This document shows positions 1 to 44,736 of a stretch of 44,736 nucleotides of DNA, piece after piece. The notes under the pieces were generated by a model. It did no database searches and was not told the origin of the DNA. It saw only the letters and a list, made by a program, of their open reading frames with translations. The stretch is from Parcubacteria group bacterium Athens0714_16 (GTDB taxonomy: Bacteria > Patescibacteriota > Minisyncoccia > Phycocordibacterales > 21-14-all-36-13): contig VMGX01000002.1 in assembly GCA_007376805.1 (NCBI GenBank), positions 1-44,736 of the forward strand, given 5' to 3'. The position numbers and the translations under genes were made by a program. The number at the start of each line of letters is the position of its first letter. The first letter of the stretch is position 1.

Positions 1-54
1 TGAAGCGATTATATTTTTTGAGTATCCAGCTTCACTTTTCTTTTATTTTGAAAA

Positions 55-182
55 GTGGGGCTGTGGCACCAAAAAATAAGAAACCAGCTTGTCTGGTTTT
101 TTGTTTTTAGGTATGAGGAATCGGACCGTTTTTTGTCCACAAAAAACGCGTAGTTTGCTTTAGCAAACAAAAATTCTCATTG
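55..182 (+). repeat. tRNA-Arg-linked repeat, copy 1 (no tRNA body)
   Basis: GGCACCAAAAAATAAGAAACCAGCTTGTCTGGTTTTTTGTTTTTAGG...GAGGAATCGGACCGTTTTTTGTCCACAAAAAACGCGTAGTTTGCTTTAGCAAAC; inverted copy at 7976-8100. Confidence 0.85.
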
Positions 183-274
183 AAGTCTGACTTCAATCTT
201 CAATAGTTAAAAAGTGGGGCTGTGGCACCAAAACACAAAAAAACAATCACGAGCATGGTTGTTTTTTTGTCTAA

Positions 275-318
275 AACATTATGGATTCAAAACCTCTCCC
301 AGAGGTTTTGAATTTACA
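275..318 (-). repeat. Stop-codon-proximal hairpin repeat, single unit
   Basis: Minus strand AAATTCAAAACCTCtgggaGAGGTTTTGAATCCATAATGTT. Confidence 0.75.
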
Positions 319-664
319 AAGATGGGTCAAGTATTTTCAATTCTTTTTCTTCCGACATTATCGAACATCCGTTCTTATTTTCAAATTTTTTCAATTCTTC
401 TATTAATTTATTTTTATCAAAAAATACAGCTGTTTCATCCACGGCACCAGTTAATTCTGTTTCATTTGTTGTCTGAAAAATATCTTCAGAGACGGTTTTG
501 TAAAAGAAATAATATCCATATATCAACGCCAAAAGATTTATAATCAAAAAGAAAAACATTATTATTTTCCAATCCCTCTTAAGGTTTGAGTGTAAACCGA
601 AACTTTTCTCGCTTTCGGAAAAAAATATTTTTCTTATGTATTTTTTTATACCAGAAATATTCAT
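314..664 (-). CDS. Hypothetical single-TM protein at the 3' end of a pilMNO-like locus
   Basis: ORF track; hydrophobic stretch IIMFFFLIINLLALIYGYYFF; directly downstream of the PilO-like ORF on the same strand. Confidence 0.6.
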   Translation of the reverse strand: MNISGIKKYIRKIFFSESEKSFGLHSNLKRDWKIIMFFFLIINLLALIYGYYFFYKTVSEDIFQTTNETELTGAVDETAVFFDKNKLIEELKKFENKNGCSIMSEEKELKILDPSL

Positions 665-672
665 AATAAATT

Positions 673-1236
673 TTAAATTTTTATTGCCTTAATTGTAAAA
701 CTCGATTTCCAAGATTCTTTTTTGGTTTCGGCGTCTGTGAATTTATTTATAGACATTCTCTCAATCGTTGTATCGTATTGAATATTTTCAATCAATGATA
801 AAAACTCGAGCGTCTGAGTCCAAGATCCCTGAATAACAAACTCAACGGACAATGTTTCCACATTAACATTTTTTATCAATTCGCTATTTTCAACTCCAAC
901 AGTTTTTGTATCAACTGTAACCCCAACTAATTCAGAGACGAGCTCTATTGTTTTTATAAAATCCACAACACCGTTACTGCTTACAAAACACAAATCCAGA
1001 CTTGATTGTTCTGCTCCCGTTTCTTTTATTATTTTCTTTATTAAATCAAGCTGTTTCTCTTTTTTTAATTCCACCAAAAAATCTCCCCTTAGTTTTGTAA
1101 CACTGTCTGTTTTTTTGCCCAAAGAAATCATAAAAAAAACATCAAAAGACAACACTAAAATTGTAATCACCGAAACGATAATTAATATTTTTTTTGTTTT
1201 GGAAGGGAAAATCATATTAGTTTGTTTTTTTATCAT
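673..1236 (-). CDS. pilO: PilO-like type IV pilus assembly protein
   Basis: N-terminal TM then alpha/beta domain; position after PilM and PilN; overlaps the upstream ORF. Confidence 0.55.
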   Translation of the reverse strand: MIKKQTNMIFPSKTKKILIIVSVITILVLSFDVFFMISLGKKTDSVTKLRGDFLVELKKEKQLDLIKKIIKETGAEQSSLDLCFVSSNGVVDFIKTIELVSELVGVTVDTKTVGVENSELIKNVNVETLSVEFVIQGSWTQTLEFLSLIENIQYDTTIERMSINKFTDAETKKESWKSSFTIKAIKI

Positions 1237-1780
1237 CTTTAAGAATAATGTTTATTAAAAAAGAAACATCAGAATCTTTTGTAAGATTTGAGAGAGGAAG
1301 GTTTACTTCTTTAAAATACTGAACATCTATGAGAGATTCTTTGAAAACTAACAGTTCGTCCCTCGTTTCCGATGTTCCCTGAACTGTAATTACTTTTTCA
1401 ATGGCATCTTTTTTTTGAATTTTGTTATATAAAATATCAGATATATAAATCCCATTTGGTTTGTTTTTTACAATTGCATAAATCACATCGCCCAATGAAG
1501 TTTCTTCCACATATCTTTTTAACACCGCAGTCTTTACCATTATCAGATTTAATTTTTTTTCAACCTCGGCGTTATCTTTATTTTGAACAGATTTTTTCAC
1601 CAAATTTATTTGTTCTATGGCCGTATTTTCTTTTACAACAAGGGATATGTATGACGGTATGAGAAAAACAACAAACAATAACATTGATACCATCAACAAA
1701 GATAAAAATACAATAATTAATCGAATTAAATATTCTTTCTTAATAAAATCTTTTTCTTTTTTTGGTAAAAGGTTTGCCAT
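1217..1780 (-). CDS. pilN: PilN-like type IV pilus assembly protein
   Basis: N-terminal TM (LIRLIIVFLSLLMVSMLLFVVFLIP), coiled/ferredoxin-like remainder, immediately downstream of PilM. Confidence 0.6.
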   Translation of the reverse strand: MANLLPKKEKDFIKKEYLIRLIIVFLSLLMVSMLLFVVFLIPSYISLVVKENTAIEQINLVKKSVQNKDNAEVEKKLNLIMVKTAVLKRYVEETSLGDVIYAIVKNKPNGIYISDILYNKIQKKDAIEKVITVQGTSETRDELLVFKESLIDVQYFKEVNLPLSNLTKDSDVSFLINIILKDDKKTN

Positions 1781-1786
1781 AAAAAA

Positions 1787-2887
1787 CTAATACATTTCAT
1801 CGAGAACAAGGCCAACAACGGAGGCATACCCCGAAGAATAATTAAAACTTATTTCTGGAATATAATTATCAAAAGAAAGAGCATTCGTCCAAATATTCGC
1901 TATCTCAACTGGTGTTTTTATTCTTAAGGATAAATATTCTTTAAATCCCGGTATGTGTGCATTTCCACCACATAGGATAATTTTCTCAATTTTTCTTTTG
2001 TTTTTATTTATATTTTCTGGGGATTCACTCCAATAAGAATATCTTTTGTTTATTTCTTCCTCTAAAGCAGACATTGTTATGGTTAAAGATTTGTATAATT
2101 CCGCATTTTTTTCATTTTTTATAAAACCAAATTTTTGTTTTATTTTATCGGCCTCTTCAAACGAAACCCCTGTTTGTTTTTGGATTGCAGTTATAAGAGA
2201 GTCCCCACCAATTGAAACTGTTGATGTATATCTTAAAAAACCTTCGCTAACAATTGATATCCCCGTTCTTGTTCTTCCAATATCAATTATCATATATGTT
2301 CCAAGATCCCCTGCAGGAACAACAGCTCTTTTTAATGCCTGTGCCTCTATCTCAAATGAAACCGGCATCATTCCAGCTTCTTGAAATATACTTAAATAAT
2401 CATTTATATATTTTTCTGAAATTGCAGACACATTGACTTCTATTTTATCGTTATTATTTCTTTCCGTTATTATTTCGTAATCAAAAACGGCTTCTTTCGA
2501 AGAAATTGGAACAAACTCTTCCAGTTGAAATTCTATATTTTCTCTAATGTTGTTAATTGACTCTCTGGGTAATTCTATTTTAAAAAGATATGCTTTTTCT
2601 TCTGGCACGGAAGCATATATAAAATCTATACCAAACTTTTCTTTTATTGATAACAAAATATCTTTTAATTTTTTTCTATCTTTTATATCACCCGCAATCA
2701 TTACATCTTCTTGTATTGGAATATCTCCGTATCTTCCTATTTCAAGGTGGTTGCCGGAATGTAAAAGTTCCATCACTTTTATTGAGTGGTCCGATATGGT
2801 AACACCAACGGCCGGCATTCTTAAAAACTTTGGAGGTGGAAATCCAAAAATACGGTCTATAATTTTATTTTTTTTATCAAATCTCAT
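1787..2887 (-). CDS. pilM: Type IV pilus assembly protein PilM (actin-like ATPase)
   Basis: Motifs MIIDIGRTRTGISIV and IILCGGNAHIPGFKEYLSLRIKTPVEIANIW. Confidence 0.9.
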   Translation of the reverse strand: MRFDKKNKIIDRIFGFPPPKFLRMPAVGVTISDHSIKVMELLHSGNHLEIGRYGDIPIQEDVMIAGDIKDRKKLKDILLSIKEKFGIDFIYASVPEEKAYLFKIELPRESINNIRENIEFQLEEFVPISSKEAVFDYEIITERNNNDKIEVNVSAISEKYINDYLSIFQEAGMMPVSFEIEAQALKRAVVPAGDLGTYMIIDIGRTRTGISIVSEGFLRYTSTVSIGGDSLITAIQKQTGVSFEEADKIKQKFGFIKNEKNAELYKSLTITMSALEEEINKRYSYWSESPENINKNKRKIEKIILCGGNAHIPGFKEYLSLRIKTPVEIANIWTNALSFDNYIPEISFNYSSGYASVVGLVLDEMY

Positions 2888-2980
2888 TTTAAAATATAAA
2901 AAACAATACGACGTTTGTCTATGTAATTATACAGTTTATTCGTGGTTGTTCTAAACAAATCGGGGGATAAATTTTAAGAG

Positions 2981-3307
2981 TTATGAAATTTTACTACCAG
3001 ATTTTATTTTTTTAGATGGTATCAATAAAGCAAGACCGTCTTCGTCTTTAACCGCCAAAATCATTCCCTGACTTTCTATTCCTCTTATTATTCTTGGTTC
3101 AAGATTTGCCAAAATCGTTATTTGTTTACCAACAAGTTCTTGTTCCTGTGGAAAAAATTCCGCGATACCAGCAACAATCTGGCGCGGTTTTTCTTCACCC
3201 AAATCTACTTCTAATTTAACAAGTTTATCCGTCTCTGGAATTTTTTCCACAGACAAAATTTCTCCTATACGAATGTCTAATTTTTTAAATTCATCAAAAG
3301 TTATCAT
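2981..3307 (-). CDS. Free-standing tRNA-binding (EMAP/MetG C-terminal-like) domain protein
   Basis: FKKLDIRIGEILSVEKIPETDKLVKLEVDLGE...ANLEPRIIRGIESQGMILA. Confidence 0.85.
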   Translation of the reverse strand: MITFDEFKKLDIRIGEILSVEKIPETDKLVKLEVDLGEEKPRQIVAGIAEFFPQEQELVGKQITILANLEPRIIRGIESQGMILAVKDEDGLALLIPSKKIKSGSKIS

Positions 3308-3336
3308 GTAATAAGTTTAACATATAAGTTATTAGC

Positions 3337-4860
3337 TCAATTTACCATACTTCTTATCCATTTAAACAAAAATTCATTCCTCCCGCGCTGGAACAGAACA
3401 ACGTCCCCACCCAAAAGTATGTTGTCTAAATCAATGTGTGCCTCAAAAATTGAATCGTATTCCTTTATATATTTTTCAAGAAAATTATTTTGCAAAAGTC
3501 CTTCTTTTATAAATTTACACGCTTCGTTTTTTTCTAAAATAACCATGTCGGCGACTCCGGCAAGTTTTTTACCAATTTCTAAATGCAATTCCCTGTTTTT
3601 CTCCCCAACTTCTGCCAATCCGGGGGTTACATAAATTTTTCTTCTTTTAACAAACAAGGAAAGTGCGTCTATTGCCTCTCTCACCCCGTCTGGATTTCCG
3701 TTGTAACTATCATCTATTATTAAAATATTATTTTTTGCTTTTATTGCCTGCAAACGATGTTCGGGTTGCTGAAGATTTTCCACTTTTTCTTTAATTTCAA
3801 CAAAACTCATCCCAAATTCTTTCCCCACAATCATGCAGGACATTACAATCCCTATAATATAATTCGACAAAAAGGGTGTTTTAATTTGCCCAAGATTTTC
3901 AAATTCGTCATTAATTTCAAAATATATTCCAGAGCCATCTTCGTAGAAAATTTTATCTTTAAATCTATAATTTGAAAGCGGATTATTTTTTGAACTATAA
4001 AAATATATTTTTTGGTCCTTTAAATATTCCCTGAAATTTTGAACAACTAATTCGTTGTCTGCATTTAATACAACTGTCCCATTTTTTTTACAGTTCTGTA
4101 TTATTTCAAACTTTGCATTTATTGTGTTTTCTATTTTTTTAAATCTTTCAAGATGGCTTTCATTTATACCAGTTAAAATACTCATATCTGGTTGCAAAAC
4201 CAAATCACAAAGTTCTTTTATGTCCCCGATTTTATACGCCGCCATTTCAACAATAAAAATTTCTACACTCTCGTCTAATTTTTTATTTATTAATTGAGAA
4301 ATTCCCAAAATCGTATTTTTATTCCCTTCCGTTTTTAAAATATTAAATTTTTTCGACAAAACAAAACTTATCGCGTCCTTCATTGTTGTTTTTCCATAAC
4401 TTCCGGTTATGGCAATTACTTTTATATTCTTGCGATATTTTTTGATCTTATTTTTAGCCCTTAAAATAACGATTTTTTTGAAAATAAAATCGAATGGGAA
4501 AAAAATGATGGTAGAAAAAATTAAAAAAACAAAAAACACCGGTGACAAAGCAAAAAATAAAACCAGTAATGCTATGATTGGAAATATAATGCTCAAATTA
4601 AATGTATGAACAATTAAAAAAGAAAAAACCAGCTGAAAAAAAATGGACGAGAAAAAAATTATTTTTGCTTTAGATGTCCATTCTATTTTTTTACCAGTGA
4701 CAACCTTGAGTTTGTTTTTTAAAAAAAATCTTATATCAGCAAAAAATCTATCCGTTGAATAATCCTGAAACTGTAGGAGGTATGTTTCATAAATTAAAAT
4801 AGAAACTATTTTTTTTATAATTTTTTGAAAAACATTTATTTTTTGTATTTTTTGTCTCAT
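3337..4860 (-). CDS. murF: MurF-like UDP-MurNAc-tripeptide:D-Ala-D-Ala ligase with N-terminal membrane region
   Basis: VIAITGSYGKTTMKD, NKNTILGI, HLERF, IIDDSYNGNPDGVREAIDAL; ~135 aa hydrophobic N-terminus. Confidence 0.85.
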   Translation of the reverse strand: MRQKIQKINVFQKIIKKIVSILIYETYLLQFQDYSTDRFFADIRFFLKNKLKVVTGKKIEWTSKAKIIFFSSIFFQLVFSFLIVHTFNLSIIFPIIALLVLFFALSPVFFVFLIFSTIIFFPFDFIFKKIVILRAKNKIKKYRKNIKVIAITGSYGKTTMKDAISFVLSKKFNILKTEGNKNTILGISQLINKKLDESVEIFIVEMAAYKIGDIKELCDLVLQPDMSILTGINESHLERFKKIENTINAKFEIIQNCKKNGTVVLNADNELVVQNFREYLKDQKIYFYSSKNNPLSNYRFKDKIFYEDGSGIYFEINDEFENLGQIKTPFLSNYIIGIVMSCMIVGKEFGMSFVEIKEKVENLQQPEHRLQAIKAKNNILIIDDSYNGNPDGVREAIDALSLFVKRRKIYVTPGLAEVGEKNRELHLEIGKKLAGVADMVILEKNEACKFIKEGLLQNNFLEKYIKEYDSIFEAHIDLDNILLGGDVVLFQRGRNEFLFKWIRSMVN

Positions 4861-4980
4861 CCCGTTTAGAAGTAGAAAATCTTTAGATTTCCGTAGTTAA
4901 TTTTAATAAAAAATGACTTTTTGATATATAACATTCTACTATTTCCCGTGATTATATTAACTGTATGACTTCTAACGGGA
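4860..4980. mobile_element. MITE-like element copy 1 (TCCCGTTTAGAAGT...GACTTCTAACGGGA)
   Basis: Terminal inverted repeats; near-identical inverted copy at 22439-22558; flanking TTCA/CTCA. Confidence 0.8.
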
Positions 4981-5009
4981 TTCATCCCGTTTTTGCGTTA
5001 TTGTTTTTT

Positions 5010-5402
5010 TTATTCTTTGTCCAGATAACTTTGTAAAATTATTGCCGCGGCAGAATCATCTAATTTCACTGTTTCATTGTTTGATTGTTTCATTGTTCTT
5101 CTCGCTTGCATAGATGTCATAAATTCTTGTTCAAAATATACCGGTAAATTAAGCCCTTCTTCTAACTTCGTTTTGAATTTTTCTATGTCTTTCATTATTT
5201 CATTTTTTTCTCCCAAATAATTTAAAGATTCTCCCAAGACAATACCGGAAATCTTTTCTTCCATTATTATTTTTTCTATGTTTTGAAATAATTTTTCATC
5301 GTTATTTAAAATAACTTTTGGAAAAGCGATTTTTCCTTCGTCGTCAGAAATAGCGATTCCTATTCTTTTTGAACCATAATCTATCCCGAGCATTTTCTTC
5401 AT
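5010..5402 (-). CDS. ruvX: RuvX/YqgF family Holliday junction resolvase
   Basis: MLGIDYGSKRIGIAISD...GIVLGESL...DDSAAAIILQSYLD. Confidence 0.92.
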   Translation of the reverse strand: MKKMLGIDYGSKRIGIAISDDEGKIAFPKVILNNDEKLFQNIEKIIMEEKISGIVLGESLNYLGEKNEIMKDIEKFKTKLEEGLNLPVYFEQEFMTSMQARRTMKQSNNETVKLDDSAAAIILQSYLDKE

Positions 5403-5439
5403 TATCTTAATAATATATTAAATTTATAAATTAATGAAA

Positions 5440-5469
5440 ACAAAAACCGCACTGATGTTAACAGTACGG
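5440..5469 (-). terminator. Rho-independent terminator of the 31-aa sORF
   Basis: CCGTACTGttaacatCAGTGCGG followed by TTTTTG on the minus strand. Confidence 0.75.
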
Positions 5470-5476
5470 CCATTTA

Positions 5477-5572
5477 TCACATTGCAAACGCGACAGCGAT
5501 TCCTAACAACACCCAAATTGTTAGTGTTATACCAACATTGTGTGCCTCACAAAAATCCCTCATTTTTTTCAT
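5477..5572 (-). CDS. 31-aa predicted membrane microprotein MKKMRDFCEAHNVGITLTIWVLLGIAVAFAM
   Basis: GGAG SD-like sequence ~6 nt upstream of ATG, TM-like helix, terminator just downstream; not in the ORF track. Confidence 0.55.
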   Translation of the reverse strand: MKKMRDFCEAHNVGITLTIWVLLGIAVAFAM

Positions 5573-5676
5573 TTTTACTCCACTTTTTCTATTATTAATA
5601 GTAGCATAAATAATAAATAAGTCAAAAACAAGGGTACGATTGATTTGTGGCCATTTTTTGATAATATCTATCCATT

Positions 5677-5895
5677 ATGGAATTGTTTTTACAACAAAAC
5701 ATATTGGTCATTCTTTTATTGGCGCTTTGGGTAATTCCCTGGAAAGGTTATGCCCTATGGCTGGCCGCAAAAAATGATAGTAAGTGGTGGTTCATAATAT
5801 TGTTAGTGTTAAACACATTGGCGATATTAGATATCATTTATATTTTTGTCATTAACAAAAAATGTTGCCAAAAAGAAGAAAATAAAACTTTGTAA
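5677..5895 (+). CDS. Small membrane protein, DUF5652-like
   Basis: LLALWVIPWKGYALWLAAKNDSKWWFIILLVLNTLAILDIIYIFVI. Confidence 0.7.
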   Translation: MELFLQQNILVILLLALWVIPWKGYALWLAAKNDSKWWFIILLVLNTLAILDIIYIFVINKKCCQKEENKTL

Positions 5896-5949
5896 AACAA
5901 AGTTTTAAAAAATCTAAATACTCGTTTATACGAGTGTTTGGTTTTATTT

Positions 5950-6035
5950 GGAGGGTTGCGCCGAATGGTAAGGCACTAGTCTTGAAAACTAGCGGGCGAA
6001 AGCCCTTAGAGGTTCGAGTCCTCTACCCTCCGCCA
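5950..6035 (+). tRNA. tRNA-Ser(UGA), CCA encoded
   Basis: GGAGGGT...ACCCTCC acceptor stem, CTAGTCTTGAAAACTAG anticodon arm (UGA), long variable arm, GGTTCGAGTCC T arm, GCCA 3' end. Confidence 0.95.
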
Positions 6036-6065
6036 AAATTCGGAATTCAAATTTCCGCCAAAAAT

Positions 6066-6437
6066 ATGATCACAAACAATAAATTAACGGCCGTTTTTAA
6101 TAAAACAAAAGGTCATTGTCATTTTTGTGGTGATTCTTTGACACTTAAAAAATATGGAGTGAAAGATATTGATAATTTAAATGGTTCGTGGGAAGCAGAC
6201 CATGTTATTCAAAAAGGTAGAGGCGGGAGTAAGGATATTGAAAACTGTTTACCATCTTGTGTGCATTGTAATCGTCTTCGCTGGCACAGAAAAGGCAATG
6301 ACCTAAGAGATTTAATATTTTTGGGACTCATCGTCAATGATGAGATCAAGAAGAATACAGCGGTTGGAAATAAAATAATTGAGTTAAAAAACAAACGCAT
6401 TATTCAAAATAAAAACCGACGACGCAATATCAAATAA
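6066..6437 (+). CDS. HNH endonuclease
   Basis: CHFCGDSL...WEADHVIQKGRGGSKDIENCLPSCVHCNRLRW; start moved to the ATG after the tRNA. Confidence 0.85.
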   Translation: MITNNKLTAVFNKTKGHCHFCGDSLTLKKYGVKDIDNLNGSWEADHVIQKGRGGSKDIENCLPSCVHCNRLRWHRKGNDLRDLIFLGLIVNDEIKKNTAVGNKIIELKNKRIIQNKNRRRNIK

Positions 6438-6526
6438 ATTAAATTTATATATGGTTAGTTATTTTACACCAAAGTTCAGCAAATGGGCTCGACCGCCCTT
6501 GCCTACACAATTTGCACTCCATTTTT

Positions 6527-6554
6527 TTGACAATCATTCTCATAGAGATATCAT
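6527..6554 (+). promoter_or_regulatory. Sigma70-like promoter for the 103-aa ORF
   Basis: TTGACA, 16 nt, TATCAT. Confidence 0.55.
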
Positions 6555-6587
6555 TGTAATCAGACAAGAACATTAAACGAGGCGCCT

Positions 6588-6899
6588 ATGAAAAACCAAC
6601 GAGCAGAAAAGGACAGTGAGCTCCTTTTCTTTGTTGAGCCCCTTGATCCAAAAACAAATCAAACTATCGCACAAATGTTTGCTGATTTTGGAACTATTTT
6701 TGAAAAAACTTTTTCTATAAAAACAGAGGAGGAAACATCTCTTTCCACACCAGTTTGGGAGTGTGGATATAGACAGGCTCTTAGAATTGTAATGGCAAAA
6801 GCATTGTTAGATTTGAAATTTAAAATTTGGCTATTAAATTCTAACGGAAAAACACTTGATCGCCGTGGAGAATTTTTTTTCAAGAGTTATTTGGGTTAA
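6588..6899 (+). CDS. Hypothetical protein
   Basis: ORF with GAGG upstream of ATG, promoter upstream and terminator downstream. Confidence 0.65.
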   Translation: MKNQRAEKDSELLFFVEPLDPKTNQTIAQMFADFGTIFEKTFSIKTEEETSLSTPVWECGYRQALRIVMAKALLDLKFKIWLLNSNGKTLDRRGEFFFKSYLG

Positions 6900-6934
6900 A
6901 AAATCCGTGAAATGAACTTATTTCACGGATTTTA
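6899..6934 (+). terminator. Rho-independent terminator
   Basis: AAATCCGTGAAATgaacttATTTCACGGATTTT. Confidence 0.85.
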
Positions 6935-6972
6935 ACTATTTACTTAAAAATTTCGTGGTATAATTTATTTAT

Positions 6973-7392
6973 ATGAAATCGACAAATAAAAAGGGTTTTA
7001 CAATCCTTGAACTAATGGTGTCAGTCGCAATAATAGCGATACTAACTTCTATAATATTAGTAACAATATCAGGAATAAAAGAAAGAAGTCGAGACGTTAG
7101 GAGATTGTCTGATGTAAACGAGATACAAAAAGCATTAAATCTTTATTTTAGTAGTCATAACATTTTTCCTGTGTTTCCTGTGGAAATAAACATAACGGGT
7201 GATGATGCTTTTTCAGAAATATTAATAAGTGAAAAAAATATGCCCGCCGTTCCAACCGATCCGCTTCCAACCTATGGAGCTTACACATATCAGTCAAACT
7301 CTGGCGGAACAAATTATTCTCTTGGTTTCTGTATGGAAACAAACACGGTTTCTAAATATCTAAAAGGTTGCACCAACACATTAACCCCATAA
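6973..7392 (+). CDS. Type IV pilin / pseudopilin-like protein
   Basis: KKGFTILELMVSVAIIAILTSIILVTISG prepilin motif; PTDPLPTYGAYTYQ C-terminal region. Confidence 0.9.
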   Translation: MKSTNKKGFTILELMVSVAIIAILTSIILVTISGIKERSRDVRRLSDVNEIQKALNLYFSSHNIFPVFPVEINITGDDAFSEILISEKNMPAVPTDPLPTYGAYTYQSNSGGTNYSLGFCMETNTVSKYLKGCTNTLTP

Positions 7393-7393
7393 A

Positions 7394-7861
7394 ATGTACC
7401 CAAACGAAACAAAAAACAAAATAAGTTGGAGTGCGCAAGAATTTGAATACAAAGAAAAAAGTATTGATTGGTTTTGGGCTGTTTGGATAGTAAGTATCGG
7501 CCTAGCTGTTTTATCTATTTTTTTGGATAACCTATTATTTGCGATTATTGTTGTGCTTGGAGCTTTCACACTTTCACTGCAGTCCGTAAAAAAACCAAGA
7601 ATGATAGAATTTGAAACAAATGATGAGGGTGTTATCATCGACAAAAAACTTTATCTATACAACACGCTTGAATCTTTCTGGATTATTGGTAAAGAAAAAA
7701 AAGCAATTATTAAATCAAAAAAACTAGTTGTTCCTTTTTTGATACTTCCACTAGAAAATACAGACCAAAGATATTTAAGGGAGTATCTACTGGGGCATAT
7801 AAAAGAAGAGGAGATGTCTGAACCAATGGCACACGCAATAATGGAAAAATTAGGTTTTTAA
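7394..7861 (+). CDS. Hypothetical protein with two TM helices
   Basis: FWAVWIVSIGLAVLSIFLDNLLFAIIVVLGAFTLSL; compact operon with the pilin. Confidence 0.65.
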   Translation: MYPNETKNKISWSAQEFEYKEKSIDWFWAVWIVSIGLAVLSIFLDNLLFAIIVVLGAFTLSLQSVKKPRMIEFETNDEGVIIDKKLYLYNTLESFWIIGKEKKAIIKSKKLVVPFLILPLENTDQRYLREYLLGHIKEEEMSEPMAHAIMEKLGF

Positions 7862-7940
7862 ATTCAAAAGCCCTGGGAGAGCTTTTGAATCCATAATATT
7901 AGCTGGCTCCGGAAGAGTTTTTTAATCAATAATGTTTTTT
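7859..7940 (+). repeat. Stop-codon-proximal hairpin repeat (AATTCAAAAGCCCtgggagaGCTTTTGAATCCATAATATT) plus a degenerate second unit
   Basis: Same family at 275-318 (minus), 13441-13530 and 30653-30745. Confidence 0.8.
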
Positions 7941-7975
7941 ATCTTTATGTACCCCCACGCTTGCCCGCCTTTGGC

Positions 7976-8100
7976 GGGAGGAATTTTTTGTTTGCTAAAG
8001 CAAACCACGCGTTTTTTGTGGACAAAAAACGGTTCGATTCCTCTGACCTAAAAATAAAAAACCAGACAAAACTGGTTTCTTATTTTTTGGTGCCCCCACG
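7976..8100 (-). repeat. tRNA-Arg-linked repeat, copy 2 (starts in the tRNA-Arg 3' end)
   Basis: Minus strand GGCACCAAAAAATAAGAAACCAGTTTTGTCTGGTTTTTTATTTTTAGGTCAGAGGAATCGAACCGTTTTTTGTCCACAAAAAACGCGTGGTTTGCTTTAGCAAAC. Confidence 0.85.
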
Positions 8101-8162
8101 AGGAATCGAACCTCGATCTTGAACTCCGCAAGCTCATGTTTTATCCATTAAACTATGAGGAC
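8088..8162 (-). tRNA. tRNA-Arg(GCG), CCA encoded
   Basis: Minus strand GTCCTCATAGTTTAATGGATAAAACATGAGCTTGCGGAGTTCAAGATCGAGGTTCGATTCCTCGTGGGGGCACCA; loop TTGCGGA. Confidence 0.9.
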
Positions 8163-8227
8163 AACAATTAAAATATATACCAAATATCACACTAAGAGAA
8201 GCTGAAAAAATATATTATACTTATTTA

Positions 8228-9835
8228 ATGACCCAAGACGAAGCGCTTTCAATATTAAAAACCGGTGCCAATGTTTTTCTCACAGGAGAACCGGGCTCTG
8301 GAAAAACCTACACGATAAATAAATATATCGCATATTTACGCGAGCATAAAATCGAACATGCAATCACCGCGTCCACGGGCATTGCAGCAACACACATCGG
8401 TGGAATGACGATACATTCTTGGAGTGGTATTGGTATTAAAGAAAAATTGACTAAATATGATTTAGATAAAATTGCAACAAGTGAATATATCAATCGCCGT
8501 GTGCGAAAAACAAAAATTCTAATTATTGATGAAATTTCAATGCTCCGTGCGGGCACACTTTCAATGGTGGAGGCAGTGTGTAGAGAAATAAAACAAATAA
8601 ATGAACCGTTCGGTGGTATTCAGGTTGTATTTGCTGGAGATTTTTTTCAGCTTCCACCAATCGAAAAAAGAAGTGCTGAACCAAAACAAACAGATCTTTT
8701 ATTAGAAGAAAAAATTCCTTGTTTTTCATACGAATCAAGCGCGTGGGCACATTTGCGTCCAATGATTTGTTACATATCAGAACAGCACCGACAAGATGAC
8801 GCAGAGTTTCTCGCATTCTTGCTTGCTATTCGTCGTAACGCTTTGGAAGACAAACATCGTAAATATCTAAAGTCACGTTATGTGTCGGATACAAATTTCC
8901 CAGAAAATATCACTAAGCTTTTTTCACACAATCTGGATGTGGATAGGGTAAATGATGGAATGTTAGAAAAAATAAAAGAAAGCAGTAAAAAATTTGAAAT
9001 GGATTCTATTGGGTCGCCCAATCTCGTTACTACTCTCAAAAAAGGATGCCTTTCCCCAGAAATTTTAATTTTAAAAAAGGGTGCAATTGTTATGTGTACA
9101 AAAAATAATCTGAAAGAAAAATTTGTAAACGGCACGCTGGGAACGGTCGTGGATTTTGATTCTATTACAAACTACCCAATCATTAAAACAAGAAATGGAA
9201 AAAATTTATTAATCACCCCGATGGATTGGGGTGTGGAAGAAAACGGAAAGATCAAAGCAAAAATTACACAGATTCCACTTCGTTTAGCGTGGGCAATAAC
9301 TGTACACAAAAGCCAAGGCATGAGTATGGACGCCGCGGTAATGGATTTGTCATCTGTGTTTGAATACGGGCAAGGATATGTAGCACTTTCTCGAGTTCGT
9401 CGCATGGATGGACTTTATCTTTTGGGGTGCAACGAAAAAGCGTTGCAAGTACATCCACAAATTTTAGAGCAAGATAATGTTTTCCGAACAGAATCAGAAC
9501 GAGCACAAGAAATTTTTAATACACTTCCTAAAAAAGAAATGCGAGAAATGCATAAAAATTTTATCATTGCCTTAGGTGGTAAATGGAGAGACCCAAAAAA
9601 ACACGAGCTCTCTGACTTGGAAGTCGAGCTTCCGAGTTCATCAACCGGACGACTAGAACAGATTCGCACAAAACATAAAAATGCTTACAGAAAATGGACA
9701 CCAGAAGAAGAGGTAAAGATTGTGTCACAATTTAAAAATGGAAAATCTATTGAAAAAATTTCTTCATTGTCTGGACGACAAGTTGGGGGTATTCGTGCAC
9801 GACTTATAAAACTCGGACTTATTGAAGAAAAATAA
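8228..9835 (+). CDS. PIF1/RecD-like ATP-dependent DNA helicase with C-terminal HTH-like region
   Basis: VFLTGEPGSGKTYTIN, LIIDEISML, GGIQVVFAGDFFQLPP, AITVHKSQGMSMD, YVALSRVRR. Confidence 0.92.
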   Translation: MTQDEALSILKTGANVFLTGEPGSGKTYTINKYIAYLREHKIEHAITASTGIAATHIGGMTIHSWSGIGIKEKLTKYDLDKIATSEYINRRVRKTKILIIDEISMLRAGTLSMVEAVCREIKQINEPFGGIQVVFAGDFFQLPPIEKRSAEPKQTDLLLEEKIPCFSYESSAWAHLRPMICYISEQHRQDDAEFLAFLLAIRRNALEDKHRKYLKSRYVSDTNFPENITKLFSHNLDVDRVNDGMLEKIKESSKKFEMDSIGSPNLVTTLKKGCLSPEILILKKGAIVMCTKNNLKEKFVNGTLGTVVDFDSITNYPIIKTRNGKNLLITPMDWGVEENGKIKAKITQIPLRLAWAITVHKSQGMSMDAAVMDLSSVFEYGQGYVALSRVRRMDGLYLLGCNEKALQVHPQILEQDNVFRTESERAQEIFNTLPKKEMREMHKNFIIALGGKWRDPKKHELSDLEVELPSSSTGRLEQIRTKHKNAYRKWTPEEEVKIVSQFKNGKSIEKISSLSGRQVGGIRARLIKLGLIEEK

Positions 9836-9836
9836 A

Positions 9837-9870
9837 AAAATCTCTTAGTTTTTAAACTAAGAGATTTTCA
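9837..9870. terminator. Bidirectional terminator between convergent genes
   Basis: AAATCTCTTAGTttttaaACTAAGAGATTTT. Confidence 0.85.
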
Positions 9871-10114
9871 TTTTTGTAATTCTAGATTTTTTTCTTGAGG
9901 CTGCGTTTTTCTTTATAACTCCCCTTTTTGCTGCCTTATCTATTTCTTTATAAACACTTGGAAGAAGTTTTTCTGCTTCTTTTGTCTTTTTTTCGGCTAT
10001 AAGTTTCTTATATTCTTTAACAACAAACTTCATTTTATTTTTTCTCTCAAGATTAAAAACCTTCTTCCTTAGAGAACCTCTCAACGCTTTTTTTGCTGAT
10101 GATGTAATTGGCAC
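9857..10114 (-). CDS. rpsT: 30S ribosomal protein S20 (GTG start)
   Basis: MPITSSAKKALRGSLRKKVFNLERK...GVIKKNAASRKKSRI. Confidence 0.92.
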   Translation of the reverse strand: MPITSSAKKALRGSLRKKVFNLERKNKMKFVVKEYKKLIAEKKTKEAEKLLPSVYKEIDKAAKRGVIKKNAASRKKSRITKMKIS

Positions 10115-10195
10115 AGTATTATTAGATTAATTATTCTTAACCATTTCATAGTATCAGAGAATTATGATTGTTTCAAGCCCAAAAACTCACCTGGA

Positions 10196-10303
10196 TGTAA
10201 AATATAAATCTCTCAACCCGAGGATAATCCGCCTTGGGCGGAAAAATGTAAAATTATAATGCAAAGTTATAAAATGATTTTGACATTTTTAACTGTCACT
10301 TTT
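10196..10303. repeat. ORF-less derivative of the four-helix-bundle element (A'')
   Basis: TGTAAAATATAAATCTC...AATGCAAAGTTATAAAAT-GATTTTGACATTTTTAACTGTCA, shared with 39659-39782 and the ends of 38502-38945. Confidence 0.7.
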
Positions 10304-10510
10304 CCCGCCCGCCATCGTCTAGTGCACAATTATATGCGTCACATAAATAATATTGACAATATGCCACATTGCCCAGGTTACAATCATTACTACTCTGGCA
10401 TTGGCGGGCAGGCATTTTGAATTTTTAACTTTGAATTTAAGTAAAATCAAACTCTTTGGTGTCACCGAATAATGCTTCATAATTTACTCCAAATGGGCTA
10501 ATATTAAAGT

Positions 10511-11077
10511 ATGATTTCACAAATAAAAGGAAAATTGTCTTATAAAGGAACCGGATGTGCAATTGTTGATGTGTCTGGGGTTGGTTATAAAATACATACA
10601 ACGCTTGATGAAGTGCTTGATATGAGAGAAGGAGACGATGTAAATTTTTGGACACATCTTGTTGTTAAAGAAAATGCTTTGGATATATACGGATTCAGAA
10701 ATATGGAAAATTTAGATTTTTTTAAGCTCCTAATAGGAGTTTCTGGGATCGGGCCAAAATCTGCAATGAATATATTAACTATTGTTGGCGTTGAAACACT
10801 CGTTTCCGCAATAACTTCTGGTGATATTTCATATTTAACAAAGGTGTCTGGAATAGGAACAAAGAATGCACAAAAAATTATTATTGAACTAAAAGATAAG
10901 GTTGAAGAAAGAGTTGGCGACACGATTGGACTTAAGAAAGAAGATGTTGATGTTGTAGAAGCGCTTAAGTCGTTGGGCTACACATCTAAAGATGCGCGTG
11001 AGTCATTGAGAGGGGTGGACGAAAATGCAACAACGAGTGAAAAAATAAAAAGCGCCCTAAAAAGTTTGAATAAATAA
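10511..11077 (+). CDS. ruvA: Holliday junction branch migration protein RuvA
   Basis: GVSGIGPKSAMNIL, VSGIGTKNAQKIIIELKDK, C-terminal UBA-like domain. Confidence 0.95.
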   Translation: MISQIKGKLSYKGTGCAIVDVSGVGYKIHTTLDEVLDMREGDDVNFWTHLVVKENALDIYGFRNMENLDFFKLLIGVSGIGPKSAMNILTIVGVETLVSAITSGDISYLTKVSGIGTKNAQKIIIELKDKVEERVGDTIGLKKEDVDVVEALKSLGYTSKDARESLRGVDENATTSEKIKSALKSLNK

Positions 11078-11082
11078 ACAAC

Positions 11083-12351
11083 ATGTTAGACAACGTTTTA
11101 TACAAAATAAAAAAAATTCTTCCAATGAAATTATTTCGTTTATTACAACCGGTCTATCATTATGTTCTCTCGTTTGTTGCAGCATTCATATATGGATTTC
11201 CATCAAACAAAATCAATGTGGTTGGTGTAACAGGAACAAAGGGAAAAACCAGCACCATAGAAATAATAAGTGCCCTACTAGAGGAAGCCGGACTAAAAAC
11301 AGCTCTTGCCGGAACCCTGAGATTTAAAATCGGAAACGAAACACAAAAAAATAATTACAAAATGACAATGCCTGGAAGATTTTTTGTGCAAAGATTTTTA
11401 AAAAAAGCAGTGAGAGCAAAATGTAATTATGCTTTGTTGGAAGTAACATCCCAGGGAGTTGCACAATACAGGCATAAGTTTATAAATTTCGATACAGTAA
11501 TTTTTACAAATCTTTCACCAGAACATATTGAATATCACGGCTCCTACGAAAAATATTTGGAAGCAAAATTGAAAATAGCAAAAGCGCTTGAAAAATCTAA
11601 GAAAAAAAGAAAAATAATAATATCAAATACAGACGATAAAGAAGGATATAAATTTTTAAATATTAATGTTGAAGAAAAATATCCCTATTCAATAAAAGAT
11701 GCCGAACCTTTTGTTATAAAAAAGGATGGATTAGTAATGACAATCGGGGACTTAAAAGTTGAACCTAAACTTTCTGGAGAATTTAATCTATATAACATAA
11801 TCGCGGCTGTAAAATTTGCAAAGACACAAAAAATTAACGAAAACATAATAAAATATGCGCTGGAAAAATTTTCCGGGATCCGGGGGCGGTTAGAAAAAAT
11901 AGAAGAGGGGCAAGATTTTACCGTAATAGTTGATTATGCACATACACCAGACTCTCTTGAAAAGGTTTACGAAGTATTTCAGTCCTCAAAAAAAATATGT
12001 GTCCTCGGGAACACTGGTGGCGGTAGAGATAAATGGAAAAGAAAAGAAATGGCAAAAATTGCAAAAAGACACTGCTCACAAATAATTTTAACAAACGAGG
12101 ACCCTTACGATGAAAATCCGCTGGAAATCGTTGGTGAAATGAAAAAAGAAATTGGAGATTCAAATTGTCATGTAATTATAGACAGAAGAGATGCAATAAA
12201 AAAGGCGCTTGGGTTTGCAACCACAGGTGATGCGGTTTTAATTACAGGAAAAGGAACAGACCCATACATTATGGGAGCAAATAATACAAAAATTTCCTGG
12301 GATGATGCCACTGTAGTAAAAGAAGAATTAAAAAAGATTTTAATAAAATAA
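11083..12351 (+). CDS. murE: MurE-like UDP-MurNAc-peptide ligase lacking the canonical N-terminal domain
   Basis: VGVTGTKGKTSTIEII, EVTSQGVAQYRH, LSPEHIEYHGSYEKYLEAK, VIVDYAHTPDSLE, GNTGGGRDKWKRKEM. Confidence 0.85.
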   Translation: MLDNVLYKIKKILPMKLFRLLQPVYHYVLSFVAAFIYGFPSNKINVVGVTGTKGKTSTIEIISALLEEAGLKTALAGTLRFKIGNETQKNNYKMTMPGRFFVQRFLKKAVRAKCNYALLEVTSQGVAQYRHKFINFDTVIFTNLSPEHIEYHGSYEKYLEAKLKIAKALEKSKKKRKIIISNTDDKEGYKFLNINVEEKYPYSIKDAEPFVIKKDGLVMTIGDLKVEPKLSGEFNLYNIIAAVKFAKTQKINENIIKYALEKFSGIRGRLEKIEEGQDFTVIVDYAHTPDSLEKVYEVFQSSKKICVLGNTGGGRDKWKRKEMAKIAKRHCSQIILTNEDPYDENPLEIVGEMKKEIGDSNCHVIIDRRDAIKKALGFATTGDAVLITGKGTDPYIMGANNTKISWDDATVVKEELKKILIK

Positions 12352-12369
12352 ATTTGGTATAATAAAAAC

Positions 12370-13443
12370 ATGGACGCACTAAAAAATTTTACTTGGTTTT
12401 TCGTAATATTATTAGCACTCGGAGTAATTTGGTTTTTATCTGGTGGACAAGATAGAGCTTCTTCAAAGAATCCTTTTATACACGCACCAAATACCGCGGA
12501 TTCGGGAGAAACATATAAGGTGGGTCTCTTTCCAAATTCACCAACAAACAACACTGCAACACAAAAAGAACAGGTTGAAGCAAAAACAAATTTTATTTCC
12601 TTTGGAGAAACCTATGGAACTGGTTTCTTTTCTGTGGGAAGGGGTAGCGCCTCAACAAACACAACGGAAGAACAACAGGGCACAATTCAAGAACAACTAA
12701 AAACAATAGGAGATGAGACGGCAAAAGTAAAAGACGAACTTCAAAAAGCACAGGAAATGGCTAGCGCGTCTGAATATTCAGATTTAATTACTTTCTCCAA
12801 AGGTACAGCAACCGCAACCACTCCAGACAAAGAATATGTACAGATAGTGCTTTCAAAAAAAGCACCAAACAAAGTGATAATCACCGGCTGGGAATTAAAA
12901 AGTGCAATTTCTGGTGTATCTATAAAAATAGGAGAGGCCACTTGGTTACCAAGACTGGGAGCTTCAAATACAAAAAATACCATCGTCCTATCCCCGGGAG
13001 ATAAGGCCGTTATATCCACGGGCCGTTCCCCTATTGGTGTTTCTTTTAAAATAAATATTTGTTCTGGATATCTAACACAGTTCCAAACCTTTTATCCAAT
13101 AATTAAATCGGAGTGTCCTGATCCATATAGTGAAATAGAAGAACAATATCTTGCTGGACCAAATGCTTATAATGATGCCTGTTTAAATTTTATAGATGGG
13201 ATTAGAAAATGTACCATTAGCACAGGACAACTTCCTCTTGGTATGCAATCACAGTGTCAGGACTTTGTAACAAAAAAAATAAATTACAATGCCTGCATTG
13301 ATAAACACAGAAATGACGAGAGTTTTTATAGTGGAGAATGGAGAATTTATTTGTCCCGTGACACAGAATTATGGAAAGCAAAAAGAGAAATCATAAAATT
13401 AATTGATGGAGCTGGAAAAACAGTTGGAACAATAATATACTAA
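12370..13443 (+). CDS. Hypothetical secreted or membrane-anchored protein
   Basis: N-terminal TM (WFFVILLALGVIWFL), low-complexity linker, Cys-containing extracellular domain. Confidence 0.7.
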   Translation: MDALKNFTWFFVILLALGVIWFLSGGQDRASSKNPFIHAPNTADSGETYKVGLFPNSPTNNTATQKEQVEAKTNFISFGETYGTGFFSVGRGSASTNTTEEQQGTIQEQLKTIGDETAKVKDELQKAQEMASASEYSDLITFSKGTATATTPDKEYVQIVLSKKAPNKVIITGWELKSAISGVSIKIGEATWLPRLGASNTKNTIVLSPGDKAVISTGRSPIGVSFKINICSGYLTQFQTFYPIIKSECPDPYSEIEEQYLAGPNAYNDACLNFIDGIRKCTISTGQLPLGMQSQCQDFVTKKINYNACIDKHRNDESFYSGEWRIYLSRDTELWKAKREIIKLIDGAGKTVGTIIY

Positions 13444-13530
13444 ATTCAAAAGCCCTCCCAGGGCTTTTGAATCCATAATGTTTTTTGTGTTGTGCCCTGG
13501 GAGGGCTTTTGAATCCACAACATTTTTAAT
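13441..13530 (+). repeat. Stop-codon-proximal hairpin repeat, two units
   Basis: AAATTCAAAAGCCCtcccaGGGCTTTTGAATCCATAATGTT then GCCCTGGGAGGGCTTTTGAATCCACAACATT. Confidence 0.85.
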
Positions 13531-13539
13531 AAAAATAAA

Positions 13540-13563
13540 AAACCCCGATTTGAATCGGGGTTT
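13540..13563 (-). terminator. Rho-independent terminator
   Basis: AAACCCCGATTtgAATCGGGGTTT. Confidence 0.8.
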
Positions 13564-13568
13564 AACTT

Positions 13569-14129
13569 TTATGCGGCGAGAAGAATTGTAATCTTCTCTA
13601 AAATTCCATCCGTGTGGGATTTCACAAATATTCCAGCTTGGTAGTCGTTAAGACAATACCAAGTTGTTACTGGATTTTTTGGATCTTTGGAAATATCCAC
13701 CCTAAATTCTTTTTTCAACTCGTCCTGTTTGCTAAGCCAATAACTAGCCGGCTTAGTCCATATTCCAAAAACATCTCCCAAAAAGACATCGGCCGCTGTT
13801 ACCTCTTGTCCTTTTTTTGTCTGGTTCATGCCGTATGGAGACCTTCCCGCATTATTAATATGTTTTTGAAGAATTTCCAAAGCTCCAATCGTTTCAGTCA
13901 ACTGACCATAATTTTTGGCCTGTAGAACTGAGAGTGTTTGACTAAAGCCTCCAGAATCCTGAACGGGGGATATGACTTGAAACAAGCGAACTATTGCTTC
14001 AACTTTGTTATCCATTGCTTCGATGGATAACATCTGTTTCTGCAATTCTTCCAGCGTTGGAAGAATTTTTTTCAAATCTTTTTTGGGAGATTTGAAAAGA
14101 GATTTCAAAAACGCGATGAATTTTTTCAC
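13569..14129 (-). CDS. Hypothetical protein (GTG start, strong SD)
   Basis: AGGAGGATGTAGTGAAAAAATTC; own terminator. Confidence 0.65.
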   Translation of the reverse strand: MKKFIAFLKSLFKSPKKDLKKILPTLEELQKQMLSIEAMDNKVEAIVRLFQVISPVQDSGGFSQTLSVLQAKNYGQLTETIGALEILQKHINNAGRSPYGMNQTKKGQEVTAADVFLGDVFGIWTKPASYWLSKQDELKKEFRVDISKDPKNPVTTWYCLNDYQAGIFVKSHTDGILEKITILLAA

Positions 14130-14260
14130 TACATCCTCCTGGATTTGTTAAAGAAATAAATAGCATATCTCAACTATTTTCTGTTATGTATAATAGCACA
14201 ATCCATTTAAAAAGTCAAGCATCTACTTAATACCCCCTGAATATGGCTCTACAAAGCCAA

Positions 14261-14737
14261 TCAAACACCAAGAATCCTAAATAAGACAACCCCCGCAGAA
14301 ACAGAGACATTTAATGACTCCTTTTTCCCTTTCATTGGTATCTCTGTAATAACATCACATTTATCTAAAATTGATTTTGATATTCCTTTCACTTCGTTAC
14401 CAAAAATAAAAACCGTTGAAGAATTTGTTTTTATTTTTTTATAATCAACAGATTTCTTTGATTGTTCTACTCCAATTATTAAAAAGTCGTCTTTCTTCAG
14501 TTTTTTGATAAGAGTACTAATACTTTTTACCTTTTTCCATTCAATGTTTTTTTCAGCACCAAGTGCTGTTTTTGAAATTTCATTTACATCTCTACCAAAT
14601 CTATCAACCGGAGCGGGGGTATAACCAGTCAAAAATATTTTTGAGACACCAACTGCGTCAGCCGTTCTAAAAATAGAACCAACGTTATGATTACTTCTTA
14701 TGTCGTGAAGAATTAGATAGACCTTAAAATTTTTCAT
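14261..14737 (-). CDS. TrmH/SpoU family RNA 2'-O-methyltransferase
   Basis: LHDIRSNHNVGSIFRTADAVGV, FIFGNEVKGIS, IPMKGKKESLNVSVSAGVVLF. Confidence 0.92.
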   Translation of the reverse strand: MKNFKVYLILHDIRSNHNVGSIFRTADAVGVSKIFLTGYTPAPVDRFGRDVNEISKTALGAEKNIEWKKVKSISTLIKKLKKDDFLIIGVEQSKKSVDYKKIKTNSSTVFIFGNEVKGISKSILDKCDVITEIPMKGKKESLNVSVSAGVVLFRILGV

Positions 14738-14739
14738 TG

Positions 14740-14812
14740 TCCGCTCGGCAGGACTCGAACCTGCGACCGTCTGCTTAAAAGGCAGCTACTCTACCAGCTG
14801 AGTTACGAGCGG
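14740..14812 (-). tRNA. tRNA-Lys(UUU), CCA not encoded
   Basis: CCGCTCG...CGAGCGG acceptor stem, CTGCCTTTTAAGCAG anticodon arm, CGCAGGTTCGAGTCCTGCG. Confidence 0.95.
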
Positions 14813-14860
14813 ATATTACAAAATAAAAATATAACAGAAAAATAAATCTTTTTCAATTTT

Positions 14861-15580
14861 TTAAATGTCCAACAAAAACTTTTCTATTTCTAAACTCATG
14901 TCCTCGACAATACCTCTTCTCATGTCATGATAAATGGAAACGAGCTGGGAAGACATTTTTTTCAATTCATTTTCAGAATAATTTTTACAAAACTCTTTTG
15001 CTTTTTTAAAAACAAATGGATTCAAATCTGCTTCAACACCACTCTTTGATGAATTTGCTAAAAGCATTGTTTTAATCTGCCAAAACAATATTCCATGTAT
15101 CTCTTCTGGCACAAGTCCTTCTTTCAAAACTTTTTGATATTCTGCCCAAGCGCTCTTTTTATCTCTTCTACCCAAAGCATCTGTTAAAGAAAACGGTTTG
15201 GCCCTTTCTTTTTCTTTTTTTATAACACCAGAGAACTCCTGTATTTTTTGTGCGCACTTTTCTATTTTTGTAAGTGTTTTTTTATCAACTTTTTCTTCTA
15301 ATAAAATAAAAATGTTGTCTGATTCTACGATTTTTTTGATTTTATCTAAAACAAATTCTTTTATTTCTTCCTTCTCAAAAATTTTATCTAAAAAAATTAT
15401 ATATTTGTTTTCAAAAAGGCCCATTCCGCCCAAACCTTCTTCTACTATTTTCTCCTCAAAATTTTCACCATTTAATTTAAATAAATTCGAGTTTGGTTTT
15501 TTTGTAACAAGAATATTCAGAAGGTCTTTCGCCTTTGCTCTAGCTTTTTTAAAATCTTCTCCGTAAATAAAATAAAGCAT
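14861..15580 (-). CDS. holA: DNA polymerase III delta subunit-like protein
   Basis: MLYFIYGEDFKKARAKAKDLL... ; LFWQIKTMLLAN; preferred start MLYFIYGEDF at 15580. Confidence 0.75.
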   Translation of the reverse strand: MLYFIYGEDFKKARAKAKDLLNILVTKKPNSNLFKLNGENFEEKIVEEGLGGMGLFENKYIIFLDKIFEKEEIKEFVLDKIKKIVESDNIFILLEEKVDKKTLTKIEKCAQKIQEFSGVIKKEKERAKPFSLTDALGRRDKKSAWAEYQKVLKEGLVPEEIHGILFWQIKTMLLANSSKSGVEADLNPFVFKKAKEFCKNYSENELKKMSSQLVSIYHDMRRGIVEDMSLEIEKFLLDI

Positions 15581-15600
15581 AATAATTTTTTTGAAAATTG

Positions 15601-18039
15601 CTACGTGATTTTCTGCATCTCTCCCCAATTATCCCCAACAGAGGCGTCAGCAACAAGTTTTATACCAAGAGATTCTTTTTCTGTTAAGACACTCTCCATA
15701 ATTTTTTTAATCTCTAGACATACTCTATTTACGACATTTTCCTTAACCTCATAAACCAATTCGTCATGAATTTGTAAAAGCAACGAGCAGTCGTTTTCAA
15801 TTTTTTCTTTTTTCAAAAATTCTTCTATTTTAACAGTCGCTATTTTAATAACATCCGCCGATGTTCCTTGTATTGGCGCATTTATTGCCATTCTCTCAAC
15901 TGAAGCTCTTATGTGTGGAAATCTCGATTTAATTTCTTCAAAATACCTCCTCCTGCCAAAAAGTGTTTCTGTAAATCCTTTTTTAAAGACCTCTTTTTTT
16001 ATATTTTCAAGATATTCAGCAACACCAGAAAAAGTTTCAAAATAATTGCTCAAATAAATTTCGGCTTCTTCTCTACTTGTTCCTAAATTCTTTTTTAATG
16101 AATTTACACCCATACCATAAAGAATTCCAAAATTTATCACCTTTGCTTTTCTTCTCATTTCACTTGTAACATCTTTTGGTAATACATTAAACACTTTTGA
16201 TGCAACGGCACTGTGTATGTCTCCGCCTTCTTTAAAAATTTGAATCAAGTTCTTGTCACCAGATAAAATAGCAACAATCCTCAATTCAATTTGTGAATAA
16301 TCAAATGAAAGAAGTTTAAACCCTTTTTCAACAACAAAAGCTTTTCTTATTTCATTCCCAAGTTCTGTTTTGGTTGGAATATTTTGTAAATTCGGATCAT
16401 TTGATGAAAGTCGTCCCGTCGTTGTGCCTGTTTGTATAAAATTAGCATGTAATCTTCCATCGTCGCCAACCATATCTGGAATATTATCTATGTATGTTGA
16501 AAGTAATTTCTGTAATTCGCGATATTTTAAAATATCATCCACTATTTCATTTGTTCCCTGCATTTTAAGAAGCTCTGATTCTTTCGTAGAATAGGCTCCT
16601 GCGGGAGTTTTTCTTAGCCCTTTAACCTTAATCTGCATTTTTTCAAACAAAATCTCTCCGAGTTGTTTGGGTGAATTTATATTAAATTCTGCGCCAGCCT
16701 TCTTCCAAATTTCTTTTTTTATTTTGTCTAAATCTATATGAAGTTTTTTTGATAAATTTTTCAAAAATTCTGTATCTATTTTTATTCCTCTTTCTTTCAT
16801 CTCTTCTGTTATTGGTAAAAATGGTAATTCAATTTCTTCATATAATTTAGTTAATCCGTCTTTTTTTACTTTATCTAAAATTATTTTTTTTGCTTCTTCA
16901 AAAGATGTCGCGTGTGAAAAATTAAGTATTTTATCAAAATCTGGGTTTGTTATATTAGAATTTGTAAGCCAAAGAGCTATGCCTATTTTTTTTATTTCAA
17001 TCTCTGAAATATTTTGTGTGTCCTTTGGGGCTTCTTTTTCTTTGTTGTTTTTAACTTCTGTAATTTGACCCATTTCGTCGTTGTTATTTTTTTTATTCAC
17101 TGTTTCTTGCGATATTCCTTTTTTAGAAAACATATCACTAACCTTTTGCCAAATGCTCCTGAAACCAAGTTCGTCCAATTCTTTCTTTATTTTTTCCAAA
17201 TCTATATTGTCCACCATTTCTTTTTCTGGTAAATCAAATTTTCTCAACGAATCCAATCTTATCGTTGCCAAAATTTTTGAAAAAATTGCTTCTTCTTTTC
17301 CTTCTTTCAAAAGATTTATTATTCTTTTTGTTATTCCTGCTTTTTCAAATTTACTTTCATCTTTTTTTAGTTCTTTATAAATATTTTCTATCGTTCCAAA
17401 TTTTTGAATTAAAATTGAAGCCGTTTTATCTCCAATCCCTTTTATCCCAATAATATTATCTGATGGATCTCCACGAAGCCCTTTGTAGTCGGGTAAAAGT
17501 TTTGGTCCAAAACCAAATCTTTCAAAAACTCTTTTTTCATTATAAATAATTGTGTCTTTAATTCCTTTTTTAAGCGTGTAAACAAGAACATCGTCTCCGT
17601 CAACGAGTTGAAGTGTATCCATGTCTCCAGAAGCAATAATTGTTTCCGTGTCTTTTTCATATTTTAATTTTTCGGCAATTGTTCCTAATAAATCGTCCGC
17701 TTCAAATCCTTCAACTTCATATATTGGAATATTAAATGCTTTAAAAACATCATGTGCCCTTATTATTTGTCCAACCAATTCCGTGTCTGTTTTTGGACGG
17801 TTTGCCTTGTATCCTTCATATGACTCGTGCCTGTGTGTTGGGCTTGGAAAATCGAAACAAGCGATTATATAATTTGGTTTTAATTCATTAATTATTTTTA
17901 ACAACATTAAGCATAGTCCGTAGAGAGCACCTGTCGGCTCGCCTTTCGTAGATGTAAATTCCGGCAATGCGTGATACGCTCGGTGTAATATCGCGTGAGA
18001 ATCGAGTAAAACTATTCGTTTTTTGTTGTTTTTAGACAT
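15601..18039 (-). CDS. polA: DNA polymerase I with a strongly reduced 3'-5' exonuclease region
   Basis: 5'-3' exo motifs (GFEADDLLGT, ASGDMDTLQLV, GIKGIGDKTA) and polymerase motifs (FDYSQIELRI, RRKAKVINFGILYGMG, LLQIHDELVYEV). Confidence 0.95.
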   Translation of the reverse strand: MSKNNKKRIVLLDSHAILHRAYHALPEFTSTKGEPTGALYGLCLMLLKIINELKPNYIIACFDFPSPTHRHESYEGYKANRPKTDTELVGQIIRAHDVFKAFNIPIYEVEGFEADDLLGTIAEKLKYEKDTETIIASGDMDTLQLVDGDDVLVYTLKKGIKDTIIYNEKRVFERFGFGPKLLPDYKGLRGDPSDNIIGIKGIGDKTASILIQKFGTIENIYKELKKDESKFEKAGITKRIINLLKEGKEEAIFSKILATIRLDSLRKFDLPEKEMVDNIDLEKIKKELDELGFRSIWQKVSDMFSKKGISQETVNKKNNNDEMGQITEVKNNKEKEAPKDTQNISEIEIKKIGIALWLTNSNITNPDFDKILNFSHATSFEEAKKIILDKVKKDGLTKLYEEIELPFLPITEEMKERGIKIDTEFLKNLSKKLHIDLDKIKKEIWKKAGAEFNINSPKQLGEILFEKMQIKVKGLRKTPAGAYSTKESELLKMQGTNEIVDDILKYRELQKLLSTYIDNIPDMVGDDGRLHANFIQTGTTTGRLSSNDPNLQNIPTKTELGNEIRKAFVVEKGFKLLSFDYSQIELRIVAILSGDKNLIQIFKEGGDIHSAVASKVFNVLPKDVTSEMRRKAKVINFGILYGMGVNSLKKNLGTSREEAEIYLSNYFETFSGVAEYLENIKKEVFKKGFTETLFGRRRYFEEIKSRFPHIRASVERMAINAPIQGTSADVIKIATVKIEEFLKKEKIENDCSLLLQIHDELVYEVKENVVNRVCLEIKKIMESVLTEKESLGIKLVADASVGDNWGEMQKIT

Positions 18040-18059
18040 TCTTTACTTCAAAAGTGTAT

Positions 18060-18092
18060 CAAAAAAACCACGATCCTGCTCGTGGTTTTTTA
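18060..18092 (-). terminator. Rho-independent terminator downstream of tsaE
   Basis: AAAAACCACGAgcaggaTCGTGGTTTTTTT on the minus strand. Confidence 0.8.
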
Positions 18093-18575
18093 TTTAATAA
18101 TTTGTATTCTTCTCGTGTTTTCATCAACGAACTCAAATTCCATTTTTAAAATCTCTTTTGGTAATGCACTCAAAACATTTTCTGGCCATTCTATTAAAAC
18201 CAAATTTCCGGAATCATTTAAAATTTCTTCAAACCCAAGAACCCTCAATTCCTCTCCTTTTTGTAATCTATAAGCATCAATATGAATTAATTTTTTAGGC
18301 CATTCGCGATTTTCTATTTTGCTTGCCCCGTTAAATCTCGTCCGCCTCTGGCGGAATTTAACAGGGTAAATTTTTTCAATAACAAATGTCGGGCTTGTTA
18401 TGTTCCCTTTTATGCCCAATGCCTCGGCAACAAATTGAACAAATGTAGTTTTACCCGAACCTAAGTTCCCATGAAGACCTACTACAAGTGCTTTCTTGTT
18501 TGGTTGTTCCAAATTTTGTAAGAAATTTTTTGCAATATCTCTTGTTTCTTCTGTGTTTTTAGAAATTATTTCCAT
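18090..18575 (-). CDS. tsaE: tRNA t6A biosynthesis ATPase TsaE with an internal palindromic-element insertion
   Basis: GLHGNLGSGKTTFVQFVAEALG, ITSPTFVIEKIYP...KLIHIDAYRL, LIEWPENV; start MEIISKNTEETRDIAK at 18575. Confidence 0.9.
   Translation of the reverse strand: MEIISKNTEETRDIAKNFLQNLEQPNKKALVVGLHGNLGSGKTTFVQFVAEALGIKGNITSPTFVIEKIYPVKFRQRRTRFNGASKIENREWPKKLIHIDAYRLQKGEELRVLGFEEILNDSGNLVLIEWPENVLSALPKEILKMEFEFVDENTRRIQIIK
18327..18366. repeat. Palindromic element inside the tsaE coding sequence
   Basis: CCCGTTAAAT-ctcgtCCGCCtctGGCGGa-ATTTAACAGGG. Confidence 0.75.
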
Positions 18576-18653
18576 TGTTAAGATAATATCACTCAAAAGT
18601 GTCTGTTGAAATGGTAGTTTTGTGTTAAAATATAAACATAACCTTAGAACATT

Positions 18654-20336
18654 ATGATAAGTTTCAACGACAAAGAACAAAACGACAAGCTTGATGAAAT
18701 AAGAAATTTGGAAGAAGAGGATCTCGCACAAATACTTTCACAAAAATATAAGATTCCATATCTTAATCTCTTGGGAATTCCTGTAAATGCAAATGCGCTT
18801 TTAATAATTCCCGAGGAAAAAGCAAGAAAAAGTAATCTTGCAATTTTTGATGTCGCTGGAAAAAATCTAAGCGTAGCAATTAATGCTCCGGAAAAAAACG
18901 AGACCATTGTTGCCATAGAAGAATTAAAAGAAAATGGATACAAGCCAAGTTTGTTTATTGTATCTCAAAATAGTTTAAAAAAGGTTTGGGATAGATACAA
19001 AGAGCTGTCTTTTGGCACGGTTACAGAAGCAGGAATTTTAGACATTTCAGATAAAGATATTGAAAAATTTGTTAGTGAAACAAAAACAACCGAAGAAGTA
19101 AAAAAATTAATAAACGAAACGCTTTCTCTTGAAAAAAATAAAAGAACCACACAAATAATAGAGGTAATCGTGGCTGGCGGTCTTGTTTTGGATGCATCGG
19201 ACATTCATATAGAGCCAGAAGAAAATACTGTAAAAATAAGAATTCGTCTTGATGGTGTTCTCACAAATATTACAGACCTTGATTTGGAAACATATCGATT
19301 GTTACTTTCAAGAATTAAATTAATTTCTGGTTTAAAAATAAGTAGAATAAAAAATGCACAGGACGGAAGATTTAGTATTCACGTCAATAAAACTGAAATT
19401 GAAATAAGAACATCTACATTACCAAGCGAGCATGGAGAATCAATTGTTCTAAGAATCCTAAACCCAGAAACAATTTCTATTCCACTTGAGAAACTTGGTA
19501 TGGATAAATTCCTTTTGGATATAATGGAAAGCGAGATAAGAAAACCAAATGGAATAATATTAAATACGGGACCAACGGGGTCGGGAAAAACAACCACCCT
19601 ATACGCACTTCTTAAAAAAATTTACACGGGAGATATAAAAATAATCACAATAGAAGACCCAATTGAATATCACATAGCTGGCATAACACAAACACAGGCC
19701 AACCCAGACGGAGGATATACATTCGCAAAAGGTCTTGTTTCGTCTCTAAGACAAGATCCTGATGTAATAATGGTTGGTGAGATAAGAGACAAAGAAACGG
19801 CAGAGACAACAATACACGCATCTTTGACAGGACATCTTGTACTCTCAACTCTACACACAAACACGGCGGCAGGAACATTCCCCCGACTTGTAGACCTTGG
19901 CATACAACCACAAATGTTGGGCACAGCAATTAATTTAACGATGGCACAAAGATTGGTCAGAAAACTTTGTAATAATTGTAAAAAAAGAATTCCTGCAGAC
20001 ACGTTAACTGCTGGAATTATAAAAAAGACTCTCGATGAAATAAAAGAAAAAGACCCCGAAAGAAAAATTCCTCTCTGGGAAAACAATTCTGTTTATGTTC
20101 CCGTTGGATGTGAAAAATGTAATCAAACTGGATATAAAGGAAGAATTGGTATTTTTGAAGCAATAATAGTAGACGAAAATATAGAAAACACGGTTAGAAA
20201 TAATCCGAGCGAAAAAGAAATTGAAAAAGCGGCTTCAAAACAAAAAATATTAAACATGAGACAGGACGGTGTAATAAAAATATTAGAAGGAACAACAGAT
20301 GTTGGTGAGTTAAGAAGAGTAATAGATTTGGAATAA
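18654..20336 (+). CDS. pilB: Type IV pilus / type II secretion ATPase PilB/GspE
   Basis: NTGPTGSGKTTTLYALL, ITIEDPIEYHIAGITQTQ, RQDPDVIMVGEIRDKETAE, LSTLHTNTAA, Cys4 (CNNCKK...CEKCNQTGYKGR). Confidence 0.96.
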   Translation: MISFNDKEQNDKLDEIRNLEEEDLAQILSQKYKIPYLNLLGIPVNANALLIIPEEKARKSNLAIFDVAGKNLSVAINAPEKNETIVAIEELKENGYKPSLFIVSQNSLKKVWDRYKELSFGTVTEAGILDISDKDIEKFVSETKTTEEVKKLINETLSLEKNKRTTQIIEVIVAGGLVLDASDIHIEPEENTVKIRIRLDGVLTNITDLDLETYRLLLSRIKLISGLKISRIKNAQDGRFSIHVNKTEIEIRTSTLPSEHGESIVLRILNPETISIPLEKLGMDKFLLDIMESEIRKPNGIILNTGPTGSGKTTTLYALLKKIYTGDIKIITIEDPIEYHIAGITQTQANPDGGYTFAKGLVSSLRQDPDVIMVGEIRDKETAETTIHASLTGHLVLSTLHTNTAAGTFPRLVDLGIQPQMLGTAINLTMAQRLVRKLCNNCKKRIPADTLTAGIIKKTLDEIKEKDPERKIPLWENNSVYVPVGCEKCNQTGYKGRIGIFEAIIVDENIENTVRNNPSEKEIEKAASKQKILNMRQDGVIKILEGTTDVGELRRVIDLE

Positions 20337-20495
20337 TTTTACTTGTCTGAGGTATGCCCCGTTCTACTAATAGAACAGTTTTGACAATAATAGAAAAACC
20401 TTCTTTTGTTTTTATGGGCTTTAATTCTTCCCTAAAAAAAGTATAATTCCAATAGAAGTGTTGTGTTAAAAACAAGATTTTGTTGAAAATAAAAA

Positions 20496-20656
20496 ATCCA
20501 ACAAACAAATCTCTAAGTGATACCTTCAAACGGGCGTCCAAAAGCCGACATAATTCTATAGATAATTGCAGAAAACTCGAAAGAGTAACCAAAATGTCTA
20601 CGAAATATGTCTAAAGTCCGGATGGACTTATCACTTAGAGATTTGTGGGTTGGATA
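20496..20656. ncRNA. Unassigned structured RNA or inverted-repeat element upstream of ruvB
   Basis: 27-nt terminal stem ATCCAACAAACAAATCTCTAAGTGATA/TATCACTTAGAGATTTGTGGGTTGGAT (25 of 27 paired) enclosing small hairpins (ACTCgaaaGAGT, AGTCCggatGGACT). Confidence 0.45.
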
Positions 20657-20701
20657 AACTTAAAATAACTCAACACTATAAGTCTATCACATTATAAAAA
20701 T

Positions 20702-21736
20702 ATGTCAAGCCCTAAAGACAAAAATGAAAAAAAGGATGTGGTTAAGCCACTTGGCGACACCTCCCTTGACCAAACATTGAGGCCCTCAAAATGGGATGAA
20801 TATATTGGTCAGGACTCTATTAAAAAAAATTTAAAGATACTTTTAACCGCGGCAAAGGAGCGCGGACACTCCCCGGAACATATACTTTTCTATGGTCCGC
20901 CTGGTTTGGGTAAAACAACACTCGCACATTTGGTATCCAAAGAAATGGAGGGTAACATGAAAATTACCTCCGGTCCAGCCATTGAAAAAGTTGGCGATTT
21001 GGCGTCAATATTAACAAATCTTTCTGATGGGGATATCCTTTTTATAGACGAGGTTCATAGATTAAATAAAATCATAGAAGAAACACTTTATCCCGCGATG
21101 GAGTCGCGTGTTTTAGATATAATTATAGGCAAAGGACCTTCCGCAAGAACAATTCAACTTGAATTACCATCTTTCACCCTTATCGCCGCAACAACAAGAA
21201 TGGCTCTTTTGTCTTCCCCGCTCCGCTCTCGTTTCTCTGGAGGAACTTTTAGATTATCTTTTTACACAGAAAACGAAATTGAAACAATATTAAAAAGATC
21301 AGCAAAAATATTGGGCGTAGACGTGGGAAAAGACGGTTTGGTTGAAATATCAAAAAGAAGTAGATTCACTCCGAGAATTGCAAACTATCTTTTAAAAAGA
21401 TGTCGAGATTATGCACAGGTTAAAAAAACAGAGTTAAACAAAAACGCCGTTCAAGAAGCACTTTCTCTTCTTGAAATAGATGACATGGGCTTGGGTTCAC
21501 ACGACAAAAGAATCCTTGAAACAATAATAAATAAGTTTAACGGTGGTCCCGTTGGTTTAAGCACAATATCTGCTGCAATAATTGAAGAACAGTCAACCAT
21601 AGAAGAAGTTCACGAACCATATCTCATGCAAATAGGCTTTATTGAGAGAACTCCACGAGGAAGGGTTGCTACAAAGTTAGCATATGAACATTTGGGTTAT
21701 AAGTTCCCAGAAATAGAACAAAAGAAACTTTTATAA
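20702..21736 (+). CDS. ruvB: Holliday junction helicase RuvB
   Basis: LRPSKWDEYIGQDSIKKNLKILL, LFYGPPGLGKTTLA, LFIDEVHRL, FTLIAATTRMALLSSPLRSRF. Confidence 0.97.
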   Translation: MSSPKDKNEKKDVVKPLGDTSLDQTLRPSKWDEYIGQDSIKKNLKILLTAAKERGHSPEHILFYGPPGLGKTTLAHLVSKEMEGNMKITSGPAIEKVGDLASILTNLSDGDILFIDEVHRLNKIIEETLYPAMESRVLDIIIGKGPSARTIQLELPSFTLIAATTRMALLSSPLRSRFSGGTFRLSFYTENEIETILKRSAKILGVDVGKDGLVEISKRSRFTPRIANYLLKRCRDYAQVKKTELNKNAVQEALSLLEIDDMGLGSHDKRILETIINKFNGGPVGLSTISAAIIEEQSTIEEVHEPYLMQIGFIERTPRGRVATKLAYEHLGYKFPEIEQKKLL

Positions 21737-21768
21737 AAAATTTAACAAATTTTTTATAAAAGTTTCTT
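21722..21768. repeat. 22-bp perfect inverted repeat spanning the ruvB stop codon
   Basis: AAGAAACTTTTATAAAAAATTT aac AAATTTTTTATAAAAGTTTCTT. Confidence 0.95.
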
Positions 21769-21901
21769 AATTTCCAATTTCCAATTACTAATTTCTAATG
21801 AAAAACACTTATTGATTACAATTTTATAATTAGACATTTCATTGGGTATTAGAAATTAGACATTGAGATTCTAAAAAAATTAATAAATTAATTTTTTCAT
21901 T

Positions 21902-22447
21902 ATGTCCGGTCATAATAAATGGTCAAAAATAAAAAGAAAAAAGGAAGTTACCGACTCACAAAAAAGTCGTGTCTTCACAAAGCTTGTTAGACTAATACAA
22001 GTTGAATCAAAAAAGGCAAACGGGGACACGAACGCGCCCGGACTAAAGACGTCCATAGAAAAAGCAAAAAAAGAAAACATGCCAAACGACAACATAGAAA
22101 GAGCTGTTAAAAAAGGTGCTGGCTCTGAAGGTTCTGGTATGGAATCTATTACATACGAAGCATACGGCCCATCTGGAATTGGAATAATAATTGAGACATT
22201 GACAGATAGTAGAAACAGAACATTCGCCGAGATAAAACACATCTTAACAAAAAATAATTCATCAATAGCTCAGATTGGTGCTGTAAAATGGGCATTTGAA
22301 AAAAACAATGCGGGAGGATGGATACCAAAGACGGTTGTAGATGTAAACGAAGAGGATTTAATTAAACTTGAAAAACTTGTAGATAACTTGGAAGAAAATG
22401 AAGATATACAAGAAGTTTTTGTAAATGTAAAAAATGAGTCCCGTTAG
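21902..22447 (+). CDS. yebC: YebC/PmpR family protein lacking the central domain
   Basis: MSGHNKWSKIKRKK...RVFTKLVRLI, KAKKENMPNDNIERAVKKG, YEAYGPSGIGIIIETLTDSRNRTFAEIKHILTKN; then jumps to IPKTVVDVNEEDLIKLEKLVDNLEENEDIQEVF. Confidence 0.9.
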   Translation: MSGHNKWSKIKRKKEVTDSQKSRVFTKLVRLIQVESKKANGDTNAPGLKTSIEKAKKENMPNDNIERAVKKGAGSEGSGMESITYEAYGPSGIGIIIETLTDSRNRTFAEIKHILTKNNSSIAQIGAVKWAFEKNNAGGWIPKTVVDVNEEDLIKLEKLVDNLEENEDIQEVFVNVKNESR

Positions 22448-22558
22448 AAGTCATACGGTTAATATAATTACAGGAAGTAAAAGAATGTTATATATAAAAA
22501 AGTCATTATTTATTAAAATTAACTACGGAAATCTAAAGATTTCCTACTTCTAACGGGA
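22439..22558. mobile_element. MITE-like element copy 2 (TCCCGTTAGAAGT...ACTTCTAACGGGA) with TGAG target duplication
   Basis: 13-bp TIRs; TGAG at 22435-22438 and 22559-22562; inverted copy at 4860-4980. Confidence 0.88.
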
Positions 22559-22581
22559 TGAGGCTGAATAGTAAAAATCCA

Positions 22582-23058
22582 ATGAAAGTTTTGGCGATAG
22601 ACCCCGGTTATGAAAGAATCGGAATAGCTGTTTTAGAGCGCCTCCCTAACAAAAAGGAGGTTCTTTTATATTCTGATTGTTTTAAAACATCACCAAAATT
22701 ATCTCCAGAGGAAAGATTATTTTTAATCGGAGAAGAAATAACAAAAATTATAAAAAAATTTAAACCAACCAGCTGTGCTCTAGAAAAATTATTTTTTAAT
22801 ACGAACCAAAAAACAGTAATGATGGTTTCCCAGGTTAGAGGAATGATCATTTATCAGGCGATGTTAAATAAAATGAGTGTGTTTGAATATAATCCGTCTG
22901 AAATTAAAATAGCAATAACCGGTTACGGGAGAAGCACAAAATATCAAATAACAGATATGGTAAAACGACTGATTTGTATTGATAAAAAAATTTCCTATGA
23001 CGATGAGTTTGATGCCATAGCCGTTGGACTAACTTGTCTAGCGTCTGAAAAGTTTTAA
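22582..23058 (+). CDS. ruvC: Crossover junction endodeoxyribonuclease RuvC
   Basis: MKVLAIDPGYERIGIAVLE, ALEKLFFNTNQKTVMMVSQVRG, YDDEFDAIAVGLT; start placed at the internal ATG (the longer ORF starts at the element end, 22558). Confidence 0.93.
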   Translation: MKVLAIDPGYERIGIAVLERLPNKKEVLLYSDCFKTSPKLSPEERLFLIGEEITKIIKKFKPTSCALEKLFFNTNQKTVMMVSQVRGMIIYQAMLNKMSVFEYNPSEIKIAITGYGRSTKYQITDMVKRLICIDKKISYDDEFDAIAVGLTCLASEKF

Positions 23059-23097
23059 TTTTAAACAAGAACCTAGAAACTAGAACCTATTCATGGG

Positions 23098-23106
23098 TTA
23101 TCCACA
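23098..23106 (+). promoter_or_regulatory. Perfect DnaA-box sequence TTATCCACA
   Basis: Exact 9-mer in the intergenic region downstream of ruvC. Confidence 0.4.
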
Positions 23107-23226
23107 CTCTATTATGTGATTTATTTGCAAAAATATTTTTTTCTGTTAAAAATATAGAAACCATTTTTAATTGATTAAATAAATGGCTAAATAGGTCGCC
23201 TAAAATAAAATTTATTTTAAATAAAT

Positions 23227-23379
23227 ATGTACGAAGAAGAAAAAGATAATTTAGATACAAGCGAGGAGGCCTTCGGAGATATGGACGCGTCTCTTGAAGA
23301 TGTGGAAAAACTTGATGACGATGAGATTGTGGACGACGAAGACGAAGTTAGTGAATTTGATGACACTGATAATTTTTAA
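23227..23379 (+). CDS. 50-aa highly acidic small protein
   Basis: MYEEEKDNLDTSEEAFGDMDASLEDVEKLDDDEIVDDEDEVSEFDDTDNF; followed by a terminator. Confidence 0.6.
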   Translation: MYEEEKDNLDTSEEAFGDMDASLEDVEKLDDDEIVDDEDEVSEFDDTDNF

Positions 23380-23397
23380 TTCGAAGTGTTTTAAAAA

Positions 23398-23423
23398 AAT
23401 AACCCCTCTTCTGGGGTTATTTT
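23398..23423. terminator. Bidirectional terminator
   Basis: AAATAACCCCtcttctGGGGTTATTT. Confidence 0.85.
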
Positions 23424-23424
23424 T

Positions 23425-24624
23425 TTACGATAATTCAATTTTCACAAACCTATGCTTCCCTACTTTAAAAATGGACGTATCTGTAATTAAATAATTATAG
23501 TCCTCTATTTTTTTATTATTAGACATATTTGTTATGGCGCCAGAATCAATTAACCTTTTGAAATCAGACACCGAAGAAACTAATCCGTTTTTTAACAATA
23601 TATCTGATAATTTTTCTCCTTTTGAAGCGCGTATGGTTTGAATATCTTCGGGTATCTCTTTTTTACTAAATGTGTTTATAAAATATTCTTCTGCTTTTCT
23701 TGCTTTCTCTTTATCGTGATATATAGAAACCACTTCTCTTGCTAATTTAATTTTTGCATCTCTTGGATTCATTTCTTTGTTTTCTATTTCTTTTTTTATA
23801 GTTTCAATTTCAGATAAATCTAAGGATGTGCATAATGTAAAATACTTTGTAATTAATTCGTCTTTTAGCGACATTATTTTCCCAAAAATTTCATTCGGCT
23901 CATCCGTTATGTTTATTACATTCCCCCTAGTCGTAGACATTTTCTCCCCATCTGTACCTTCCAACATACCAAGTGTCAGAATATTTTGTTCTTTTTCGCC
24001 ATATTTTTTTTGAATAATTCTGCCCGCCTTTAAATTAAAAAGTTGGTCAGTTCCACCTATTTCGACATCCGCCCTTACCATAACAGAATCATACCCCTGC
24101 ATTAGCGGGTATAAAAATTCTCTAAGAGAAACATCCTGTCCTTTTTCTAATCTGTCTTTAAAATTTCTTCTGTTTGACATTTGTTGAACAGAAAAACTTT
24201 CAGCGAGTTCGGCAATTTCTTGAAATTTTAACTTTTTTAACCACTTACTATTAAATTTAAACTCTGTTTGGGATAGATTTATTATTTTTCCGAGCTGTCT
24301 TTTGTAGTCTTTTAGATTTTTCTTTATTTCTTTTTTGTTTAACATCGGTCTTTTTTCAGATTTATCTGAGGAATCCCCTATTTGTGCTGTAAAATCACCA
24401 ACAATCAAAACTGCTGTGTGCCCAAGATTTTGAAATTCTCTAAGTTTTCTAAGAGCAACAGCCCTCCCAATATGAATTTTTGGTCCTGTCGGATCTATTC
24501 CTAATTTTATTCGAAGTTTTTTGCCCGAGTTTAATTTTTCTTTTAAATCATCTAAAACAAATATTTCTTCCACACCTCTGGTTAAAATTTCTTCTATTTT
24601 TTTGCTATTTGTGTCTATTTTCAT
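23425..24624 (-). CDS. tyrS: Tyrosyl-tRNA synthetase
   Basis: KLRIKLGIDPTGPKIHIGRAVALRKLREFQ, GGTDQLFNLKAGR, EKMSTTRGN, C-terminal S4-like domain. Confidence 0.95.
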   Translation of the reverse strand: MKIDTNSKKIEEILTRGVEEIFVLDDLKEKLNSGKKLRIKLGIDPTGPKIHIGRAVALRKLREFQNLGHTAVLIVGDFTAQIGDSSDKSEKRPMLNKKEIKKNLKDYKRQLGKIINLSQTEFKFNSKWLKKLKFQEIAELAESFSVQQMSNRRNFKDRLEKGQDVSLREFLYPLMQGYDSVMVRADVEIGGTDQLFNLKAGRIIQKKYGEKEQNILTLGMLEGTDGEKMSTTRGNVINITDEPNEIFGKIMSLKDELITKYFTLCTSLDLSEIETIKKEIENKEMNPRDAKIKLAREVVSIYHDKEKARKAEEYFINTFSKKEIPEDIQTIRASKGEKLSDILLKNGLVSSVSDFKRLIDSGAITNMSNNKKIEDYNYLITDTSIFKVGKHRFVKIELS

Positions 24625-24697
24625 ATACTCTTCTTACAAAATACTTTATCACAATTGACCTAACGTGTCTTGTTTTTTTGCTATATAATAAGTCAGT

Positions 24698-27193
24698 ATG
24701 AAAAAAAATAAAACTCACATATCCACAAAAACAATTAAACTATTGGTTGTATTGTTCGTGTTTTTTGTTGGTGTTTTTCTTTTGTGGATAACGACATTTA
24801 AACTCCCCGACCTACGCTCCTTTGAAGAAAGAAAAGTTTTGCAATCAACAAAAATATATGACAGGACCGGGGAGGTTTTGTTATTTGAAATAAATAAAGA
24901 CAAGAAACGAACGGTGATGTCTTTTGACTCAATTTCAAGATATATAAAAAATGCAACTGTTGCTATAGAAGACACTGAATTTTATCAACACGGTGGAATT
25001 AAGTTAAGTTCGATAGTAAGGGCTGTTTTATCAAATATTGTTTCTCTTAATGCCGGACAGGGTGGTTCGACAATAACACAGCAGGTAATCAAAAATTCTC
25101 TACTAACCTCAGAAAAAACAATAACAAGAAAAATAAAGGAATGGGTTTTGGCAATCAGACTGGAACAGGTGATGAATAAAGATTCCATTCTGGAACTTTA
25201 CTTGAACGAGGCCCCCTATGGTGGAAGTGTATATGGTGTTGAAGAAGCGGGTAATACTTTTTTTGGAAAAAGTTCTGGTGATCTGACACTTGCAGAAGCA
25301 TCCTATCTTGCGGCATTACCACAGGCGCCAACATATTATTCCCCCTACGGAAATAATTTAGATAAACTAGAAAACAGAAAAAATCTTGTTCTTGAAAAAA
25401 TGTTAGAAAATAATTTTATAACAAAAGAGGAATATGATTCCGCAAAAAAAGAAGTTGTTATATTTAAAAAAAGACAAGAAAAAGGAATTCTTGCTCCGCA
25501 TTTCGTTTTTTGGATTCAAGAATATTTGGAAAATAAATATGGAATAAAGGCCGTTGAAGAAAATGGTATGAAGGTAATAACAACCTTAGATTATTCATTA
25601 CAAGAAAAAGCTGAGGCTATTGTTTATAAATTTGCACAAGAAAATACTGAAAAATACAACGCGGAAAATGCATCACTTGTTGCCGTGGATCCAAAAACGG
25701 GTGGAGTTCTTGTTATGGTTGGTTCTCGTAATTATTTTGATGAAAAAATCGACGGTAACTTTAATGTCGCGCTCGCACACAGACAGCCGGGTTCGTCTTT
25801 TAAACCATTTGTTTATGCGAGTGCACTTAACAAAGGATACACCCCTGAAACGGTTGTTTTTGACCTACAAACAGAGTTTTCAACAGAATGTGATCCCAGT
25901 GGGAAACAATTATATCCAGAGGCTGTGTGCTACATGCCAGTAAACTACGACGAAAAATATAGAGGACCAATAAGTCTTCGTAATGCGCTTGCTCAATCAA
26001 TAAACATTCCAGCAATAAAAGTGCTCTATTTGAGCGGAATTAATGACTCGTTGAACTTGGCGAGGGACATGGGAATAACAAGCTTGGAAAATGCTGCGCG
26101 TTATGGATTAACATTGGTTCTGGGAGGCGGTGAAGTTTCTTTACTTGAAATGACCGGCGCCTATTCTGTTTTTGCAAACGATGGTGTAAAAAATCAGGTA
26201 AATGGAATAATAAAAATAGAAGATAGTAAAGGAAATATTTTGGAAGAAAATATTTTAAAACCAGAAGTTATTTTAAACAAAGAAGTCGCCAGAGACATAA
26301 CAAGTATGTTGTCCGATGAAAGTGCTCGTGCCCCTGCTTTTGGTAATCATTCATATTTATATTTCCCAACAAATGAAGTTGCTGTAAAAACAGGAACAAC
26401 AAATGACTACAAAGATGCGTGGATAATTGGTTATACTCCAAATATTTCTGTCGGTGCGTGGGTTGGTAATAATAACAACACCCCGATGGAAAAAAAGGTT
26501 GCTGGTTTTATCGTTGCACCACTATGGAATGCGTTTATGAATGAGGCACTACCAACAAGACCAAACGAACTATTCAAAAAAAATGTTTCTGTTGTAGATT
26601 TAAACAAAAAACCAATCTTGCGTGGAGTTTGGCAAGGCGGAAAACAGTATTTCATAGATAAAATCTCTGGTAAATTGGCAACAGAGTACACACCAGAACA
26701 AACCAAGGAAGAAAGGGTTGTTAAAAACATACATTCTATTCTGTATTGGGTAAATAAAAATGATCCGGACGGAGAAAAACCAAGCAACCCACAAACCGAT
26801 CCACAATTTGTCAGGTGGGAATACACCGTTAGAAAATGGATAAATGAAAATAATATAAAAGAAGAAAATGATTCGGTGATACCCGCAGAAAAAGACGATG
26901 TTCATATTCCTCAAAACTTTCCTAAAATAAACTTGGGCACGGGAAAAAATACGTTCAACAAAAATGAACAAATAAATATTGACGTAACACAGGTTGGTGG
27001 ACCATATCAGATATCAAGAATTGATTTTTATGTTAATAGCTATTATATTGGTTCGTCAAACAAAAAACCTTTTTCTCTTTCATTTGTTCCTAGTGATATA
27101 AACAATATTACTACCACAAACGAAATAAAGGCAGTTGGCTATGATTCTGTTTTTAATAGAACAGAATCCTCAATTAATATAACCGTGAATTAA
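24698..27193 (+). CDS. Class A penicillin-binding protein (glycosyltransferase/transpeptidase) with C-terminal Ig-like region
   Basis: ATVAIEDTEFYQHGG, GGSTITQQVIKN, ELYLNEAPYGG, RQPGSSFKPFVYASALNKG, SINIPAIK, AVKTGTTNDYKDAWIIGYTP. Confidence 0.95.
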   Translation: MKKNKTHISTKTIKLLVVLFVFFVGVFLLWITTFKLPDLRSFEERKVLQSTKIYDRTGEVLLFEINKDKKRTVMSFDSISRYIKNATVAIEDTEFYQHGGIKLSSIVRAVLSNIVSLNAGQGGSTITQQVIKNSLLTSEKTITRKIKEWVLAIRLEQVMNKDSILELYLNEAPYGGSVYGVEEAGNTFFGKSSGDLTLAEASYLAALPQAPTYYSPYGNNLDKLENRKNLVLEKMLENNFITKEEYDSAKKEVVIFKKRQEKGILAPHFVFWIQEYLENKYGIKAVEENGMKVITTLDYSLQEKAEAIVYKFAQENTEKYNAENASLVAVDPKTGGVLVMVGSRNYFDEKIDGNFNVALAHRQPGSSFKPFVYASALNKGYTPETVVFDLQTEFSTECDPSGKQLYPEAVCYMPVNYDEKYRGPISLRNALAQSINIPAIKVLYLSGINDSLNLARDMGITSLENAARYGLTLVLGGGEVSLLEMTGAYSVFANDGVKNQVNGIIKIEDSKGNILEENILKPEVILNKEVARDITSMLSDESARAPAFGNHSYLYFPTNEVAVKTGTTNDYKDAWIIGYTPNISVGAWVGNNNNTPMEKKVAGFIVAPLWNAFMNEALPTRPNELFKKNVSVVDLNKKPILRGVWQGGKQYFIDKISGKLATEYTPEQTKEERVVKNIHSILYWVNKNDPDGEKPSNPQTDPQFVRWEYTVRKWINENNIKEENDSVIPAEKDDVHIPQNFPKINLGTGKNTFNKNEQINIDVTQVGGPYQISRIDFYVNSYYIGSSNKKPFSLSFVPSDINNITTTNEIKAVGYDSVFNRTESSINITVN

Positions 27194-27236
27194 TTTTGGA
27201 TGTACACCAGTTTCTCAAGCACTAATATTTTAAATT

Positions 27237-27497
27237 ATGGATTTTAAAAATATCTCTGTTCTATTAGAAAAATATAAAAACATTCTTCCTGGGGATGGGG
27301 TTGTAAAAGACGCGTTGATTTCTGTATTATCTATTTTTGGAATTGAATTAAAAAAAGAAAACATCAAAATAAGTCGTGGACTAGTATATATAAATTGTGA
27401 CTTCACAACAAAAAGTAAAATTTTTGTTAATAAAATAGAAATAATGAGAAGTTTGAGAGAGGTTCTTGGTAAAAAAACACCGGTAGATATTATTTAA
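27237..27497 (+). CDS. Hypothetical protein
   Basis: 86-aa ORF with terminator immediately downstream. Confidence 0.6.
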   Translation: MDFKNISVLLEKYKNILPGDGVVKDALISVLSIFGIELKKENIKISRGLVYINCDFTTKSKIFVNKIEIMRSLREVLGKKTPVDII

Positions 27498-27517
27498 AAA
27501 CCCCTTGCGGGGTTTTT
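27496..27517. terminator. Rho-independent terminator
   Basis: AAAAACCCCttgcGGGGTTTTT. Confidence 0.85.
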
Positions 27518-27521
27518 AAAA

Positions 27522-28619
27522 TCATCGATTCATAGACATTACCAAATAAAGAAACGACGGGTCCCCTACCCCCTTTATTACCATTGGTTTATTTTTTGAC
27601 ATCTCAAATGAAACACTATCTGTTGTTATTGACTGAAAACAGTCGTTAATATATTTATAATTAAAACTCATTTCTAAACTTTCTCCTGTTATTGCAGAAT
27701 CTATTTTATACACATTTTCTCCAACATCTGGATTTTTTGTTGTTATTTGAAAATACTTTTCTTTTTTATTTATTTCAACTGTAACTTGATTAAATTTGTC
27801 AGAAAAAATATTTGAAACCTTAAACGCACTAATTGTGTCTTGTTTTAATAGTGTCGCGCTGGAAGAATGTTCTTTTGGGATTATTTGCTTATAGTCAGGA
27901 AATGTTCCATCAACAATTCTGGAAGTTAAGTATGTTCCGTTTGAACTAAAAGATATTTGATTATCACTAAAATTTATTTTTATATCTCCGTTTGTTGCTT
28001 CAAAAATTCTTATAATTTCACTGACATTTTTGTGTGGTATAAGAACGGAATCAAACTCTTCTATTTTTCTATTAAATATTTTCTTCTCTGCTAACCTAAA
28101 CGAATCTGTAGCAACAAAAACCATTTTTCCACTATCATAATAAATATAAATACTTGATAGTTCTGGTTTCATACTTGATGGTGAAGCACTATACCAAACC
28201 GATTTTAATCCTAAAATTAAGTCGTTTGAATTTATATTTATAGATTTTTTATCTGAAACAACAGGAATTGTTGGAAATTCCTCGTATGGATATGTTTTTA
28301 TTTGGGTTTCTGTATGATTTGTTGAAACAATTAATTTATTTTCCTTCACTTCCAAACTTACATTTTTTTCATTAGATAAATTAGTTAAAAAACTGTATAA
28401 AATTCCAGCAGGAACAGCAACAACACCTTCTTTTTTTATTTTTACAGGAATTGACATTTCTACTCCTAAATCCAAATTTGTTGCTCGTATTGTTAATATA
28501 TTATCTTTTGCAATAAGAAGAATACATTTTAATATTGGTAGAGTTAAATTCTTTCCTGTTATTTTTTCTGTTTTTGATATTGCTTCCTCTAATTTATTTT
28601 TTATACATTCGATTTTCAT
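27522..28619 (-). CDS. dnaN: DNA polymerase III beta subunit (sliding clamp)
   Basis: MKIECIKNKLEEAISKTEKITGKNLTLPILKCILLIAKDN...TYPYEEFPTIP...VDGTFPDYKQIIP. Confidence 0.95.
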   Translation of the reverse strand: MKIECIKNKLEEAISKTEKITGKNLTLPILKCILLIAKDNILTIRATNLDLGVEMSIPVKIKKEGVVAVPAGILYSFLTNLSNEKNVSLEVKENKLIVSTNHTETQIKTYPYEEFPTIPVVSDKKSININSNDLILGLKSVWYSASPSSMKPELSSIYIYYDSGKMVFVATDSFRLAEKKIFNRKIEEFDSVLIPHKNVSEIIRIFEATNGDIKINFSDNQISFSSNGTYLTSRIVDGTFPDYKQIIPKEHSSSATLLKQDTISAFKVSNIFSDKFNQVTVEINKKEKYFQITTKNPDVGENVYKIDSAITGESLEMSFNYKYINDCFQSITTDSVSFEMSKNKPMVIKGVGDPSFLYLVMSMNR

Positions 28620-28745
28620 CCTGTAGTGAAAAATGACATTACTCTAAAAGAGTAGCACCATTCTTGTTATTAATTTTAATAATTATTTCCATAAAATTTG
28701 TTTGTTTTTTATTTAAATTCCCTCATGTCATTTTCTACTACGGGA
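28619..28745. mobile_element. MITE-like element copy 3, abutting the dnaN start codon
   Basis: TCCTGTAGTGAAAAATGACAT...ATGTCATTTTCTACTACGGGA, TTCA at 28615-28618 and 28746-28749. Confidence 0.75.
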
Positions 28746-29004
28746 TTCATTTTATTGTTTGTTAACTATTTATATTATTAAATATATTTTTATTATTATC
28801 TATGTGTTTATGTTGAGAACCTTAAAAAATGTTGTTAAATAAAAGTTTTTTGAAGTTTTTAATAATCATAAGTTGTTTATAAGTGTTTGTATTGGGCGTT
28901 TGTTTTCTATCTTCTCAATATTTATTATTTTTTAATAACACCTTGTTAAATATTTATTTACAACATATCCACAAACTTATACGTCACTTATTAACATTTA
29001 TTTT
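28746..29004. other. Putative oriC: AT-rich dnaN-dnaA intergenic region
   Basis: Very AT-rich; near-consensus DnaA boxes TGTTTATAA (28874-28882) and ATATCCACA (28965-28973). Confidence 0.5.
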
Positions 29005-30351
29005 TTATATCATTGACCTTATTTGATTAATTTCTTGTGAAAGAAAACTGTCTGTTTTTAAATCTTTTTTTATTTTTTCATAAGAATGAATCACAGTTGT
29101 GTGGTCTCTTCCCCCCAATTTTTGTCCAATGGTTGGATATGGAATACTAAAATCCTCTCTCAAAATATACATTATTATTTGTCTAGGTTTTACCACATCT
29201 TTTTTTCTTGTTTTCTCGTATATTGTTGCTTCGTCAATGTTGTAAAAGTCTGTAACTATTTTAACAATGTCTTTTATTGGAACAATCCTCTTTGAACGCA
29301 TATTGTTTCTTATTAAATTTTTTATTTCTGAAATAGTTGGTTCTTTTTCTTTTATTCTGGACTGACACATGATTGTATTTAGTGCACCCTCCAATTCTCT
29401 TATATTTGTGTCCATTGAAGATGCTAAAAAATCTATTGTTTCATCACTTAAATAAAAATTTTCTTGCGCAATTTTTGTTTTTAAAATAGCAACCCTTGAT
29501 TCGTGATCTGGTGCTGGGATATCAACGATCATTCCGGCATTAAAACGAGATTTTAATCTGTCCTCCATATTTGTTAGATAGTTTGGGTGCATGTCGGAGG
29601 AAAAAACAATTTGCTTATTGTTTTCATACAAAGTATTAAATAAATGGAAAAGTTCTTCCTGTGTTTTTTCTTTATTAGAAAGAAATTGTATGTCGTCCAT
29701 TATTAAAACGTCATATTTTCTATATTTTTCCTTAAAAGCATTGGCTTTATTGTTTTGAACGGAATTTAGATAATCAATAACAAACTTTTCTGAGGTTAAA
29801 TAAAACACTTTTGCGTTTGGTCTGTTTTTTTTAATTTCATTCCCCACTGCCTGTATAAGGTGTGTTTTCCCATGTCCTGTTTTTCCATATAAAAAAAGTG
29901 GGTTGTATACTGTGCCCGGATTTTTTATAACCGCCTGGGCCGCCGCGTAGGCCAATTCGTTAAATGGACCAACCACAAAAGATTCAAAAGTGTATCTTGG
30001 ATTTAGGTTGTCGTCTTTATTTATATATAAATTACCTAAGGGTAATTTATTTCCCATTTCTATGTTTATTATATTTTGTCCGTCACTTTCTTTTTTATTT
30101 GTTTTATCTTTTGCGACAACATATTCAACAGACCTCACTGTTTGAACAATATTTCTGAGCGATTTTAAAATAGTTTTATGATATTTTTCTGAAAGCCATG
30201 ATTTTACAAATTCGTTTGGTACACCGACAAAAATTACACCACTGTCTTCTTTTATAATATGTGTATCTTTGAACCACGTATTAAAAGAAGCCTTGGATAC
30301 CCCAAGCTCTATTTCCGTTAGAACATTTTCCCAAAGCTGTTTAGTATTCAT
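29005..30351 (-). CDS. dnaA: Chromosomal replication initiator DnaA
   Basis: NPRYTFESFVVGPFNELAYAAAQAV, PLFLYGKTGHGKTHLIQAVGN, VLIMDDIQFLSNKEKTQEELFHLFN, GGRDHTTVIHSYEKI. Confidence 0.97.
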   Translation of the reverse strand: MNTKQLWENVLTEIELGVSKASFNTWFKDTHIIKEDSGVIFVGVPNEFVKSWLSEKYHKTILKSLRNIVQTVRSVEYVVAKDKTNKKESDGQNIINIEMGNKLPLGNLYINKDDNLNPRYTFESFVVGPFNELAYAAAQAVIKNPGTVYNPLFLYGKTGHGKTHLIQAVGNEIKKNRPNAKVFYLTSEKFVIDYLNSVQNNKANAFKEKYRKYDVLIMDDIQFLSNKEKTQEELFHLFNTLYENNKQIVFSSDMHPNYLTNMEDRLKSRFNAGMIVDIPAPDHESRVAILKTKIAQENFYLSDETIDFLASSMDTNIRELEGALNTIMCQSRIKEKEPTISEIKNLIRNNMRSKRIVPIKDIVKIVTDFYNIDEATIYEKTRKKDVVKPRQIIMYILREDFSIPYPTIGQKLGGRDHTTVIHSYEKIKKDLKTDSFLSQEINQIRSMI

Positions 30352-30520
30352 TTTTCTTTTTATTGTTGTGGGGTTATTAATAAAATCACTTTTGGTATAT
30401 TATATATCAGTCGCGAGCACAAAGAACTTGTTTAATGGGGCAATTTGTGTTAATAATAAGTGGACATCGTGTTGATAAGTGGAAAGTATATTAAAAGCGT
30501 TGTTTTATTCAAAAAATAGT

Positions 30521-30655
30521 ATGTCTGTAACCTACAAACCAAAAAAAATCAAAAGAAAAAAGACCCACGGGTTTTTAAAAAGAAGTAGTACCAAAGATGG
30601 TAGAACTGTTTTAACCAGAAGAAGAAGAAAAGGAAGAGCAAAACTATCTGTCTAA
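30521..30655 (+). CDS. rpmH: 50S ribosomal protein L34
   Basis: [44 protein letters not shown]; canonical position next to rnpA; not in the ORF track. Confidence 0.92.
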
Positions 30656-30745
30656 ATTAAAAAGCTCTGGGAGAGCTTTTTAATCCATAATATTTTTGTG
30701 TTTAGGCTCTAGGAGGGCTTTTGAATCCATAATTATTTTTTTGTG
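30653..30745 (+). repeat. Stop-codon-proximal hairpin repeat, two units
   Basis: TAAATTAAAAAGCTCtgggaGAGCTTTTTAATCCATAATATTTTTGTG then GGCTCTAGGAGGGCTTTTGAATCCATAATTATTTTTTTGTG. Confidence 0.8.
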
Positions 30746-30788
30746 TTGATTTTATGATTTCGTGGTTTTGTGATTTTGTGTATATATT

Positions 30789-31118
30789 ATGTCACCTTCA
30801 AAAAACAGAGTAGATAAAAAGCTTTTTGAAGAAGTGTTTAAAAAAGGCAAAATCTTAAAAGGAAAATATTTTCTTTTAAGATTTTTTCGTATAGGAAAAG
30901 ACCAAAAGAAATTCACATTTGTGGTTCCCTCCTCCGTTTTAAAAAGTGCGGCAAAAAGAAACCTTTTTAAAAGAAGGGGTAAGTATGTTTTAAATTTAAA
31001 TAAAAACAAAATAAATAGCGGAATCGCTATGATATTTATTTTTAATAAAGATTCTTTAAAAGCTAAATTTGAAGAAATAAAAGAAGACATTTTATCTCTT
31101 ATCTGTCGTGTTAAATAG
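30789..31118 (+). CDS. rnpA: Ribonuclease P protein component
   Basis: NRVDKKLFEEVFKKGK...AAKRNLFKRRGKYVL; rpmH-rnpA-yidC-jag synteny. Confidence 0.88.
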   Translation: MSPSKNRVDKKLFEEVFKKGKILKGKYFLLRFFRIGKDQKKFTFVVPSSVLKSAAKRNLFKRRGKYVLNLNKNKINSGIAMIFIFNKDSLKAKFEEIKEDILSLICRVK

Positions 31119-31267
31119 TCTGTATCAACTATTGGGTTTTTGCTTCGCCAGACTTAATTTGTGCTGTATTTTTTAGTGGTTTAGGAACCAATTTTAGACC
31201 ACAAAGAATCGCTTGATTAAATTCATAAGAGATTGAAATTACAGCCACGATAGGTTAAAATATCTCG

Positions 31268-32065
31268 ATGATTTCTTCAGTATTTAACACATTTTTTTAT
31301 GAGCCCTTATATAACGGGTTAATTTTTTTGATGACAAACCTAATCCCCTGGGCAGATATAGGGGTGGCTATAATTATATTTACTATAATTATAAAACTCG
31401 TTTTGTTACCGCTTTCATTTAAAGCCGTTAGAACACAAGTTCAAATGAAAGATATAGAACCCGAAATAAAAAAGATAAAGGAAAAAAACAAAGATAACAG
31501 TCAAGCACAAGCTGTTGAATTAATGAATTTATACAAGACACGCGGGATTAAACCTTTTTCTGGCTTTCTCATTCTTTTTTTACAATTGCCAATTATTTTA
31601 GCTTTATATTTTATATTTCTTAAGGGAGGATTGCCCACGGTGAAGACGGATATTTTATATTCATTTGTATCAAAACCAGAGATGATAAATGTTATGTTTC
31701 TTGGCTTGGTTGATATAACAAAAAAAAGTTTAGTTATAGCAATTATAGCTGGTATAACACAGTTCTTTCACACGATGATTTCAATGCCGAAAGACAAAAA
31801 GAACGACAAAGACACAAAAACAACAAGATCATTTAAAGATGAAATGATGAAAAGCATGTCGACACAGATGAGATACGTGTTTCCTTTCATAGTATTTTTT
31901 ATTTCATATACATTGTCGGCGGCGGTGGCTATTTATTGGTCAACAAGTAACCTATTTCATATTTTTCAAGAAATTTATGTGAGAAGAAAAATGAAGAAAG
32001 AAAATGATAGTGTGGATGGGAAAATAATTAAAAACTTTACAGAAACACAAAAAAGTAGTAAATAA
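31268..32065 (+). CDS. yidC: Membrane protein insertase YidC
   Basis: IIFTIIIKLVLLPLSFKAVRTQVQMKDIEPEIKKIKEKNK...RGIKPFSGFLILFLQLPIILALYFIFL; AAVAIYWSTSNLFHIFQE. Confidence 0.95.
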   Translation: MISSVFNTFFYEPLYNGLIFLMTNLIPWADIGVAIIIFTIIIKLVLLPLSFKAVRTQVQMKDIEPEIKKIKEKNKDNSQAQAVELMNLYKTRGIKPFSGFLILFLQLPIILALYFIFLKGGLPTVKTDILYSFVSKPEMINVMFLGLVDITKKSLVIAIIAGITQFFHTMISMPKDKKNDKDTKTTRSFKDEMMKSMSTQMRYVFPFIVFFISYTLSAAVAIYWSTSNLFHIFQEIYVRRKMKKENDSVDGKIIKNFTETQKSSK

Positions 32066-32070
32066 GTATC

Positions 32071-32532
32071 ATGAATCAAGAAGAAATAAAGAAAACAATA
32101 GAAGATGTACTGAACAAAATACCCCTAGCCTTCTCGGAAGTGTGTGTTTTAGACGGTGAAGTCGCTGACTGTAAGAAGTTTGTTATAAAAGGATCGGACT
32201 CCAATCTTTTAATTGGTAGAGACGGAGAAAATCTCTCTGCCCTAAGTCATATTATCAAAAAAATAGTTGCAAAAAACGACGGAGAAGAGGTGGTGGAAAA
32301 ATTCTATGTTGATGTTGAAGATTATCACACAAAAAAAATAAGAAAAATTAAAAACATTTGTATGACCATGGCAAATAGGGCCAAGACGTTCAGAAGAGAT
32401 GTAGAGTTGGAACCAATGAGTTCATACGAAAGAATGATTGTGCACTCAACCCTTGCAGATGATAGGTCTGTTAAAACAGAATCAGACGGAGAGGGAAAAT
32501 TTCGTAAAGTAATAATAAAATTTGTTGGATAA
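32071..32532 (+). CDS. Jag/KhpB family KH-R3H RNA-binding protein
   Basis: LLIGRDGENLSALSHIIKKI; MANRAKTFRRDVELEPMSSYERMIVHSTLADDRSVKTESDGEGKFRKVII. Confidence 0.92.
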   Translation: MNQEEIKKTIEDVLNKIPLAFSEVCVLDGEVADCKKFVIKGSDSNLLIGRDGENLSALSHIIKKIVAKNDGEEVVEKFYVDVEDYHTKKIRKIKNICMTMANRAKTFRRDVELEPMSSYERMIVHSTLADDRSVKTESDGEGKFRKVIIKFVG

Positions 32533-32561
32533 AAAAACTACCACTGAGTGGTAGTTTTTTT
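32531..32561. terminator. Rho-independent terminator
   Basis: AAAAAAACTACCACtgaGTGGTAGTTTTTTT. Confidence 0.85.
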
Positions 32562-32582
32562 ATATTACATTTTGCAATTCCC

Positions 32583-33851
32583 CTAGTCTGCAGGTGACTC
32601 GCGGAGCGGCTCTGGTGTCAGGTCTATTCCCCACAGAGAGAGGTCTTTTTTGTTTGTGAAAATTAAATAATTTTCATCCTCACTTAATGTTAAATTAATA
32701 CCATCAATTGGTTCTTCGGAATATCTGCTCGGATCAATAATAATATTTCCCAAATTAATTTCTGTATCAATAATCCAAACCGTGTCGTCAAAAGAAACAA
32801 AACCTTGATACCAGTCGTCTGGATATTGCCCCGACGGTACAGTGCTTGGTATAGCACAATACATAGCTACATTATTTTTTTTACTCCACACACATTTTTC
32901 TGGCAGAGTGTTTTTGTTTGTTTTTGTTATTTTTCTATTCGCCGTTTCCATAGAGAACAGATTAAATGTGTCGTTTATACTTTCTGAATATAATAAACCG
33001 GTCCCGTCATTTCTTCCGAGTGCTGTTAGCCCAGTTATATTACCAAGTAATTTGGTCATGTTGCCAGTGTTGCTCAACTTATAAACGAAGCCACCTGTTT
33101 TATATGTGGATTTTGTTTTTAAAAGATAACTGCCACCAAACCACTCAACGAGCCATTCTTTCAGCGGAGAATTTAAAATATTAACCCCATCTGTTCCTCC
33201 AAAACCAGAATTAATTATGGACGAGCCACTATTTTTTTTGAGAACATAAATTAAATTATTTCCATTACTAGACACGGATACATCAGTAATGTTTTTTTGC
33301 AAAAACGAACCATTAAGAGAATACATATCTGATTTTAAATCCTCACTTTTTTCTTTTTTTATTAACTTAGCATAAAAACTTACTATGTCTTCTGTTTCCC
33401 CATCAAGATATCTTGCAACAAGAGAGTCGCCAGACTTATTCCAAAGTGTTTCATATACTTTTGGTATGGTTGTATTTGAAATTCTTTCTTGTTTCATCGA
33501 TTTTGTCCACGTTTCATAAATGTGCCCGGTTGCTCTGTCCTGATATCTTATTGCAAATCCTTTATCTTTGTCAGCAATCGTTGTTATCACTCCACCAGAG
33601 ATGGGTTTTTGTGAGATTTTTCTATACTTAGGAACAGGAATATTTTCAACACCACCAGTTCCTCCTGTTGTGCCCGTAGAACCACCAGAAGTGCCCTGTT
33701 CTCCCGAAGGGAACAATCCCGTTGTTTCGTCTATGCCGGGAGTAATTTCAGGCGCGATGTTCCTTAGAAAAAAGTAATAGTAAGCGAAGCCGAACAATAT
33801 GAGTGCGAACACTACCAGTATTATTATAATTTTTGCATTTTTTTTGGGCAT
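32583..33851 (-). CDS. Membrane-anchored hypothetical protein, probably beta-propeller-like
   Basis: N-terminal TM (IIIILVVFALILFGFAYYYFF), Gly/Thr linker, repeated WSKSGDSLVAR / NGNNLIYVLKK / EDENYLIFTNKKDLSLWGIDL blades. Confidence 0.65.
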   Translation of the reverse strand: MPKKNAKIIIILVVFALILFGFAYYYFFLRNIAPEITPGIDETTGLFPSGEQGTSGGSTGTTGGTGGVENIPVPKYRKISQKPISGGVITTIADKDKGFAIRYQDRATGHIYETWTKSMKQERISNTTIPKVYETLWNKSGDSLVARYLDGETEDIVSFYAKLIKKEKSEDLKSDMYSLNGSFLQKNITDVSVSSNGNNLIYVLKKNSGSSIINSGFGGTDGVNILNSPLKEWLVEWFGGSYLLKTKSTYKTGGFVYKLSNTGNMTKLLGNITGLTALGRNDGTGLLYSESINDTFNLFSMETANRKITKTNKNTLPEKCVWSKKNNVAMYCAIPSTVPSGQYPDDWYQGFVSFDDTVWIIDTEINLGNIIIDPSRYSEEPIDGINLTLSEDENYLIFTNKKDLSLWGIDLTPEPLRESPAD

Positions 33852-33860
33852 AATTTTATT

Positions 33861-35435
33861 TTAGTTACATCCACAGGTGCCAAACCTGACATGCCAATGG
33901 TTAGGGTTTGTTTCAAAACGAAACATTGCATATGGCGAATTTAAACAAAATTTAACCATATTACCGGGGTTGAATTCTTTTCCAAGTCCCAGATTTTGCC
34001 AATACTCCAAGTTCGTTAGTTTCTTCGTCGGGTCAAGTGTTTTTTCATCTTTTATATCTTTTATTTTTCCATCCGCTCCTTTACTACAAATTTTGTCAGT
34101 GTGTTTAAGTATGTATTGGGTAAATATTGTTTTTGTGTCACCAGATGATATATCAATATCCCTACCTTTACTTGTGTTTCCTGTGGTTGTTGGTATGTGC
34201 TCTGTTGTTTCCATATTTTTCATCACATCTAAAAACCTATCTCCGTGAAACCACCACTCCGTCCCTCCGGTTAATGTTATAGGACAATCTGTTGCTGGTG
34301 GGTTAATGTTGACTGGGTTTTTTACCCAAGCATCACAAGATTTTTTTAGAGTGTTTATTGCGCTGATAACCGTGTAGTCTAAACCACCAACATTTGTACA
34401 TCCACCGGCTGGGCTACCTTCACATTTGCCGTTTTCTATTTTTGGACACCCCTGCCCAACATATCTGCACCCCAAACTATTTATGGGCACTGAAATTTTA
34501 TTTCTCAAGTCGTTTGTTTTTTCATCTAAGAGTGCCTTATTTAAAACATAGTCATTACTTCCCCAGTCAACCAAAAAACATTCCCCATTTGCTTTTTCTT
34601 CAAGTCCGGCTGTTCCAAATTTATCTTTTGCGGTGTTACATTCTTGGGCAGTTTTGTAAGGACCCATCTTTTTTTTCCCCCGCGGGGTGGATATATTTTT
34701 TTCTGAATTATACGAATAAAGGTAAACATTAAAATACAAACCAGGACCGGGGAGTATTGTAAAATCTCCACTCTCCTCTCTGATTCCCGTATCAAAAAAT
34801 TTATCCTTTGGTTCTATTAAAACCTCATCACCTACTCCTATTCCTGTCGCTCCTCCTGTTCCACCAGTTGGTGGGGTTTTTGCAATTTTTAAACAATAAC
34901 GACCACCACTTCCAGGAACAGAAGTTGAGTTACATTCCGTTTTAGAGACACACGATTCTTCCGTTGCGTATGGACCATAGTAGGGGCCACCCTCTACAAG
35001 TTGGCAAAAATATCCCCCGACGATGGGAGCTTCAGTATCGATTATGCTAACTTTTTTCATATCCAAATTAAAACTAACAGTCGCTGGATTTATTGTATTT
35101 AAAAATAACCAAGATCCAAATGTAAGAAGTAACCCAAAAAGAGCTGCGTTGATTTTTTTTATGGCGTCCTCCTTTTTTCCAACAGCTTCTGATGTCATCC
35201 ACTCAAGCCCTGCCATTATAAAAGAAAGTACTGCTAAAATAATTGCCACACCGATTACAATTTTATATAAACCGGTAATATATCCCCCAAGACTTGTTAC
35301 GGACTGCTCATTATTAACTGTCACGGTTGTCCCTGGCAGTGGAGAAAGTGGTTGATATGAAATTGCAGCAAAAGCAGAATCAAAGTTTAATAGAAAAACA
35401 AAAATTGTTGATATTATTGGTATTATTTTTTTCAT
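33861..35435 (-). CDS. Pilin-like two-TM module fused to a large extracellular domain
   Basis: Signal peptide MKKIIPIISTIFVFLLNFDSAFA; LYKIVIGVAIILAVLSFIMAGLEWMTSEAVGKKEDAIKKINAALFGLLLTFGSWLFLNTINP; Cys-rich repeats; C-terminal SKGRDIDI/HWHVRF. Confidence 0.7.
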   Translation of the reverse strand: MKKIIPIISTIFVFLLNFDSAFAAISYQPLSPLPGTTVTVNNEQSVTSLGGYITGLYKIVIGVAIILAVLSFIMAGLEWMTSEAVGKKEDAIKKINAALFGLLLTFGSWLFLNTINPATVSFNLDMKKVSIIDTEAPIVGGYFCQLVEGGPYYGPYATEESCVSKTECNSTSVPGSGGRYCLKIAKTPPTGGTGGATGIGVGDEVLIEPKDKFFDTGIREESGDFTILPGPGLYFNVYLYSYNSEKNISTPRGKKKMGPYKTAQECNTAKDKFGTAGLEEKANGECFLVDWGSNDYVLNKALLDEKTNDLRNKISVPINSLGCRYVGQGCPKIENGKCEGSPAGGCTNVGGLDYTVISAINTLKKSCDAWVKNPVNINPPATDCPITLTGGTEWWFHGDRFLDVMKNMETTEHIPTTTGNTSKGRDIDISSGDTKTIFTQYILKHTDKICSKGADGKIKDIKDEKTLDPTKKLTNLEYWQNLGLGKEFNPGNMVKFCLNSPYAMFRFETNPNHWHVRFGTCGCN

Positions 35436-35608
35436 CCTGTGGTGAAATTTCAAATTGTTTTCTTGTCCCGTAGTGAGCTTTGCTCCACTACTTGGATTAT
35501 TAATTTTCAAAAACAATTTAGAACTCTATTATTAAATTAATTTACATAATTATTTTAAGATTTATCCCCAAGAAAAACAAATTAATAATTTGAAATTTTA
35601 CTAGGGGA
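35435..35608. mobile_element. MITE-like element copy 4, abutting the start codon of the pilin-like gene
   Basis: TCCTGTGGTGAAATTTCAAAT...ATTTGAAATTTTACTAGGGGA; TTCA at 35431-35434 and 35609-35612. Confidence 0.7.
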
Positions 35609-35622
35609 TTCATGTTTTTAAA

Positions 35623-36630
35623 CTACTCTCCTATAAAATTTAAAGAAAAACTACTACTTCCTCTTTGAAAAGCACTAAAAACTCCGGTCATTTTAAGCTC
35701 TATTTTAGAAGTTCCTGATACCGTTGGTTTTGTAAAGGTCACAGAGGAGTCTTCCGTATTTAAAGCCTTCCCGTTCATTTTCCAATAATAACTCGCATTT
35801 TTTCTATCTGTTAATGTCGAAAAGAAAAAAGGATATGCACTGAATCCCATCTCGTCTCCATTCATATTAATTGTGCCAAAAACAGCTTCATTGAATAAAA
35901 CACCAAGAAGAGGATCGTTTTTGTATACTATTGGTTTTGTATCCGCATTTGTCATTGTTAATGAATTGCTGGCCACGGAAGCATTATCAATAGAAGAAAC
36001 CTCAACTTCCATTGTTTCCAAAACGGGAACGACGTCGTTTCTAAATGTAAAAATATTTTTTCCAAAACCCGACGCTTCGGTTCTCAGTTCTCCTTTTGTC
36101 TTCCATTTATAAACCAAACTTTCCGCGGATAATTTGTTTCCATTTTTATCAAACATAGAAGGAATAGCCACTATTTTTACCAAGGATTCTTGTGTATCAA
36201 GCGCCTTTCCTTTATAAAACGGTGGCGTGTATGTGTATGCTTCCCATAACATATCAACATCTGAAGGTGTAATCATGAGATCTTTATATATAATCTTTCC
36301 GTCAAGTGTTCTAATAACAATTCCTATTTTGTTTAAACTTCCTACCTCGCCCGTTTTAAATCTTAGATTTTGTGCGCCGATTCCTTTTAGTGCAATTTTT
36401 CCATCTAAACTCCACGTGACTTCTGCTTTGCTCATATCAACAAACGGGCTACTTATTGTCAGAAGAACATCTTCATAGGACCCCGGGTTTTTGGGAGTAG
36501 TTCCTATTGTTGTTTTTATTTCGGCCAACGAAAATTCAACAGCTGAAACAGTTGTTGGTAAAAAAATAGACAAAAGAGCAAAAAAACATGCCATCACGAT
36601 ATATATATTTTTTTCTCTTTTTGAAAACAT
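35623..36630 (-). CDS. Secreted hypothetical protein with Ig-like domains
   Basis: Signal peptide IYIVMACFFALLSIFLPTTVSA; beta-rich repeats (VTWSLDGK, YKWKTKG, YYWKMNGK). Confidence 0.65.
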   Translation of the reverse strand: MFSKREKNIYIVMACFFALLSIFLPTTVSAVEFSLAEIKTTIGTTPKNPGSYEDVLLTISSPFVDMSKAEVTWSLDGKIALKGIGAQNLRFKTGEVGSLNKIGIVIRTLDGKIIYKDLMITPSDVDMLWEAYTYTPPFYKGKALDTQESLVKIVAIPSMFDKNGNKLSAESLVYKWKTKGELRTEASGFGKNIFTFRNDVVPVLETMEVEVSSIDNASVASNSLTMTNADTKPIVYKNDPLLGVLFNEAVFGTINMNGDEMGFSAYPFFFSTLTDRKNASYYWKMNGKALNTEDSSVTFTKPTVSGTSKIELKMTGVFSAFQRGSSSFSLNFIGE

Positions 36631-36662
36631 AATGTTTATATTCTAACATTTTTAATGTCGAA

Positions 36663-38486
36663 CTACATACTCTGTGACGCCAATTCCTCTTTTGCCTTTC
36701 TTATGGCCAAAATTTGTGACGGGTCCGATGTTATTATTTGATCTTCGGTATAGGAGGCGATTACTTTTATTGCAACGTGCTTTAGTCCAGCGAAAAATAT
36801 TCCTTCCCCAACGTCCGATTCCAGCAAGAGATATTTTTCTTCATCTGTTAGATTGAATGTTTTTTGTAGGGCATCAATTGCCGTTGGCGATTGTTTTAAT
36901 AACAATTGGATAGATGAGTTTGTGATTATTGGTAAACCATAGGGTGATTTTAAGAAGTCGCCGACATCTTGGGTTATTGTTGCAAGCCCCAAATAATATT
37001 TTCTTCCCCTCTTGGCCATGCTAAATAAGAATGAACCAGTGTCTTCTGATTGCATCATCCACCACGCCTCATCAATCACAAGCAATCTTTTTTTCAATTC
37101 CCCCCTTCTTACAGAGTTCCAGACATAATGCATAACCAAGTGCATTGCTACAGATTTTAATTCGTCTTCCATATCGCGAACTGAAAATACAACAAATTTT
37201 TTATTTATATCTATATTTGTTTGTTTGTTTATAAAACCAGCCCAAGTGCCTTTTGTATATTTTGATAATCTATTCAAGAGCGACTCACTTCCCTCTATGC
37301 CCGCGAGAACTAATTCAAAATCGGAAAGAATTGGTGGCGTTGCACGAGCAAAATTAGAATCGGGTGTTATATCTTTCAGCGCATATGTTTCGGTTATTGC
37401 TTTGTCTATCAACGAATCTTCCTCTGGGGTTAATCCACCCAACATAATTCTGAAAAGTCCTACAAGATTTACTATCTGTGACCTTAAAACATCTGCTGGT
37501 GATTCATCTTCTCTTGGTGCGGGTAGATCAAATGGGTTTATGTTATTTTCTGAGGTTAGAGATATATTGAAATACCTTCCGTTTGTTGCCTCGGCAAGAT
37601 ATTTGTATTCGCTTTCTGGGTCTATAACAATTACATCTGCATCAAACATTAATGATCTCAAAATTTCAAGTTTTGTAGCATAGGATTTTCCTGCACCTGC
37701 CTTTGCAAATATAACAGAGTTGTAGTTTTCCATAGAAAACCTGTCGAACAAAACTAAACTAGAATTGTGTCTATTTACCCCATACAAAATTCCCCTGTCT
37801 GAAGTCAGGTCAAAAGAAACAAACGGAAACATAGTTGAAAGAGGAGATGAATTTAATTTTGAACGAACCTCCAGGAGGTCGCTTGATATCGGTAGTGTGC
37901 TAATGAACCCTTCTTTCTGTTGAAACAAAGATGGTTTCAGATATATTAATCTTGATTCAAGCGTTGATTTTATTTCTGATTCTATTTTGTCTAGTTCATC
38001 GGAAGTTTTTCCATAAACCGTAATGTATAATGCAACATCAAAAAGTTTTTCTCTTGCCTGTAACAAACTGTCTCGTAGTGTTTCTAGGTCTTGATATGCC
38101 GTATCGAGTTTTGGATCTCTAACCAGCCCTTTATCACTTCTTATATTTATTTGACTCTCTACTTCGGCGACCCTTTTTTGAAATTGTTTTAGCACCTTTG
38201 AAGTATCGATTGGATGTATAAAAACAGAAATATCAAACATTCTGTCCAGATTAACAATTGTAGAAAACCAATTATCTGAAAGAAATCTCGGATACGAGAT
38301 TACGAAAAATGTACGAGTCAAACGATCACCAAGGTATATTTCTTTTGATGTTATTTTAAGTGCGGATGGAGAAATTATATCCTGCATTTCCAAAACACTC
38401 GCGTCATAGATCTGTTTTGGTAATATCGGTGTAATTTCTACACCATTTGTACTCTTATTCTTTTTGAAAATGTCTAGTATGCTCAT
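36663..38486 (-). CDS. virB4: VirB4/TraC-like conjugation ATPase (C-terminal part of the split pair)
   Basis: SVIFAKAGAGKSYATKLEILRSLMFDADVIVIDPESEYKYLAEATNGRYFNIS; RLLVIDEAWWMMQSEDTGSFLFSMAKRGRKYYLGLATITQDV. Confidence 0.92.
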   Translation of the reverse strand: MSILDIFKKNKSTNGVEITPILPKQIYDASVLEMQDIISPSALKITSKEIYLGDRLTRTFFVISYPRFLSDNWFSTIVNLDRMFDISVFIHPIDTSKVLKQFQKRVAEVESQINIRSDKGLVRDPKLDTAYQDLETLRDSLLQAREKLFDVALYITVYGKTSDELDKIESEIKSTLESRLIYLKPSLFQQKEGFISTLPISSDLLEVRSKLNSSPLSTMFPFVSFDLTSDRGILYGVNRHNSSLVLFDRFSMENYNSVIFAKAGAGKSYATKLEILRSLMFDADVIVIDPESEYKYLAEATNGRYFNISLTSENNINPFDLPAPREDESPADVLRSQIVNLVGLFRIMLGGLTPEEDSLIDKAITETYALKDITPDSNFARATPPILSDFELVLAGIEGSESLLNRLSKYTKGTWAGFINKQTNIDINKKFVVFSVRDMEDELKSVAMHLVMHYVWNSVRRGELKKRLLVIDEAWWMMQSEDTGSFLFSMAKRGRKYYLGLATITQDVGDFLKSPYGLPIITNSSIQLLLKQSPTAIDALQKTFNLTDEEKYLLLESDVGEGIFFAGLKHVAIKVIASYTEDQIITSDPSQILAIRKAKEELASQSM

Positions 38487-38501
38487 AGTAATTTTATTTA
38501 A

Positions 38502-38945
38502 TGTAAAATGTAAATCTCAAAATGTAAAATGACAGTTAAAAGTGTCAAAATCATTGTCTCTTACCTTTTAGTGTAATAATACCAGAGGCAATGATATTTG
38601 ATATTTCCGTTAATTCTTTTAATAATTTTTCTATATTTTCTTTGTTTCCTTTATTTGTGTCTTTTAATAAAGATAACCAAACTTTTGACTCGTTTGATGA
38701 TTTTAAAGAATGTGTAAAGAAGTTTATAAAATCTTTCTTCGAACTGGCTGAATTTGCTTCGATATAATTTGCTAACACACTCGTTCCACTTCTCAACAGT
38801 TGTTTCCCCATAACATTGCAAACAGAATCTTTGGGCAAAGAATCAATAAATCTTATTAAATTCAACACCCACACATATAATCTTTTTTTAAATTCATTTT
38901 TAAACTTTGCATTGTCACTTTTCATTTTGATATTTACATTTTGCA
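38502..38945 (-). mobile_element. TIR-bounded four-helix-bundle element A
   Basis: Left TIR 38502-38533 TGTAAAATGTAAATCTCAAAATGTAAAATGAC versus right TIR (RC of 38914-38945) TGCAAAATGTAAATATCAAAATGAAAAGTGAC. Confidence 0.75.
38551..38925 (-). CDS. Four helix bundle protein (23S rRNA-IVP/S23-like)
   Basis: MKSDNAKFKNEFKKRLYVWVLNLIRFIDSLPKD...GKQLLRSGTSVLANYIEANSASSKKDFINFFTHSLKSSNESKVWLSLL; the track start at 38946 is a TTG, so the internal ATG is preferred. Confidence 0.9.
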   Translation of the reverse strand: MKSDNAKFKNEFKKRLYVWVLNLIRFIDSLPKDSVCNVMGKQLLRSGTSVLANYIEANSASSKKDFINFFTHSLKSSNESKVWLSLLKDTNKGNKENIEKLLKELTEISNIIASGIITLKGKRQ

Positions 38946-38948
38946 ATT

Positions 38949-38996
38949 TTGAAAAGCCAATGAAAATTGACTAGTCAATTTTCATTGGCTTTTCAA
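38949..38996. repeat. 48-bp perfect palindrome centred on the stop codon of the TraC N-terminal gene
   Basis: TTGAAAAGCCAATGAAAATTGACTAGTCAATTTTCATTGGCTTTTCAA. Confidence 0.95.
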
Positions 38997-39600
38997 GATC
39001 TCCTGGATTAAAAATTTTATAAAACAACTCAATTAATTCTTCGGTCCCCAAACGAACCACACGCACACCCGTTCTCACTAGCCCCTGCTCAACCATGGCT
39101 ATTCTTTGTTCAAGCTGTGTCTGGTTCTCTTCGAAAGAATTTTTTATTTCCAACGTTTCTTCTTTTTTCCCAAAGAATCCGGACATTTTTTTTGTAGTGT
39201 CTAGAATTGGCGGTGTGTAAGGGACAACAACAAAGAAATTTTTTGTCATTATATTTTCATTTTTTGTGAAATTTTTTATAAATTCAACATATTCTCTCAC
39301 CTGAACTTTCATCAAATCATTTATTTGTTTTTCGTATCTATCTTCGAGTACTGCTATGTATGGCCTAATGTCCAGCTCTCTTGATTCAATAAAAAACTGG
39401 AGAGAAAAATCGAGAGAATTCAAAAAGTCTTGAAATTGAGAAGTTATTGCTATTTGTTCGTCCACTGATTTCAGCGCGAAGTTCAAAGAAGATGCCATCA
39501 AAATTGCTCTGACAGATCCGTCTTTTAAAACAACGGTTTCGTTTCGTATTTCTTTTATTGGTACGAAATCTTGTGATGCTTTTGTTGTTTGTTTGTCCAT
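38971..39600 (-). CDS. VirB4/TraC N-terminal-like protein (split pair)
   Basis: IRNETVVLKDGSVRAILMASSLNFALKSVDEQIAITSQFQDFLNSLDFSLQFFIESRELD; upstream of the ATPase. Confidence 0.8.
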   Translation of the reverse strand: MDKQTTKASQDFVPIKEIRNETVVLKDGSVRAILMASSLNFALKSVDEQIAITSQFQDFLNSLDFSLQFFIESRELDIRPYIAVLEDRYEKQINDLMKVQVREYVEFIKNFTKNENIMTKNFFVVVPYTPPILDTTKKMSGFFGKKEETLEIKNSFEENQTQLEQRIAMVEQGLVRTGVRVVRLGTEELIELFYKIFNPGDLEKPMKID

Positions 39601-39658
39601 GATAATTGTTTTCTGTTTTTTGTTCTGTATTTTTGTTACTTGTTTTTGTAATTTTTAA

Positions 39659-39782
39659 TGTAAAATGCAAATCTCAAAATGAAAAGTGACAATGTAAAGT
39701 TATAAAATTAGGGTTATTTTGAGTTTTATTTGATTTTGACATTTTTAACTGTCATTTTACATTTTGATTTTTTAACTTTTCA
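39659..39782 (+). repeat. ORF-less deletion derivative of element A (A')
   Basis: TGTAAAATGCAAATCTCAAAATGAAAAGTGACAATGTAAAGTTATAAAAT ... TGATTTTGACATTTTTAACTGTCATTTTACATTTTGA. Confidence 0.75.
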
Positions 39783-40227
39783 TTTTTGAAGAATCTTTAG
39801 AGTTAGAATATATACTATCTTTTATTCCTAAACTCCATGCCAGCTCTTTTAACTTACTATCCGAAAGTTTTGGTATGTATTGTTCCCCTGTTTGTGTGGG
39901 AGCCCCAGCTGTGTTCCTTCCACTCCCCGGGGCTTCCTTTTTTATGTTGTCTCTTTTTTTCCAAATATATAATTTAGAACTTGTAAAATATTTTAAAGCC
40001 GAACCCAACATGAATATAAAAGGTTTCTCATTTACTTTATAAAAAGCCAGAGCGAGGGCCAATATCGCAACTGGAGCAATAATAATTATTGCCACAAACA
40101 GCGGAAGAATCGAATACAGCGCAAAAGACAACCCAGCTCCGCCGGCTAAATAGACAAATTGTTTGAACGTAAGTGGTCCAAATATTTTATCTTCCACATC
40201 AATAAATTGTGGTACTTGGTATTTCAT
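39772..40227 (-). CDS. PrgI family T4SS-associated membrane protein
   Basis: MKYQVPQFIDVEDKIFGPLTFKQFVYLAGGAGLSFALYSILPLFVAI. Confidence 0.88.
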   Translation of the reverse strand: MKYQVPQFIDVEDKIFGPLTFKQFVYLAGGAGLSFALYSILPLFVAIIIIAPVAILALALAFYKVNEKPFIFMLGSALKYFTSSKLYIWKKRDNIKKEAPGSGRNTAGAPTQTGEQYIPKLSDSKLKELAWSLGIKDSIYSNSKDSSKMKS

Positions 40228-40237
40228 GGTATTAATT

Positions 40238-40680
40238 CAAAACTCAAATCTAAAAACTCAAAACCACATCTCAAAACCTTAAACTATCTTTTATTTCTCA
40301 TTGTTAAGAGACTTGCTCCTAACATTTTTGATAATCCTTCTGATTCGTTCAACAGTTGTTTCAAATACTCTTTGTCTGTGTTCGTGGTATCTCTTAATAA
40401 ACAAATCCAATATTTTGTTTCGTTTGCTGATTTTAGTGCTATATCATAAAATCTTGCGAAATCCTTTTTTGAGCTTGCCGATTTTGCCTCCATAATGTTA
40501 GCTCCTATGCTTGTTGCGCTTCTTAATAATTGATCGGAGATAACCCAGTATAATCTGCTATTTGGCAATCTCTCTAAAAATTTTATTATGTATACCGAAT
40601 ATTTATAACTTCTGTATCTTAAATCAGTTCTGGTATTTTCGTTGTGGTTTTGAGTTTTGCGTTTTAACATTTGAGTTTAT
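40238..40680 (-). mobile_element. TIR-bounded four-helix-bundle element B
   Basis: Left AAACTCAAATCTAAAAACTCAAAACCACATCTC versus right (RC) AAACTCAAATGTTAAAACGCAAAACTCAAAACCACAACG. Confidence 0.7.
40284..40670 (-). CDS. Four helix bundle protein (23S rRNA-IVP/S23-like)
   Basis: YRSYKYSVYIIKFLERLPNSRLYWVISDQLLRSATSIGANIMEAKSASSKKDFARFYDIALKSANETKYWICLLRD. Confidence 0.92.
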   Translation of the reverse strand: MLKRKTQNHNENTRTDLRYRSYKYSVYIIKFLERLPNSRLYWVISDQLLRSATSIGANIMEAKSASSKKDFARFYDIALKSANETKYWICLLRDTTNTDKEYLKQLLNESEGLSKMLGASLLTMRNKR

Positions 40681-40734
40681 CTGATCAATCACGTACATTT
40701 TTTGTTTGCAATCTTTAATCTAAAAAATATTTTC

Positions 40735-41550
40735 TCATTCTACGGATTCCCTATATGGATCAATGTGTTTTATTTTATTTTCAATCAAAGTCGATATGTT
40801 ATCTTTTGTTGTTGTCTCCTGTCTTGGTAAATTGACAATATTTTCTACTTTGTTTTTGAAAATAATGTCTTCTTCCATAAGTTTTTGTCCCAATTCCTCC
40901 GGCGACATTTTTTTCTCAATCTTTTCGGGCTCTGTTTTTAAAACAACAGGCGCACTTATTTCTATTGCGGGTTCTGTTTTTATAATGTTTATGGGCACCG
41001 CAATAGGAATTTCTTTTTTTATCGAACCGTCTTCATTTGTTATAATGTCGGCATTCACGGCTTTAGCTGGATTTGTTGTTGAATCTAATCTGCGTACATC
41101 TGCGATTGTGTCATCTGCGTGTATCTGCGGTTTTTTATCTGCATTAATCTGCGATGCTGTGGCATAATCGTCTGCAATTTCTTGGTCTTTATAAATCCTC
41201 ATCAGCGACTCTTTTATTGGTTCAAAAATTTCTTTATCAACATCTCTTGCCAAAGCGATTATTTTTTCTTGCGGAAGTTTCAATTTATTTTTTAATCCGT
41301 CAACAAAATCATTTGGGTGTTCTATTCCCAACATAACCATAGTCGCTTCATCTGAAATTATTCCTGCCTCATCTATATGCAAACCATTTCTTTTTGCTAT
41401 TTCCTGAATTTTTTCAGCGACAGCAACAGACGAAATGGCCTCCTGCACATTTTTAGGCAGTGCCTCGTAAAGTTTTTCCAAAGGATTTTTTTCTTGGTTT
41501 TCTTGCATGCGTTTATTTTTTAACTTTTTAGTCTTTCTTTTTTGCTTCAC
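40735..41550 (-). CDS. Hypothetical protein in the T4SS-like operon
   Basis: ORF track; soluble, charged; overlaps the start region of the operon neighbour. Confidence 0.6.
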   Translation of the reverse strand: MKQKRKTKKLKNKRMQENQEKNPLEKLYEALPKNVQEAISSVAVAEKIQEIAKRNGLHIDEAGIISDEATMVMLGIEHPNDFVDGLKNKLKLPQEKIIALARDVDKEIFEPIKESLMRIYKDQEIADDYATASQINADKKPQIHADDTIADVRRLDSTTNPAKAVNADIITNEDGSIKKEIPIAVPINIIKTEPAIEISAPVVLKTEPEKIEKKMSPEELGQKLMEEDIIFKNKVENIVNLPRQETTTKDNISTLIENKIKHIDPYRESVE

Positions 41551-43330
41551 CAGCTGCTTCTTTTAAATCCTCCTTAAGGTATCCTATGTTTTCTCTGATA
41601 TCCTTCATTTTGATTTTTATGTCTGCTTTATTAACGTCTGTAAGTGCTACACCCGAAGGATCAGTGCCCGTTCGAAGTTGCTCCATGTAACCTTTCAAAT
41701 CTTTTATTTCACTTGCCAACTCTACTCTTATTCCCGACTCTTTTTCTATCATAGCACCCGCCTGCACATTTTTAGACATTTTTCCAAGCGGTGAGCTTGG
41801 ATCAACGGCATTTCCGCCAGCCCAAATTGGTTTTTGCAAAACTTCTTTTGCGTATCTTTCCTTTTGTGCTTCATTTATTCCAAACATCTCACCCATCTTC
41901 TTTCTTTCTTCTCTCGCAGTTTCTTTTACTGCTTCTTTAAATCCGCCCCCACCACCCGCCTTTCCAAATGAAATACCCTTAGCTAAACCGAGTGTCTTTT
42001 TACCAAGCTCTGTTCCTCTCACATCAAAGCTTGCTTTCTCTGTTCCTTTTAGTCCCCTCAATGCAAACCTTGCACCAAGTCCTTTTATTCCGCCCTTTGA
42101 TCCGGCTTCAGCCAACCCCTCTCCTGTCTTAGATAATATTGCAGAAGCTCCTCTGCCAGCAATCCCACGTCCTGCAATCGCTAATCCGCCAAGAGTCGCG
42201 GCACCAGCAGCACCAAGCGCCATTTTACCGACAGTACTTGCAAAACCAGCAACTTTTCCACCGAGTTCACCACTAAATTGTTTTGATAATTTTACAGCCG
42301 TTAAAATTAATCCAATGATAATTACGAAATTAAAATAATATGTAACATCCATGGCATCTTTTGTTCCCAATGTATTTCTGAACAAGCCATCACTACTTGT
42401 TATTTGTGCAATTATGTAAAAGAAAAATAAAAATACAGGAGCTACAAGTGTTTGATTTATTAATGTCGTCCACCACTTTTTTGATTGCTCTGCAAATTTT
42501 GGAGACAAACTCCCGATGAACCCTATCGGTGACAAAATTAATAAAATTATAAACGAAACGATTCGAACAACAAAAAGCATTGATGCTAAGAAGAATGCGT
42601 ATATTGTTACAGACATAAGAGTTGCTCTCACTGCAGCAGATATAAAATTTGTGTATCCAAACCCTGATGGCTCATATGATTCTGATATTTTAGACACCTT
42701 CATTACAAGAGCACCGAGCCCACCACTATTACCTTGTGTAACAATCGCATTTCTAAATGTTAATGCAACTATATTTCCCGCATCAATTATTAGTCCGGCG
42801 ATGTACATACTGAAATTTATAAGTATTATTGCCACCACCATATTTGCCAGAGTTTTCTTTGAGGCAGCACCATCCGTTCCAAGTATTGTGCTTATTGCTA
42901 TATAAAGGAGAATAAAAATAAAAACCATATTTACCAAGTCCCTAACGATAACCCACCCAATTTTTATTCCAGGAATTGTGCTTATGTTTGTCATGTCCAA
43001 AGAAAAAGTAATTGAATGGTCTAACAAATTTCCCATTACTGTAAGTATCCAAGAAAGAATCGGAATCCAGACAAATTCAACAAGCCAAGACAAAACTTCT
43101 GCTGCAATTTGGCCGATGGTTCCTGAAGTTAGATCAAGTACACCCATAACAATGTCTCCAAACCAACCGGCGTGTGCAACATTTGAAGGAATTAAAAATA
43201 GAAGAAATACGAACAAGCCATATTTGGCAAGTTTTAGAAGTATTTCCCTGTTAAATAATTTTGTCTTGGACAAAATTTCTGCTTTGCAGAATTTAACAGG
43301 GTGAATTTTATTTTGTAATAAGTTTTCCAT
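41528..43330 (-). CDS. VirB6/TrbL-like polytopic T4SS membrane protein
   Basis: Multiple TM segments (FVWIPILSWILTVMGNLL, WVIVRDLVNMVFIFILLYIAISTIL, AFFLASMLFVVRIVSFIILLILSPIGFIGS), Gly/Ala-rich C-terminus. Confidence 0.8.
   Translation of the reverse strand: MENLLQNKIHPVKFCKAEILSKTKLFNREILLKLAKYGLFVFLLFLIPSNVAHAGWFGDIVMGVLDLTSGTIGQIAAEVLSWLVEFVWIPILSWILTVMGNLLDHSITFSLDMTNISTIPGIKIGWVIVRDLVNMVFIFILLYIAISTILGTDGAASKKTLANMVVAIILINFSMYIAGLIIDAGNIVALTFRNAIVTQGNSGGLGALVMKVSKISESYEPSGFGYTNFISAAVRATLMSVTIYAFFLASMLFVVRIVSFIILLILSPIGFIGSLSPKFAEQSKKWWTTLINQTLVAPVFLFFFYIIAQITSSDGLFRNTLGTKDAMDVTYYFNFVIIIGLILTAVKLSKQFSGELGGKVAGFASTVGKMALGAAGAATLGGLAIAGRGIAGRGASAILSKTGEGLAEAGSKGGIKGLGARFALRGLKGTEKASFDVRGTELGKKTLGLAKGISFGKAGGGGGFKEAVKETAREERKKMGEMFGINEAQKERYAKEVLQKPIWAGGNAVDPSSPLGKMSKNVQAGAMIEKESGIRVELASEIKDLKGYMEQLRTGTDPSGVALTDVNKADIKIKMKDIRENIGYLKEDLKEAAGEAKKKD
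43246..43301. repeat. Palindromic element inside the N-terminal coding region of the VirB6-like gene
   Basis: CCCTGTTAAAT-aattttgtcttggacaaaatTTCTGCtttGCAGA-ATTTAACAGGG. Confidence 0.75.
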
Positions 43331-43411
43331 TATTTTTTCACAACCGTCTTGGGATTTAAAATATCCTAAGTTTCAAAAAACTTAAACGATTTGATAATTT
43401 AAGAATTTTGT

Positions 43412-44734
43412 CTACCTGCCCTGATTTCGCAAATAATCTTCGTATTCAGCATCTCTTTTTGCTTGTTCGAATCCTGCAATATATCCATCACGATAACCTT
43501 CGCGTTTCCCATTCTCGAATCCTGTTTTTATAGGATTTCCACTAGGACCAAGAACTCTTTTATTTAATGAATCGAGCGATGTGAGTAAATCTTCAAGTGT
43601 CCCCTGAGCTGGAGAATATGCAACTTTTCCATCAGTATATCCTTTCGGATAATAATAATCATAGGTAAATTTATAATCGGCTTCTGTTCCAGAGTAGTTG
43701 CTTCCTCCCTTGCACATTTTGAGTTGCATATCAACAAAGCCATTATCTGTTTCAAGACCAATTTTCTCAGCATTCGCTTCGGAGAGCTGTGCATCAGAAA
43801 TTCCAACAACCTTACTCGTTTCATTTAATTGTTCCAAGAAGAAGGTATAGTCAAACAAACCACCCGCTCCCAAATTGCTCGATAAATCTTCTAATGTTTT
43901 TACATTTTCAATCATTTTTTCTGCGAGCAGTATGTCTGAAATTATTTGTAACCTCTGTGTTTTTCTTTTGGCTATTTTTCCGTCCACGGAGCCATTTATT
44001 TCTTTTACTTCAGATGAGGTTGCTCCATATTTTTCTGTTAAACATTGAAGTAAGCCGTTGCCAATAGGATCATCAAACATTTTTGTTACTGCGGTACTAC
44101 CATAGTTTTTCTTTAAGTTTTCGAATATAGGACCTTCAAGTGCTATTCTTATTCTTGCTGGGGGTGTAGAGCTAAGTTTTTTCCATGCGCCATAATCTCT
44201 TTGGTCACCATCCTTGTCTTGAAAATTTTTGAGCACTCTTTCTGACTCAGGATCTCCTGGCGCCTGTGTGCATTCCAAAACGGTCCATCTTTCATATCCT
44301 ACATTTTGACCACTTTTTACACCCGTCTTGATTTGTGGGGTGTCTCTTCTTTCGCTTGCAGGGAAACACAATTTTGGTGGAACGGACAAACTTTCTATCG
44401 TATTATTCCCCCGGTAATTATCATCTATGTACGATCCCTGGTCTTTGGTCCGAAACATCTCGATCGGTAAGTAATAACGACTTCCTCTACCATCTATAAT
44501 TTCACTAACGTTCCAATCGTAGAGCAAGCCATTCCAGTCAACTTTTCTTTCAACATAGTTGGATGTCTTTATATCATAAAGTTTTTTATTTGTTAGGGTT
44601 GTTTTTGACCAATCTATCGTGCTTGTGGCAATTTTTTCACAAACAGAAGAACTCCAAAATCCGTCAGTTTCTGATATAACAGTATACCCCTTTATACCCA
44701 CGTCTCTTTGTTGTGAGGAACAAGAAGCACTCAC
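43412..44734 (-). CDS. Hypothetical T4SS-operon protein, probably 5'-truncated by the window edge
   Basis: Open frame to the window edge; the apparent start is a GTG at the edge; Cys-rich N-terminal part. Confidence 0.6.
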   Translation of the reverse strand: MSASCSSQQRDVGIKGYTVISETDGFWSSSVCEKIATSTIDWSKTTLTNKKLYDIKTSNYVERKVDWNGLLYDWNVSEIIDGRGSRYYLPIEMFRTKDQGSYIDDNYRGNNTIESLSVPPKLCFPASERRDTPQIKTGVKSGQNVGYERWTVLECTQAPGDPESERVLKNFQDKDGDQRDYGAWKKLSSTPPARIRIALEGPIFENLKKNYGSTAVTKMFDDPIGNGLLQCLTEKYGATSSEVKEINGSVDGKIAKRKTQRLQIISDILLAEKMIENVKTLEDLSSNLGAGGLFDYTFFLEQLNETSKVVGISDAQLSEANAEKIGLETDNGFVDMQLKMCKGGSNYSGTEADYKFTYDYYYPKGYTDGKVAYSPAQGTLEDLLTSLDSLNKRVLGPSGNPIKTGFENGKREGYRDGYIAGFEQAKRDAEYEDYLRNQGR

Positions 44735-44736
44735 GG

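Follow-up and report, generated by a model that had tools for sequence, protein, structure and literature searches.

Introduction

Prokaryotic transposons are classed by a few types of enzyme: DDE, DEDD and HUH enzymes, tyrosine and serine recombinases, and the casposase. The described systems closest to the element family treated here are the bacterial MITEs, such as the Correia elements and MITEAba12, which like it are short and gene-less, carry perfect terminal inverted repeats (TIRs) and a short target duplication, and occur in several near-identical copies. They differ from it in that the matching gene-bearing element of the present family encodes a GIY-YIG nuclease and not a DDE transposase, and in its preference for ATGA start codons and its co-varying inner stem. 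REP/BIME repeats with their RAYT proteins (Y1 HUH) share with it a subterminal hairpin, an adjacent RTAG and a likely folded intermediate, whereas the present family has 12-bp TIRs that pair end to end and a target duplication, and RAYT genes do not lie within its TIRs. Free-standing GIY-YIG homing endonuclease genes and UPF0213 proteins have the same catalytic domain as the gene-bearing elements, and the solved structures nearest by sequence to their ORFs are UPF0213 proteins (PDB 1zg2 and 1ywl); unlike homing genes, however, the elements are bounded by lineage-specific TIRs and duplications and occupy many non-allelic start codons. Rickettsia palindromic elements, palindromic repeats of 100-150 bp, permit read-through and can affect proteins. 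They resemble the present family as short palindromic repeats able to alter proteins, but this family inserts for the most part where genes begin and duplicates its target, and it has a known gene-bearing relative. Insertion sequences in the rRNA genes of CPR bacteria, the same bacterial group as that of the family, contain rare GIY-YIG ORFs judged to fall outside spread by homing (PMC11270868), which agrees with a transposon-like life, although the elements described here have TIRs and sit at the starts of protein genes. The literature searched, which included few subscription papers or preprints, contained no account of GIY-YIG elements bounded by TIRs, and the TIR letters of this family did not appear there in a relevant setting either.

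Results

The window, that is the whole stretch of DNA analysed, covers the initial 44.7 kb of contig C6 of a Patescibacteria-type genome of 632 kb in 19 contigs (the source genome). At the junction of yebC and ruvC it contains an element (Table 1) that the original prediction had described as MITE-like with a 4-bp TGAG duplication at the yebC end, a description borne out by its TIRs, its TGAG flanks, its five copies and a filled and empty pair found for its family. The TIRs are complementary in 13 of 13 bp (100%) and spaced 94 nt apart, and the size of 120 bp, without an ORF, lies within the range of MITEs (<~600 bp). The + strand corresponds to the sense orientation of the gene-bearing relatives, with the inner hairpin adjoining the right end, and the 120-nt strand folds at -28.9 kcal/mol compared to -15.4 kcal/mol when shuffled (z -4.3, 0/200 shuffles). 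An Rfam scan of the window returned tRNAs only, none of them at the element. Two other identities were considered and rejected: an integron attC site (RYYYAAC ... GTTRRRY), the element having GTT on the left and AAC on the right and letters that misfit the boxes, and a group I intron, ruled out on anatomy.

Table 1. Features at the yebC-ruvC junction and the second copy of the element in the window.
Feature	Position	Strand	Remarks
Non-autonomous MITE-like element, 120 bp, TCCCG...CGGGA	22439..22558	+	TIRs, TGAG flanks, 5 genome copies
Left terminal inverted repeat TCCCGTTAGAAGT, family core CCCGTTAGARRY	22439..22451	+	
Right terminal inverted repeat ACTTCTAACGGGA	22546..22558	-	
Target-site duplication TGAG, left copy	22435..22438	+	
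Target-site duplication TGAG, right copy	22559..22562	+	
Subterminal hairpin TACGGAAATCTAAAGATTTCC, beside right TIR	22524..22544	+	Counterpart of the co-varying inner stem of GIY-YIG elements
yebC, C-terminus changed by insertion	21902..22447	+	Now ...NESR-stop
ruvC, intact, start ATGAAAGTTTTGGCG	22582..23058	+	
Second copy of the 120-bp family within the window, 121 bp	4860..4980	-	

As had been predicted, yebC now stops inside the element, at a TAG within the left TIR. Removal of the element and one TGAG in silico lets the gene end in ...VKNEAE-stop (GCT GAA TAG, stop at 22569-22571), and the predicted empty allele of the junction reads AAAAATGAGGCTGAATAG. In most of 28 readable relatives, the nearest being of the same order, YebC ends in NAE followed by a stop (GCN GAR TAA/TAG), and ruvC is often found close downstream. 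The reconstructed ...NEAE-stop is thus independently supported, and the expectation of a natural yebC stop upon excision holds. The proposed search for an empty site succeeded in part: the relatives show NAE-stop at yebC and a pair within the family shows the 4-bp duplication, but at the yebC locus itself the evidence is indirect, the nearest genomes compared being of the same order. Taken as a whole, insertion of the 120-bp element at the end of yebC is well supported.

The element is not a chance arrangement, since four further full-length copies with 91-92% identity are present in the same genome, on C1, C6 (in the window), C7 and C12. Other short elements of the source genome have only the TIR in common with it, and phage records searched with the 120-bp sequence gave AT-rich matches at chance level only. 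A separate 58-bp inverted-repeat element is located at 43245-43302 of the window (TCCCTGTTAAAT ... ATTTAACAGGGT); its TIR is that of a second GIY-YIG class (ACCCTGTTAAAT), and a gene matching this class lies on C1 of the source genome, at about 129093-129341.

Mobility of the family is shown by two sister species, G278 and G297, with ~96% DNA identity at shared elements. An element of the family (TIR CCCGTTAGAGAC) is present in G278 and absent from G297 between flanks that are 97% identical, the empty site reading AAAATACTCATAACAC and the filled one AAAATACTCA[T CCCG...CGGG A]CTCATAACAC. The insertion of 111 nt consists of a 107-bp element and 4 bp of CTCA (TGAG on the other strand), so that a target duplication relative to an empty site, as expected of a MITE, is seen directly for a family member, and the element has entered an open reading frame at its ATGAG start codon. 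In a second pair the element is present in G297 and missing from G278, and its right junction coincides exactly with an ATG start; the duplication there is imperfect because the left flank has a 3-nt length change and one substitution. At the start codon of ruvX, a 278-bp element is found in two congeners while the site is empty in others.

Across the order, the pattern TCATCCCGTTAGA has 445 occurrences, spread over 88 of 297 genomes, compared to 2 of its reversed control among the matches listed. Positions 1-9 of the TIR are nearly invariant among 118 distinct short elements, whereas positions 10-12 vary among copies; there, the two ends of one copy agree in 95-97% of cases against ~50% expected, an agreement that stops at position 13. 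The two ends of each copy behave as one unit. Exact duplications of at least 4 bp flank 64 of 116 short elements (mean 18 and maximum 28 with flanks re-paired between copies), and the family prefers ATGA and start codons as targets. A strict inner-hairpin pattern is matched by only 37 of the 118. Four short elements ~1.2 kb apart lie in an apparent cell-wall gene cluster of G074 (C9:31000-37500, L068), each immediately 5' of a start codon (mraY-, ftsW- and murG-like ORFs). The nearly complete (~98%) G164 has ten TIR matches and elements of 96-99 bp with the TIR CCCGTTAGAGTTTT (L094-L098), and lacks matches both to GIY-YIG (profile A2, E<=1e-15) and to Y1 transposases.

At loci L011 and L033 (source genome C19) a GIY-YIG ORF (PF01541) lies between TIRs of the same core, the element at L033 on C19 being the one gene-bearing GIY-YIG element with a matching core in that genome. 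Such elements measure ~275-280 bp and consist of 12-bp TIRs and a single ORF of ~87 codons running nearly from end to end. The match to PF01541 reaches 70.9 bits (E 1.1e-19), and the conserved residues Y, YTG, R and E are invariant or nearly so in 77 elements. A profile built from five of these ORFs (A2) has matches in 141 of the 297 genomes of the order. Searched against GTDB species genomes it gave 455 relatives, of which 80 were kept; these are mostly from Patescibacteria with some from Omnitrophota, Planctomycetes, WOR-3 and others, the rarer ones possibly reflecting bin contamination. No relative was confirmed in the viral contigs searched. Judged by its sequence, the GIY-YIG ORF is under purifying selection, being intact in 78 of 80 cases with an entropy by codon position of 0.72/0.53/1.35.

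The association of gene and TIR is close. Of 101 located GIY-YIG genes, 87 are preceded by CCCGTTAGA, at a distance of mostly 21-32 nt from the YVY motif, and followed by TCTAACGGG, the end of which lies mostly 251 nt beyond YVY, and in a test free of any TIR sequence 100 of 119 genes lie within an inverted repeat of at least 11/12 nt, compared to 4 with shuffled flanks. The TIRs fall into classes (CCCGTTAGA, CCCGTACGA, ACCCTGTTAAAT and others) which change only 3 times on a GIY-YIG tree built with the TIR-coded residues left out, against a shuffled mean of 17.3, the tree having few columns and therefore many forks without resolution. The ORF runs into the right TIR (TCT CTA ACG GGA TGA, SLTG-stop) and has the TGA of the flank as its stop codon, and in many copies the left flank ATGAA contributes an ATG in the frame of the nuclease. 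In 64 of 94 entries, a few loci being represented by two, a downstream ORF of at least 50 aa has the right flank as its start codon. These ORFs have many functions, including, by their N-termini, topA, murG, pyrG, ruvX, frr, dnaJ and fmt. When the 77 aligned elements were scanned for covariation, the strongest complementary pairs fell along a single diagonal, which corresponds to a stem of codons 22-26 with 75-79; this inner stem, recovered from base-pair covariation alone, lies inside the coding sequence and has its counterpart beside the right TIR of the window element.

The short and the gene-bearing forms have the TIR core, the target and the duplication in common and, where the inner stem is present, also its spacing to the right TIR. 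The left arm in such copies is 71-74 nt long in short elements and 75 nt in nuclease-bearing ones. The short copies may be deletion derivatives of the nuclease-bearing form; their left arms, however, align with the nuclease gene no better than shuffles, and have therefore either decayed beyond recognition or belong to copies that arose otherwise.

Discussion

The family consists of widespread, very small mobile elements, the ~280-bp members of which have a GIY-YIG gene as their sole gene. A transposase with matching TIRs had been anticipated for the 120-bp element; one of a classical type was not found, and the gene that does carry matching TIRs encodes a GIY-YIG nuclease. This gene is the only recurrent one seen within the TIRs and makes the longer form, a putative transposase-encoding partner with the same TIR core, a candidate for the autonomous partner expected of a MITE. 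Among 40 genomes that match GIY-YIG strongly, 21 have at least six TIR matches, compared to 11 among the 257 others (Fisher p about 1e-13, in a test that ignores phylogeny and in which the GIY-YIG copies themselves add TIR matches). With the purifying selection on its ORF and the TIR classes following its lineage, the GIY-YIG protein is probably the mobilising enzyme of the family, although at E<=1e-15 four TIR-rich genomes (G074, G164, G170 and G269) gave no match to GIY-YIG. The cuts made by known GIY-YIG enzymes have short 3' overhangs, from which a duplication of 4-5 bp is not readily explained.

The course of events may be envisaged as follows. Insertion takes place preferentially at start codons (ATGA), and at the present locus the element entered ATGAG where the end of yebC overlaps the start of ruvC, with duplication of 4 bp, a step which is shown for the family and well supported here. 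In the gene-bearing form the duplication provides one ATG for the GIY-YIG ORF (ATGAATCCCGTTAGAGAT, MNPVRD...) and another for the downstream gene, the translation of which can continue since its start overlaps the nuclease stop (GGGATGA). The nuclease would recognise the folded ends and cut both element and target, and would thereby mobilise its own copy as well as short gene-less copies such as that between yebC and ruvC. With some caution, we lean towards regarding the ~275-bp elements as a new class of DNA transposon, with GIY-YIG as the putative transposase, two-stem folded ends and a start-codon targeting that keeps both starts, of which the yebC-ruvC element would be a gene-less member.

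One alternative explanation is a REP/BIME-like nature of the elements, with a host RAYT (TnpA_REP, Y1/HUH) mobilising them in trans and the GIY-YIG gene as a passenger or a hitch-hiking homing nuclease. The subterminal RTAG and the hairpin adjoining the TIR recall REP, the fold of the element suggests a single-stranded intermediate, and 183 of 297 genomes, among them 30 of 32 TIR-rich ones, have a RAYT-type Y1_Tnp match. This is nevertheless unlikely: of 27 Y1_Tnp loci in 12 TIR-rich genomes not one lies between TIRs, and a TIR is rare even in their neighbourhood, in contrast to the GIY-YIG genes, and the TIR-rich and nearly complete G164 is without a Y1_Tnp match. Moreover, Y1 elements are not known to make a target duplication, whereas one of 4 bp is present here.

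Slightly less probable again is that an ordinary DDE-type insertion sequence, absent from the assemblies or highly diverged, supplies the transposase and that the GIY-YIG elements are themselves non-autonomous carriers. TIRs with a 4-5-bp duplication are classical DDE anatomy, and the four TIR-rich genomes without GIY-YIG are in line with this view; in the TIR-paired stretches of up to 2.5 kb examined, however, the recurrent internal ORF is GIY-YIG, the longer pairs, few in number, resemble two adjacent short elements separated by host genes, and the TIR sequence follows the GIY-YIG lineage. A reading of the GIY-YIG genes as free-standing homing endonuclease genes that propagate through the repair of double-strand breaks, with the short copies as decayed remnants, is quite improbable in spite of the GIY-YIG fold (PF01541) and the recurrence of topA, murG, pyrG and ruvX downstream, because most insertion sites are non-allelic with different downstream genes, the varied sites point to insertions beyond long homologous recognition sites, and homing does not generate TIRs with a target duplication. 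That the yebC-ruvC junction holds a structured RNA or terminator instead of a mobile element, as the strong fold and covarying stems could suggest, is hardly credible given the copies at unrelated loci, the presence and absence between sister species, the target duplication and the lack of an Rfam match in this stretch.

If mobilisation by the GIY-YIG nuclease is true, TIR elements with this enzyme as their only gene would add a chemistry to those used in transposition and would help to explain the many small GIY-YIG genes of Patescibacteria. They would also be insertion units of very small size that favour start codons, ~275 bp being among the smallest conceivable sizes of an autonomous transposon. 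Gene-dense, reduced genomes can tolerate such insertions, since duplication of ATGA keeps the downstream gene open to translation. The categorical newness depends on this role of the nuclease; should it fail, the finding is a MITE family.

Some relatives of the gene deviate in their ends or sites. In MAGs labelled Omnitrophota, Thermodesulfovibrionia and Stahlbacteria (L159, L172, L195, L199 and L216) the element ends in C/G (CCCCGTTAG ... CTAACGGGG), and with TAAA or TGAA as the duplication the ORF can have TAA as its stop codon. A broken GIY-YIG ORF is found outside the window in rRNA-like sequence of the source genome (G000 C6:105809-106017; L036, L037), possibly an rRNA-gene insertion. Another GIY-YIG subfamily (L313, L347, L348 and L349) ends directly at tRNA genes (GCTCAGTTGGTAGAGC), and at L347 the 5' part of the tRNA is found on both sides, as if the gene had been inserted into a tRNA gene.
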